A stretch of 64,000 nt of DNA from Solea solea. Taxonomy: Eukaryota > Chordata > Actinopteri > Pleuronectiformes > Soleidae. The notes below the pieces were generated by a model. The model worked only from the letters and a program-made list of their open reading frames with translations, ran no database searches and was not told the origin of the DNA. Positions 1 through 64,000 of this stretch are shown piece by piece. The position numbers and the translations under genes are program-made. The first letter of the stretch is position 1; each line of letters starts with the position of its first letter. The DNA lies in NCBI RefSeq assembly GCF_958295425.1, contig NC_081147.1:2439290-2503289 (forward strand), given 5' to 3'.

Positions 1-103
1 TATTTCTGGAGTCAGACGTTGAAAGAAGAAGAAGCCTGGCGAGGAAAAGACTAAAACAGAGTGATGGGCTTAGAAGAATTTATCAAGTAGAAGTGGTAGA
101 AGC

Positions 104-212
104 CACTTTATTAGGTACACCTATTCAAGTACTACAACAAATGTCTAACCGTGAAATCACACAGTAGCAAATCAGTGCATCTAGTCATGGAGATATGGTG
201 AAGATGCGATAC
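104..212. repeat. Fragment of a teleost DNA-transposon-type repeat (TTTATTAGGTACACC end)
   Basis: CACTTTATTAGGTACACCT at 104-122 is the terminal motif of a repeat very common in fish genomes. The following text (aatcacacagtagcaaatca, then a catggagatatggtgaaga block) matches the rest of that end as I remember it. Only about 110 bases remain. Family assignment is from memory. Confidence 0.6.
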
Positions 213-514
213 TCAACACGCCAACCATCTTCAGTATTTAGTTCTTGGCACGAAGGCGTAAGGAACGTTATGAATCTACTGAACCTGAAGCCCGAGGACA
301 CCAAAGACGAGAAGAAATGGAGAGACCCGGCTCGCATGGGGACAGGATCGATGAAAAACTGAATCTGATCATGATCAGTGGATCATCTAATCTCCGACCA
401 ACAGCCAAACCTTCTTCTGGCTCCTGATTGGACATAAAGTCATGTGGAGTTTCTCCAAGCTTTACCATCAGAAACATCACTGAGCAAACGTTTACAGGGT
501 GAAAAGGTTTTGTG

Positions 515-1091
515 GGACCACAGTGACCTTGATCTTCAACCACCAAACATCTAATCAGTTAATCCTCAAATCCAAATGAGCAACTGTGCCAAATTTGAAA
601 ATATTCCTCCAGGACTTTGTGAGATGATCATGTTCAGAAGAATACTCCTCGAATATGACTTTTCCTAAATGCTCCTAGAATGAAGTCAGAATTTGGTAAA
701 ACCGCCGTCTTTAAACACCTTCAGAGACGTTTTATGGACCGTCATGAACGAAACATGCTGCTGTTTTACTTTTTGATGGCTCTGGATTAAGGATCTTGTT
801 GGTATGGCCTGTATAATTCTGCACTTGACTTTATTATGTCTCTCTTTTTTACTCTCCTTTAACTACTTCCCCATTAGCTTTTATATTCTGTTGTGAGTTT
901 TATATCTGAAACTGTTTGGTCTCCGTAACCTTTTGTACTATTTGTGCTGCTATCTTGACCAGGACTGCTTGGAAGAAGAGGATCTTGTAACTCAATGGGA
1001 CCTCCCTGACTAAATAAAGGATAAAATTAAAATAAAATAGTGGACAGACGAGAAAACACAGTGCCTACGGCTGACCACAGCTGTCACCATC
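515..1091 (+). repeat. Interspersed repeat split by a nested insertion
   Basis: 515-645 (CAGTGACCTTGATCTTC, then the gtgccaaatttgaaa block) and 1041-1091 (gtggacagacgagaaaac, then gcctacggctgaccacag) are the left and right parts of one common fish repeat whose consensus is continuous as I remember it. About 395 bases of other sequence lie between them. The flanking breakpoints are near AGAATA and AAATAG. Confidence 0.5.
646..1040 (+). mobile_element. LINE-like 3' end inserted into another repeat
   Basis: The segment ends with TCAATGGGACCTCCCTG, then ACTAAATAAAGGATAAAAT and an A-rich tail. This is the typical 3' terminus of a fish non-LTR retrotransposon. No reverse-transcriptase coding is left. 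Its position inside the repeat at 515-1091 shows the order of insertion. Confidence 0.45.
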
Positions 1092-1231
1092 AGAGAGAGA
1101 GAGAGAGAAAGCCGTAAAAATGTGTTAAAACCTAGAAGAGATGTTTGTTTAAATTGTCTGCTTTGGTCTTTGCCTCCACACTAAGAGCCTCAGTCCACAC
1201 TGGTTAAAGCAGTCTGGTGTAAACAGCACTT

Positions 1232-1262
<31 letters not shown>
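1232..1262. repeat. (GAA)n microsatellite
   Basis: Ten uninterrupted GAA triplets. The surrounding 1092-1990 holds no recognisable gene or repeat apart from a short poly-T near 1668. Confidence 0.9.
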
Positions 1263-1997
1263 GAGTCTACAACAACTCCAGCCTCAGCTTCTCACTCGCC
1301 GTCGCTGGTCTTATCTGGATATAAATAGACGGAGCATCTGAACCGCCTCGGTTCCTCCACATGTGCTCGTCCGTCCATCTGCGCTGGTGAGAGACGTTTA
1401 TGAAAAATAAACAGAGCAGAGCCGGGTGCTTGACCTCTTGGCCTCTTTGAAGAGTCTGGGTAAACAGTCGGTCCAGCAGAGACCAAATATGACCAACTGT
1501 GCTGCAATATCATCAATACACCCCCAAAAAAGACCTGTGTAAAGTTTAGCCTGAGGACAGTTCAGTGTAGAACGTCCTAAAATGGTTAAAATACAGCAGC
1601 AGTTCTGGTTGTGGTGACTCAGCATCTCTAGATTTTAACTGTGGTTGTTATAAAAAAATTAGTTCGTTTTTTTTTTTTTGGAAGTGTCCTTGTATTTGCA
1701 GCCAAAGTCCATTCAGAAAATCAGCGTTTTTAGCTCACGGGAAAACACGAGCTGCTGTGTCCTAGAACCTGAGTTCAGGGCTTAGATTTGAATTGTCCAA
1801 ATGAACGAAAATCATTGCAGTGTCCAAAAAAGAACAGAAAAACCTGTGTGTGCGTGTGTGTGTTGACTGCAGGTGGGCCGCCTTCACAACAATGTTCATA
1901 CACTCTTCAGTCTCTTTGAAGTGCGCTTTCATGTCGAGCAGCCGAAACATGCAGGATTACACTGATATTTCATTTCACAGCAGGTCTCGCCTTTATC

Positions 1998-1998
<1 letters not shown>

Positions 1999-2028
<30 letters not shown>
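1999..2028. repeat. (CA)n microsatellite
   Basis: CA repeat with one AAAC interruption. Confidence 0.9.
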
Positions 2029-2293
2029 TCGAGTCATTTTCACACATCTAACAAGTTTCCTCGTCTCAGCTGTAAATGGGAGAATGTGTCCGTCTGATCC
2101 TCTTGGTGTAAGTCAGTCTCGACTCCAGTTTTCAAAATAGAAATTCCTCCATTTATGTCCAACTGATACTGCGGTTCCACCTGCGGTTACCGTAGCAACC
2201 ACTTGTCTTTCTGAAGTGAGGGACGACAACGGTTGGTCAGTGTCCACATGATTGGCATCGTTGTGTTCACACAGTGATGACGGCGACCATTTC

Positions 2294-2375
2294 GGGCTGC
2301 AACTAACGACTATTTTGATTGACAAGTCGACGATTATTGAAACGATTAGTTGACTAATCGGATAATAAATCACGC
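2294..2375. repeat. GGGCTGCAACTA element terminus, copy 1
   Basis: GGGCTGCAACTAACGAC followed by alternating ATTATTG/GATTAGTTGACTAATCG is the end of a widespread teleost hAT-like MITE as I remember it. Other copies in this window are at 7768, 8134, 9608, 47380 and 56400. Confidence 0.55.
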
Positions 2376-2407
2376 AGTCACTGTGTTTACACAAGTGTTA
2401 AAAGTCC

Positions 2408-2745
2408 GTTCTTAGTTGGACTAAGACAGTAATTCCGTTTTCTTAATGTCATTAAAACACATTAGTCCGACTAAAATCGAGCTAGTCTTAGTCGGACTAA
2501 GATACGCGGATAATGCGATTCATAGTCCAATTACTCCTGCATTTATACACTTAGTCTGGCTTGGTGTTCTACACACGCACCAAAATGTCCCGCCTGGTCT
2601 GTGACCCGGCAGCAGGAGGCGGCGACGTTGAAACTGCAGTATTGTTGCAGCCGATAAATCCAAAAATCGACCTCCACATGTGTCTCTGCAAGTTGTCCAA
2701 TTGCCTGTCTTAGTCGGACTACGGCTAAAGCTCGATTACACTGTG
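2408..2745. repeat. AGTCGGACTAA repeat family, copy 1
   Basis: TTAGTTGGACTAAGA, ATTAGTCCGACTAAAA and TCTTAGTCGGACTAAGAT form nested inverted copies of AGTCCGACTAA. CGATTCATAGTCCAATTACT and CCTGCATTTATACACTTAGT also recur almost unchanged at 22.67 kb. The palindromic ends suggest a non-autonomous DNA transposon. I cannot name the family. Confidence 0.55.
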
Positions 2746-3724
2746 CAACAAATAAAAATGCTTGAATAAAATTAGTTTCCATTGAAGAATTTTATTTTAT
2801 TTTATTAATCCCCTTAGGGAAAGTTAAAATCCAAGGACCGTAAAAGCACTAATATATGACTGAACCTATATTAAAATCATCATGTCCATGATCTCAATCA
2901 GTCAAAAAGTTCTGAAGAAAATGTTTCTACTGATTCTTTTGTGGATTTATTTGATTTTCTTTTTTTACCGTTTTAACTTCTTTCCACTCGGCTCGGCCTG
3001 GTTTTTGGCTCTGATACGAGGAGCTCAGCTCCCTCAGGGGAACATCTCTTCAGAAATGGAGTGGAGATTATGGATCACTGCTCAGGTCACTTCACTGACT
3101 TCACCGTATGAAATGCTCTCCGTCTCTGAAGCAAACTGCTCTCACGTCTGACTTCATAAAGAAAATATGTCAGACCCCTGTGTTCTGCAGTGTTTTCAGG
3201 TTTAAAGACGTTACAGCGGAATCTCTTAACCTTTTCAGACGAAGAAGTCGTCGTCGCCGTGAACGCACCGAGCATCGTAAACCACAAAAGCATCCGCCAA
3301 ATGGATGAAAATGTAAATGAGAAGAAGCAGATGGAGACGATATGGAAATGTGTGTGTGTGTGTGTGCGCGCACTTGTGTTTATTTTCATAAATTAGAGAG
3401 TGTGATGAGGTCAGACTGCAGCAGCAGTGGCGACAGATGGGGGGGGGGTTTGTAACTCTCAGAAACTAAATCAGAAAATCATAATCGATTTCACGTCTAA
3501 TCCTTCAGAGCTAATAAAAGTCACACAACTCTGTTCAGTTAACCTGAGCAACTTAACTCTGATGTCCTGCCACTGTGACACAACAACACAAAGTTAAATT
3601 ATAGGAAAAACACTTGATTCAGCCAGTAATTAAAATAATTCACCTCAATTTGTGGCTCTTTTGCAGTAAATTTATCATCGTTACAGTTGCACTGATGACT
3701 GCACAGGACCAAACTCCTGCTTCC
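2746..3724. other. No gene seen; microsatellite and homopolymer only
   Basis: A (TG)n run with a CGCG interruption lies at 3350-3372 and a run of nine G at about 3440. Short open frames on both strands between 3090 and 3396 overlap each other and show no family motif. Confidence 0.5.
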
Positions 3725-3729
3725 TTAAA

Positions 3730-4090
3730 GCTGCAGTGTGTAACTTTTGCCAATTTTTGTTGTCATCAAGGTGCCTTTGTTTGATTTTGTCTAAAAATTG
3801 TGGCTTTTCTGCTTAAATTGCGTGGTAAAAAAACGCCTACATAACGTGTTTCGGTCGAAAATATACAGCCTAGAAGTTCAAACTGTCAATGTAATGATCC
3901 TCTGCTCCAACAGGGGGCGCTTGTACATCCACTCTGAATGACCTCTTGAGTTAACGAGTGAAATAAGACGTTGATCATAGACAAAAAGTGGATAAATTAT
4001 TGTGGTTTTCTCAAAATATACAGCCTAGAAGTGCACCAGACTGGCTAATGCAGTTATTAACCCACAGACCAGCAGAGGGCACTCTCAGCT
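3730..4090. repeat. GCTGCAGTGTGTAAC repeat with an internal duplicate
   Basis: AAAGCTGCAGTGTGTAACTT at 3727 is a common start of a fish interspersed repeat. AAATATACAGCCTAGAAGT occurs at about 3860 and again at 4015, each followed by a CAG(A)GGG(G)GC block (3912 and 4073). So two related copies sit side by side. Confidence 0.5.
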
Positions 4091-5580
4091 CAGTCTTATT
4101 TTACCAATGGCTCAAAATGGATGTGAATTTAGACTGTATATAAAAAAGTAGATGTGAATTATTTTCCTGTTCAGATGGTTTTATTTTGAAACGATATTTT
4201 TACGCTAGGAACTATTTCCCTTTACTGTTTTTCGCTCATCAGCGCGATGTGAGTAAAGTTGTAAGGTTATACGTTGATTTTGTGAAATCCACCGTTCACT
4301 GCGATGTTCGTGTTGAGAAGAACGCAGGTTTTACTGCAGTTAACGTGTACCAGCTTGCGTTCATGTACGTGAAATGCGACAAAACGTCACCTGATGAAAG
4401 CTGATTTTAACTCTCGGAAGCCCCTCCCACTTCCAACAACTTTCACACGTAAGAGAGGAGGGAAAAATAAGAAGAAGAACAGAACATGAGGAGTCAATGA
4501 GGAGAAGAAGAAAGAAGAAGAGGGCGAGAGGATGCTTTTCAAGATAAAAGCCCTTTGAGATCCTCCACTGTTTGTACCCAAAGCCTCATAGTCTCCTGTT
4601 TCGCCCATGGATGCGTGACGTAGATTATTCAAGATAAACAACATCTATAAAAGTAATCAGCCATTGCCAGCTGTCTCCTTTGCCGCCGTCAAACCAGCCA
4701 AAAAGACGCGGTTTGTGGTATTTTTAGTAACTGGAGTTCACCAATTGTGTCGTCGGGTCTTAAACTGTGTCCTCTCTCGTGTGGGAATTGCTGTCGTGAC
4801 CTCTTTATCATTTACTGGCAGCATTACAGAGGAACGTGAGAGAACACAAAGACAGCGTGGGTGGATGATGATAAACGGTCATCGTGGACCGGCCGGGGTT
4901 AAAGACGCCGCTGAGAGGAGGGACGAGGAGGGCAGCGAGAGTTCACCGGCATTTAAAACCAAGGAGCAGGATGTGAGACAGAGGGCAGAGAAGATTTGTG
5001 ATATTGTGTTAGAAGATCTCAGAATCCAGGATCAGTTCTGGTTTGGGAAAGGGTTTTGCTGCAGAGTCACCAATGTTCACTTTCACTCCACGACTCCACG
5101 GAATAAAAAGCAGCCCGTGTTCTCCGAGCGAAGCGAAAAAGTGATTTATGGGAATTTTAGTCTCTGTTATTCTTCTTTTTGTCAAAACTGACGTCTTTAT
5201 TCGGGGCGGGGGGTGGAGTATAAGTCTTTCTGCTTGTTGGCTCTACATCTACCTCACTCCAGATGAGAGGATCGGCTAAAATGTGAGGCGGTAAAAGTGT
5301 CTCCTGCTCATCATTTATACATCCATGTACAGGCTGCAGGAGTTTGCCTTCACCTCCTGTAAAACTCAAACCCTCTCTTGGAGCTGAAACACGTTTCTGC
5401 TCTTCATCGACTACAAAAGATTAAAAATGGACACAGAAAAGGTCCAAAAAGTGAAAGATCCCACACAGAAGCTCATGGTGGCGTTAGAAAGTATAACGTT
5501 TCTCCAGTAGGGGGAGCTTCTGAGACAACTGAGGTGCCACCATTGTATTTGTTGACCTTATTCTGTCATAAACACTGACC
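4091..5580. other. No supported gene; one chance-length open frame
   Basis: The + strand frame 4664-5191 (175 codons) has no recognisable domain. An open frame of this length is expected about once by chance in 64 kb. The composition is mixed, with no exon-like splice signals that agree with it. Confidence 0.45.
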
Positions 5581-5581
5581 T

Positions 5582-5790
5582 CGTCAGGACCAGTTGTCCT
5601 CATGGAGACCCAATCCTGGTCCTAATGAGGCAGAAGCTAATTTCTGGAGAACTGGTTAAGTTCAGGACTAACGTGTGTGGTTAAGGTTAAGGTTAAGGAC
5701 GGGTTAAGGACATTAAGTGGTTACGGTGAGGGTTAATCTGACCAAATCAATGGAAGTCAACGCAGAGTCCTCAGAAGAATAGCTGCACAA

Positions 5791-5864
<74 letters not shown>

Positions 5865-6075
5865 ACAGCAGATGCAGGTATTGACCGGCTGGATTGTTGT
5901 GTAACCTCACTTTGATCTGTAGTGTGTGTATGTGTGTTTGAATGTGTGTATATTTGTACATGTGTCTTTGTGAAGACCAACAACTTGAATAAACCACAGG
6001 AAGTGAGGACATTTAGTCAAACTGGGGACATTTTGGTTGGTCCTCACGATCTGTCTGGTTTAAGGGTTAGGTTAA
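5582..6075. repeat. GTCCTCA / GGTTAAGG repeat carrying a (TG)n tract
   Basis: Text such as CAGGACCAGTTGTCCTCATG, GGTTAAGGTTAAGGTTAAGG and TTGGTCCTCACGATCTGT flanks a long TG tract at 5794-5862. The same arrangement recurs at 18396-18575, and without the TG tract at 22420-22545. I recognise it as a common fish repeat but have no name for it. Confidence 0.6.
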
Positions 6076-6401
6076 GGTCAAGTGATTTCTATTTCTGATT
6101 TTGTGTCAATTCATTTTAAATTTTTTACAGATCTCTTATAATCCCTGTTTATTTTTATTAAAACATTACTGCTACGGTAATGTCCAATTTTCAGGTTTTG
6201 TCATTCATGTAAATCTTGTGCTTGCTCTGTTTTAATCAGAGTTTTGTGAACAGGAGTTGGAAAAAATACATACAGGGAAAAAAAAAAAACTGGCAACAAA
6301 TAAAATGAGACTTGATTACAAAGACACAAAAACAACAATTTACCTGCTTCATTTTAAAAAACAGCTTCTCCTCTGATTGACTGTGTGTGTGATGGATGGA
6401 A

Positions 6402-6403
<2 letters not shown>

Positions 6404-6458
<55 letters not shown>
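6404..6458. repeat. (CA)n microsatellite
   Basis: Twenty-seven CA dinucleotides without interruption, followed by CTGTTTCCTCCTCCTCCTC. 6076-6403 and 6459-7440 hold no gene I can support; a (CGG)n patch lies near 7066-7080. Confidence 0.95.
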
Positions 6459-6459
<1 letters not shown>

Positions 6460-7446
6460 GTTTCCTCCTCCTCCTCTAAAAAAAGGCTAATTAACACAAT
6501 GTCAGGCTGAATAATGAAGTGGAATGAATGCTAATTAAGACGAGCGAGCATGTTTGATCAAAACGTACCATGTCAGTCTTTTGTAAACGGCTCCATAAAA
6601 ACGCACTCAATCCTTCCAACATCCACCCATGAGCAATAAAAGGTCAGAAAACAATAACTATTGGATAAAGATGAGAGAGAATGTGTCTTTTTTTTTCCTG
6701 TCCCTGCAGGACATGGACGTACGTCTTCTCACTCCACTGCGACAGAACGGCGTGGTCAGCATTTATTTTACTATGCAAATGCTTTAATGAATGCGTTTAT
6801 ATTTGCATACGTACATAATTACAAAATGTTTCTTCCGTAGCCAGAAGACACAAAAGTCAAGTATTTTACAATTCAAAATTATATAAATTGTCCACTAGGG
6901 GTCAGAATCACAGGTTAACTGACATATTTATACGTCAGGTTACTCGCAATTTCATGAAAATGCCGTGTTGGAACTCGTAAACGAGATTATAGCAGAAGTA
7001 GACGAGACAAAGCACAACCGTACACGACGTCATTTCCTATAACGGCGAAACAAAACGGCCACTGCAGCGGCGGCGGCGGCTAAACAGGTGCTGTGTCACT
7101 TTAAGAGCAGCAGCGCGCGACAAGCTAATATACCGCGACAGCGCATTTACTTCTGCTCTCTACCACAACTTTTATTTTTGAACTCCTGTGACGATCAATT
7201 CCCACTGGAAATATGTTTGTTTCACCACATTCACTTACTCATGATGCTGCTGTTAGCCTAGCGATTAGCTTAGCAGTGATCACTAATCAGGTCAACGATA
7301 TACAAAAGACAAGGCAGTTGCTAAAATTCAAACGAATTAAGTTCATACAATCTTAAATAAAAACGTATCAGAAAAAAATCTTGCTAACTTTAGTTTGAAG
7401 TTACTTTAAAAGTGAAGTTATTTTATTTAAGAGATGGGACAAATTT

Positions 7447-7521
7447 AGGGATGAGCGGATATGAGTAATAGTATCGGTATCAGATAAAAATGCAATCGGA
7501 AATCTGATATAATCTAAAAAT

Positions 7522-7567
<46 letters not shown>

Positions 7568-7762
7568 ATGTACAAGCTGTAAAAATGTAAATAAAAAGCA
7601 GCAGCAGTGTTTTAGCTGAGTCATGTTGTGGGCTGTTTATTTCCTATTCCTATTTCCTTTCTATTTTTTGTGAAAATAACTTATAAGTTAGCCCAAACGT
7701 GTTAACTTTAAAACAACAGTATTGGACTGATATCAGTATCGTTACAGATACTCCACATGGAA
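7447..7762. repeat. TATCGGTATCAG element with (TA)n core
   Basis: GGGATGAGCGGATATGAGTA and TAGTATCGGTATCAGATAA at the left, and GATATCAGTATCGTTACAGA at the right, are inverted relatives. They bracket a TA microsatellite at 7523-7564. This matches a common teleost hAT-like MITE as I remember it. A relative lies at 9718-9760 (TTGGTATCGGCAGATATTGG). Confidence 0.5.
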
Positions 7763-7767
7763 ACATT

Positions 7768-8200
7768 CCATCGAGGGCTGCAACTATTGAATATTTTCAT
7801 AATCAATTCATCTATAGATTCTTCTTTTGAGTAATGTTGATCAGTGTTTCCTAAACCGGGAAATAATGATGTTCTCTAAAGTCAAACCAAAATTACTCCG
7901 TTTTAATGGATTTCTTTGTTATTTGGAGCAAAGAAACCAGAAAATATTCACATTTAAGAAGCAGAAAAATCCAGAAAACTTGTTTTGTTACTTAAAAAAA
8001 AACAAAAACAGTTCATCAATTATTAAAATAGTTGACGATTACTTTAGTAATCGATTAAAAGAGTTATCGTTTAAGTCCTAGTTCCGTCCCTAGATGGATT
8101 ATTAATTATTGACAAATGAGCGTGGACTGATTTAGGGCTGCAACGATTAATCGACTCCTTTTGATAATTGATTAATCAGTTGTGAACAAAATGAGACTTC
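7768..8200. repeat. GGGCTGCAACTA elements, copies 2 and 3
   Basis: Copy 2 (7772-8080) runs from AGGGCTGCAACTATTGAATA to TTAGTAATCGATTAAAA. Inside it has TTGATCAGTGTTTCCTAAAC, then GGAGCAAAGAAACCAGAAAA and ATTCACATTTAAGAAGCAG. Copy 3 (8134-8200) is an end only. The 84-codon + strand frame at 7827 lies wholly inside the element and is not a gene. Confidence 0.6.
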
Positions 8201-9607
8201 TGAGAACAACAGAGATTATTTCAATCAACATTTTATGGACCCAACAAGATGACGCGAGAACATCATTGACAGATAAGTGGAAGTAAGTGTAGTGCATGAC
8301 GTGCGAGTGCTGTACGTCCTGTACCATGTGTTACCAAACCCATCAATAACACATTCACTCCCTTCCACTAACGTACGCGGACTATTGACTGCTCTACGCA
8401 ACACCAACATGATCACCGCCTCTAAATATAGTTCTTGTTTCCAGCAGAGGAAACACGTCCACAGCTCAGCGTCTGAATAAACTGGTTAAATCTTACGCCC
8501 ACCGAAATCTGACATCTCGGGAAACAAAACTTCTCCCGACACGCGGTCTGATAAAGCACTGCCTGCACAGCGAGAGGCAGCAGGGGCTCGAGAGTAAACA
8601 TCATGAGCAGCTTACAAAAGCAAAGAGAGACATTTATTGTCTGAAAACCAGAGCGTCAACAGGTGGGCGGACGCTGGAGACGGTCTGAGGTGTGCGTGTG
8701 TGTGTGATGCCTGGAGAGGTTTTCAGGTGCTAAAAGCAAACGTAGAGGAATTTATGGGTGATTTTAAGCAACACAGGAAGTAAAACTAAACAAGGCAGAA
8801 GAAAAACAGAAAATCACTTTGAAATCGTTTGTTTTTACGTAGTCTCAAATGGCCTTTAAATGTACTTAAGGCAAGGGCCTCCAGCTCCTCATGGAGACTC
8901 TTGAGGAGTCAAAGCCCAGAAAAGATTTATAGTTGCTCCCAGTGAGCGCTGACTCTCCTCCCCCTGGGGCGTTGGGTTTCCATCTCAGTGTGACACATTC
9001 TGATAAAATGTCAAAACTAATGACAAATTTACCCCCCAACAGTTGCCACGGTCCCTTTTTACTTACTGGAAGAATTCACTCTCTGGAGGAAAATAGTATT
9101 TCTGAGTGTCCTCCTGCATCTCAAAATCCTCTTGTTCATTCAAATGTTGATTCTTTGGAGAATGAATTGATCTACAGCAATGGCCTCAAGTTAAACTAGA
9201 AATGAATAGGGACCCGAGTCATTAAGATTTTACCAATACACTTATCAATACTTTTACTTGAAGCTAAAGTCAACTGAACACAGACTGTAGGAGCCAAAAC
9301 ATCGCAGTCGTTAGCTGCAGGAGAAACGTTAGCTTAGCTAAACATGAGCTCCCCTAAACGCTAGTTTAGCTACAGCAGGCGAACACACTGAGTGTGTTGT
9401 ACTTTTGTTTTTGTGCGTTTGTGAGCATTTACTTGCAACAATATTTTTTATCTCCTTATTTTTTTTGCAAAAAAATAGCCCCAGGCTTTGGAAATTGGCA
9501 GCTTCGTCATCATTAGGGGACGGAGTAGAACATGCTAGCAGTACAAGCGCACAACACTTATTTAAACTTTGATATCGAACACTAATAGACACGTACACAC
9601 GACAACG
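8201..9607. other. No gene or clear repeat recognised
   Basis: Several open frames under 90 codons on both strands (for example + 8933-9199) have no motif I recognise and no matching splice signals. A GC-richer stretch with many CpG lies at 8290-8600. Confidence 0.4.
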
Positions 9608-9765
9608 GGTTGTGCTGCAACTAATTAAAGTTATAGAGCATTGATTTATCTCATAATCTGATTATTTTGTCAATGACTCGATTGTTTGTTTACTTGATAC
9701 AAACCAGGAATGCACACTATTATTGGCATGACATTGGTATCGGCAGATATTGGCTTTAAAAAGGT
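9608..9765. repeat. Two decayed MITE ends side by side
   Basis: GTGCTGCAACTAATTAAAG at 9610 is a GGGCTGCAACTA-type end. TTGGTATCGGCAGATATTGG at about 9733 belongs to the TATCGG-type element. A matching CTGCAGCCCTAAAC is at 10047, so 9610-10060 could be one element interrupted by others. Confidence 0.4.
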
Positions 9766-10060
9766 ATTTTTATTATGGGCAAACACACCAAGATCTCGCT
9801 AACGATATGACTAATAACTACAACAGTAGGCTAAATAAGCTGGGACCTCCTTGTCTTGTAGGCTGGCGCCCTCTACAACTATTATTTCTTTTATGTTTAT
9901 TTATTTTGCTCAATGAAGAAAATGTGTATCTGCTGCGACACGAGTATGAAAAATATGTTAATTTCACTACAGAAGGGACTAAATAACCTCTGCAGTTGTG
10001 TGCAAGGAAAAATATTAAATATTAATATTAACTAATGAACAAATTGCTGCAGCCCTAAAC

Positions 10061-10860
10061 TACATTGCTCAATATGTTTGCAGTATGAATGAACAAGCAG
10101 ATCATTTCTTTTATGAAAATAGGACAAATTTGTCCTATTTTCTCCTAATTTGTCTCCTCACATTTATGTAAATTATGACACGTTTTCTGTTCAGTTAATC
10201 AGTTCATCTTCAGCTTGTTTGAGCCTTTAAAAAGTAAACGGACACTTCATTAGGCGCCCTGTGATACACAACCTCAGACCACATGCAAAACAAACCTTGC
10301 ATGCTTTTACTGTATGCAAAAACGCATCGCCGGTTACCATGGCGACGAGTCACGGCACAGCACAGCGAAGCAACAACAAAAAGAAAGTCGATACAGAAAA
10401 TCACAGTATGTGCGTGTGGAGAAGAGTTTCGCCGTGTTCTCGTGTGGGAGGAGAATTTTCACCCCTTCATCTTGATATCAGGAATGTGCAGAGCTGCTCG
10501 ACAACAGCGAGTATGTCTGCTGGTGAGGAGCCAACACAAGACCTAAGAGTCCAGATCAGTGCAGTAGCAGGCAAACACACTGGATCACATATCAGAGGAA
10601 GAAAGAAGTCAACTCTGATGTCATTAAAAAACCCTTAATATTCCATTAAGCCTCACTTTACTCAAGCAAAAGTGATATCTAATAGGGGGTCAAAATGTGG
10701 ATTTGGTGATTTATCGCCGTCCTTCCTAGCGCAATGCGATAATCGATATGCCAGGGCAAACGTGGATATTTGAATTCATCTAAATTAAACAGTTTATGGC
10801 CAGTGCAAATGAGCATTTTATGGGCTGTGCTAATAATTTAAAGACATTCAAACACGTAAA
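10061..10860. other. No gene supported
   Basis: The + strand frame 10261-10638 (125 codons) overlaps a second + frame and a minus frame and shows no domain. No repeat family was recognised. Confidence 0.4.
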
Positions 10861-10865
10861 ATGGA

Positions 10866-11575
10866 ACGGGTGAGGTTTAATCTGCCAGATATCTGCCTCA
10901 TGTATGAAACCAAGGGATTTTGAGGCAAGAAAAACCTTAAAAAAAAAAAGGTCACAAGGTCGAACCTGGAGTCACTATTTGGCAAGAGGGAGTACATTTT
11001 ACATGTCGTACTGGCCCTTTAAGGGTATACCAACAAGTACAAAGCAATGGGTGAGGTATAATCTGCCAGATATCTGCCTCATGTATGAAACCAGGTGATT
11101 TTGAGGCAAGAAAAACCATAAAAAGGTCACAAGGTCGGAGCTGGAGTCACTATTTGGCAAGTGGGAATGTACATTTTTTGGGTTGTATTGACCCTTTAAA
11201 AGGTATTCCAACAAGTACAAAGGAATGGGTGAGGTATAATCTGCCAGATATCTGCCTCATGTATGAAACCAAGGGATTTTGAAGCAAGAAAAACCTTAAA
11301 AAAGGTCACAAGGTCCAACCTGGAGTCACTATTTGGCAAGAGGGAGTACATTTTACATGTTGTACTGGCCCTTTAAGGGTATTCCAACAAGTACAAAGGA
11401 ATGGGTGAGGTATAATCTGCCAGATATCTGCCTCATGCATGAAACCAGGTGATTTTGAGGCAAGAAAAACCTTAAAAAGGTCACAAGGAGCTGGAGTCAC
11501 TATTTAGTACGCCCTTTAAGTGTTTTCCAACAAGTACAGAGGACTGGATGAGGTATAATCTGCCAAAAAATTACC
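10866..11575. repeat. Tandem satellite-like array, unit about 178 bases
   Basis: GGGTGAGGTATAATCTGCCA recurs at 10868, 11049, 11227 and 11403, and in diverged form at about 11547, giving spacings of 181, 178, 176 and a shortened 144. Each unit also has TATCTGCCTCATGTATGAAA, GGTCACAAGGT and the small palindrome CCCTTTAAGGG. Frames of 64-65 codons on the + strand are translations of the repeat, not genes. Confidence 0.9.
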
Positions 11576-12625
11576 TGCATGAGTGGCACCTATTCTACTC
11601 TAAAGAAGAGTAAGTGACTAGTTTGAGATCATAGAGCAGGAGCTCCAGCCTGACTGAGCCTCTAGTGCAGCCTCTCAAGAGTGAGCTGGTGTGTGTGTGC
11701 GTGCGTAAATGACAACATCACGTTGTCAGCCTCTGATCGTTACACACACCAGTCAATATGACCACACACGGCACCTGCACCTTTGAAGTTGATTAACTGC
11801 ACGTCTGATCCATAAATATTTCATAACTGCACGTCAGTGTGGGCTAAACAATGGTCCACGTATCTGTCATATAAAAAAATGATCCGTACTGCAGCTGTCT
11901 GACAGAAAATCATGATTCTGTGTGTGTTTATGGCAGAGAAAGTGACTTCAATGAACAGAATATAATAAAAAAAACATATAAACCTATAAAAAAAATGATA
12001 GAATCTTTAGTGCCAATAAAAGAAAGTGGTAATATCGTTCATGTCCGTGGCTGAAAATGCATGTAATTCTATCAAACTGGGTCGAGCCAAGGTCTCCATG
12101 GATAAATAACCGTGCACATATTCAAATGAACACAAATTAAACCTAGAATCAAACACTGCCAAAAAAAAGTGTGCAAATTCAAAATGACAAAGAAAAAAAA
12201 AAACAATACCGCTCACATGCTGATAAGTAACTGAGCTAATTCAAATGAAATTTAAATCTGGAAAACTATCAAGCTTTGTTCTCAAACAATACAAACGGAA
12301 GGAAAAACACATAAAAATGATACAAATGATACATAAATTAAATTAGAATAAAGTCTAATTAAGTAAATTAAAGACAAAGAATAATAAAAACTCAGCGACT
12401 GCTCACGTACAGCGTCCACTGGAACCTCCTGCTCCAACATGTGACAACTGACCATCAACTGACCGTCATCCGCGGATCCACAGCGGTCTTTATTGACAGA
12501 TTAGTGATTTAAACAAGTGCCACATGGGGTCTGTGGAAAATCCACATCAGGGTGGCTCGATGTGGATGGAGTGTGGAAAAGGAATTTTTCTAACCGCACA
12601 CACACACAGAAACTTAAATATATGG
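11576..12625. other. No gene seen; AT-rich
   Basis: AT-rich sequence with several A runs (11980-12200). No coding or repeat family recognised. Confidence 0.5.
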
Positions 12626-12629
12626 ATGA

Positions 12630-13910
12630 CACAAATCATGCATCATCTGGTGTCAGGAAAATGATACAAAAAGAGACAAATTTGACCAAAATTGTGCAGA
12701 AAATGTGGTGTGGAAACATAAAAACAGACAAAATCCAATCATAAAAGTGCACATTTGGAGATTTTATGGGTTTAGAAGTCTTTCAACTGATAACATCACA
12801 TTTATTTCAATCAGCTGTGTTCAATCAAGGAAACTTCTAAAACACAAGCAGGACCAGGACTGAGAAACCCTGAGCTACTGACATGAAAATGAAGGGCCGG
12901 AACCTGGTCTGGAAATGTCAAACACACTAGATCTGATTATACTTTAAAGTCCAAAAACATGATCTAAAGGAAACGCACAGTTAAGGTTGATATAGATTTT
13001 TCATTATAGAGAAAGACAGTCGCACTTAATCTCACTTACAGAGGTCAAACTACTCCTGGACAGGAAACCCATACTATTTTTTTTTAAACAAGAATCTATG
13101 GATTCAACGACACTAAAACAAACTTCATCTAATGTCATGAACATGATAAAAAAAATAATTAAGCAAATTGACAAAAATCTGGTCTGGAAATGTAAAATCT
13201 GATTATAAATGTGTGCATTTTGAGATTGAAAAGTCTTCAAAGTCACGTGTGAGAACCACAATGTTCCAAAAAATGACCAAAAGTCACATTTCATCTCATT
13301 TACTTAATTCATAGTTTCATGTCCATGAGCTCCATGGACATGACATGCACATGATTTTTCATTATGAGGAAGAAGACCACACTTTATCTCACTTCAATTA
13401 TCCACACAGGTCAAACCCAGAAACTACCCCTAGATTCAATGGATTCAAAGAGAAATCATCACTGCTTCATTTGGAGACATGAAAATCATCCAAACGGAAG
13501 CAAATGTGCACAAAACACACGGAATTACTTCTAAAATTGCGCATTTTGGTGATTTAAAGGTCACATGTGAGAACCGCAGACTGTCAGGAAAACGCACGGT
13601 TAACACTGAGATTCACTTTATGCACACAGGTCAAACTATGACTGCACATGAAACCCATAAACCACATACTGCTTGTGTCTTTTACGCATTTTTTTAAACT
13701 TTAAATCAATTTCAATCCATGGATTCAATGAGAAACCATCACAGCTCCATTTGGAGACACGAGAATCATCCAAAAAGAGGCAGACTGGACAAAATTGTGC
13801 ACAAAATGTGGCTCTGAATATGTAAAACATCCAAGATTAATTGGAAAATTACGCATTTGGAGAATTAAAGGTCTTTGGAACCCCGCGTGAGAAGCACAAA
13901 GTCCAGAGAA
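12630..13910. repeat. Decayed tandem array, unit about 320 bases
   Basis: Anchors such as GAGAACCAC/GCAC after a GTCAC(G/A)TGT-like stretch recur at 13251, 13569 and 13889 (spacing 318 and 320). Other recurring pieces are CACACAGGTCAAAC, CCATTTGGAGACACGAGAAT with ATCATCCAAA, ACAAAATTGTGCACAAAA and GATTCAATG. The first recognisable piece is near 12640. Small frames here are by-products. Confidence 0.7.
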
Positions 13911-13937
13911 TTAGCACTGCGGGATTGTTGTACTCAC

Positions 13938-14520
13938 CATGTCTGTGTGGACACGCCGGCTGCTGCTGCTGCTGCTGCTAATGATGATTCTGCTGCTGCT
14001 GATTCTGCTGCTGCTGCTGGAAACATGTCACGACACTAAATCCTCCATGAGCCAAAAAAACAAACAAACAAACAAAACAAAACTGCTCTTCAGTCCGAGC
14101 TCCGCGCGACAACAACGACTGAAAGTAACAAAAAACCACCACAGAGAGTGGAGAGAGTCCGCAGAGCAGCGGTGCGCAAACTGTGTGTGTGTGGACACGC
14201 GCGTGGATGTGGAACTGGAAGTCCGTGCGCAAAACGCGGCGAGGGGAGCACGAGGGAGCGCGCGCCACTCAGACGCACAGAGAGAGAGAGAGAGAGAGAG
14301 GAGTGGAGGAACCTCGTGGGAGAGGTGACGATGACGATGATGATGATGTTTGAGTCCACGCAGTTTTTTGTTTTTTTGAGGAGCGGCAGCTCAGTGGAGT
14401 CAGCGCCGAGGATGAACGCGCTCCCTCTGGACTCAGAGCAGACACTGAGCCGCTCTGTGTGTCTGGTTCTGGTCCCTCCTCTTTAGTCTCTCTCTCCCTC
14501 TCTCCCTCTCTCTCGTGGAG
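13938..14520 (-). other. CpG-rich block, candidate minus-strand promoter and first exon
   Basis: On the minus strand a GC- and CpG-rich block (for example 14160-14290 with many CGCG/GCGC) leads to ACACAGACATG|GTGAGTA, a near-consensus donor with the exon ending at 13938. It contains a (CTG)n tract at 13960-14020, a (GA)n tract at 14278-14301 and CT-rich sequence at 14484-14515. All are common in 5' UTRs and promoters of regulatory genes. If real, the gene runs to the left and its later exons lie beyond position 1 or are unrecognised. The + strand leucine-rich frame at 13939 is a translation of the CTG tract. Confidence 0.3.
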
Positions 14521-14639
14521 GTGTGGTTCTGGACCAATTAAAGGTCAAGTCTGTGTTTCTTTTAAAACACATCAATATTACTTTATTAATACTTACATTT
14601 ATTCAACCTTAACAAGCACCTGTTCAGACCACGCTTAAT

Positions 14640-15580
14640 ACTCTGCGCCCATGGTTCTCAAACTGTGGTAGGTGAGCTTAGATAGAGGCAGAGGCTTTCG
14701 TCCTTATTTTGCTATCATTTCGTCCAAAATGGAGCAATAGCACCGGTAAATGTGGGGGCAGTATAGAGTCGACAGGGAACCGTCAGGTAATGTTTATTTC
14801 AAGGGGAAATCCGTCAAAGCAAGTTGTCAAAAGTTGCGTTGGCACCGCCCTCTAGAGGAAGTCTTGTGTAACATCCATACTAATGCAAAAGATGCACGTA
14901 ATTATGTAGAATAGAGACCAACGGACCACTATCTGGAACAGGCAGGAGTCTCCTCCCACTTCCAGGAGGCGTGGCCTTGTACACAATTGGACGGACCTAC
15001 AACCTACAACCAATCAGACCAATGAAAACGTGTCAACAACAGCCAAGATTAGAAATACCAATTTGAAGGACTTTAATATAATTATTACTGTTTTCAAATT
15101 GACTTTTTTACAAAAAAAACCCAGAAAAAATAGGAAATCCCACGATTATTTCTTGATTAAGTTGTCAAATTATAGTTCTTTACTTGTATTCCCGCACAGA
15201 CAAAATTATTTTAGTGGTTGAATGTTATTGATTGATTCATTTCTGACTTCTCTGGCTTAAATTTCTGCATAAAAAGGTGAATTCAGTTTGTTATTTTTCA
15301 GATAAATAACATGGGTTTTGACAATTTCCAAACATTTTTATGTTTTTTTGTTTTTATGAGAGTTTGTTACACTGTATATACAAATAAATCTAGTAATCAG
15401 AGTATGAAATCCATTATCCAGGTGTGTTAGTCCGACTAAGACTAGCTCGATATTAGTCCGACTAACGGGTTTACATTGACTTCAAGGGTTCTGGGAAGAT
15501 GATGTGGGACCAAAGAAAAATCTCTCGTGACCCATTTGGGGGTCTCGACCCAGTCTTTTGGAACCTCTGCAGTAGAGTGA
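14640..15580. repeat. Two MITE-like ends (TGGTTCTCAAACTGTGG and complement of GAGGTTCCAAAAGACTGGG)
   Basis: CATGGTTCTCAAACTGTGGT at about 14650 and, in opposite orientation, GGGGGTCTCGACCCAGTC to TTTTGGAACCTCTGCAG at 15538-15573 resemble ends of fish and vertebrate hAT-type MITEs. Whether they bound one element is unclear. An AGTCCGACTAA block at 15428-15468 interrupts the stretch. Confidence 0.35.
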
Positions 15581-16215
15581 GAAGAAAATTGTCATTTAAA
15601 CTAAATGTCTGGAGTGGACTGAGCAGAGACAGTGGACTGTGACATGAGGACAACCATGTCTCGGTGTCTCTGTCTCTCATTTCCCCGTCGACTCGACACT
15701 GCACATCATTTCTGCCTAATTCACCGTCATCGTTCCCTAATCGGCTTCTTAAAAAGCATCAAAAACCAATCTGAGATTCTGTTTGAGTCGAGTTAATCCG
15801 ATAAATCGCCGAGGAGGAGACGTTTGAGAGAGCAGACGACTCCAGAGTAAGTCGATTAACTTTTACTGCCTGTGTTTATGGGTAAAGTAGCCGCCGTGTA
15901 GACGAGCTTTGTTAATTATTTTTACGTCCAGACGACGTGACTTTGCTGTTTCAGCGGCATCAGACTCAGACGTCAGGAGACTGAGACTGACAGAGCGGTG
16001 ACTCAACAGCAGAGACATGAAGGAACAGTTAATCAAGTTTTTACATGACGTACTACGTGTTTGTTTCTTTTTAAAAACTGTCCTTCATGTATTTATTTAT
16101 TTATTTCAGCAGCTGTAAAAAAAAGTCAAACCCTTACAAACACACCGGCTAAGGTCGTACCATAGTCCGACTAAGGTACGCAATCGGACATCTTGTCGAG
16201 TCTGAGTTTACATTG
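15425..16215. repeat. AGTCGGACTAA repeat family, copy 2 and 3 ends
   Basis: 15428-15468 has TTAGTCCGACTAAGACTAG and ATTAGTCCGACTAACGGG followed by TTTACATTGAC. 16155-16210 has CATAGTCCGACTAAGGTACG and ends GAGTTTACATTGC. They may be two ends of one roughly 790-base element whose middle (15580-16150) has no coding, or two short copies. Confidence 0.45.
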
Positions 16216-16239
16216 CAGAGGAGAAAATCAATTTATCGG

Positions 16240-16254
16240 CCGTGTATATGTATA

Positions 16255-16295
<41 letters not shown>

Positions 16296-16402
16296 ACATA
16301 TATATATACATACATACATATATATACACAAACACACACACACATACACATAGGTACACACATATACATATACATGTATACCCACACACCTACAGTTACC
16401 CC
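16240..16402. repeat. Compound (TA)n/(CA)n microsatellite
   Basis: Alternating TATATG/TATATA, then CA-rich text, lies directly at the 3' side of the minus-strand LINE. Some LINE-derived tails grow from such simple repeats. Confidence 0.85.
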
Positions 16403-17715
16403 ATATTGCCCAGGGTTTTATTGCACATTGCTTTATGGTTTTATTGTACGTTATTATGAGTTTTTGTTGTGGTTATTGCACATTTCGGTGGGTTGTGATC
16501 ATGGACAGTTGTTTGTTTTAGTTCGTACTGTGTTTTTGTTTGCCCTCCTCCCCCCCAGTGAGGAGTTGTACAGTTTGATGGCCCGGGGGAAACACGAGTC
16601 CCCCAGCCTGTTGGTCCTGTACTTTGGGAGGAGCAGCCTGTTGCTGAGGCTTCTGTGGCTCCTCTGGCTGCTGATGACAGTGTGCAGAGGGTGGTTGGCA
16701 TTGTCCAGGATGCTCAGTTTGTCAAGAGTTTTCCTCTCTGCCACTGTCACCAGAGGGTCCAGCCTCATTCCTACCACCGAGCCGGCCCGTCTGATGAGTT
16801 TTTCCAGTCTGTGGAAGTCTGCCTTAGTTGTGCCCCCGCCCCAGCACACCACAGCGTAAGAGAGAACACTGGCAACCACAGACTGGTAGAACATCCACAG
16901 GAGCTTCTTGCAGATGTTAAAAGATCGTAGCCTCCTCAGAAAGTACAACCGGCTCTGGGCCTTCTTGTACAGTTGCCTTGTGTTGCTTGTCCAGTCCAGC
17001 TTGTTGTCCAGCCACAGCCCAAGATATTTGTAGGTCTGCACGACCTCCACCTCCTCTGCTTCTATTAGAACTGGTCTCGAACTGGGTCTGTCCCTCCTGA
17101 AGTCGATGACCAGTTCCTTGGTCTTTGAGGTGTTGAGCTGCAAGTTATTAGTGTGGCACCAGACAACAAGGTTCCTCACCAGGCTCCTATATTCCTCTTC
17201 CTCTTCATTGTCTCGGATACACCCCATGACGGCCGTGTCATCTGCGGACTTCTGGATGTGACACGTTTCAGAGTTGTAGCAGAAGTCCGCAGTGTACAGA
17301 GTGAAGAGGATGGGAGACAGCACAGTCCCCTGAGGAGCTCCGATGTTGCTGACCACAGTGTCAGACGTGATGTCCTTCAGCCTGACATACTGTGGTCTGT
17401 CTGTGAGGTAGCTGGAAATCCAAGCAACCAGGCAGGGGTCCACTCGCATTCTGGTGAGTTTTTCTTTGGATACAAGGGGCCGGATGGTGTTGAAGGCACC
17501 CGAAAAGTCCAAAAAGAGGATCCTGACTGTGCCACTTCCCTTGTCCAGATGCGAGTGGGCTTGGTGTGGGAGGTATAGAATGGCAACCTCTGCCCGAGGT
17601 TGTAGGGTGTCCTCAGCGTGCTGTACCTGAGGCCTGAGGAGGTTGAGGAAGAGCCGCTCCAGAGTCTTCATCAGATGTGAAGTAAGTGCCACCGGTGCAA
17701 TGCAGAGTGGAATTA
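16403..17715 (-). mobile_element. 5'-truncated non-LTR retrotransposon (L2/CR1/Rex-like LINE)
   Basis: The minus frame 17692-16499 (397 codons) is the second half of a reverse transcriptase. It shows PVALTSHLMKTLERL, motif A LDFSGAFNTI, motif B GAPQGTVLSPILFTLYTAD, the catalytic Asp pair in SADDTAVMG, LQLNTSKTKELVIDFR, the thumb segment TYKYLGLWLDNKLDW, and a C-terminal SVLSYAVVCWGG region. Homology begins abruptly near 17710, so the endonuclease and N-terminal RT are missing, as is usual for LINE copies. The residue before the catalytic Asp pair is Ser where the family normally has Phe or Tyr. The 3' UTR runs to about 16403, with CAATGTGCAATAA-type repeats. Only recently inactive: the frame is intact over nearly 400 codons. 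Confidence 0.9.
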
Positions 17716-18091
17716 TGTGAAGTGTAGTTTTGTTGTCTTGTTTGGTTTCCTTTGGGTTTGAGTTTTGAGGAAAACAAACTCGTTAACTAGTAGCACCAAA
17801 TATTTCCTTCATTTTTTTAGGTATTTTATTGTGAAAGGGACAGTTGTGTTACCGCACCTAACAAAAAGAGAACACAATTCTAATATTTTATTGTTATTTT
17901 TTGTTTTTCAATTCAGCTTCACCTCTCTAGGGGTCGCCAGGAGGATTACACTGGATCTAGGATTACACTGCATGTGCAGTGTTAAATTAAGAACCAGTAC
18001 TGGGGATTTATTTGTGTATTTTATGTCAAATTAAATCAAGATTATATTTTATAGTCACATTTGGGAGGGATTTTAGAAAAAAAAGAACACA
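17716..18091. other. No gene recognised
   Basis: AT-rich sequence between the LINE and a small retroelement tail. Short frames only. Confidence 0.5.
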
Positions 18092-18170
18092 GTTTGGATT
18101 AGATTGGATTACATAGCTTTATTGTCATTGTAAGCAAACAATGAATTATATTGAGTGCCACTGCATATGA
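18092..18170 (-). repeat. LINE/SINE tail remnant (GATTAGATTGGATTACATAG, TTTATTGTCATTG)
   Basis: The stretch GATTAGATTGGATTACATAG, then CTTTATTGTCATTGTAAGC is the reverse of a common fish retroelement 3' end. Similar text is at 42168-42185 (AGATTAGATTAGATTTTGTC). Confidence 0.5.
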
Positions 18171-18395
18171 TGCAGGAACAAACACTTTGTGCACCACTTT
18201 GAATAAAAACATCATAAACCAACATATTTGTGCGTCACAAAGAAAGACAGAAAAAGCCTGAGGGTGAAAACAGTCTGACAAACTCAGATCAGGTCACTTC
18301 ACAGTGTGATGTTTGTGCTGCAGTGAGCGTGGACAGAACTGTGAGACCAGACGACAGATGTACTGTAAGTGAGAATGAAATAAACTGTGTGTGTT

Positions 18396-18530
18396 CTTGT
18401 GTATAAACCATATAGTGAGGACATGTTGGCTGGTCCTCACATTCTGTTTTAGGGTCCCACATTTAGTCGTGATGGTTAAGGTAAGGGACTGCATTATGTC
18501 TATGAGTGTCCTCACTACAAATACCGTGCA

Positions 18531-18574
<44 letters not shown>

Positions 18575-18575
18575 A
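18396..18575. repeat. GTCCTCA / GGTTAAGG repeat copy 2 with (TG)n
   Basis: GAGGACATGTTGGCTGGTCC, TTTAGTCGTGATGGTTAAGG and ATTATGTCTATGAGTGTCCT lead into a TG tract at 18535-18573. This is the same order as the copy at 5.6 kb. Confidence 0.6.
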
Positions 18576-19480
18576 GAGACCGTGTGGATCCACCAGGTGC
18601 GACTCATGGCTAAAATTAAAACCCAGACTCAGCTCGTTCATCTCCAGCCTCCTGGCTCACAAACTCTGCTCTGTAGTTATTTTACTTGTTCAACATTTGC
18701 ATCTGTTTTCCCTGAACCTTGACCTTAAACACCTCATCTCATCTACACAGCTCCTCTTATCTCTGCGTCCACATCTTTCTGTGCAGGAAAATGTTTTCCT
18801 CTAATAAAAATACAGCTGCACAAAGTCAAATTTGATGATGTATCGTTAGATTATTTGTACCTGTATGTTGCTCTGGATGTTTGGGGCCTTTTGTGTCATA
18901 TATAGGAACGGGTATTGCAACTGTATTCATAAATTGGAGTGGGTGATTATATTCACAGTAACTACTTCTAATTAACTATATATCAATCAGTTAAAGGGTA
19001 TCATTGTCTCCTTTATTACTCAAAAACGATACAATGCCGGTGACTGAGTTGTGGTTTTTTGCAGCTCGTGCCCCGTCATCACTTTTTAACCTCCAGAGCT
19101 CTGACTGTACAACACTTAACTCTGAGGTTTGTATAATAAACTGGAATATATTGTATAATGGGATGTTTTCATGTTTTTTAACGCTCTGTTGAGACAGAGT
19201 TCGTTTTACAGTCTGCACTCAAAGAAAGTGGCCTTCAGTGGAAAGATAAGCGAGAAGTGTGTCTGAAGAACATCGTCCAACATTCAGGCTCAAGGTAACT
19301 TCACATTCACCAACAACAACAACAAAACAAACAAATACATCACAGTCTGTGTGTGAGGACAGAAACTCCTGTTAGATTAGATTTAATTTATGGCAGAAGA
19401 TTCAAGAATCGCATAAAAACATCTAACAGTTATAAAACTGGTGTCTCTACACTGCAAAAACTAATTTTCTCATAAAAAGT
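18576..19480. other. No gene recognised
   Basis: Small frames without motifs. A CAA-rich patch lies near 19311-19330. Confidence 0.45.
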
Positions 19481-19484
19481 TGAG

Positions 19485-19880
19485 TGAAGTTGGAATTATC
19501 ATTAAAAGTCAGAAATCTGAGATTAAAATCATAAAGTCGGAATTCTAATAAAGTCGGAATTCTCTGAAAAAGTCGGAATTCTGAGATTAATGTCATGAAG
19601 TTGGAATTCTCACAAAAGTCGGAATTCTGAGATTAAAGTCACAGTCAGAATTCTCAGAAATCGGAATTCTGACAAAAAGACAGAATTATCCTTAAAAAGG
19701 TCATAATTCTGAGATTAAAGTCATATAGTCGGAATTCTCCCCCAAAAAAGTCAGAATTCTTATAAAAAAAAAAAAGTCAGAATTCTGGGATTAAAGTCAA
19801 AAAGTCGGAATTCTCATAAAAAAAAGTCAGAATTCTGAGATTAAAGTCATGTTATTAAGATAAAGTGGAATTTTATGAGA
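19485..19880. repeat. GTCGGAATTCTGAGATTAAA minisatellite
   Basis: Irregular tandem units of about 20-50 bases alternate (A)n-GTCGGAATTCT and GAGATTAAAGTCAT. About a dozen GAATTC sites lie within some 350 bases. A related, more decayed stretch is at 23740-23880. Confidence 0.85.
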
Positions 19881-20385
19881 TTTTTTTTATTTAATGAATG
19901 CATTCAGATGCCTAAAACATGATCTCAGAGAATAATTGTCACTCTTCTTCTTCTCTGCGATGTTTCCAGGGTTTTTAGATGAAATGTGTGACCTGGCTGT
20001 GACTTCCTGTGGAACAGACTGTGAGTGAACCTCCGGCTCCTGAGCTTTTTCAAACTGGGTCACATCAAAATTCCTCCTCCCTCCTTCCCGAAATAAAAGA
20101 ATCAGACGTGTTCATCATTTCAAAGCTGGAGCTTTAGAGACCTTTTTTGTCTGTGTGTGAATTCTTTCACTGAAAAGACGACGAACCGAGAAAGATTTTA
20201 AATATTTAACCTCCTTTTTTCCCTCTCTGGTTCAAAATGAAAGATTATGTAAAAAAAACCTTTGACTCTTTGGATTTTAATGAAGTAAACATCTTTCGGT
20301 ATGACCGAGGACTGCTGGGAAAGTGAAGAGGTTACTTAAGAAATGAGTGAATAAACTGCATCATTTTTTTATGCTTTACTTCTCA

Positions 20386-20500
20386 ATCCTGGTCCTGGTG
20401 ACCGACTGCCCTGCATGTTTTAGATGTTTCTCTGCTCTAACACACCTGACTCATATGGTCAGCTCATCATCAAGCTCTGCAGTTTTTGCTCATTTGAACA
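20386..20500. repeat. Common fish interspersed repeat (CCCTGCATGTTTTAGATGTT)
   Basis: CCTGGTCCTGGTGACC, CCCTGCATGTTTTAGATGTT and CTCTAACACACCTGACTCA match a widespread teleost repeat I remember by text only. The element is partial. Confidence 0.5.
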
Positions 20501-22419
20501 GAAAAATGACAGTTTTTTGCAGAGATCTGAAGCAACAAAGGAGACAATCCTGCGTTTCTTAAATCAACGTGCCTTGGTCCCCCCCTTTTTTAAAAAAAGC
20601 AAAACATTTGCAGTCATTTGTTTCGTAGAATCTCCATGAGGCTGGAGATGTTCTGCAAAGATAACGACCATCAGACAGAACCAGTTCGCTTTGATTATCT
20701 CTGCACACGCTTCTGTTTTTTTGATCCTCTCTGTCTGTTGATCTTTATGCTCCATCTGCATTTATATCTCCCTGTTATGTTTGTTTGTTTCTGAATTGTC
20801 GTCCTCATTTCATTTTCTTTATGTTTGGCACTGGTGCCGTCAAAAGCTTTTATTCTGCACATGTTATTGGCACACATTAAAAAACAACATGTGGGATCAT
20901 TTTTCTTCTACAACATGAATTTGAAACTGCTTCACTTTGTAAAAGGAGCCAAAAAAAGGAAAGTTTTCTGATGAGATTTGAAGCAGTTTTTGTTTGATTT
21001 GATGAATAATGAAGAAAAAGTCAGCAGAGCAGAGTGAACGCTCTGTTTTCACTGATTAAACAGAAGAAACACTGCAGAGGAACAATCAGTTTCAACATGT
21101 GTTCAATTAAAACAAACAGTTTAAGAACATTTTGATCTTTGGAGATTTGCAAGTGAATAAAAACATCACCAGAAGTCGGGTTTGTCATATTTGGTTTATC
21201 TCATAGCCTGTACGAAAATATTCTTAATGTGGAAGAAACCAACCTTCGGATTGTATGACATTGTATGTTTTTCTTGGAGTTAGAGAAGAAAAATTTGTCT
21301 TTATGTGGTTTAACTGACAGATCTAACGGTCATTGTCGACCTCTGTTTTTGGCTTTTCATTTCTAGAATATTTTATCCTTTTTTTCATATATATTTTTCT
21401 TCCATGTATTTATTTTTAGTCTATTGTAAACAACGGTAACTGAAACTACTCACACTAACACCCCTACGGACAAAAATGTCCTCAGTGAAACCCATTCAAA
21501 TCACTACTTTTGACGCATCGTGACAAAAACGTGGCAATTTAAGGGTTAAAAACTTGAAAAATCGATTAGTGGTTGATATGTATGATATGGTTGGTTTTAA
21601 AAAAATAATACTTTATCCAATTTTTATAGCATTACTTCTTTATGAACACATCTTGGTGCTCTAGGTATGTTAACATAAGTTTTCTGAAGGTCTAAGGGTT
21701 AATCTAATTAGTTTTGTTCTTATTTTCTTATAGATCATTATTATTATTATCGTTGTGTTCACACTAATGTATTTCCATAATGTCTTTGCTATTTACTGAG
21801 CATTTTTGTTACAGTTAAACTGTCCTTTGTTTTGATGAAGGAGCTTAAATTGGTTATTTAAAATTGGCAATGTCAATAAAACATGTTCACAACACAAGGA
21901 GTTATGCTCATCTTTCTAACTGCTGTTTTCTGTAATTAAAGAGAAAACTCACAGCTTCATTTCTTCTCCTGCATTAACCTGGGCTGCTTCTTCTGCTGTC
22001 ATTTATGGTTTCCATGGTTTTCAGAGTCAGTAGGTGATGTGTGGAGCTGCGAGTCTCCAGTATAATCCATCTCTCCCCAGGGAAACCATCTTGCGCTGTT
22101 CACATTCTCAGTTTCGGGGGCAGAATCATCGTATAATTTACGTGGGATTTTGGTTCAGCCCACGGTTTGTCCACATTCCAGCTCAAAGAAAAACGTCTTT
22201 ATATTTTTTGTCCACACAGAGCCTCAAGTGGAGTCAGACTAAAAGTTTTCTTTCAGAGTTCCTCGTCTCCGTGAAGACTCAATCATAGCTTTGTGGCCGA
22301 TAAGTCAAAAGTAGTAAAGTTACCTTAAACATCAGATAAAATAAATAACATTCAAGTGCTGTTAATTATTAGAAAAATAACACATTTTTAGACGAGCATA
22401 TGACCTAGGCAAGAGGACA
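20501..22419. other. No gene recognised
   Basis: AT-rich sequence. A CAATAAAACATG stretch near 21876 would serve as a polyadenylation signal, but no upstream coding supports a transcript. Confidence 0.4.
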
Positions 22420-22735
22420 ATTTGGGAACGTGAGGAGACCAGTTTGGCTGGTCCTCATGTTCTAAAAGGGTTTGAGGGTTAATAAGACTTTTAAGGATGA
22501 GTGTTAGGGTTAGACATTTAGGTGTGATTGTTAAGGTAAGGGGTTAAGGAGTAAGTTTACATGCATGCTAGAAGTCAAATTTTAAGACAATAATTTGGTT
22601 TTCTTAATGTCATGTAAACATCAAGCTAGTCTTAGTCGGACTAACATACCTGGCCGATGCGATTCATAGTCCGATTACTCCTGCATGTATACGCTTAGTC
22701 AGACTGGAGTCAGACTAAAATGAGTGATTCTGTGT
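22420..22735. repeat. GTCCTCA repeat copy 3 followed by AGTCGGACTAA copy 4
   Basis: 22430-22545 has TTGGCTGGTCCTCATGTTCT and GTGTTAGGGTTAGACATTTA without a TG tract. 22556-22735 has TTTACATGCATGCTAGAAGT, AGTCTTAGTCGGACTAACAT, GCGATTCATAGTCCGATTAC and CAGACTGGAGTCAGACTAAA. The second part aligns closely with 2430-2560. Confidence 0.6.
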
Positions 22736-23097
22736 GGAGCGGCAGCAGGAAATAAAAAACAAAACAAAACAGATTTGCTTAAATCCAGCTAATATTCCCT
22801 CGGCTGGTTTCCCTCCAGCATCATTAGATTTTTCTCTTTTCCTGTATCGACACATAAGCTCTGTTGCCTCAGTAAAGCCTCACCTAATGACTCCTGCTGT
22901 TTTAAAAACTCCATCTGTTTAAAACGTCAAATTCTCTCCACCAGAAGTTTACAACTGTCTCACAAGACGAGCAGGTGAAAAACACTTGTTTTAATCAAAC
23001 ACACCTGACAGACTCGTTTCCCTCGTGTACTATTTACTGCAATGAAATATCCAGCGGCCACTGAATCGACTAATGGAGAAACATGAGACGGCGCCGA

Positions 23098-23122
23098 GCA
23101 GCAGCAGCAGCAGCAGCAGCAG
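23098..23122. repeat. (GCA)n microsatellite
   Basis: Eight GCA triplets in a GC-rich stretch (23085-23150). Confidence 0.9.
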
Positions 23123-23317
23123 GGAGGCGCCACGCTCGTCCAAATCCTCGTTTCTGCTCAGAGACTCAGATTAAAGAGCTGATAATGTTTGTGAGCAGTC
23201 ATCTGTAGCTGCTCGGGACACACCAGAAGATTTTGGATGGCGAGGTAATATGATGTGGTACTATTAAGTGTGTCAGTGGAGGAGGAACGACTTAACGTAT
23301 TATCTCACGAATTTAGT

Positions 23318-23366
23318 TATATGGCGTACCGGATGTGGCCCGCGGGCCTTGAGTTTGACACGTGAT
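23318..23366. repeat. MITE end (GTGGCCCGCGGGCCTTGAG)
   Basis: GATGTGGCCCGCGGGCC then TTGAGTTTGACACGTG is a vertebrate hAT-type terminus I recognise from memory. The other end was not found. Confidence 0.45.
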
Positions 23367-23613
23367 CATTTACTGAACCCTTAGTGCTCATGCGGCAGAG
23401 AAACACGGAAATAAGGTCCTTACCACACGGAGAAGACATGAAACCAGAGTCTAAACAGCAGAAGTAAACGAGGAGATAAGTTGCAGGTGAGCAGCTCAGA
23501 AGCTCCGCCCCCCCCAACCAGCCAGCAGAACGCACAGGAACACAGGAAACCAAGAACTATAACAAAATAAAAGACAAATTAGTAAGTCGTAAAAAAAACG
23601 AGTAATTAATTTT

Positions 23614-24160
23614 GCAGAAGTCACAAAATAGACCATTTTTATTACATTTCTGTTGATAAAAACGAGCCAAATTAACTTTGAACTGTGACGTATTTCCAAA
23701 TTTCACAAATTCAATTTAATTTTAAACATTTTGAGCACGGAATTCTGAGGAAATATTTAGAATTATGAGATTAAAATCATAAAGGTGGAATTCTAAGACT
23801 GAAGCTAGAAAGTTGGAATTCTCAGAAAAAGCAGCAGATCTCGAAAAAGTCGTAATTATGTAATTAAAGTGATAATCCCACAATACACAACTCCTTATAT
23901 GGACATCCTGGGGGTGAGTGTTTATAGATCACATCTTCTGGCTTTACAAAATGTGTTTTTTCTACTTCTTATGTCTTGTTGAGTCAAAGTTTGATTAATT
24001 TATACTGCGTATTTATATTGTGTCGTGATAATTATGCACAAGTCACAAAATAGACATTATTTATTATATTTCTGTTCATAAAAACGAGCCAAGTGAACTT
24101 TGAAATGCAATGTTTTTCCAAGTTTTACAAATTCAAACCGGTTTTAAATATTTCACACTT
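23614..24160. repeat. Local direct duplication of about 120 bases, offset 422
   Basis: 23614-23735 and 24036-24157 align at roughly 80 percent by eye. Shared pieces include AAGTCACAAAATAGAC, TTTCTGTTGATAAAAACGAG / TTTCTGTTCATAAAAACGAG and TTTTACAAATTCAA. Between them is the decayed GGAATTCT minisatellite at 23740-23880. Confidence 0.65.
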
Positions 24161-26940
24161 TTAAACACTTTTTGCTCAGGTGTGTTTATATAGTTGGTGA
24201 AAATGGAAAAAAGCAAAACACAAATATTTAATCAGATTGACTCTCACATTCTTAAAGCCTCTGTATATAAGTTTTAACACAGTAATGGAGAAAAAGCAGC
24301 CTAAATGCTCTGTGTTCTAAACGTAAAGTGCCTCAAATCATTCTTCTAACTTTGTCTTCCCACAGAAAAATGTGATACTCAATTTAAATGATTAAAAAAA
24401 AGTCGATAAGTGTTAGAAAATTGTTTCATATCATGTAAAATGCACTTGTCTCGCTGTTATCTTGTGTTTCTCTCTGGCCACAATGATGCGGCAAAAAAAA
24501 GGTTCAATGAGATTCTGTTTCGAGACTTTAGACCTATTTCCTAATGTCATTAAACTGTGAAAACACTGAGAAAGCACTAAAAAAGTGAAGCTAATTAAAG
24601 TGTTTCCGACGGGCAAAAAAAGAAAGAAAAATGCACTGAGGCACTTGAACAGACTGTGACCTTAGCATTTAAGGGGTCGGCGTTAAAGTTCACCAAAAGG
24701 ACAATTTAGCGTCTACATTTTACTTTTCTTTTCCACAACATCATTTTCCTTCTACCTTCTTCTCTGTGTAATTTGGCCCCAACCCCTGACCACAGCTCTT
24801 CAAAAACATCTCCCGTTACAGCAATTACACCACCACCGTTTCGTCTTCCTAGCTTTACCCACTTGCACAAATATTTTCATACTCGGGGAGCAATCATTTC
24901 TGGCTACCGGGCGCAGGGAAGGACATCGGGGTTTGACAAAGACCAGAGTTTCAGCGAGGCTCCAGATCTGCTGCTCCAGCTCGTCTGGGTTTGATTGATC
25001 TCCTCAAAAGTTCTGCTGCCACACAAGTATTTTCTTCAAACACCATCTGTGCCGTGTAGGAGGCAGGAAGTTCAATTGTTGAGTTTCTAATTCTTCTAAT
25101 TCTTATTTTTCCACTCGGTGATTGAAACGTCTGATGAGTCACATTTACATACTGACGCAGCGTGAGGCCTCTCGCTGACTCCTCTGCGTCTCTGTCTTCC
25201 TTCTTTATGCCATTTTATTAACTTTAGTCAGGATAAGTTTAAGGTTCTGAGAGGAACTTCCATTGATCCAGAAACAGCATCTTTTAGTTTCTTTATCGAC
25301 ATTTGAAGCAGCGGTAGAGAAGAGAGCAATTATGAAAAACTGCTTTTCTCATTTACCCAGGATTTTGAAAAACCTTGGTGTGTTTCCACTGAAATTAACC
25401 GGGGGGAAAACTTTTCCTCGACCCCAAAAGAAGTATCTACTCCCAATGAGGTACTTTTCTTTAAACAAGACCTTTAAATGAAGATGAAGAAATATCTTCA
25501 GGACTTTGAATTAAAGACTAGTGGACAACATTTACAGGATTTTCTTCTGTGGGTAAAAATAAACTTACATATTTAAATATACAATACAAAAAAAAATACA
25601 ATTTTAAACATATTTACTTTACCTTGTTCACATTGAAACAACTCCCATACGGTGTAATGTCAGCATGTAAAGAAATGGACATTCCCTGACTGCAAATCCC
25701 CCTGTGAAACATTTGTTTCACATATTTTCTGCACTCACATCATTTATACGTCTGCCCTGAGGTCTGTATTTTACAGAGAAGCAGATTATTTTTGAATTGA
25801 GACAAACAACACCCATAGAGTTGTAAGAAAGGGGTATGTGATTTGAAGTAGCTGTTAAATCGATTCACCATGACGATGATGTAAAACCTTTAAAACATTA
25901 CAATATCTCTATAATGACTGTTTATAGCCCAGAGAGGAAAAGAAACTAAATCTAATTTCAACCTGAGTCACTCTGACATTTCTGTCTGGCAAATCCATTT
26001 TGCTTTAAACATGCTGCACTTTGTGATTTGAAGCAATAAATTAATGACGTAGACGAAAGAATCCACTAAAGCCAAACTTTACTTCTCTTTTCTTCCAGAA
26101 AACCTCCATGAAAAATCAGCGTTAGCAAATAATTTGATGGGGTCAAGTGTTGGAAAATCATTCTCTCGAAACACAGCACATGTTCATGTAAGAGTGAGAG
26201 TTAATTTTCAGATGAATCAACCACAAAGTATGAATCATTCAATGAGGTAAAGCGAAAATATTCATATTTAAAGTCATAGGCATCATTTGTTTTGTTTAAT
26301 TTCATTTCAATTCACTCAAAAACCAAACAGAATTTGAAAAAAAGCTTTAGCTTTAGCTTTAACCTGTTTAATGGCAAGTTTGAACAGGTTTTTCACTAGT
26401 GGGAATGTGTTTAATCTGCATGTACTCAAATAACTCTGCTTTACCATTAGAGACGGATGCTGGCAAGCTAATAAATAACTTACTAAACATGCTAACAAGA
26501 CGCTCATAGAAGAAAAACACCACAAAAAAACTAGTAACAAACACTTCTTTACCTTCACGTACATTTAGTACAACATCCTGTAAAATATATTTAGTACAAA
26601 TACGCCCCGAGCTGTGACAATATCTGCAGACTTGTCTGAAACTGTCAATTAACAGTTGTAGTAATGTTAGTGTAACTCACCCTTATTGAGGATTACTGTA
26701 TTTCTTTTGATGAAGTAATTCAATTAATTATAATATTATATCTGAAGTGTTTATTGTAATTAACTGGCTTTAGTACTAAACAAGTACTTAACATTAAAAC
26801 ATTAGAAATGATTTGTTTCTATTTAAACTGTCATCAGGCACCATTATATTATTTTTCACTGTTTTGTTATGATTTCCAACAGTTACAGCAGTTTCGGGCG
26901 GTTTACGGTCAAGTCCACCAGGTGGCTTCTGGGATACACT
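24161..26940. other. Gene-poor stretch
   Basis: No coding or named repeat is supported. A (GCTTTA)n patch lies at about 26342-26362. 25240-25470 has weak text similarity to 31240-31450 (TTTCCACTGAAATTAACC, CCCCAAAAGAA), perhaps an old repeat. Confidence 0.4.
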
Positions 26941-26945
26941 TTCCC

Positions 26946-27489
26946 ATCTGACTGCAGAGGGAGCAGCACGCCGTGTCCGTTAGCTCCGTATATGAGAGTG
27001 GAAATATCACAGTGGACTTTACATGGTGGTGTCTGACAGTCTTTTTATATCACATTAGGTAAGCCTGTATACCTTATGTCTGTTAATCGGTTACGAGTTT
27101 AATATATGTAGTATTTCTTTGAAGCACTTGTGATGTGTTTGTGCTCGCTCGTCGGTAGCTAGTTAGCAGCTAGTTAGCTTGTTACGGAGAAGTGTGGGTG
27201 TCCTTAAAATAAATATAGAAATGCTCCATTGTTTAAATGTTACAGTGAGTTTTAAAATAAATAATAAAATTATTTCTGTGAAGTGTTGAATGTCACTTAT
27301 GCACTGTTTTCTAATGTATTGTGTGTTAAGTAATATTTAAGAGGGTCTAGTGTGAGCCTCATATTTCTTCTTTCTGATCTGACTGCTGAAGGAGAAGCAC
27401 GTCGTGTACGTTAGCTCCTTATATGAGAGTGGAAATATTACAGTGCACTTTCCACGGTGGTGACTGACAGTCATTTTATTTCACATTAG
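26946..27489 (+). repeat. Direct duplication of a 113-base block (26946-27058 and 27377-27489)
   Basis: The two blocks have equal length with no gaps and 13 mismatches by eye (about 88 percent identity), offset 431. Shared text includes TATATGAGAGTGGAAATAT. Homology stops in both at CACATTAG. In the first copy the next bases are GTAAGC, a good splice donor; in the second the sequence continues into GCGCGGCTGG. Neither copy has a shared open frame, so a coding role is unlikely. Confidence 0.75.
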
Positions 27490-27512
27490 CGCGGCTGGCG
27501 TGTGTGTGTGAC

Positions 27513-27539
<27 letters not shown>
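27513..27539. repeat. (GA)n microsatellite
   Basis: A GA tract of about 13 units leads into a GAG-rich, CpG-containing stretch (27540-27590). Confidence 0.9.
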
Positions 27540-27547
<8 letters not shown>

Positions 27548-27588
27548 GAGGAGAGCCGTACCTGAGCGCGGAGGAGGAGGAGGAGAAG

Positions 27589-28481
27589 ATGATGTGGTCA
27601 AGTTACGCGGGGGATTCGGGACTTCAGGCCAGGTTCTGGATAAACGTCGGTTGCTCAGCCGGTAAGATTGTTCCTACACCAATGATTTCCACGGGCTACA
27701 ACTTATATACCTTTGAGCTCAACACTAACTCTGCACAAATAAATTAGTGGGCCCACAGCTACAGCAATTTTATAAATTAAATTTCTGGCCGGAGTATTTT
27801 TTTAATATTATTTTATACAAATTGTCAACTGTTTTTTTTATACATATATATATTTTGTCAAATTTTGATATCAAAATATATCATACAATTGTGTGAGTTT
27901 CTGTGTGTGAAGTCAATCATTTTCCATAGTCAAAGAGATATCAGTTATGTTGTCAGGACTGAGCATGAGAGGACACAGGAGTTATTTCTCGGGCAAAATT
28001 ACGAACAAAAAGAATAAGACGACACTGGAGAGAGTAAAACTCAGGAAGGATCGTGATGTTACTGCAGAGAAGACTGTAAACATGTGGCGACGAGTGACTG
28101 CAGACCCACAGAATAAGGAGGCTGCGCGCGCCAACGACGCAGGTGAGGGTGATTGCCTGCCACAGACACCACCAACGGAATAACCTACACAAACGGGGCA
28201 CAAATTATTCATTTAAATATTATTTAATTCCTTTTCTTATTCATTTTACTTACTTACAATGGTTATACGCAAAATCCTGACTCATTTTTAGTGGATATAC
28301 CCGCGTAGCACGTAGCCCCACAGCTGAGGAATTTGTGAACGGAGTGCATATTATATAAAATTAAACAAATAACACAAAAATAATAATAATTAGAGTCACT
28401 TTATCTCTTGCTCCATCTTAATCTAATTTCACTTTATCAGTGTGTGAAGAATATGTGAGGAAGAAGAGGATGAGAGAATAA
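27589..28481 (+). other. Candidate small multi-exon gene (three phase-compatible exon-like segments)
   Basis: Not recognised as a known gene. Segment 1, 27589-27661 (starts MMWSSYAGDSGLQARFWINV), ends in phase 1 at GCCG|GTAAGA. Segment 2 begins at 27930 (after TTTTCCATAG) or 27945 (after GATATCAG), both fitting phase 1. It encodes a basic region (SMRGHRSYFSGK, TLERVKLRKDRDVTAEK, MWRRVTADPQNKEAARAND) and ends in phase 1 at GACGCAG|GTGAGG, a strong donor. Segment 3, 28441-28481 after TTCACTTTATCAG, continues in frame to VCEEYVRKKRMRE and TAA. It is helical and highly charged; it may be related to the basic, transposon-associated small proteins common in fish. The duplicated block just upstream could be promoter or 5' UTR. 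All splice calls are inference. Confidence 0.25.
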
Positions 28482-28489
28482 GTCTATTT

Positions 28490-29620
28490 ACACCACTGTA
28501 TTTTAACTTTGGTTCATCTGTTTGTAGCTTACTTTTTAGAACCTGAAACACTATAAATTGTGGATCAGGTCATCTCAACAACTGATCTAAAGAGAGCCCA
28601 TAGACAGAAATGCAAAATTGTGGCTACAGTAAGATTATTAATGAGGGCTGTGTTTGTTTTTTTCTTCCTATGACTTTTCCTATGTTATATTTCTGGTGTG
28701 AAGAAGAACTAGAACTCCTGGGTCACTTTGACATTGACCTTGGTATGGAATACAGTCTGTACGGTTGTGCAGTCCTTGTCTCGTATTGTATCAGTGAAAA
28801 CCAGACACTGATTCCATAGAAAAGAGCTGAGAGATGCTGCTTATCAGCTCAGCAAATATTCCTTTCAAGCAAAGATAAACAACACAACACGTCCTCTGTG
28901 AGGCGCCCTGGTGCGTAAACTTCCTTCCCGGCGTTATCAACAACAATCTATCAAAACTTCCAACTCATGTGAAGCATAAAAAAACACCCATATATTGAAA
29001 GTATGCCTCCCAATTACACAGATTTATGCACAGACGTGAGCTGACAAATGTTTGATTACGCAGTACATCAGATCATCCAAACAACACGTTGATTTTTTTT
29101 TTGGCTGCAGCTTCTATTTCCCACCTCGGCTGTGAGACACCAAGTGTGAATAATCCCTCAGTTTGATGGAGGTTCCCTGTTGTTCTTTGTGTATTTACGA
29201 TCCTTCGTTATGCAGACGGTGCCACAGTGTGTAAGGAAAATAGAGGCAGTGGAGGTAAAGAGCAGCATGGTGGTTACAGGTCAATCCATCTCATTTTCTT
29301 TAGAGCTCAATAAATACGTCAGAGGAAGATGGAAACATCACACCTGTACACACACACACACACAGCGCGTCCGCTGGATCAATATAAGCTCAGTAAATGT
29401 TTTTCTTATATCCGTAACTGAGTGGTGACATGGAATAATAAATAAATAATGAATCTCACACTTTAGTTAAAAAAGTACACATTTACAGCAAATATAAATA
29501 TACATCAAATCACAATCTAACTTAAATTTGTACAACACTTAGTCCTGTATTATTTAAATGTTATGTCTGAATGATAAATGTTAAATCTAATCACTTTCCT
29601 ATATCAATGTGGGGTCGAGT
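28490..29620. other. No gene recognised
   Basis: AT-rich sequence with a short CA tract near 29349-29364. Small frames lack motifs. Confidence 0.45.
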
Positions 29621-29624
29621 GATC

Positions 29625-29950
29625 ATCGTCAACTTGAGCTTTCTTCTGATTGAGCTTTTTTGTGAACAGATTTCATATTAAATAATCATAATTTCATATA
29701 AACTTGAGCATCTTCTGAACGTATTCCGATCTTGTAAATTTGACCATATTCCAAACATAGTAAAGTTGAGATTTCTTCTGACCTTATTACGTACTCTGAA
29801 AAATAGTATATTTGAGCTTTCTTCTAATTGTATTCCATATTCCAAACAGTAATATGAGCTTTCTTCTCACCGTATTCCGAACGTAGTAAAGTTGAGCTTC
29901 CTTGTGACTTTATTATATATTCTGAAGATAGTAAAGTTGAGCATTACGTA
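29625..29950. repeat. Degenerate minisatellite (TTGAGCTTTCTTCTGACCG type)
   Basis: Units of about 45-60 bases recur, containing TTGAGCTTTCTTCTGA, GTATTCCGAACGTAGTAAAG and variants: (AGTAAAGTTGAG at 29757, 29886 and 29928, with variants between). Edges are approximate. Confidence 0.65.
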
Positions 29951-30127
29951 TTATTGCCTGTCACAAAAAAAAATAGTTTGAAAACTTGCATGAAATAATT
30001 ACTAATTTATATGACATGTTAGAAAAAGACAAGTTGCACAGATCTGTTTAGACTGTTTAGCTCAAATGTAAGAGGTGTACTACAACAACCTAACTTTTAC
30101 TACTATTATCTGTCTTTCAACTGTCAG

Positions 30128-30197
30128 CAAATGAGAGCGTTGTCAGATTCCTCTGTAAACAAGGTTTGGAAGGATATAGAGGAGAATCCCTTACAAA
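30128..30197 (+). other. Isolated exon-like segment
   Basis: An acceptor TCTGTCTTTCAACTGTCAG and donor ACAAA|GTAAGTC bracket 70 bases. Entered in phase 1, it reads NESVVRFLCKQGLEGYRGES then LT. The VxxFLxxQGLExY spacing loosely recalls SAM-domain helices, which is suggestive only. The phase matches the donor at 28143, so it could be an alternative to the 28441 segment. A second acceptor at 30261 would continue KYEDAWN to a stop, with AATAAA at 30296. Confidence 0.25.
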
Positions 30198-30509
30198 GTA
30201 AGTCAATAAACACTAAATAAATCAGGCAAACACCAATTGAATTGCCATTTAACATATTCAGGTACGAAGATGCTTGGAATTAACTCATCTATTTCAATAA
30301 ATCAACAATTATGGTGGAAATGAGGCTGTAAGTAGAAGTTAAATCACTTTAAACCCACACAAAAATAAAGCCTTTGAGAGAGAATTTCATGACATAAATC
30401 AAGTTTACCTCATGGTTCAGTCCTTGTTTATTTTTCCAGCAGCACAATCATTGCTAGAAAAAGTGGTGGAGCAATGATCTCTGGGGGGCAGTACGAACAC
30501 AAATTGAGG

Positions 30510-30545
<36 letters not shown>
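30510..30545. repeat. (TA)n microsatellite
   Basis: About 17 TA units followed by an A/T-rich run. Confidence 0.9.
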
Positions 30546-30548
<3 letters not shown>

Positions 30549-30734
30549 ATTATATTAAAAAATAAAAAAAACATTGCAATCGAGTACATTTGCTCACTAT
30601 GACCTTCAGCTCCAGTTTGTCACTGTTGCATCATGTTTTCACAAACACGGCTTCAGCTTCGGGACTTCATATGACAGAAATGCATCGAAGCTTGTTACGC
30701 GATTCTGTCATTATCTGCCTACATCCCAGGAGGG

Positions 30735-30925
30735 TCAGAGGTCACGGTTAGCTGTGGAGCATACGGCTCGTGAAGTGGCTTGCTCGAGGCCACCTCAGCT
30801 TAGCAGCTTGATTGCTGTCATCTGGGCCTCCAGTGCCTCTGGTGTCTTTTACTCGCGGTGTAATTGGTGCTGGATTCTGCGGGAACAGGACTTGAACAGA
30901 CCTCTCATTTGTCTCAAACGGAATA
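30735..30925. repeat. Possible decayed SINE-like repeat
   Basis: GTGGCTTGCTCGAGGCCACC and CGGGAACAGGACTTGAACAG resemble the 'gccttgctcaagggcacc ... gattcgaacc' repeat common in fish. It lies inside a 129-codon + frame (30574-30963) that I do not consider a gene. Confidence 0.3.
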
Positions 30926-31382
30926 TGGTGTCAAATTTGATCTCATGTCAAAACTACCAGTGAATTACTTGTTGATATTTTAAATCTGATTTCCATGGTT
31001 TTTCTAATTGATGTAAAGCACATTGTGACCTTGGAGTTTTTTTTTTTTATTGAAAAAACTAATTAGTGTCTACACTTAAGTTTCAGAAGTGGATTCTATT
31101 GCTCCAAACATACGGCGGGCCATCAGTTTGACGAGATAAACGTGTTATGTTACATGATTTTTATTCATGAAGACCAAACGGAGGCAGAAGAGGACGTTAG
31201 ACGTTATTGTAAGTTACATCACTTCTATGTAAATAAAGGCTGGTTCATGATTAGTCTCTTTTCCACCAACATTTCCAGGAACTTATTTACCCCGGGAAAA
31301 GAATTCTCAGTAATCTGTGTGGTTTGTGTTTTCTACTTCACTTCAAAGTTCTGGAAAATGACACTCAAAGTCCCACTGAACC

Positions 31383-31460
31383 TCCTCCTCAGCAAATACG
31401 CTCAGAAGAACCTGGGGAACCTCCTCCTCAGCAAATACGCTCAGAAGAACCTGGAACGTC
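31383..31460 (+). repeat. Perfect 39-base tandem duplication
   Basis: AACCTCCTCCTCAGCAAATA plus the next 19 bases occurs twice in a row without change, so it is recent. It lies in unrecognised sequence. The + frame 31142-31504 simply runs through it. Confidence 0.9.
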
Positions 31461-31499
31461 ATACGTCCTTTTCTATTGCTCCGTCGATGCCAGATAGAA

Positions 31500-32540
31500 A
31501 GTGAAAGTTATCTTGGAAAAAAGGAGCAGAAGAACTCACTCATTGAATATTTATACAGCCATAAAATCAAAATAAATCCAGTCGGCCTGATAATCATGAT
31601 GGTCGAGGGAAGGTTTTTCCCAGGGTGATTTTGATGGAAACACGCCATGGTTTTTCAAAATCCCAGCGGTGGCCTATAGATTGATTGATTTTTCTGTCAC
31701 TCAACACATTTTTAAATTGTCCAACACTAATGGAGTATAAAACAGGCTTTTAGGTGGTGGAGATTGAAAGGTTGATCAGTCATGTGATCATCTGACCGGC
31801 AAAGTTCCTGCCTGTATGATGATAATGTCAATAACCTTGCATCAGTGACATTTGGCATAAAGTCACTATGAATAGCTTACACAGCCAACTGGACCCACAA
31901 TGCACCAGGGTTCTCGCTGTGAGGGTGGAGGTCTTGTGCATTTGCTTCCATCACTGTGGCGTGTGGTGGTGACAACAGCTCCGGGACACATGAGTATACG
32001 AGCTGTGACCTGGACCTTATGTTTTATCCCTGTGGCTGCTCATGGTTTAGTGTCCCTATACGTTCACCCCCACACTCCTTCAAAGATAAAAGGTAGTGTC
32101 AGAGTGAATTAATTTCCCCGTATAACGTTAAGTAAGCAACAAATCGACTTCTGCTCGTCTGCGAAGAGTAAGATAAAGACATTTTCACCTTTGTGTAATT
32201 GCGTGTAAGTAATCTGTTGTTCGATGCAAAAAAAAACCCCACAAAGTCTTTGAATAATAAGGTCCGCTGTGTGATAATTACTGATATCTTTTATTCATTT
32301 ACCTACTTACTTTACTTTTACGTACCAAGTTAATTATCGGTTTAATTTTATCTGTTCTTATTTACGTTTTTAATTTTCTTTTACCTCCTGTTTTTAGTAT
32401 ATTTGTATTTTAGTGTCCTTTGTTTCCCCTCAAGCCTGTTTTTGAGTTCCACAATAGCGTTTCCTCACTTCCTTTCCTTACATCCTTTTTCATTTCTCCA
32501 CTTCCCCATTACTGTTTTAATTTGTTTTCACCCTGTGAAG
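31500..32540. other. No gene recognised
   Basis: AT-rich sequence with short frames. 31890-32095 is somewhat GC-richer with a 70-codon frame but has no motif. Confidence 0.45.
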
Positions 32541-32544
32541 AACT

Positions 32545-33060
32545 TTGGTTTTAGCAATTTAGAAATCTAGACGCACCCTAGCAGCAGCAAATTTAATTTG
32601 CAGCCAGGGTTCCTGGCTCTGGTTTGGCCAATCACATCGTGTTTAGAGTCGGTGGGCGGGGCTTAACATTATTACGACAGAGTTGCAACCTTTTCGCTGC
32701 CAGTCTCTGCAACATGGAATACATGTAAATACTACTAACTAACATACCTTGGTAATGCTGCGTCAAATATTAGCTCTTCCAGGACTTGCAGGGTTATGGC
32801 AGAACTTTTTCAAGGCCCTGGGTGTCTTCGACGGAGTAAGCTCACAGGCTCGTTTATCTGAACGGCCTGTCCTGGTTATCCTCTATCCGTCTCCAGTTAG
32901 AGGACGTTTGCCGGCAAACGTGGTTTGCCGGCAAACGTGATTTGCCGGTGACCCCACTCACCCCTTTTGTGACCCCACTCACAAACTCACTCTCTGCAAT
33001 ACTTTGGGTTTCTTCTGTTTTTGAAGATGCTCGCTGAATGTACAACCACGCCTGCAATTC
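32545..33060. repeat. Unclassified fish repeat with palindromic 17-base tandem
   Basis: TCTAGACGCACCCTAGCAGC and TGGTTTGGCCAATCACATCG resemble a recurring fish repeat. Inside it, GTTTGCCGGCAAACGTG is repeated at 32906 and 32923, with a third partial at 32941. GTTTGCCGGCAAAC is itself a perfect palindrome. Confidence 0.4.
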
Positions 33061-33249
33061 TCTTATTCTTGGTTGGGCTCCGTTACCCTAACATTTGTTG
33101 GCTTACAGGAATCTCTTGATCAAACTTTCACTTGCACATGGAATGGTTGTAGCGCTAATCCTTTTGCACACAGAGGGAATTTGAAAGACAACCGTTGATT
33201 CCACCCCTCGGATTGAGCCCTGCCAATTGTGTGTGCCCAGACCAAACAT

Positions 33250-33870
33250 CTTGATGTAGGTTGACTACTGCAACGCCCTGCTAACGGGCCTCCTGACCTG
33301 TGCTGTTAAACCACTACAGATGGTCCAGAATGCGGCGGCGCGCCTGGTCTTCAACCAGCCTAAAAGGGCACATGTCACCCGTCTGTTCATTGAGCTCCAT
33401 TGGTTACCCTTAGCCGCCCACATTAAATTCAAATCACTGACGCTAGCCTACAAAGTGCTTCATGGGTCTGCTCCCACCCACTTAAATGCTCTCCTAAAGA
33501 ACTCTGTTCGTCAAAGGATTGTCGTCTGGCGGTGCCAACACCACAGTACAGAGTGCTACCAGAACAGGGGGCGTCCCTGTTTATCTTCAAGAAGTTCTTG
33601 AAGACCAAGCTCTTCCAATACCATCTTCTGTTCGAGCAATTACCCTCTCATTCTGCACTTGGATCCACCTCAGCACTCTGTCCACTGTTCCTATCTAGTG
33701 GAGTTCTTTCCAAGACTACTTCTATGTAGCTTATTCCTCTATTGTAAGTAACATTGGATAAAAGTGCCCAAGTTCCTAAATGCTTGTAAATGTGGTTTAC
33801 TTTGATTTGAATTGCCTTGTATGAAGAGTGATGTATAAATGAAAGTTTGATTGATTGATTTAATGGTAAA
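33250..33870 (+). mobile_element. LINE 3' fragment (L2/CR1-like), pseudogenic
   Basis: The + strand encodes VDYCNALLTGLLTCAVKPLQ, MVQNAAARLVFNQPKRAHVT, ELHWLPLAAHIKFKSLTLAY and KVLHGSAPTHLNALL, the conserved C-terminal segment of fish LINE ORF2. The frame is broken near 33525: the expected continuation VPTPQYRVLPEQ is in another frame (33532-33729). The end is a (TTGA)n tail at about 33847-33861, typical of this LINE group. The reverse-transcriptase core is absent. Confidence 0.85.
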
Positions 33871-34950
33871 ACTGAGCTGAAACAAGGAAAAATTCATCTT
33901 CAGCCATCTCTTCATGTCAAAAATAAAACATACAACACGTTTGCCATATTTGATTGATTGCTCTGAAATGATCGATCACTGCGGTACAAAGTCTGAACTC
34001 CTCTCCGTCGGTGACAGAGTGACTACGTATGAATCTCCACGTCGTCGTACAGATGGCATTTAGAAGTGGAGCGCGCTGTCACTCCCGCTAAGCTCAGACG
34101 CCTCCGCTGTCTCTTCACGTCGGCGCTGAGCTGATGTGAAAAGAGCAGCAGAGTGTGAACGGGTGTTTAATAAAAAGAAATCTACTAATACCGCTGAATG
34201 CCAGCGGGGAAATATGAGTGTTCTCCCCGGCAGTTTGCAGGAACAGGATTTATTGGATGTTCTCAAAAGAAAGTGATCTCCTCTCATAACCACGCAGTGT
34301 CTGGGTAAACACGAGCTCAGACGCATGCTTCCACACTATACTCTGCATAATTATTATTTTGTGTGTTTTTACCCTGATTTGCCAACACAGTTCACTAAGA
34401 CTGAGGTGACTTTGTCACGTCAGAATCAGCAGAATACCCTCTGTGATGCTTGTGGTTCTTTTATTCATTATTCTTTGATTTCCTGTTTTATTTTGGTATT
34501 GACCTTGAGCCTGATTTCCAACCGCACCCCTTATTATTTGCACCTGTTGCTTGTTTTCCAACAACTTCCTTTAGTATTTCATGTGATCCTTGACACTTTG
34601 TTTACTTGTTTCCTTGATGTTGTACCGGCTTTTTTCCCCCTTGACTCTTGTGTATGATATTTGTTTTTGTGCCTTTTGCCCCACGGACTGATTACTGTGT
34701 TCTGACTGTTCAGTTTCACAGAGGATTTGAAGAGATTTTCCTTTGCATCCTCACGTCTGAGTCTGCTTTGAGGTCTTCAAGTGTGAAGTTGTGGTTCAGG
34801 TATGTTACCAGATTTGACAAATACATCTACACACATGACCGTCCTACCGTCTGCTTTATTTTTTCACACAACACATTTTACGGACATTCACTCTTAGAAC
34901 TTGGCATTTAAACATTTACAGTTTTCATTTACACCCACAACGGTGGAAAG
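33871..34950. other. No intact gene; T-rich frame probably repeat-derived
   Basis: The 110-codon + frame at 34325 is hydrophobic through T-rich sequence (TTTGATTTCCTGTTTTATTT and similar) that resembles text near fish retroelement ends. 34040-34320 is GC-richer but unrecognised. Confidence 0.4.
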
Positions 34951-34954
34951 AAAA

Positions 34955-35230
34955 TTGGGGATGTCGCCTTTGTTCCTCACGCCCCTAAACTTTGGAACAC
35001 ACTACTTGTTTTTGTGTTTTATTGTGAAGCATTTTGAGCTGCAATACTTATACCAATAAAGTTAGATTATTAGAGTCCGAGCAACGAATGGCAGGGGCCG
35101 AAAGGCAAAAAGGAAACAGAGTTTCCCAAATACTTGGTGGGACGATGTTATAGACCAAGATGAACAAAAAAGTCGACCGTAACCATGGCCTCAACTCAAC
35201 AGGAAGTCAGCCATTTTGGCGATTTGGTGA
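34955..35230 (+). repeat. LINE 3' end, then a second fish repeat
   Basis: 34960-35075 has CCTAAACTTTGGAACACACT, TGAAGCATTTTGAGCTGCAA and ACCAATAAAGTTAGATTATT, the terminal part of an L2-like LINE. 35080-35230 has GAGTCCGAGCAACGAATGGC and CAACAGGAAGTCAGCCATTT, part of another common interspersed repeat. Confidence 0.6.
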
Positions 35231-36600
35231 AGATTAGCAAATCATTTTTAAAAAAATATGATTTTTTTTTGTCAGGTACTGATGCTGGCGGGCCACTTGT
35301 GGCCAGTTGTTGACCTCTAAATTTAACGTATTCGGTCAGTTTTAGCATGTCACAACTGGCAGAGTTTGTCTGCTCTAGAACATAAGTGGAAATGTATAAT
35401 ATGAGGAGACAAGGTGACAATAATAGACTGTTATTAAATAACTGCAGACAGACCATGACATAAACAGAATGAAAATGAATCTCGTATTTCACTGTAACAT
35501 GTTTCCTTAATCTCTGACATATCATGATCCTTTTTTTTTTAGTCTTAAAAGACTCGACACATTTCACCTTCACCCTTAAATTGATTGTTTTCTCATTAAT
35601 AATACAAAGACAATACGTTCATGTCCGTTTATTTTATGTCATCGATTTATCTTCTCTGGTTAGTGCGGGCCATATAAGACGAATTGCCGCAGGCTTGTAT
35701 TTGTCCCCTGATCCAAGGAAAACATAAATTCTCCGGGGGAATAAACCACATTTCCTCTCCAGGAAATAGAAAAATATTTACTGCGCTTCTGTGCGAAGAG
35801 GAATATTTATGTATTTATGTGACTTTCGTCGTCCGACAGATTTAAAAAGGGTGTTAGAGTCGGGACAGGAAAGCGAAAGTCATCACAAATCATAAAACAC
35901 TATATAATCCAATTTTTTTCTATCCATTTTAATTATTGTGGGAAAAAAATCACCTGTTTCAGCTTCTCCATAGAACATGAAGTCAGTTTTGTGTTTTATT
36001 TTCCCATTTAGAGGAAAATAGATGTTAAAGAACAGCACGTGTGTGGACATCAGTGTGATTGACGGTTACTATCGTGTATATGAGCCTGGTTGAAGGTTTC
36101 CTTTGTGAATTGTCACAATCATACTGGCAAAATCACCAATCTCAAAGCTTCAATTCATTCTTAGGTTGATGTCACGACTGCTTTCCATTTTATTCTACAT
36201 GTGATCATAATTTACAAAATCAAAGCCAAACCGCAGTGTTTGAGACAAAAATGTTTTACTGACGTCATAAATCAAGTGAGAAGTAGGTCTATTAAGAATG
36301 AGATAAAATGACCAATAAATCCCCATTACACATTACTGCAGACGCCCTGAAATTCACACTAAACACTTATGTGAACTAATTTTGACTAAATTAATTATAG
36401 TTAATTGAGTGTTCATTCGTTTTAAGTCATGAAATTGGATTGATTTACCACTGATTCTAAGTAATTTGATTAAATGACATTTGAAAATATGATCATTTTG
36501 AATACACATAATTCCTAATTATGTGCCAGTATTTATGTTTTCTGAGTGTAAATGGATTAAGTTCATCCAAAATGTATATGATCACAAAATTTGAATGAAC
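35231..36600. other. No gene recognised
   Basis: AT-rich. The minus frame 35196-35573 (125 codons) starts beyond the repeat and shows no domain. Confidence 0.45.
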
Positions 36601-36609
36601 CTCTTGGTC

Positions 36610-36870
36610 CTGGTCTTTTTTTTTTCCAGTCTGTCCATTTTAAAAAGTGAAGCCTCTGAATTCGGACAGAAGTGGCTGGAAATTAGCCACCAGGGGGCAA
36701 CTCCACTGGCTGTGAAAATAATTTAAAGTCTGATGGTAATAGAGCTCCTAAAGTTACCAAGTTAAATGGCGACAACTTCCTTACTTTAGTTTGAATGGAT
36801 AGAATTGGCAATTAGCCACTAGGGGGCGACTCCAGTGGCAGCAATCAATTATAAGTCTAAAAGAAATTTT
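36610..36870. repeat. Two adjacent copies of a TTAGCCACCAGGGGGC repeat
   Basis: AAATTAGCCACCAGGGGGCA at about 36679 and CAATTAGCCACTAGGGGGCG at 36810 share flanking text (GGCTGGAAATT / GAATTGGCAATT before, ACTCCACTGGC / ACTCCAGTGGC after). Confidence 0.6.
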
Positions 36871-39785
36871 CACTGCAGGCTAATTCCATCATCTATGGTC
36901 TGGACCAAAGTCTCCAGACTTCATCAGGAGTTCACGATTGCAAACGACTTTTCCTTGAGAGGCGGTTGAACAAAGACGGAGGGGGAAATTCGTCAGAGCT
37001 GTAGACGTTCATTGCCTTTCGTGACGCACTCACTCCCCCGGGACTCGAGTCTTCCTTCATCACCGGCGTCTGGAGTCGGAGCCGATAAACACCATCGACT
37101 GCAGAGAGTGGTTTGACCCTGAGAAAAAAAAGAGTGATTGCAGATCATTGCCTTTTCATCCTGATAGCTAAACTCCCATGTCAGTGGGTATTAGAGGGGT
37201 TTATTTTTGTAAGGTGTGAAGGGAGCTTAAGGGGAAAACCATCGAGACAGACAGCAGAGCTGTGACTCACGAGGCAAACTTTATTACACCGACTGCTCGT
37301 CCCTCTGTACTTTATCTCAGAGGACGGACAGAGTTTGAGCGGGGCCGGACGTCAATCACTCGACTCTCCCACGTTAAATGTCGGTTCAAGTCGAGTCCTT
37401 TAAATTAATATTGACTCCTGGACCTGCTCAGGATGGACCGCACTTACACAGGAGAGGATATGGCTCAAGGAAAACATCTCCTATGTCCTAAATGTCAACC
37501 TCTCCACAGAAGAAGACTTGTTTTTTACCTGGATGATTCCTGACATTATGACAGCATTAATCCACTGAGATGTTCTGAGTAAGACGAGGACGACGAGCGT
37601 CGAGGACGACGAGCGTCGTGGAAGACGAGCGGGAGAGACGGGATGACGGATGCTGGGAATAAATGAGAAGGAAAGAGACAGATTGAGGCAGGAAATACGA
37701 GATTGGGGAGGAAGGAGAGGAGTGGAGGGAACGACGAGGAGAAGAAATATGTACTTCCTGACGGGGGAGATGTGCTGAACGTTACAAAATGATTTGCAGC
37801 ATAGAAAAAAAGTGCATAAATAAACAGTAGTTTCTGCAGAAATCCACTTGAGGAATCTCAGAATACACGGCACAACTTCCCGCTCATCTCTGAATAATGC
37901 ATGTCAATAAATTAGTTGTTTGCATTATAAAACATCCTGGATGTGAGCCTGTTGATGCTTTCATGTGACAGTTGAGGTACAATTGGTATTTGCATGCTAC
38001 AAACAGGAAGTTGACTCTCCTCTGCAGTTATTTGCTGTTATTTGTTTCAAGTATTTTCAACGAGTATCATCAATGTTCCAATCCAACATGGATTTCTTTT
38101 ATCGGACTGACAAATTAAAGAAAGTGTTTTTATTCACAGCTGGTACCGTTGAGTTTCACCCTTTGTTTCACAAGTCTTTCATATTTACAGAACCACAGTG
38201 ACATTGTGATGAAAAAATCCCCAAATTACGTGTAATCTGATCAAAACTTGTGTTTTTTTTCAGGCTGTTCCACTTAGATTATGTGCTGTTACTGTACGAA
38301 CCAGTGTCAACGCACACAAACACTTAAAAGACTGGAGAGCTGTTGTTCAAGGTAAAAACGACTATAATGCGTCACTCTCCATAATGACAACATTAACTGT
38401 ACAAATACTGGGGAGTAATGATAGATAGGTTGTTAACCTGGAAAGACCACAAAAGCATAGAATTTATTTTTGTTTTTCACTTCTTGTAATTCTACATGAT
38501 ACAAGTGTTTGTCCACTACTCTAAAGTCAATTAAATATCTGTACAAAGATTCCGGGTCAACCCCTGGAGGAACTCTACAAATCATCTCACCACAGTAACA
38601 TGTTGAGACTAGCTACCATCAAACTGGAGACGCATGGTTCCACGATTTACAAGGATCCGTCCGTCTGAAGAACTCTTGAGTGTGTCAGTCAATCCTAAAA
38701 TGAACTATCAACCACCTAATAATGCAGCTAGTAGCACTCTGATGCTAGCAGAGAGCAGCAAGCTAGCTGCTTATCAATGGAAATGCTAAATGATGCTTAA
38801 CCTGAAAAGCCCTTAGTGACCCTCTTAAAAAAGAAAAACAAGCAACTGCAGTGGAGGAATGTTTTACAGACACTGAAGGTTGAGAGGACGTTTAGGACAG
38901 GCTGTGACAGTATGGACATGGATGTAGTCAACCAAGGTTAGCTAATGTACTGTACTACCCCACTCTATTTGATTGATTTCTATCAATTTCTATCATACTT
39001 TTCCACACAGTTAGAAAATGGTATGGAAGTGCATTTCAGTGGTGATTTGTGTGACTTTTGTCCAAAGTCCAGTAGAAAGCAGAAGGTACAGCTCATGTTA
39101 GTGAAGGTGTTTGTGGTTAGAAGTGACTTCAGGCCACAGACGTCCATGAAACACCATCTATATTTACCACCTGCTTAATCCTTAGCTGCACTTTGGCATT
39201 GAAGAAGAAGATTTCCACTGGTGGTAAATGCCAGGTGGGTCGTGTTGTACGCGTTGGCACATTTGGTGTCATTGTGATAAACCCGCTGGTTATTCATCAC
39301 AGAGCTGACACCAGCTCAGAAAACACGGGCTTGTGTGGCCAAGGCAATTAAAGAGACAATTGTAAGACACTTTATTTTTTTAATTAGGGATTTAATTTGT
39401 AAACCCCATCATTCAAAACTATACGACATTCTCCAGACTTCCAGGCAAATGAATCACATTTTCTAAACCTGGAATTAGTCCAGTTCAGCTCGAAGTGTTT
39501 GTACTTTTTATAGAAATATATTTATTTTGACAAACAGTAAGAAGTAGCTGTGGCAGCAGTGGTACTTTTTTCACTTTTAACATTTCACTTTACCATTAGC
39601 GTTGTTACATGAACATAATAAACCCTGAAACAGTATTTAAAGCCTCTTTCACAGTATATTAAACAGCTAAAAAAAGGTAATTGTGTCAAAACAAAATGAG
39701 TAGAAAGAAGAAGAAAACAACACCATGAAGCCCAGTGACAATGTTAGGGTCGTTACTAGTTTGTTTATTTCACAGTGTGTGTCCA
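36871..39785. other. No gene recognised
   Basis: 37000-37900 is richer in GC and includes two exact copies of GAGGACGACGAGCGTC at 37585-37616. The minus frame 37481-37873 (130 codons) crosses these repeats and has no family match. The rest is AT-rich. Confidence 0.4.
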
Positions 39786-39789
39786 ATTA

Positions 39790-40010
39790 CAGTTGAATCG
39801 CTGCACTTTTTTAGTATACAGTTCTAACTCGGCTTGGTTCTACTGTTTTTTTTTTTTTTGCTTTTCCCTCAGTGATAGTACCTGGTACCTGGTGTTTTTT
39901 TTCTTCTTTTTTTACTAAAATGTCATGAGCGTGATGTCCGACACAAGAATCAAATCGAACAATGTCCAACTGTAGATCAGTTAAAATTACTTAAAAATCC
40001 CTGAAAACAT
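39790..40010 (-). repeat. TACTATCACTGA... repeat, copy A (inverted relative to copy B)
   Basis: The reverse complement contains CAGGTACTATCACTGAGGGA and GATTCTTGTGTCGGACATCA, aligning with 44645-44935 (CAAGGTACTATCACTGATGG; GATTCTTGTGTCGGATGTCG). The family is a common fish repeat with GACGACACTCTCTGAC in its middle. Confidence 0.65.
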
Positions 40011-40339
40011 GCGTTAATCTCCAACATTTAGCAAAGGAAATGTCTAAAATTTTGGCGATTGTGAGCCCTATCACGACCACATTCAGTGGGATTTCAGCTC
40101 AGTGACTGTCAGTCGATCATGCAGGAAATACTGAACGATTCGTGAGCAAATCTTTTTATTCAACTGATTCTAATGATTCATTTACACCCAAAACAACTGC
40201 GTATAAAACCACATCATGCCAATTTTGTGCTCTGCTGACCCCACCAATTCAGACAATTGGCACAAAAGTGCCAATTGTCTGAAGTAAAACTGTAAATTTT
40301 GGCTTTTCGCTATCGTCTCTTTTTCAGTGGTGTTCACTT

Positions 40340-40926
40340 CCAACCATTTTATCCTCAAAAGGAGGGTCACGTGGTGCTGTGCCAATCTAAGTCCAGTGCC
40401 AGTCCATCGCAGGGTCACATCGTAGAGACAAACAACCATTCACTCTCACACCTACGGTCAATTTAGAGTGACCAATGACCAACTGTTGGAGGAAGCCGTA
40501 GAACACGGAGAAAACGGAGAGAACATGCAAACTCTATGCTGGAAGGCCCTTGTTCCAACCGGAGCTCAAGAGTGCTAACCACTACACCAGGGGTCACCAA
40601 CCTTTTTGAGACCGAGAGCTACCTGAAGGGTAGAGAATAATATGGAGGGCTACCATATTAACATTTTATGCAATTTACCATTGAAATGATGAATATTATG
40701 CATTTAATTGCATACACATTAAATCCAGTGCTTACTCCTAATGATTATCACAGTTTTTATAAATAATATCAGGACATTTTACTCAGTGATCATTTGGATA
40801 CATGCAAGTGAGGTGAAGTGAAATGAGCCCACGGGCACCTCGCTGGCTGCTCGCGGGCTACCAAGTGCCCGCGGGCACCACGTTGGTGACCACTGCACTA
40901 CACCAACCGTGTGGCTCTTGGTGTTC
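40340..40926 (-). mobile_element. tRNA-headed SINE, interrupted by a MITE
   Basis: On the minus strand the head reads CACACGGTTGGTGTAG, then (after the inserted element) GTGTAGTGGTTAGCAC. The body contains the complements of GAGAACATGCAAACTCTATG, GGAAGGCCCTTGTTCCAAC and TCAATTTAGAGTGACCAATG. These are the landmarks of a very common teleost SINE. Removing 40588-40895 and one target copy restores a continuous SINE. Confidence 0.75.
40588..40895. mobile_element. Complete hAT-type MITE with perfect 8-base target duplication
   Basis: The element is 308 bases. The left end CAGGGGTCACCAAC and the inverted right end CAGTGGTCACCAAC match at 13 of 14 positions. CACTACAC flanks it on both sides (40580-40587 and 40896-40903). 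An 8-base duplication is the mark of hAT insertion. The interior (ACCGAGAGCTACCTGAAGGG; GCTCGCGGGCTACCAAGTGC) matches a vertebrate-wide repeat text I recognise. It has no coding capacity. Confidence 0.92.
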
Positions 40927-41634
40927 ACTTCTCTGATTAAAGACCAGTGAACGTGCAGGGTGAATTCAGGTAGAAAGGTCGGACAATGACAGACACGTAC
41001 GCCAGCCAATCCATCTCTGATATTTTTTGCGATAAAACTGAGTTATTGCAGCTGCAAATCTGGTCTGGGGAACAGGAAATCCCAGGGAATATTTGTTTCC
41101 CTTTAGTGACTAATGATAGGCGGTTGATTACCCAACAGAACTATCCATCTCTTCAGACTGTACATTAAAGGGGGGAAAAAAAAATGTATCACTGCGACTC
41201 CATGAGGCTAATTGATTGCGACAGATAAAGACTCGACTGTATATGATACTTTACCAGCTGACTGTACATTATTATGGTTTGGTTAACGACGCGTCCTGCA
41301 GACCTTCATGCGAAACACTCTGCTGCTCCAACTCCTTCAACTGTACAAATAACCTCAGAGCTCAAGTGTTGGCAGTGAAAACAAGTCACGGGTGGTATTT
41401 AAATGAGTTATTGCCTCGGATGATGGCAGCTAATTGTGTATGCGAACATATTGTATTCATTTCAAAGCAATTAAGTGGAAGTACCATGAATCTTAGAGCG
41501 CTTTAGCCATGTTCGCTGCCAGCATGTCACCATTGCCAGGAATTAGCACGAGACATGGATGCTCACTCTCAATGACTGCCAGCAGGGACACGAGGCTTAA
41601 AAACCTTTATTGATTTTAGCCACTTAATGAAAAA

Positions 41635-42120
41635 ACTCACCAAATAAAACCAAGTCTATGTCATCTAAAGAATATGTTTGTTGCATTATCCCACTGTTAG
41701 ACAGCCTTTTCTGCCCTGAAACTTAAGTTGGAGTTATGATTTGTAGACTACACCAAGGTCCATAGAGAAAATCAGCAATTTTACATTACAGCACACAGGA
41801 GTTCTACATCCACTGCTGCCTCATTACCAAGTACAAATGTGTTACTTTATGACTTCAGCGTTTGAAATACTGTGTTCTGATTCACATAAGTGACATAAAC
41901 TCACCAAACGAGGCAACAGTAGACCAGCACTTCCTCTGTCTCTGTGAGGTAAAAATGGTGATTTTCTCTATGGACTTTGGTGCAAGAAAGTAAGCAGTTT
42001 ACAAACTGTAAACTGTTATCACTCAGCAAAGGCTGTTTAACAGAGATGCAAAGCAACAAAACATTGTCTTAAGATGTCATAGACATAGTCAAAGTTTGTT
42101 TTTACTTAACTGATTTAAGG
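41635..42120. repeat. Near-palindromic (snap-back) element
   Basis: Arms are in inverted orientation about a centre near 41868. Pairs include CCAAGGTCCATAGAGAAAAT (41753) with ATTTTCTCTATGGACTTTGG (41962), TGTTAGACAGCCTTTTCTG (about 41695) with GCAAAGGCTGTTTAACAGAG (42026), and GTCTATGTCATCTAAAGAA with TTAAGATGTCATAGACATAG. Arms of about 200 bases are diverged but collinear. It has no coding and looks like a foldback MITE. Confidence 0.75.
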
Positions 42121-42164
42121 CAAACACTAATAAATCACCTCTGCCCGTAATTTGCAGTCTTTAT

Positions 42165-43110
42165 CAGATTAGATTAGATTTTGTCTTCTATCATTTAAAC
42201 ACAGAAACACAACTTACAAATAAAGATAAAGTTGTGCCCTATCTTTTCAACTGTGTGTGTGTTTGTAACCCGAGAAACCTGACAGGTCAGATCTAAGCTG
42301 CCCTGACATCAAACATCTGTCGTTCTCTGAGGCTGATGAACAAAGCTGAATCCCTGCCAGATCCAAAAAATACTGTACTGTGAGCTGCCGCAATCATTTT
42401 TCACCCGACAGCAGGTTGAACAAAGTTCAAGCTCTTCTAATACATCACTTAGTATTGATGCTGTAAATGTTTCAAGGTAAATTGCCTCCTCCAGTCCTCT
42501 GCCTCTCTCTCTGTGTCTCTGCAGAGATATCTGCATCCGTCACGTATGCCGTAGCACAGGAGCTGTCCATTAAGTCTTTATGGAGTGAAACTTGCGTTTA
42601 CTTACATCTGCTGTGATTTATTCAATTTTCTGCCAGCTCTGAGGCCGAGCCGGGTCAGACCAGCTTTGCACTGGCTCATTACATCTTGTGCAAGTAATGG
42701 AGCGAAGAGTCTGACACACAAAAGAGCCACACGTCGCATTACGTCAGCCTGTTCCCGTAAGTGCTGTCACCGCGTAACGTAAACATCTACTGCAGTTAAA
42801 GTCCGGCTCCACATTTGATTCACTGCAAGGAAATACAAGACAGAGAGAGATCGTTTCTGAACTGCTGCCACATTTCATTGTTCACATGTCTTCCTCTTCT
42901 GTTTGAATGCTTTATGTAGTCCACTCTGATATTCTGAGAGAAAATTCCGATGTAGTGAGTGATCGATCTGTGCAATGTGGACTAAGGACTTGGGCTCTTT
43001 GGGATGCAGTGTCTGGTTGCACCAACATTTTTGCAAGTCAGCGAGATCAGACAGGTCTTTTTTCTCTCCTTTTTCCAATATCTGTTCACTAAGAGGTGCC
43101 ACTGTCCTTC
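42165..43110. other. No gene recognised
   Basis: A retroelement-tail-like AGATTAGATTAGATTTTGTC lies at 42168. The remaining sequence has short frames without motifs. Confidence 0.4.
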
Positions 43111-43114
43111 AATG

Positions 43115-43480
43115 CAGTTCAAAGTTCCTTAACCTCAACACAGTTCAAAGTTCCTTAACCTCAACACAGTTCAAAGTTCCTTTGATGCAGTTCAAAGTTC
43201 TTCAACCTCAACACAGTTCAAAGTTCTTCAACTTCAACACAGTTCAACGTTCTTCAACCTCAACCCAGTTCATAGTTCTGCAACCTCAACCCAGTTCAAC
43301 GATCTTCAACCTCAACCCAGCTCAAAGTTCCTTCACCACAGTTTACCAAAGTTCCTTTAATGCAATGCAAAGTTTTTGTTCATACAGCTTTGTTCAACAC
43401 AGTTTTTAGTTCCTTCGACAAGTTCAATAGTTCCTCAGATGCAGTTCAAACTTTGTTCAATACAGTTTAAGTTCCTTTTA
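43115..43480. repeat. 26-base minisatellite (CAGTTCAAAGTTCCTTAACC...)
   Basis: CAGTTCAAAGTTCCTTAACC plus TCAACA repeats at 43115, 43141 and 43167, then continues with growing divergence to about 43475. The 144-codon + frame that crosses it encodes repeated FNLNTVQSS-like peptides and is not a gene. Confidence 0.9.
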
Positions 43481-43607
43481 TATACATTCAAACAGTGGGA
43501 TAGTTCTGAACCACAACTCTCATACACCCCATCACTCCTTGTAGAGAGACAATACCAGAAGCTGATTATTTAGAGAGACTTCAGCACAAAAAGAACATGG
43601 TTCTTTT

Positions 43608-43632
43608 AACACACACACACACACACACACAC
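43608..43632. repeat. (AC)n microsatellite
   Basis: About 12 AC units. Confidence 0.9.
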
Positions 43633-44640
43633 TCATACATAATAGAACCATATAACAGAGCTGGGAGAAGAGCGATAACCTTGAATCTATGGCAGCATTT
43701 TTTGTCCACACACACAGCAAATCTTCCGTAAGCTTCTTGAGAGTCGGTTGCTGCTACAATCTATCCACCGCGACCTGTTTTATTTCCCATGATTCAGTGG
43801 GACACATGATAACATAGCTCTAAAACACATAGGAAACAAATGGCAAAGACAATCCTGCAGATATTTCAAGGTATAAAAAGAAAATGTCCTATTTTAATGA
43901 ACGGCATGCATTATCTCCGTTCCACTCCCCATGGACTCGACGCGGTCGTCATTTATAGAGGGGCTGTGCTACATTTTACAAATGCCAGGAACAAAAAAGG
44001 AGAAAAGAGAAAACCTTGAATTTGTGGGAGGCAAAAAGAGCAGCTGCTCCACAGAATGTGTGACACAGCGTTCAATCTGTATTCTTACCAACAGGGAACG
44101 AATGATTCCGCCTCTTATGGGTGGAAATTTAACTCAAAATGTTTCATGGGTTCATAAAATCACCATTTCAGTCACAAATTGACTGTGCTCTTTCTCATCT
44201 CTTATCCCACGTTTGTCTGCATTAACTTTTCATGTGAAGACATACAGTAGGTGGTACAGTTGTCTATGGTCCAGTGAATGTACATTTTGTTTTATGTATG
44301 AGTGTGGGCGCACACATTTCCGTTCAGGTTATTACTCATGTCTGCTTTTTAATAAAACCCCATGATGGGGATTATTCTCAATTAAACTCAACCACGTTTA
44401 TGATTCACACACACAGAGAAAACCTTCAAGCCAAGCAACATAATCGAATGAAAGACAAAAACGGTTAGAGGTTATAATGAGGCAATTTAACAGAGGTGGA
44501 GATACATTAATCTACAGCCACAAACTTAATTAAAGACTTAAAAGCGACAAACAAAGTTCTGCGTAATCCTGTGTTGTATTTTAAGTCCGTTATTTCAACA
44601 TAACCTTTGGAGACGGTGGCCCATGGACCTCGTGTCGCCA
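43633..44640. other. No gene recognised
   Basis: Mixed AT-rich sequence; short frames only. Confidence 0.45.
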
Positions 44641-44644
44641 ATGA

Positions 44645-44950
44645 ACACGTTTTCTGCATTTTTTTGAGTATTTTTAACTGATTTTTTTTTAACTCAACAT
44701 CGCTCGCTTTGATTCTTGTGTCGGATGTCGCACTCATGACTCTTCCAGTGACGACACTCTCTGACAAATCAGTGGCCGGCAGTCTGTTGATGTCACATTT
44801 TTAGTATCGGCTCAGCTCGCTTAGAACCTCGTCAGAGCAGATAAAAAGCACCAGGTACAAGGTACTATCACTGATGGGAAAGCAAAAAAAACAAGTAGAG
44901 TCCAGCTAAGTAGTGCTAGAACTGTATAATGGAAAAGCCGCATTAATGGC
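44645..44950 (+). repeat. TACTATCACTGA... repeat, copy B
   Basis: This is the opposite-orientation partner of 39790-40010. It also carries CAGTGACGACACTCTCTGAC, shared with the copy at 58785-58930. Confidence 0.65.
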
Positions 44951-45129
44951 CCAGTTGTTGGTTCCTCCAGAAACACTAAGAAAAAACAAGAAAAACACTG
45001 ACCCTCAAAGATTCGCTCAATAATTCCTACAGTTAGTACTGACCATGAACTCAGCACTCTAGCAGCCTAGCAACATTGTTGTCACGTGTCTTAGCAATGG
45101 AGATAACCTGTGATGACAATCTACTACAG

Positions 45130-45350
45130 GCTACATGGCAGCGTAGTGGCTAGCACTGTTGCCTTACAGCAAAAAGACCCAGGTTCGCGACCTGGTCTGA
45201 GGGTGCTTGCATGTTCTCTGCCAGTGCTGTGGTCCCAAAACATGTAGATGTTATTTGACCTGTCCGGAACGTCTTTCACCTTTTGTCAGCTGGGATTGGA
45301 TCCAGTGGCCTCCAAAACCCTTGTATAAAGGGAGTGAATGAATGAATGAT
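45130..45350 (+). mobile_element. tRNA-derived SINE
   Basis: The head TGGCAGCGTAGTGGCTAGCA contains an A-box-like element. AGGTTCGCGACC at 45181-45192 is a B-box variant. The body ends CAGCTGGGATTGGATCCAGT and, after an AAAGGGAG stretch, a (TGAA)n tail. It is the same family as the minus-strand copy at 40.3-40.9 kb. It is not a tRNA gene because the acceptor and anticodon stems do not pair. Confidence 0.75.
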
Positions 45351-46555
45351 CTGCTGCTTGCTGGCTGCTGAATGATCTAGCTCAGCTAAATTTCATGGTT
45401 CAAAAACGTGGCCCAACTGAGTTTGTAACTGAACAGCTTGAATGACTTTTGCGACCCATCCACGAACCCATTACATACACAAATTGTTGATTATTCACTA
45501 TCCTGTTCATTCTAAGGACACAATGACAGCAAATCGGCAGTTTTACAAACACGTCTTTCTATCTTCCTCTGGCCAAATGTCTCATTAACTTGAATTTTCC
45601 TTCCGGAGTGGAGCCAAACAGCAGCAGGGACTTGAGCCACACTGTGGTTACAAACTTCGGCAACAACGTCCTGTGTCCTCACCACGGTAGAAATGTGGAG
45701 ACACAGATAACATTGCTCACTTCTCCTCGCATTCATCCCCAAACACCACATTTTCTGTGTTCCCGTGTGGGAAGCATTGAGCAATGCGTCGATGCCAATG
45801 TTTATTTTTTGTCCAATTTGTCTTTAGTGAGGCGGCGGGAGAGATGATGGGGGAGTGCGGAGGACGGATTCACACAGAGGGCACAGAGGTAAACTACCAC
45901 ATTAACCGTGAGACTGTCGCCGCTGTGCTCCCGAATCTCAATCTCCAAAAAAAAATGTTGCACCAACAATTTATAAGTTAGACGAGTCTCGCTTCGTCTG
46001 TTTGCTGCCGTTGCTAAGAATCTGTGATTGGCATCAACAAATGTCACAAAAGGTTCAGCAGACTGACACTTGATACGCAGGAGTTTGCAAAACATATCCA
46101 AGAGAAAGATAGATGTTATATTCTACACATTTTAAAAAGTTTAGGGCTAAACAAAGTGAAAGTTTTGTCATTTTTGACACTTAAATATATCATTAAAAGT
46201 TAGACGAGGTGAAAAACCACACATCAGTTTTGATTAAATAATATCCGGTACATGTTTCAGTTGACTGCGCTCAATAAAGTTTTAATTAGAAAACAAAGTT
46301 GACATTATGACACTGTATTGTCGGTAATGTGAAATTTAGAAATCCTTTTGAACTTTGAACTGTAGCACGACTTTCAATTTCAAGTCATTTCCACTTTGGG
46401 CTGATTCGATTTGTAGTTGGAGGTTAAAATTTGAGGTTGCGTTCCTTTCCAACTCAGAGCAACCTCAACCCCAACTTGAGTATCCAATTGCACTTCTGTC
46501 ACATTTGTTTCACAGTAAATCAATCATACAGTATCTTACAAAATTCCATGTATGG
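45351..46555. other. No gene recognised
   Basis: Frames under 100 codons on both strands at 45512-46101 overlap each other and lack domains. Confidence 0.45.
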
Positions 46556-46559
46556 TATA

Positions 46560-47215
46560 AAAGTTGTTTTATGGAGCAAATGAACCATTGACATTATTCC
46601 ACACTAGATCGCAAAGGAACTATTTTAAAAAAAATGTGCCGACTCACCTGTTAGCTTAGCTGTGAGCTTCACCCAAGTTAGACAGTAGGGAGGTGAGAAT
46701 GCTAACGGCTACTATGGACAGGGAGCTAGTAGAAAGACTTCAGCCATAAAATTTACAGTAATTGAAAAGTTGTTTATGAGCAAAGGAACCACTGACAGGA
46801 TTTTAGATTCCACACGAGATGGCAAAGAAACAATTTAAAAATCTGCTGACTCACTAGTTAGCTTAGCTGTGAGGTGAGGGAGGAGAAAGCTAACGGTTAA
46901 GGACAGGAAGTAAGTAAAAAGACGTCAGGCTTAATTTTACAGAAATTAAAAGTTGTTACAAGGAACCATGTGACATGATTTCGGTTTCCACACTAGATTG
47001 CAAAGAATCAATTGAGGGAGGAGAAAGCTCCAACGGCTACTATGGACAGGAAGTAAGTAAAAGGTTGTCAGGCTTAATTTTACAGTAAATGAAAAGTTGT
47101 TTAATGAAGCAAAGGAACCATGGACATGATTTTTAGATTCCACACTGGACTGTAGAGAGACTATTTAAAAATCTGCTGACCCTAACACTATGGACTGGAA
47201 GTTAGTTAAAAGTGA
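46560..47215. repeat. Degenerate tandem array, unit about 150-210 bases
   Basis: TTCCACACTAGAT or variants recur at 46597, 46808, 46986 and 47138, each followed by (G/C)CAAAG, a TTTAAAAATCTGCTGAC block and ACTATGGACAGGAAGTAAGT, with deletions shortening later units. Poor GTTAGCTTAGCTGTGAG blocks occur in the first two. Confidence 0.75.
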
Positions 47216-47379
47216 CATTAGTTTTTTTGTTATTATAAGGTAAAATACAGAGCGATGACTGTCTGGAGGGATCTAATTTGTTATTTAGTGGAATAGCATT
47301 GATACCCTTTAAATCATACTGTTTTAGCATCTTGTCTCAAATTATTATTATTAGGACGTTTGGTCCATAAAATGTCAGA

Positions 47380-47520
47380 AAATGTTGATCAGTGTTTCTT
47401 AAACCTTGAAATAATGACGAAGAAAGAAATGATTTCTTTGTTTTATGGAGCAAAGAAACCAGAAAATATTCACATTTAAGAAGCAGAAAAATCAGGAAAG
47501 TTGTTTTAATTTTCACTCAG
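47380..47520. repeat. GGGCTGCAACTA element interior, copy
   Basis: TGTTGATCAGTGTTTCTTAA, GGAGCAAAGAAACCAGAAAA and ATTCACATTTAAGAAGCAGA match copies at 7.8 and 56.5 kb. The ends are not recognisable here. Confidence 0.6.
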
Positions 47521-47726
47521 CCCTCATTCGAATTTTTATCCCCTAAAACATACATGCATTTACCCATCAGCCCCAGCTTCTCCCTCCGTCACCCTAACGT
47601 GAGTTGACATCTATTTTGAGGCAGAGACACTGACCTGATGATGTTGCTTTCTTTTGTTCCTGACGATGTCACCTCGGCGTCTCCTCCCCTGCGGGCTCAG
47701 ATGCCTCACGCATCGCACCAGGACCT

Positions 47727-47752
47727 GGGAGGAGGAGGAGGAGGAGGAGGAG
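47727..47752. repeat. (GGA)n microsatellite
   Basis: Lies in a GC-rich stretch (47650-47850) that ends at GGACAG|GTGAAT, a possible splice donor at 47847. No convincing coding frame leads into it. Confidence 0.85.
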
Positions 47753-49137
47753 AAAACTCTCCGGTCTGAACTCGCAGCACAAAGCGGGAACAAACTGACG
47801 ATGCAAATCAACGAGGATGACCTCAGACAGAGAAGCATGGACAGGTGAATTCAGGACAAATGTAGCCCTGTGTGGTTTTTGTGTGTGTTTTGTGTGAGAA
47901 CATTGAGGAGAATCACTGAAAGATAGAACTAAGCCAGAGAACCTTTCATTTGTGTTGTGGGATCTCTGCATTTTCGTGAAACATCCTCAGCAGGTTCTGG
48001 CCCGAGCTCCTTCATTTTGAGCAGATTCTGGCCACCGGCAAGTACGTAATGTTATCTGGAGAATTTCAACGTGGATTCTACCAGCATGATCATGTTTTCT
48101 GTCAGAGATGAATCACAAAGTGCAGTTATAATCATGTTTGCGATCCCACCTGGCAGGAATTTGCAAGGAAGAGGCTCCCGGGGAGTTGGGATCTCTGGGT
48201 GTGATGTTCTCAGTGACATACATCAGCAGAGAATTCACCTTCTGGTTCTTCCTTCTCCTCACTGGAGGATGTGGAAGAAAACACCAGAGCTGTCGCCGTA
48301 AATGCTTCCACTTCTTGTGGTTTGGTGAGGATCGATTCACACGACTCCAGAGTCTTTCAAGGAGACCAGATTCTGGCTTCCATTTAACTCCACACTTAAT
48401 AAGTCAGCAGGAGTGAACTCCGCTGATTAGTCGCCCTCCCTGTTTGATTTACTCTAAATTCAGGCTCCCAACTGCCAAAACAAAAACAACTCATAATCCC
48501 TGTGTCGTGCTCCTAGTGGTAATCGTAAGTAGGGCAAGGGACATATCTTTCTTTATTGCAGACGCCCAATGGAGGGTGTTAAACTCAGCCGCTAAACGGG
48601 CGTCTGCTGTGCAGTTTTATTTAGAGTCATGACATTTTATCAGGTCTACATATAGTGAGCAATGTCTGCACTTGTCAAAATGAACAGAGAGGAACTGTTA
48701 TCCTACATTTCCCAACAAATACCCTCCTCGTTGGAGTGAACGCTGTTTGTGTTTGTGGTTTTGTTTCCTGCGGGCGAAAGTGAGACAGATTTCAGTGGCT
48801 TTAAAAGATCACGCTGTGTTTATTCAATTGCTCTGCTCGGGGGGGGGTTTTCTCACTAAACAGCACATTTCCTCTCTCTCTCGCCAAAAATCAAGAGGCA
48901 GTGAAGGAGCAGGAGCAGCAGGGAAGATTGATTTCCAGCACGGATCAGATTCCACCTGCCCACTGAGGTTTTCGGGGGTCTGGACAGTTGGCAGTTGGTT
49001 TTTGGCGAGCAGGTTGTGTTTTCTCAGCAGAGTGAGCAGGAATGTCTTCGCCGATAATTTCATACTCGGCAGCGCTGAAGAAGGAGAAGGAGTGCGGGCC
49101 AAGGTTTGATGCTCTCAGCGAAAGAGACTTGCGGTAA

Positions 49138-49194
49138 ATGAAGCGCGAAAGAGTTTCTCTTCTCCGCGTACACCTGAAGAAATGTGCCGAGCAG
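49138..49194 (+). other. Possible first coding exon ending in CAG|GTAAGT
   Basis: ATG at 49138 opens 19 codons (MKRERVSLLRVHLKKCAEQ) ending in phase 0 exactly at a perfect consensus donor. CpG-containing sequence precedes it. No downstream exon was recognised, so it may equally be a non-coding transcript's exon or chance. Confidence 0.2.
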
Positions 49195-49289
49195 GTAAGT
49201 GAATGGAAGAGCTTCATAATGGAATACGTTCATGTGGACGTCGTACGGGTTGTTTAAGGTCCTTATAATGAGCTGGAACTAACTGTTAA

Positions 49290-49880
49290 ATAAGCCAGCT
49301 TTGATTTATAAAGGGCCTTTCACAAAACCCACGGTAAAAAGTAGAAAAACGACAAATCAGAACAAAAAGACAAACCGGTGGAAAAAACCTTCAGGAACAA
49401 GTGTCGCTTCAACACTGATGTAAACGACTCCAGAGTTGGTGCCTGGTGAACAGCCGGAGGGAGCAGTGACACTGAAAGAGCTGTTGCCCAAAGTTTTGCC
49501 TGCAGGTGCTGGGGGATGGAGAGGAGACTGAGGTCAGCAGACTGCAGGTGCCGGGAGGGACTCCATGAGAGACGTGTAAGATGATCCAGGTGTTTCAGCG
49601 GGGGGGGGGGGGGTGATGTGTTGCCAAGGATGTGTTGGAGCCTATCCAGGGTTTTCTTGGGGACCCCAAACAGGACAGCGTTGCAGTAGTCCAGACGTGA
49701 TGTAATAACAGCAAGGATAAGGGTCTCAGCGACAGAATCAGGGAGTGACGGCCAGAGTCGGGAGATGTATTTTTGAGGAGGAAAAAGGTGGATTTGATGT
49801 GTGTGTCAAATGAGTGGAGTCCAGAACCTCCGTGGGCAGTGAAGTGGTGAAGTCATCGACTGAGAGGACCAGGTCTAGTA
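49290..49880 (-). mobile_element. LINE 3' fragment (L2/CR1-like), minus strand
   Basis: The minus strand encodes ETLILAVITSRLDYCNAVLF then GVPKKTLDRLQHILGN (about 49720-49610), and, after frame breaks and a long G run at 49599-49612, LESFTSVLKRHLFLK (about 49435-49390). It then has a 3' UTR ending GGCCCTTTATAAATCAAAGC. These are the conserved C-terminal blocks of fish LINE ORF2. Most of the element is lost. Confidence 0.8.
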
Positions 49881-50989
49881 ATCTTGTCTGAAAATAAAAC
49901 TTTTTAAAGTAGATTATCTGTCTAGTTCTTTTCTATTATGGACCAGAATAATGTTCTCCTAAGAGTCTAGTGTTTGTTTCTAGTGTCTAGATTTTTTTTA
50001 CTGTTAAACAAGAACAATATCAATTGGAAGTCGTATTCACTGACTTCTTGGCATAGTTGTGTCCTGGTGGAACAGCAAAAAATGTGTATTATTTCATAAT
50101 TTAGCACTTAATGACCGAGTAACATCACTTGTGTTAGAAATAGGGAATAAAATGTAAAACAATCCTTTTCTCAAATTCATTCAAATCATTTTATTATTAG
50201 TTTTCTTCCCAACGGCTCTTTTTGTTCCATTTAAACCAAAGCACACAAAGGATTAATTGCCGCCTTTTTTCCCCATTAGCGCACATCAAATATTTTTTTT
50301 TTACTCATTTCCTTTTAAAGTGCAGATTGTGTCACTGGGGGCGCAGAGACACAGCCACTGTATTCATTCTCCTCACAGAGTAACTTAAATGCACGCTTTC
50401 ATGTGTTTTATGTGTTTGGACAGCAGCTCATCCCTGCGCTGGCAGATTGTGAATTCGCAGGTCGTTTGGCGGTGGAGTCACCGGACAATTTAACACATAT
50501 GGAAAAAGAAAGCGTTGATGGTGCAAATGAGGTTGTTTTTACCCAGCTGGCGTCAACACTAAAGTGTCTGGACACAACACAAACGGGCTAGCAAGTGTTG
50601 TGCTTCCCGCACGGCTGCTGTCACCATTAAATAAGTAGCTCTTCTTCACGGGTTCCTTTGGTGTGTGGTGTAGTCTCTGCAGTGAGGTGTGCAGCGGTTG
50701 GCGATCCACGAGGATGGGTCGCACACATGTGGAGCAAGAGGGGGAAAGACAGATGTGGAAGTGGTTACAGTCGATTAAACGGCGCTAAATGGCAATTCCA
50801 GCCTCGACACGCTGCCACTTTGTCACGCCTTCAACACCCTAACCTGCTTCTCAACGCTTGGCTCCGGCCTCGAGAGGAGGTGCTCGCCAAAAAATATCTG
50901 CTGCCAATGTCGGGGGGGGATTGGGTCAAACTGGAAGGAACAAACAGATGGAGGAATTAAACTCAGTTAAGACTTGTAACCTTCATAGA

Positions 50990-51295
50990 AACTGTGCAGG
51001 GTGTACCCCGCTGTCAGCTGAGATAGGTGCCAGCGTCCCTTGTGACCCTCATGTGGAGGATAAAGGGATAGAAAATGACTGAGTCAAACTTTCATTCATT
51101 CCTTCAATGTCTACCGCTGTATCCTTCTTCTTAGGCTCGTGAATCCCTGACATAGGGCGAAAGACGGGGTACACCCTGGACAGGTCGCCAGCACGTCACC
51201 TATGGTTAATTTAGAGTGTCCCACTCTAAATTGACCATGCAGTTGCAGTGCCAATCTCAGCTGGCATACGGGGATCAAACCATTTCACCAAGTGA
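50990..51295. repeat. Two SINE body fragments in opposite orientation
   Basis: 50995-51085 (+) has TGCAGGGTGTACCCCGCTGT, CAGCTGAGATAGGTGCCAGC and GGATAAAGGGATAGAAAATG. 51086-51250 (-) has CATTCATTCCTTCAATGTCT, GGGGTACACCCTGGACAGGT and TTAATTTAGAGTGTCCCACT. Together they form a head-to-head pair sharing the tail region. Confidence 0.65.
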
Positions 51296-54220
51296 TCTGG
51301 GAGTCCATATGTCATTAAAAAGTCTTTAAACAGTATTTAAACCTCTTCTTCTAAGACTCTGACTAACACCTCATTTTGAAAAATGCCAAGACGTGGGCTG
51401 AGAGCTGAGCGTGTTATACTTTAATTTTAAAAAAAAAATTGTTTCCCCTACAGATCTTTCACTCCAGGGCTTCAGAATTTGAGAATTTTTGTTCACACCT
51501 TTAAATGTTTTCAACATGTTGAGCGCGACATGAGGCGGACTAATTATGTGAAGCGCTACGACACCTCGTTTTTTGATCTGCTGCAGGGAAATTATCGTGA
51601 TAACCACACATGGGCTTTGATGTGCAACTACTTAGCGTGTTTTTCGGTAATGCAAATGTTGTCTTTGATACGCTCGGCGTTAAAGGGTTAAAGACAAATA
51701 AGTGTTTGCTATGTGGTCTCATACTTTTTTGCTATGTCATGAATCAAAGGTCTTACATTTGGTCAAAGTGGCCTTGAAAAAGCTCTTCAAAGTGTTCCTT
51801 CAGCTATGGAGGGAATAGGATTTATTCCCAAATCCTACTTAACAGACTACGATTAGAGATGAATGCTGACACATGCTGCAGAAATACCTCGCTCAGAGGA
51901 GAATTAGGGCCAATAATTTTTGATATATACAGTGCAATGTTATGATGATTTTCCTCATAAAACTCCTGTAATATCAATTTGGACTGAAATCTATGTTTGA
52001 AAAGTGATTCAAAACTATTACAAGCAGTGACGCTGGTTAAAATAATGAAAAAGTGATGAAAAAATAAACATTCAGTGACGGATTTATTATTATTATCATT
52101 ATCTCCATCACAGTGAAGTGGCAATCACCTTTCGCATCACTTCACTTCACAGCTTGGCGCAAAAAAAGCTTAATCCTGGCATCGCCTGTCAATCTGTTTT
52201 TCACACAGCCGGGGAAAAACAACAGACAGGCGGCGGTATCAAGTCTGACAGATGATAATGACATTTCCACGTCGACAGAGTCACCTCTACAAAGCAGCTG
52301 TTCACAAATGACACGCAGCATCAGCACCAAACTATTTGGATTTGTACTCTGCTGCAGCATATCTATATTAAATGTTGTTTTCAGGCTATTTCTGTTCAGT
52401 TGTTGCTGAGATATAAGCGCCTGAGCTTGTTCTGTCATACGAAGACGTAGTGGCTATGCCCCATTTTCAGCCGCTGCCAATGCTAAAAGGTAGTCTGCTT
52501 AGAAACGCATGTCTTAATTTGGATGCTGTCCACACTCTATTGCGACGTTACCTTCGATCTTTACACCATAAAAACCCCACAAACATCTTCCGAGCACAGT
52601 CAAAAACTGTAAGCGTCCCCAAAATTAGCAACACCCGTGATTCGTCGTCCTCTACGTGCCCTGGTGTTCAGGAAGAGGAATAAACCCAGAAAATACAACT
52701 GAATATAATATGGCTCCTACATGAGATAGGGATTTCTTGTCACATCGTCAGCGAGGAGATTCTGACCAAACCCTAACACAACAAAATTCAGATTTTGTCC
52801 GTCAAAAACCGAAGACAGGAAGTTGTTAACAGAAGGAGAAACTTAGAGATAAATCCTCGTCTTTATCTGTGGAGATTATCAAAAGGACAACTAAGACAAA
52901 GAAGACATCACACAAGGCGAGTTGGAGCAAATAAAGGATTAAAAAAAAGTAATAAAAACATTTAAACAAGAGATAAGGATGACATCACATCCTCCATTTT
53001 TAAAGAATCTGACTACGATGAGAGACAAACTTCAGGTTAAAAACAAGGCCTTGTTTCAACTGCAGCCCAAATCAGATTTGTAAGTAAATCTGATCAGAAT
53101 CTGATCTTCCCAATGAACTGTTCGCATTATCTATCGCAAGTGATCTGATCAGATCTGCTTGTGTCCATTTTGACATGGTCGAGTCTCGTCTTCCACATGG
53201 ATTTCTTTAGCTTTCTTTAGCTTTAGTGGAAGCTAGATAGATACTATACTTTGACTAAAGTGGATTCATATCACTTCTTATGCCACAACAGAGACGCTAC
53301 ACAACGGATAAACATTCAGTGAATCCCTCGGGAAGACACTTCAACATCCTATCTGAGTGACCGAGAGTGAGTGACGTTCAGATTGAGATTCAGATTTGGA
53401 AAAATCAGACCTCATGTGTTTTTAAATTGTTCAGTTGCTCAAAAATTAAGCTAAATACAGACTGGATAAGCTTAGAAATCCGATGTTGGGCTCACTAACA
53501 ACAGATAACTGTAGAAAACGGCACGGCTGATTAATAAAAGTATCTATGCATTTCCAATCAGCCTTAGTGATAATACAGGGTCAGAGAAGCAGGTCTTTCT
53601 CGTCACTTTCAGCGGTTTCACATTCTTAACTTTAATTAAAGTGTAATTGGGGTCAACGGTGAGACCTGATTTCTCTGCGATCTTTCCATCGTTCCAGTCC
53701 GTTCTGAGTTATTTTCTCCATTACGGGGCTAATTATGCTCTGTTAGCTTATCGTAGGTGACAAGAGGACGCACACACAGAGGAGCATCTGTTAAAACATA
53801 ATAATCTTACAGTGGCCACTCGATTGGCCTCTAACTAATGATACACACATGTCCTCCTTCAGTGTGATTATGTAACACTGTCTTTAATAATCCCCCTGAA
53901 TATATTTCCAATTATATTAAAGAAAGCTAATTATGTGTATGTGTGTTTGCTGTCTCAGACGCTAAAGTAAGAGAAGATTGTTTTTTTTTTATAAAGCACA
54001 TACTATAGATTTAGGTAAATTAGCGACATCAGGCATTTAAGGAATCCCCTCCTCTGGACCTCCAGGGAGCTCTCTCCTCTCTCTTGTGCCCGAGCAAGGC
54101 ACTCCTCTGTCGGAGACAAGTGTCCCATGTACCCCCTCCACCCCCTTTTTGCACTCTCCAACCCGGCCAGGACACACACGTCCAAATTATTATTATTATC
54201 CGCAAAAAACTGGAATCTGT
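51296..54220. other. No gene recognised
   Basis: Frames of 70-100 codons (51371-51722, 51822-52438, 52450-52683) overlap on both strands and have no domain. TTGATACGCTCGGCGTTAAA near 51666 resembles the end of a common fish repeat. 53040-53470 is AT-rich with a TCAGATTTG / TCTGATCAGA motif repeated several times. Confidence 0.4.
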
Positions 54221-54224
54221 AAAA

Positions 54225-54420
54225 TCGGGTCACGCAACATCCAGGTCACCTAACATTCGGGTCATGTAACATTTGAGTCACGCAATTTCAGGGTCATGTA
54301 ACTTTGGGGTCACACAACTTTGGGGACACATAACTTTTGGGTCACACAACTTTCGGGTCAAGCAACTTTTGGATCAAGTAACTTTCGGGTCACGCTCACA
54401 TAACTTTCATGTAACTTTTG
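54225..54420. repeat. 17-base minisatellite (TCGGGTCATGTAACATT type)
   Basis: Units such as TTCGGGTCATGTAACAT, TTTGGGGTCACACAACT and TTTTGGGTCACACAACT recur about ten times with variation at GGGTCA(C/T)(G/A)(T/C)AAC. Confidence 0.85.
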
Positions 54421-56398
54421 GTTTGAGGTGAATTTGCGACAATCGTCCAAAGGGGTTCAGGCATTTAATATTTTTAACTTTCACAGTTGGGTATGACTTC
54501 ACTGATTTCACAGATTTTAATCTCAGTGACTTATTCGGGAATAATAATAACAATGATAAATATAATAATAATAATAATGTTCTGCTGATCATAATCAACT
54601 ACAATTTTCTTAATGCTCCACTCACTGTCTCGCTGCCTTCAGTGGTTCGATTTACAGTACAGAGTCTTGTCACATTGTTCCTGGATAAGTTGGATTGATT
54701 TATCAGGGCTCATCACCTGTTACTTCTCTCAGTTATATTAATAAAAGTTTAACAGCGGTGGACGGCAGCTTCTCTTTTAAATGACTCAAACGTGGGCAGT
54801 AAACACAAGGACAGGCTGTAAACTCAGCTCCAGGTCAGTCTTACTTCTCTGAGGGGACTTTAATTATTATTCCCTTATTTTAATACCACTTGTCTTGAGT
54901 GTCTCTTGCTGCTGTGATGATCTGCCCCAACGCTGTGACTCAGCATCGTAGCGTCGTCGTCGCTGTGTCTGAGTTTGAAAAGGTGGTTTGGCACGCTGTC
55001 GCACCTCATTATTCCTCCTTCTCCCCACTGAGGTTTGACCTACTCAGAAGACAAGGTGAGGTATTAGCGATCAAGACATGTAGCTGTAAACATGTTGTTC
55101 TTGACTAAAACACACCACGTGGATTCAGAGTCGCCCACAAGAGGCAATGGTAACTCCATTTCCAGCTGAGGTAACGTCAGCGAAAACTATTTTGAAGCTC
55201 CTTTACAATCCTCCAATCGTCTAATTTTTATTAACCCTTAAGAGTTCCTTAAAAAAACTTAGTAATTTGTTCCTAGTGACAGAAAATGCCACCTTCCCAA
55301 AAACTGCTGCAATCATTGACCCATCTTAGGGCCTGACAATGATAATAACCAAATACTCCTTGAATTGTATTTTCATTGGATTCATCCAGTGTGAACCAGA
55401 CCTTGTTCTGACGGAACTTGCCACACAGGTGTAAATGTTTTGAGAGGCAAAAATTTAAGACCGGGTCGTATTTAGAGAACCACATTTCCACACGCGTCCG
55501 TGTTCTGTTCAGACTCAAACAAGAGTCTACTGTTTTACACTCAGTGAGCCTCACATCTCACTAATCCAGACCAATAATCCATGGGCAAGAGAGCATCATT
55601 TCCTTTGTTGGTGGTTAATCTTATGAGTTATATTTGAAAAATGTCCATGTCTGTAGTTCAAAGATGTCAGAGGTATAAAACATCCTTATTTGTTCTGAGA
55701 GTAATCTGTGCTGTTTTGTCGTCTGGTGGTCAATAAACACGCGTTCTATTTCAAATGGAAAAAAATACAATATTTCAGGTGAAAATTGTGGGAAAATCAC
55801 TGACGGTTAATTATCCACAATAGTGCTTAAATTTAAGTCAAGAAATCTCCCCTCCTTTAAATGATAACAAACTAAATAATATCTCATAAATAAAATCAAT
55901 AAAAATCTTTTACTTGCTGTGTTTCTAATCCGTCCTCTCTCTCTCTCCCACGTCTCATTAACACAGCAGAGTTTATTCCATTATTTTTTCTTTAGCTGAG
56001 CAAATAAAGAGCGACAGGCAGTGACGGCTAAATTAGACGGAGGGTGGAAGAAGTTAATAACTGACATTTTACTCATCAACACAGTGGAATTATCACACGA
56101 GGAAAAGTGCAGGAGTTAAACGAGTCATCATCATCATCATCAGAGACATCGTCTCTGTCTCCATTTCTTCTCTTCTTTTCATCTGAATCCATTCATCACG
56201 TTTTTTCCCAAAACCGTATCCAGTGATACTAAAATGAAAGTCTTCATTTACAGATTAAATATGACACAAAACATAAAAACATCATCCTCCGTACATGAGG
56301 AAACACCAGAGCTAGAGTTATAATCTATAATATAAGTACTTTTATAAAATAATGATAGATAAAAAAATCGATAAATAATTCAACAGAATTAACATCGC
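54421..56398. other. No gene recognised
   Basis: AT-rich with ATA/ATAA runs at 54538-54580 and a (TCA)n patch at 56129-56142. Frames are short. Confidence 0.45.
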
Positions 56399-56399
56399 A

Positions 56400-56930
56400 T
56401 ACTTTTGATAGGGCTTCAGCAATCGTTTCATCCATAAAATGTCAGAAAATGTTGATAATTCTTCCTCAAACTTTGTTATAATGATGTTCTCAAACCAAAA
56501 ATGACTCAGTTTGAATGATTTATTTCTTCTACGGAGCAAAGAAACTAGAAAATATTCACATTTTAGAAGCTGAAAAATGACAGAAAGTAGAAAATATTCA
56601 CATTTTAGAAGCTGAAAAATGACAGAAAGTAGAAAATATTCACATTTTAGAAGCTGAAAAATGACAGAAAGTAGAAAATATTCACATTTAAGAAGCTGAA
56701 AAATGACAGAAACTAGAAAATATTCACATTTAAGAAGCTGAAAAATGACAGAAAGTAGAAAATATTCACATTTTAGAAGCTGAAAAATGACAGAAAGTAG
56801 AAAATATTCACATTTAAGAAGCTGAAAAATGACAAAGTAGAAAATATTCACATTTAAAAAGCTGAAAAATAACAGAAAGTAGAAAATATTCACATTTAAG
56901 AAGCTTTACATTAAACTGCACCCAGATTAA
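56400..56930. repeat. GGGCTGCAACTA-type element with internal 42-base minisatellite
   Basis: The element starts near GGGCTTCAGCAATCGTTTCA (56410) and has the family's interior TCAGAAAATGTTGATAATTC and GGAGCAAAGAAACTAGAAAA. The block AGAAAATATTCACATTTTAG plus 22 further bases is then repeated at 56547, 56589, 56631, 56673, 56715, 56757, 56799, 56839 and 56881; one unit is 2 bases short. The 183-codon minus frame here encodes a 14-residue hydrophobic repeat and is not a gene. Confidence 0.9.
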
Positions 56931-58784
56931 CAAATAACAATACTAGATGAATGAATGAAGGCTTTAATTCAAACATGTAAACATAATACACTTAAAACGA
57001 AACAAAACAGTCAAAATTGTAAGAAAAACAACCAACAAACACGAAATCATTACCCATATACGGTGGTTTTCACCTGAGAAAGGGGTGGTTTAGAAGTTAA
57101 AGAGGCTTTTTATGAGCAAATAAATGCACAGAATAATATACACGTCGACATGTGTATACAGTGCAGGCACAAATGGACGTCAAGCATAATAAAAATGATA
57201 TAAAGTGCCGTTGGCGATTGGTAATAATGGTACTCATGGTGCTTTCTCTGACTGCATTATTATACTTCTGTGTGGATCTTGGGGAACAAACGACACTGGG
57301 ATCACGACGACCGGCCTCTTTGTTCCTCATCTCTTGTTCAACAGCAGAAAAAAGCAGCGAGATTTTCAGGAGTGCAGTGAAGGTTCTTTTTCGTTCTGTA
57401 ATGTGGCGACATTTGCTTTTATAATCAAATGATGTGTTTGCTGCCAAACAGAAGCATTTAAAAGCAGATGAAAAGCAGAAGGTCGCACTTTTACTGGATT
57501 GTTAGGAACTGTATTTTTGTGTCGTCGCTTCACATAAACCCAGAGTTTTCCAAACTAAAATTACCAGAATCATGCTGTTACAGAGGCTATATGTGACTTT
57601 TTTCAGGCATTAAACACAAAACAAAAAAAAATGTTCCAAAATTTGGGGCGTGTCCACTGAAGGAGCCAAAAAACACACACTTTAGTGGGGACCAAAGCAG
57701 CTGAACGTCGCTGTTTGTCAGTGTTTGTACAGAATATTACTGTAAACTCTCTGATAGCAAAGAACTTGTGTCACAAATTTATATATAAGTGACATTTTTC
57801 ACCATTTTTAATCACACTTTAACGAATTCATACTGGACACAAACACGGAGCTGGATTAAGCTACAGTCCTGCTTTCTGTCTCCCTCTTTCCTCTATCAGT
57901 GGTACTGCAGCCTGCTTCTCTTTCTACTCTTCTCTCACTTCAGTTCCTTCATCTTTATTGAATTTGAAATAATGCATGAGCTTTCCTGTTTGTTTGTTTT
58001 TACATTGAGGTAAAGACACATTTGCAGGACAAAGGCGTTTCAGCTAGCTAAACAAAGACAATAGTGAAGGAGCAGATAAAGTTCTCTGAGGGTTTCTGTA
58101 TCGTGGCTGCGCTCACGCCGCAGAACGTTTACGTGCAAAGTCAAACACGCGTCAAACAGGACAAACACGTGCCGTGAAAACTGACTGCAGGTAAAAATCG
58201 CTGGGTGTTTAAATGAGATTTGTAATCAAACGCTGACTTCTCATTACACACAGAGAGCTCAGCTCCATAATAACACATCCACTGTGACAAAAGGAGGTCA
58301 GAGAGAGCCGCGGCGTTAAAATTGAGCTCATCACACGATGATGATGTAACGGGGAGCGCGGCGGCGGCAAAGGGCGTATATTAATAACAATAATAATGAT
58401 AATAATAAAAAAAAACAGCAGTTCTGGGTTAAGTTATGTAAAATGAACTCAGCTCGGGGTCAAAAAACAACACGGATCAGTCGTTGTGTTTCCATTGATC
58501 AGATCGCGTCACGCACAGTATGATGCGTGATCGATGTACGGGTCGATGCGTGGAGAGGATGTTTACAGATCACAGAATTATCAGCCATGCGCTTCCATCA
58601 AATTCCCACCATTATTTCACCCCCTGTGGCCCCCGATGATGAATATGGTTTATTGACAGGTCACGTCGGTGTTTCTGACCGGGCCTGAGGGCCGAGTGTC
58701 CACTGTGCCGTGCTGCCTTCAGGGCTCAGAGGATTTAAATATAAACGCTCACAAACAAGACACTAAAGAACGTCTCTGTGCCCA
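56931..58784. other. No supported gene
   Basis: The + frame 57152-57424 has a hydrophobic stretch but no family motif or splice context. 58300-58380 is a CpG-rich patch with (GCG)n. The rest is AT-rich. Confidence 0.4.
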
Positions 58785-58932
58785 AATGACGCTTTTCCAT
58801 GATACAGTTCCAGCACGACTCGGCTCGGTTTGGTATCGTTTTCCATTACTATGGTAGTTCCTCAGCCTGGGCGGAATCGTCATGAGTGACGACACTCTCT
58901 GACCAATCAGTGGGTTTTGGAATTATAAGTAG
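58785..58932. repeat. TACTATCACTGA / GACGACACTCTCTGAC repeat, copy C
   Basis: CACGACTCGGCTCGGTTTGG, TTTTCCATTACTATGG and GAGTGACGACACTCTCTGAC (then CAATCAGTGG) match copy B at 44.7 kb and a very common fish repeat. Confidence 0.6.
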
Positions 58933-60155
58933 ATTTTGGAATTAAAATGTCACATTTCAAAAACATGTCATGGCTGACTTTAAAAAAGAAAACAATACAA
59001 AACCAGGGGGTTCACGTTAGAAAAATCAATTAAAGGTTTGCAAAAATCAATAACACAACGTCCCAAGCAATGGATCAATCTCCTCTGCCGAGGCAAACAT
59101 GAATGAACCAGAAAGCATGGATGAATGAATGAATGAATGACAAATGGGTGCCGAGAAGAGACGGAGAGGAGAACAGAGCGACGCGGCACATCTGGAACAT
59201 GTTGGTGATGAGATTCCCGCACACGAGGAAGTGTTCTTTTTGCCAGTAAAGGACAGAGGGACAGAGGGGGGCGGGGACTTGAGTACCAAACTGCCATCAA
59301 ATCTTCACATATTCAGGTAAATGTGAGAGTGGAAGAACTGCAGAGAAATGTAGAAAATGTGCAGCAAAATACAACATTAGAGCTCTTTGTCAAAAAAAAT
59401 CCCTCTGTGAAGTCAGTGAAATAAAGATTAAATTGAATAAACATGTATTATACATTAGTTTAGAATCAGCTGAACTCATTGTATTCAATAACTAATAATT
59501 TACATGTTATAAAATATGATACAATAAAATAATCCCACTGTAATTCCACTATTGGAACATTTGTGATGCTAAAGAAAGTAAGAAAGTAAAAGCATTTAAG
59601 CATTAAATAAACACATCAGGTGATATAAAAAAAAAACCATATCCTTGTGTTTAAACTGCTTTTGTATGAATGTGAAGTAATTTGTCCTGTTTTCTATGTA
59701 CTTTTATTTCATGTTTTAGTCTAATTTCATACATACAACATGTGTCACCTAAATGCTAAGTAGATTTACAGTTACATTTAGTATTTTCTTTAACTTCCTA
59801 GAATTAACTTCCTCTTTTTTTGCATTTACTTCCTTTTTTTTAAATTAAACTCAGAAAAGTGATCAGGTCATGAAATGGAGAAATGAGAATTTCATTGCAG
59901 AGACAACATGTTGTTTTTTGAATCCTTGAATAATACTGAACTCATTTTTATACCAAATCTCTAATGAGGCAAAGGTTTTAAACAGGTTTGTTTCATCCTA
60001 TCAATATAATATAACCGTTTATAACATTATTCGCTTGTAAGTGTCTTAGACTCTTAACATGTGGCGTAAGGAAACTTAATTTCTTTACTAAATCACAGAA
60101 AACTACACATACCTTCCAACGTTCTTTAAAAACATTATTTTAAAGCTTTTGTTTT
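58933..60155. other. Intergenic, AT-rich
   Basis: No coding or known repeat apart from a (GAAT)n patch at 59127-59140. Minus frames at 58980-59300 lack motifs. Confidence 0.5.
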
Positions 60156-60552
60156 GTCGCCATCTTGTGGATAAAAGGCGCGAGATGCAAGTCATCGCTG
60201 ATTGGCTTAATTTGCGATGTGCTCGTCTCTGATTGGCCGATTGGAAAACGTACCGTCTACAAAAACCTTCCGTGTGGAAACACTTTTTTAAATTACTCTT
60301 TCGTATCAGAAAATGCGAACTTAAAATCTATAGAATGTAAATTTTATGTCGTCGAATTTAATATAATAAATATACGTGTTCTATACGAAACCCGCGGTCG
60401 GAGAAATTAGGCTTTTTAATTTTAGAAAATGTCGGCGTGTTGATGACGTTTCTAGCCGGACGACAATAGAGAAGGGACAGGTTCGGTTTATGGAGTTTGG
60501 ACGAACAGCGTTTGTTGTGAGAGTTTCTCTCCGCGGCGTTTGAGCACCAAAA
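60156..60552 (+). promoter_or_regulatory. lman2: Probable lman2 promoter and 5' UTR
   Basis: GTCGCCATCTTG at 60156-60167 is the reverse complement of the classic YY1 site found near many housekeeping start sites. Three inverted CCAAT boxes (ATTGG) at 60201, 60232 and 60240 are typical NF-Y sites. A TGACGTTT half-CRE-like motif is at 60443. CpG content rises towards the start codon (60440-60545). This fits a TATA-less housekeeping promoter. The start of transcription cannot be fixed from sequence alone. Confidence 0.55.
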
Positions 60553-60700
60553 ATGACGACTTTCAGGGTTTTTTCGAGCACAACACTCGCCGTGCTGCTG
60601 CTACTGCTGCTGCTCGACGTGTGCCTGGTGTGCTGTGACATTACGGACGGGAACGCGGAGCACCTGAAGCGGGAGCACTCGCTGATGAAGCCGTACCAAG
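60553..60700 (+). CDS. lman2: lman2 exon 1: signal peptide and mature N terminus
   Basis: Start ATG at 60553 (context CAAAAATGACG) begins a 49-codon segment. A run of eight leucines (residues 12-21 region) forms the signal-peptide core; cleavage is probably near Cys27-Cys28, before DITDGN. The exon ends KPYQ plus one base at the donor CAAG|GTGAGTT, so the split codon is the Gly of GVGSS. The CTGCTGCTGCT stretch encoding the leucines is naturally repetitive. Confidence 0.93.
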
Positions 60701-63700
60701 GTGAGTTGAACACAGTTAGCTCCTCGGCTAACGGCTAACATGGTGTTTATTTCCTTACTTTCTTTGCTGTTATTAACTTATTTAGCAAAAAAGAACACGA
60801 AGAGTAATAACGTTAAATTGTACTATAACTATGTGTTATCGTAGTTCACACTTGAGTGTCATTTAAGCGCCTTTTCTAAGCTTTTTTCCGCTAGTGAAAG
60901 TGAATTGCAAATGGATGAAGTTATTTTTAAGTAGACATTTTAATGCAGTTGATTTACATTATCAATAAATTAATTCGCTGTATTAACAAACTTAACAAGA
61001 TATGACAAATGTGCAGCATAGGGTTAGATTAGAACCAAAAAAAGTGGATTAAATGTATGTACTGTGTAGAAAAAGTAATGGGACTGGATAAGCCTGAATG
61101 TGACTTATATAAAGAATGTTTATGTCATAATTCAGACAGGTCAGGTTTTTTGTAACATCTTTCTAATTCCTGCTACTTTTTTTGTTCATTCATTGATGGC
61201 GAGCAGTTTTGAAGTGTTGCTTAACTTGTGTTAAGGCTCCTAACAGCAAAGGCTGCGCATTTAAAGCTGTAAAAGTAAGAATATTTCAACATCGATGGCA
61301 ACAATCATTATTAGGATCTGATTTAGGACATAATGTAAAATCTGTTGCCAATAATAGGACCTGAATCCCATGTAGTCGTTTTCATCATGAAAAGGACAAT
61401 TTGGTTATTTATGTTGTTTCAGATTCTCAAATTCTTTAATACTTTTTTCTACAATATCTGTATTTTTTTAACTTAATATATATATATATATATTCCTTAA
61501 ACAATGAAAATCCCAAAACATAAACGAAAAGTTGGAGAAAGTAGAATAATCTTACATTATATGCCCCTTTTTAACAAGACATTCATTAACAAAATATGGT
61601 ACAGTAAAAAAATAAATAAAGCTGACACAGGCTATTATGTCCAACTGTTTCTCAGACACTAAAACGACATATTTCCTTATTAAATGAATAACCGGACAAA
61701 GTGGCTCTCACAGTGTCGAGAGCAGTGACCTGCAGCCTTTGTGTGTGTAGGTTCGACACCACGCCCTGACTGTGAATAAGAACATATGTGTCAGTAAAAC
61801 AGGAGGCAGGAGGCCCCTCAGACCATGAAAGTGTTTGTTTAAGGCGTGTGAAGCTTCACTTGCCTCCCTTTGTTACTGCACGGAGAAATGCAACCCTCAG
61901 TCTGTGTAAATAAGAAGAAATAAAACATGTTTTTTTATGACTTCATGTTTTATTACAGGCACTGCTTGACTGCTTTTTCACTGTGAAGCAGATTTACAAA
62001 TGTATTGTGTGTTTGTTGTGTTGTGCAGGCGTCGGCAGCAGCGCCAGCAGTCAGTGGGACTTCTGGGGAAGCACGTTGGTGACGTCCTCGTACGTCCGAC
62101 TCACCCCGGACGAGAGGAGCAAACAGGGATCCATCTGGAACACAATGGTGAGGAAGAACTGGCAAACGGTGGTGAATATCTCCTGTACTGTGTGGTCACA
62201 TTTAAAACCTGCGTCCTGTTTCTGCAGCCTTGTTACCTGAAGGACTGGGAGATGCACGTGCAGTTTAAAGTTCATGGGTCGGGGAAAAAGAATCTCCACG
62301 GCGATGGCATCGCCCTCTGGTACACGAAGGAAAAACTGCACCCAGGTGAAGACGACTGATTCTTTTAATATTCTGTGAAAGAAGGGTTTATTTTTTCTTC
62401 ATTAATCCATTAGTTGTTCTGGCAATAAAATCTCAGAAAATATTGTTTACCCTAACCTGAAAACCTCAAATATCTCGTATCATTCAGTTTACTCTCACAG
62501 AGAAGCAAAAAGGCACAACCCTAACCCTTACCCAGACCATATTCACTTTTAAGAAGCTGATATTAATATAATATCTCTGAAATTATTTAATTTATTACCT
62601 TAAATAGTTGACAAATCACTTACTAGTCACTTACTTTTCAATTTCTTTACTTTTAAGTTTCCATAAATCAAAAAATGCAACAATGAATTGTCGTCTGCTG
62701 CTGCTCCTCCTCTCACCACCAGTATTTTATTCTGAAACATAAGGCCTGACTTCCTGTTAGTGTTTCACAATAAAGGCTGACACTACACACGTTATATTGA
62801 ACATTAAAATCATAAAGGAAGGGAAGTGTTTTAATTAATATAGAACAGACTGCAATTCTCTCAGCCTTCATATATTAGTCAGTGCTCCAGATCATGAAGG
62901 GCAGCACCAGTAAAGGTAAGACTGTTGTCCAGACATGTACATTCGTCCCCCTGTCCTTCAGAGAGATACTTAATATGAAAGCACGCTCCATCAGGACGCT
63001 TTCTCCATCCTGTGAGATCGTTGTCATGCCTGTCGTCTTCATCAGTGCTGACCACAGAGCGGTCGGTGTGTGTGTGTGAGACAGGCCTGCTCATGTCTCA
63101 CCTCATCCCTGTCCCTGTCCGTCCTCAGGCTCCGTGTTTGGAAACCAAGATCCGTTTCTTGGCCTGGCTATTTTTTTGGATACCTTCCGCAATGACCTCC
63201 ATGGGATGGATGTAAGTGTGCAGTGTGTGTGTGGCTCCCGCGTGGTCGATTGACCCCGCCCTGTTTTGTTTTGCAGGGCCCGTGTTTTCCAACAATGCTC
63301 ACTTCCACGGGCTGGCCGTGTTTATAGATACTTACTCTAACGACGATACGTCGGACGTGAGTCGCTGCTCAGGTTTTATTTTACCTGTCGGCATCGTGTC
63401 AGTGGACAGTTTCGTGTCTTTGCTTTCTGCCGGCATGTTGTCTGACCCTTTGACCCCTGAAGCACGGCAACAAGACTTTCACACTGCAGCTGAAATTAAA
63501 TAATAAACCTTTTATTTTAGTGTTTTTCCTGCATTTTGAAAAGTAAAAATCAATCGCTCTGGGTCAATAAATTGGGAAAACCTTTACTCATCTATTGTTT
63601 TGAATATTTCATAACATTCTCCCTTTTTTTCTGTAATTTGAGTCGTCGTAAACTAATATTTCAGCCGGAATATTAGACATGAACCTCATTTTAAAATCGC

Positions 63701-64000
63701 TGCCATGTGAAGGAGGCTTTTGCGTACTAAGCATGAGATGTGGGCCTTGTTCATTATTTTTTATTTCACATATTCATTTGTCCGTCATCTTTCATGTGTT
63801 CATCGCGTGCTTGTCGTGACTTAGCCGCCGCTTCTCTGTCTCCAGCGCTCCTTCCCGTACATTTCCGCCATGGTGAACAACGGCACGGTGAGCTACGACC
63901 ACAGCAAAGACGGCCGCCTGTCGGAGCTGGGAGGCTGCTCGGCCGAGATCAGGAACCGGGAGCACGACACGTACCTCGCCGTCCGCTACTCCAAAGGAAG
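60553..64000 (+). CDS. lman2: lman2 (VIP36) L-type lectin, 5' part, exons 1-5, runs off the window
   Basis: Type I membrane lectin that binds high-mannose N-glycans in a calcium-dependent way and cycles between ER, ERGIC and cis-Golgi during glycoprotein transport and quality control. Joined exons give a leucine-rich signal peptide (about residues 1-28), a mature start DITDGNAEHLKREHSL and most of the L-type lectin beta-sandwich. Sugar and metal residues fall where the family predicts: Asp115 in HGDGIALWYT, Asp146 and Asn150 in the exon-4 segment, His174 and Asp177 in SYDHSKD (human VIP36 Asp131, Asp162, Asn166, His190, Asp193). Asn167 in NNGT is the conserved N-glycosylation sequon. The mature start DITDGN and RLTPDERSKQGSIWN favour LMAN2 over LMAN2L. 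The membrane segment and cytoplasmic tail lie beyond the edge. Two alternative fourth exons are present. Family identification is near certain; LMAN2 versus a fish paralogue is slightly less so. Confidence 0.95.
60701..62028 (+). other. lman2: lman2 intron 1
   Basis: AT-rich intron of 1328 bases. The stretch 61690-61790 contains a tRNA-like box B (GGTTCGACACC at 61751) and a CAGTGTCGAGAGCAGTG block resembling a decayed SINE head. A short TA run sits at about 61477-61494. Nothing else is recognised. Confidence 0.6.
62029..62147 (+). CDS. lman2: lman2 exon 2: start of the lectin domain
   Basis: The acceptor TTGTGCAG|GC follows a 1328-base intron. The exon is 119 bases and encodes GVGSSASSQWDFWGST through SKQGSIWNTM, ending in phase 0 at ATG|GTGAGG. 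It matches the beginning of the VIP36 carbohydrate-recognition domain. Reading on past the donor gives a longer open frame that is an intron artefact. Confidence 0.93.
62228..62345 (+). CDS. lman2: lman2 exon 3: HGDG sugar-binding strand
   Basis: Separated from exon 2 by an 80-base intron ending TTTCTGCAG. The exon is 118 bases and encodes PCYLKDWEMHVQFKVHG through KEKLHP, ending after one base of a Gly codon (phase 1). KKNLHGDGIALWYT carries Asp115, the equivalent of the mannose-contacting Asp131 of human VIP36. This phase-1 donor is what makes the two downstream fourth exons alternatives. Confidence 0.94.
62346..63128 (+). other. lman2: lman2 intron 3, with MITE remnant
   Basis: This 783-base intron precedes the alternative exon pair. 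62385-62660 resembles a decayed copy of the GGGCTGCAACTA element seen elsewhere in this window: AAATCTCAGAAAATATTG, a GAGAAGCAAAAAGG block and ATTCACTTTTAAGAAGCTG line up with the copies at 7.8 and 56.5 kb. The part before exon 4a is pyrimidine-rich. Confidence 0.5.
63129..63211 (+). CDS. lman2: lman2 alternative exon 4a (mutually exclusive candidate)
   Basis: The exon is 83 bases between a strong pyrimidine-rich acceptor (CCCTGTCCGTCCTCAG) and donor GAT|GTAAGTG. It enters in phase 1 and leaves in phase 0, exactly like exon 4b. It encodes the split Gly, then SVFGNQDPFLGLAIFLDTF and RNDLHGMD. The metal-site Asp146 and Asn150 are kept, while the loop after them is one residue longer than in 4b and different in charge. 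It is about 50 percent identical in protein to 4b, so the two arose by an exon duplication that is not recent. No stop or damaged splice site suggests it is dead. Confidence 0.85.
63277..63356 (+). CDS. lman2: lman2 alternative exon 4b (canonical-like)
   Basis: The exon is 80 bases, with acceptor TGTTTTGTTTTGCAG and donor GAC|GTGAGTC. It encodes the split Gly, then PVFSNNAHFHGLAVFIDTY and SNDDTSD. The GPVF start and FHGLA followed by an acidic DTYxND segment resemble human LMAN2 more closely than 4a does, so 4b is the likelier ancestral form. Asp146 and Asn150 of the calcium/mannose site are present. If 4b is spliced after 4a it is read one base out and meets TAG at 63325-63327. Confidence 0.9.
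63846..64000 (+). CDS. lman2: lman2 exon 5, partial at the window edge
   Basis: The acceptor CTCTGTCTCCAG opens a phase-0 exon encoding RSFPYISAMVNNGTVSYDH and on to EHDTYLAVRYSKG, cut by the window end. It contains the NNGT glycosylation sequon, His174 and Asp177 of the sugar/metal site, and Cys186 (human Cys202, half of the conserved disulfide). It joins in frame to either 4a or 4b. The exon is GC-rich compared with the surrounding introns. Confidence 0.93.

Follow-up and report, generated by a model that had tools for sequence, protein, structure and literature searches.

A tandem, probably mutually exclusive pair of homologous exons encodes two versions of the calcium/mannose loop of LMAN2 (VIP36) in ray-finned fishes

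Introduction

The exclusive use of exons in alpha-tropomyosin, a muscle protein that, unlike LMAN2, is without a lectin or sugar site, was reportedly traced by Smith and Nadal-Ginard in 1989 to a branch point close to the upstream donor, which is the arrangement that we propose here for LMAN2. In OGDH, exclusive exon use accompanies branch points at a distance from the donor of 25-41 nt in human and 46 nt in sunfish, and a steric limit of ~50 nt from donor to branch point has been proposed (PMC7969005, in excerpt).

The lectins ERGIC-53 and VIP36 have been compared through their structures. In the excerpts of that work used here, loops 1 and 2 of ERGIC-53 are Ca2+-binding and, when Ca2+ is absent, disordered, and position 164 (VIP36 numbering) contacts the sugar in the structures of both proteins (PMC3912170). 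Tyr164 of VIP36, for which ERGIC-53 has Phe154, forms a hydrogen bond with Man(4) and favors a single, predominant binding mode; Tyr164 and Asp261 are the two residues explaining the higher affinity of VIP36, and the main determinant of specificity within this group of lectins is Gly252/Asp261 (PMC3912170, same excerpts).

Here we analyze a 64,000-nucleotide stretch of DNA from Solea solea (NC_081147.1, positions 2,439,290 to 2,503,289; hereafter the window) that holds two adjacent versions of lman2 exon 4. In the reading that we favor, and consider quite probable, these form a mutually exclusive tandem pair giving rise to two forms of VIP36, one Tyr-type, the other Phe-type and partly like ERGIC-53, where we infer both the exclusive use and the effect on sugar binding.

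Results

The 5' part of lman2 (VIP36) lies on the plus strand in the final 3.5 kb of the window. Coding exon 1 (60553..60700, from the ATG), exon 2 (62029..62147), exon 3 (62228..62345, exit phase 1), either form of exon 4 and exon 5 (63846..64000, entry phase 0) join into an open frame, and exon 5 runs off the window end. Exon 4a (63129..63211, 83 nt) carries a Phe-type Ca2+/mannose loop 1 and encodes (G)SVFGNQDPFLGLAIFLDTFRNDLHGMD; exon 4b (63277..63356, 80 nt) carries a Tyr-type loop 1 and encodes (G)PVFSNNAHFHGLAVFIDTYSNDDTSD; between them lies an intron of 65 nt (63212..63276). The joined peptide matched Pfam PF03388 over residues 37-206 (3.5e-64 with 4a, 1.4e-65 with 4b), and VIP36 (2duo) was the best solved structure for the 4a isoform, the only isoform compared (2.2e-89, versus 1.8e-26 for ERGIC-53). 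Because of this domain match and closest solved relative, the gene is identified by sequence as LMAN2/VIP36, with a legume-like lectin domain nearest that of VIP36. A membrane anchor and C-terminal tail are present in LMAN2 relatives; the window stops in exon 5. Elsewhere, the window contains a tandem array of a 42-bp unit (56540-56905; 8.8 copies, 96% matches) and, on the minus strand, ORFs of 427 aa (16499-17782) and 161 aa (49320-49805) that by eye resemble a non-LTR retrotransposon reverse transcriptase.

A first-pass annotation of this DNA had described both fourth exons, and its coordinates, lengths (83 and 80 nt), phases (entry in phase 1 and exit in phase 0 for both) and 65-nt gap proved right. 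The acceptors are proper, as it had noted, and both exons have AG/GT splice sites, with donors GAT/GTAAGT for 4a and GAC/GTGAGT for 4b. Its figure of about 50 percent protein identity likewise holds (14/27 aligned residues, 52%), and 50/80 aligned bases are identical at the DNA level. The alignment of the two peptides scored 61, whereas the best of 5000 shuffles of 4b reached 23. When the first 23 residues of 4a were scanned, ungapped, in six frames against 31,436 stop-free 27-residue stretches of the window, 4b ranked top after 4a itself with a score of 70, and the next stretch, an unrelated one, scored 21. 4a and 4b are adjacent homologous exons.

With 4a alone or 4b alone, the frame is open to the window end, giving 207 and 206 residues, respectively. 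Joining 4a to 4b shifts the frame and introduces stops, the first of them within 4b, and skipping both also shifts the frame, with no stop before the window end. Retention of the 65-nt intron shifts the frame too, since 83+65+80 is a multiple of 3 and exon 5 is therefore entered in phase 1. The intron contains a sole yUnAy match (TTGAC), whose A is nucleotide 42 of the intron (window 63253). This putative branch point, a consensus match only, is separated by 42 nt from the 4a donor and by 23 nt from the 4b acceptor that follows. In the accessible part of a study of short introns, 65 nt is the lower threshold of the main short human intron population, and human introns of 37-65 nt were shown to be spliced (PMC4463651); 65 nt is therefore no absolute bar, and length alone is not decisive. 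Folding of the 65-nt intron did not go beyond that of shuffled sequences (z -0.91; 36/200 shuffles fold equally well), so no RNA structure is claimed. Upstream of the 4a acceptor, three motifs matching both YCAY, presumably a NOVA-type motif, and yUnAy fall within 16 nt (63091-63106) and could be branch points or a regulator site; the regulator reading was dropped because each YCAY site is also a branch-point match. By eye, the stretch before the 4a acceptor seems similar in read-through ORFs of other fishes. The barrier to joint inclusion of 4a and 4b consists of the frame shift with its stop and the predicted branch point, whose steric effect we infer.

Either form of exon 4 covers Ca2+/mannose loop 1 and spans what we take to be residues 145-171 in VIP36 numbering, anchored on Tyr164. 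The window 4a reads DTF, aligned with DSF of ERGIC-53, so that Phe stands where VIP36 has Tyr164. Among relatives, Phe164 and Arg165 occur in 31/31 4a exons and Tyr164 in 29/29 compared fish 4b-type exons, counts that for Phe and Tyr are partly by construction, since the two sets were chosen with strings containing one or the other. An independent check of 142 motif matches in 138 records found the sole other Phe in P0135, a distant protein reading FSNT. Three further fish 4b-type exons (P0001, P0122 and P0024), which escaped the pattern owing to a changed exon start, also read DTY. Residue 165 is Ser, Pro or His in the 4b-type set, and Asp162, Thr163, Asn166 and Asp167 are identical in both sets. 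The loop end of 4a is longer by one residue (LHGMD), with Gly170 in 31/31 and Met171 in 30/31 4a exons. Asp261 is encoded in an exon common to both isoforms, beyond the window, and is left untouched by the 4a/4b swap; its T-G-D-L motif was present in 17/23 named 4a-bearing models (no pattern match in the other 6), and the 4a isoform would therefore be at most half ERGIC-53-like. The 4a form shares one ERGIC-53-type feature, the Phe, and is not classed as ERGIC-53-type, as the relatives that match the pattern keep Asp261 instead of Gly. AlphaFold2 models, each from a 26-row alignment, were unusable (mean pLDDT 40.9 for the 4a protein P0002 and 40.2 for the 4b protein P0013).

With the 4a isoform as protein query, 422 matches came up, of which the best 120 were taken; restricting the search to the region of 4a yielded 30 matches (31 candidates), and restricting it to that of 4b 22 matches (25 candidates). 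This search of relatives, which the first-pass annotation had suggested as a check, found 4a in 31/138 fetched protein records. Absence of 4a from every related species, which would have told against the pair, is not what we observed: 23 models of named ray-finned fishes carry it. LMAN2 rows were sorted by their displayed names, with LMAN2L, lamprey, invertebrate and nameless fish-like rows excluded. The 47 named ray-finned fish LMAN2 models comprise 19 with 4a only, 20 with a 4b-type exon only, four with both and four with neither; 23/47 is not a frequency, since two of the searches were queried with 4a, and because the database is clustered at 90% identity, species seen with one form may carry the other too. 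Among 39 other jawed-vertebrate LMAN2 rows (34 with an organism name, one, P0036, with a code, and four without), none had 4a, 37 had a Tyr-type exon and two had none, though a tetrapod cluster of the 90%-identity database could conceivably conceal a 4a. The holostean Amia carries 4a (P0011), which would place the exon before the teleosts unless it arose twice, and the Polypterus model (P0028, labelled X2) has a 4b-type exon only. Four fish lman2 models (P0029, P0030, P0076 and P0097) have odd residues in place of either exon-4 form; such models suggest that automatic annotation struggles with the pair. No relative turned up when viral contigs were scanned with P0124.

The order 4a then 4b was seen in 10/138 fetched records, namely models of Menidia, Danionella, Brachyistius and Caranx and six apparent genomic read-through ORFs. 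Intron lengths of other fishes were inferred from these proteins rather than from DNA. A spacer of 17 codons in the six read-through ORFs implies an intron of 52 nt, a biased sample, since both exons share one ORF only if intron length permits; the implied intron is 55 nt in Brachyistius and 34 nt in Danionella if contiguous. Menidia and Caranx have a one-residue spacer, the exons being joined in the predictor's own way, and are uninformative on the intron. In ORFs P0137 and P0138, 4a was read by eye ahead of 4b in a different reading frame. The Brachyistius model P0121 (X1) reads through its 55-nt intron and keeps 4a and 4b in one frame; exclusivity may therefore be less than strict wherever the length of the intron preserves the frame. 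As judged from these sequences, the tandem pair is conserved in related ray-finned fishes. Taken with this conserved order, the frame, intron length and branch-point distance in the window argue for the mutual exclusivity that the first-pass annotation had proposed.

Gene models offer hints on isoform use. Both X-labelled rows with 4a only are X1 (Tachysurus and Pseudochaenichthys; P0003 and P0005), and nine fish 4b-type rows are labelled X2. Periophthalmus (P0127, P0136) and Coryphaenoides (P0006, P0067) each have one 4a and one 4b model, those of Coryphaenoides being located on different contigs. RefSeq isoforms are usually supported by RNA-seq. Evidently, 4a and 4b isoforms are already in public annotation.

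In the loop half of the exon, mean identity was 90.2% for 4a (9 proteins) versus 72.4% for the 4b-type (10 proteins), and over the whole exon it was 82.7% versus 72.7% (9 and 10 proteins). Exons 2-3 averaged 87.5% in the 4a proteins and 87.1% in the 4b-type proteins; within the same 9 proteins, 4a as a whole is thus conserved no better than exons 2-3, and only its loop half is. The single tetrapod exon is 4b-like, in line with the remark in the first-pass annotation that the human exon resembles 4b: against 7 non-ray-finned exons, the 4b-type (n=10) reached 69.0% and 4a (n=9) 58.8%. In a tree built from 40 exon peptides (28 columns), 4a grouped next to two lamprey exons, though weakly supported (92/61), and 21/37 inner branches stayed open; the AU test did not reject a joint 4a+4b clade (p 0.285). 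At this resolution, the tree neither dates the duplication nor decides between a gain of 4a in ray-finned fishes and its loss elsewhere. The lamprey VIP36-like exons of P0068 (Lampetra) and P0080 (Petromyzon), both labelled X1, have the same length as 4a; P0068 has Arg165 like 4a, but Tyr164.

Discussion

The above analyses suggest that ray-finned fishes probably make two versions of LMAN2 that grip sugars differently. Under the proposed mechanism, the 4a donor could hardly be joined to the 4b acceptor, as splicing complexes would clash at 42 nt, so that each message would carry one exon; a message including both exons would be frameshifted and contain a stop, and the frame would serve as a second safeguard. 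The 4b protein would have the normal VIP36 pocket with Tyr at 164, and the 4a protein would have Phe there as in ERGIC-53, together with Arg165 and a loop end longer by one residue. This should result in weaker or looser binding of the D1 mannose arm, or in a different release of Ca2+ and cargo, and Asp261 would still limit glucosylated glycans in the 4a protein. More tentatively, and here our doubt outweighs our confidence, the splice switch, controlled by tissue or stress, may let a single cargo receptor alternate between a glycan pocket of the VIP36 type and one partly of the ERGIC-53 type, a job done by separate genes in other vertebrates.

The resemblance of 4a and 4b could be a product of chance or of the assembly, and one assembly only stands behind this window. 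This is hardly conceivable in view of the shuffle and six-frame controls and the identical 4a-4b tandem order in 10/138 records; a pseudo-exon was likewise judged unlikely, given these controls, the tandem order and the 4a exons of relatives. One of the two exons could still be a relic that is never used in this species. The window 4a has Ser146 and Pro153, each shared with 1/31 other 4a exons; however, both exons have intact splice sites and frame, and the window loop DTFRNDLHGMD exactly matches that of 24/31 other 4a exons, and we give this reading a very small chance. A chance barely larger goes to the second exon being mainly a regulatory device, in which double inclusion or skipping would yield a frameshifted, destroyed message and thereby tune the LMAN2 level. 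Inclusion of both exons does put a stop in 4b, and skipping does shift the frame, but a pure decoy need not preserve protein, whereas of the two copies 4a has the more strongly conserved loop half, and intact 4a-only models make up 19/47 of the named ray-finned models.

Alternatively, the pair could be exclusive and the swap, acting through Arg165 and LHGMD, could bear not on glycan choice but on how tightly Ca2+ is held, on release in response to pH, on a protein partner or on the stability of the domain. Arg165, Gly170 (31/31) and Met171 (30/31) are as constant in 4a as Phe164, and the accessible text of the structural work names Gly252/Asp261, not position 164, as the specificity determinant (PMC3912170). 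Against this, position 164 touches the sugar and is one of the two key affinity residues in the same source, and we regard a non-glycan role as unlikely, if less so than the readings above. If the preferred reading of two sugar-gripping versions is true, a conserved splice switch sits exactly on the Ca2+/sugar-binding loop of a glycoprotein cargo receptor, and the swapped residue is one already known from crystal structures to distinguish two receptors. The pair would then offer a natural system in which to ask how glycan affinity and cargo release depend on loop 1. 4a is a ray-finned fish exon, in none of the tetrapod rows, and gene models handle the pair badly.

Mutually exclusive tandem exons are a known kind of arrangement; this pair and its position on a sugar loop are undescribed in the openly accessible main texts and abstracts searched. 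The one paper matching LMAN2 together with mutually exclusive exons deals, in its accessible part, with how LMAN2 is expressed in pig rather than with these exons, and LMAN2 is absent from the main text, as far as available, of a survey of human tandem duplicated exon substitutions (PMC9741552). The 236 human events of that survey likewise involve homologous neighbors, used singly as we propose for the LMAN2 pair, and the fine-tuning of one protein region; 4a, by contrast, is in no tetrapod row. Close in arrangement are exons 4a and 4b of OGDH, likewise in tandem, with a short intron, a branch point less than ~50 nt from the upstream donor, conservation in fish and a protein region that handles Ca2+ (PMC7969005, in excerpt). 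OGDH is a different gene and protein, its branch points were mapped by experiment whereas that of LMAN2 is a consensus match only, and the LMAN2 pair, unlike that of OGDH, was found in ray-finned fishes only. The sister gene LMAN2L (VIPL) has isoforms with and without an 11-residue insert that vary at the same protein point, just after the loop-1 exon, by insertion rather than a swap and with Tyr kept. Both insert forms were seen in the LMAN2L of Hemitrygon (P0112, P0095), and forms with and without the insert extend from rays to mammals (P0112, P0095, P0102, P0094, P0089); this junction is therefore a site of splice variation in the sister gene. The pockets of ERGIC-53 (LMAN1) and VIP36 differ by Phe/Tyr at the very position that separates 4a from 4b; there, two genes are involved and Asp261/Gly252 is also changed (PMC3912170, in excerpt), whereas the LMAN2 pair lies within one gene and keeps Asp261.
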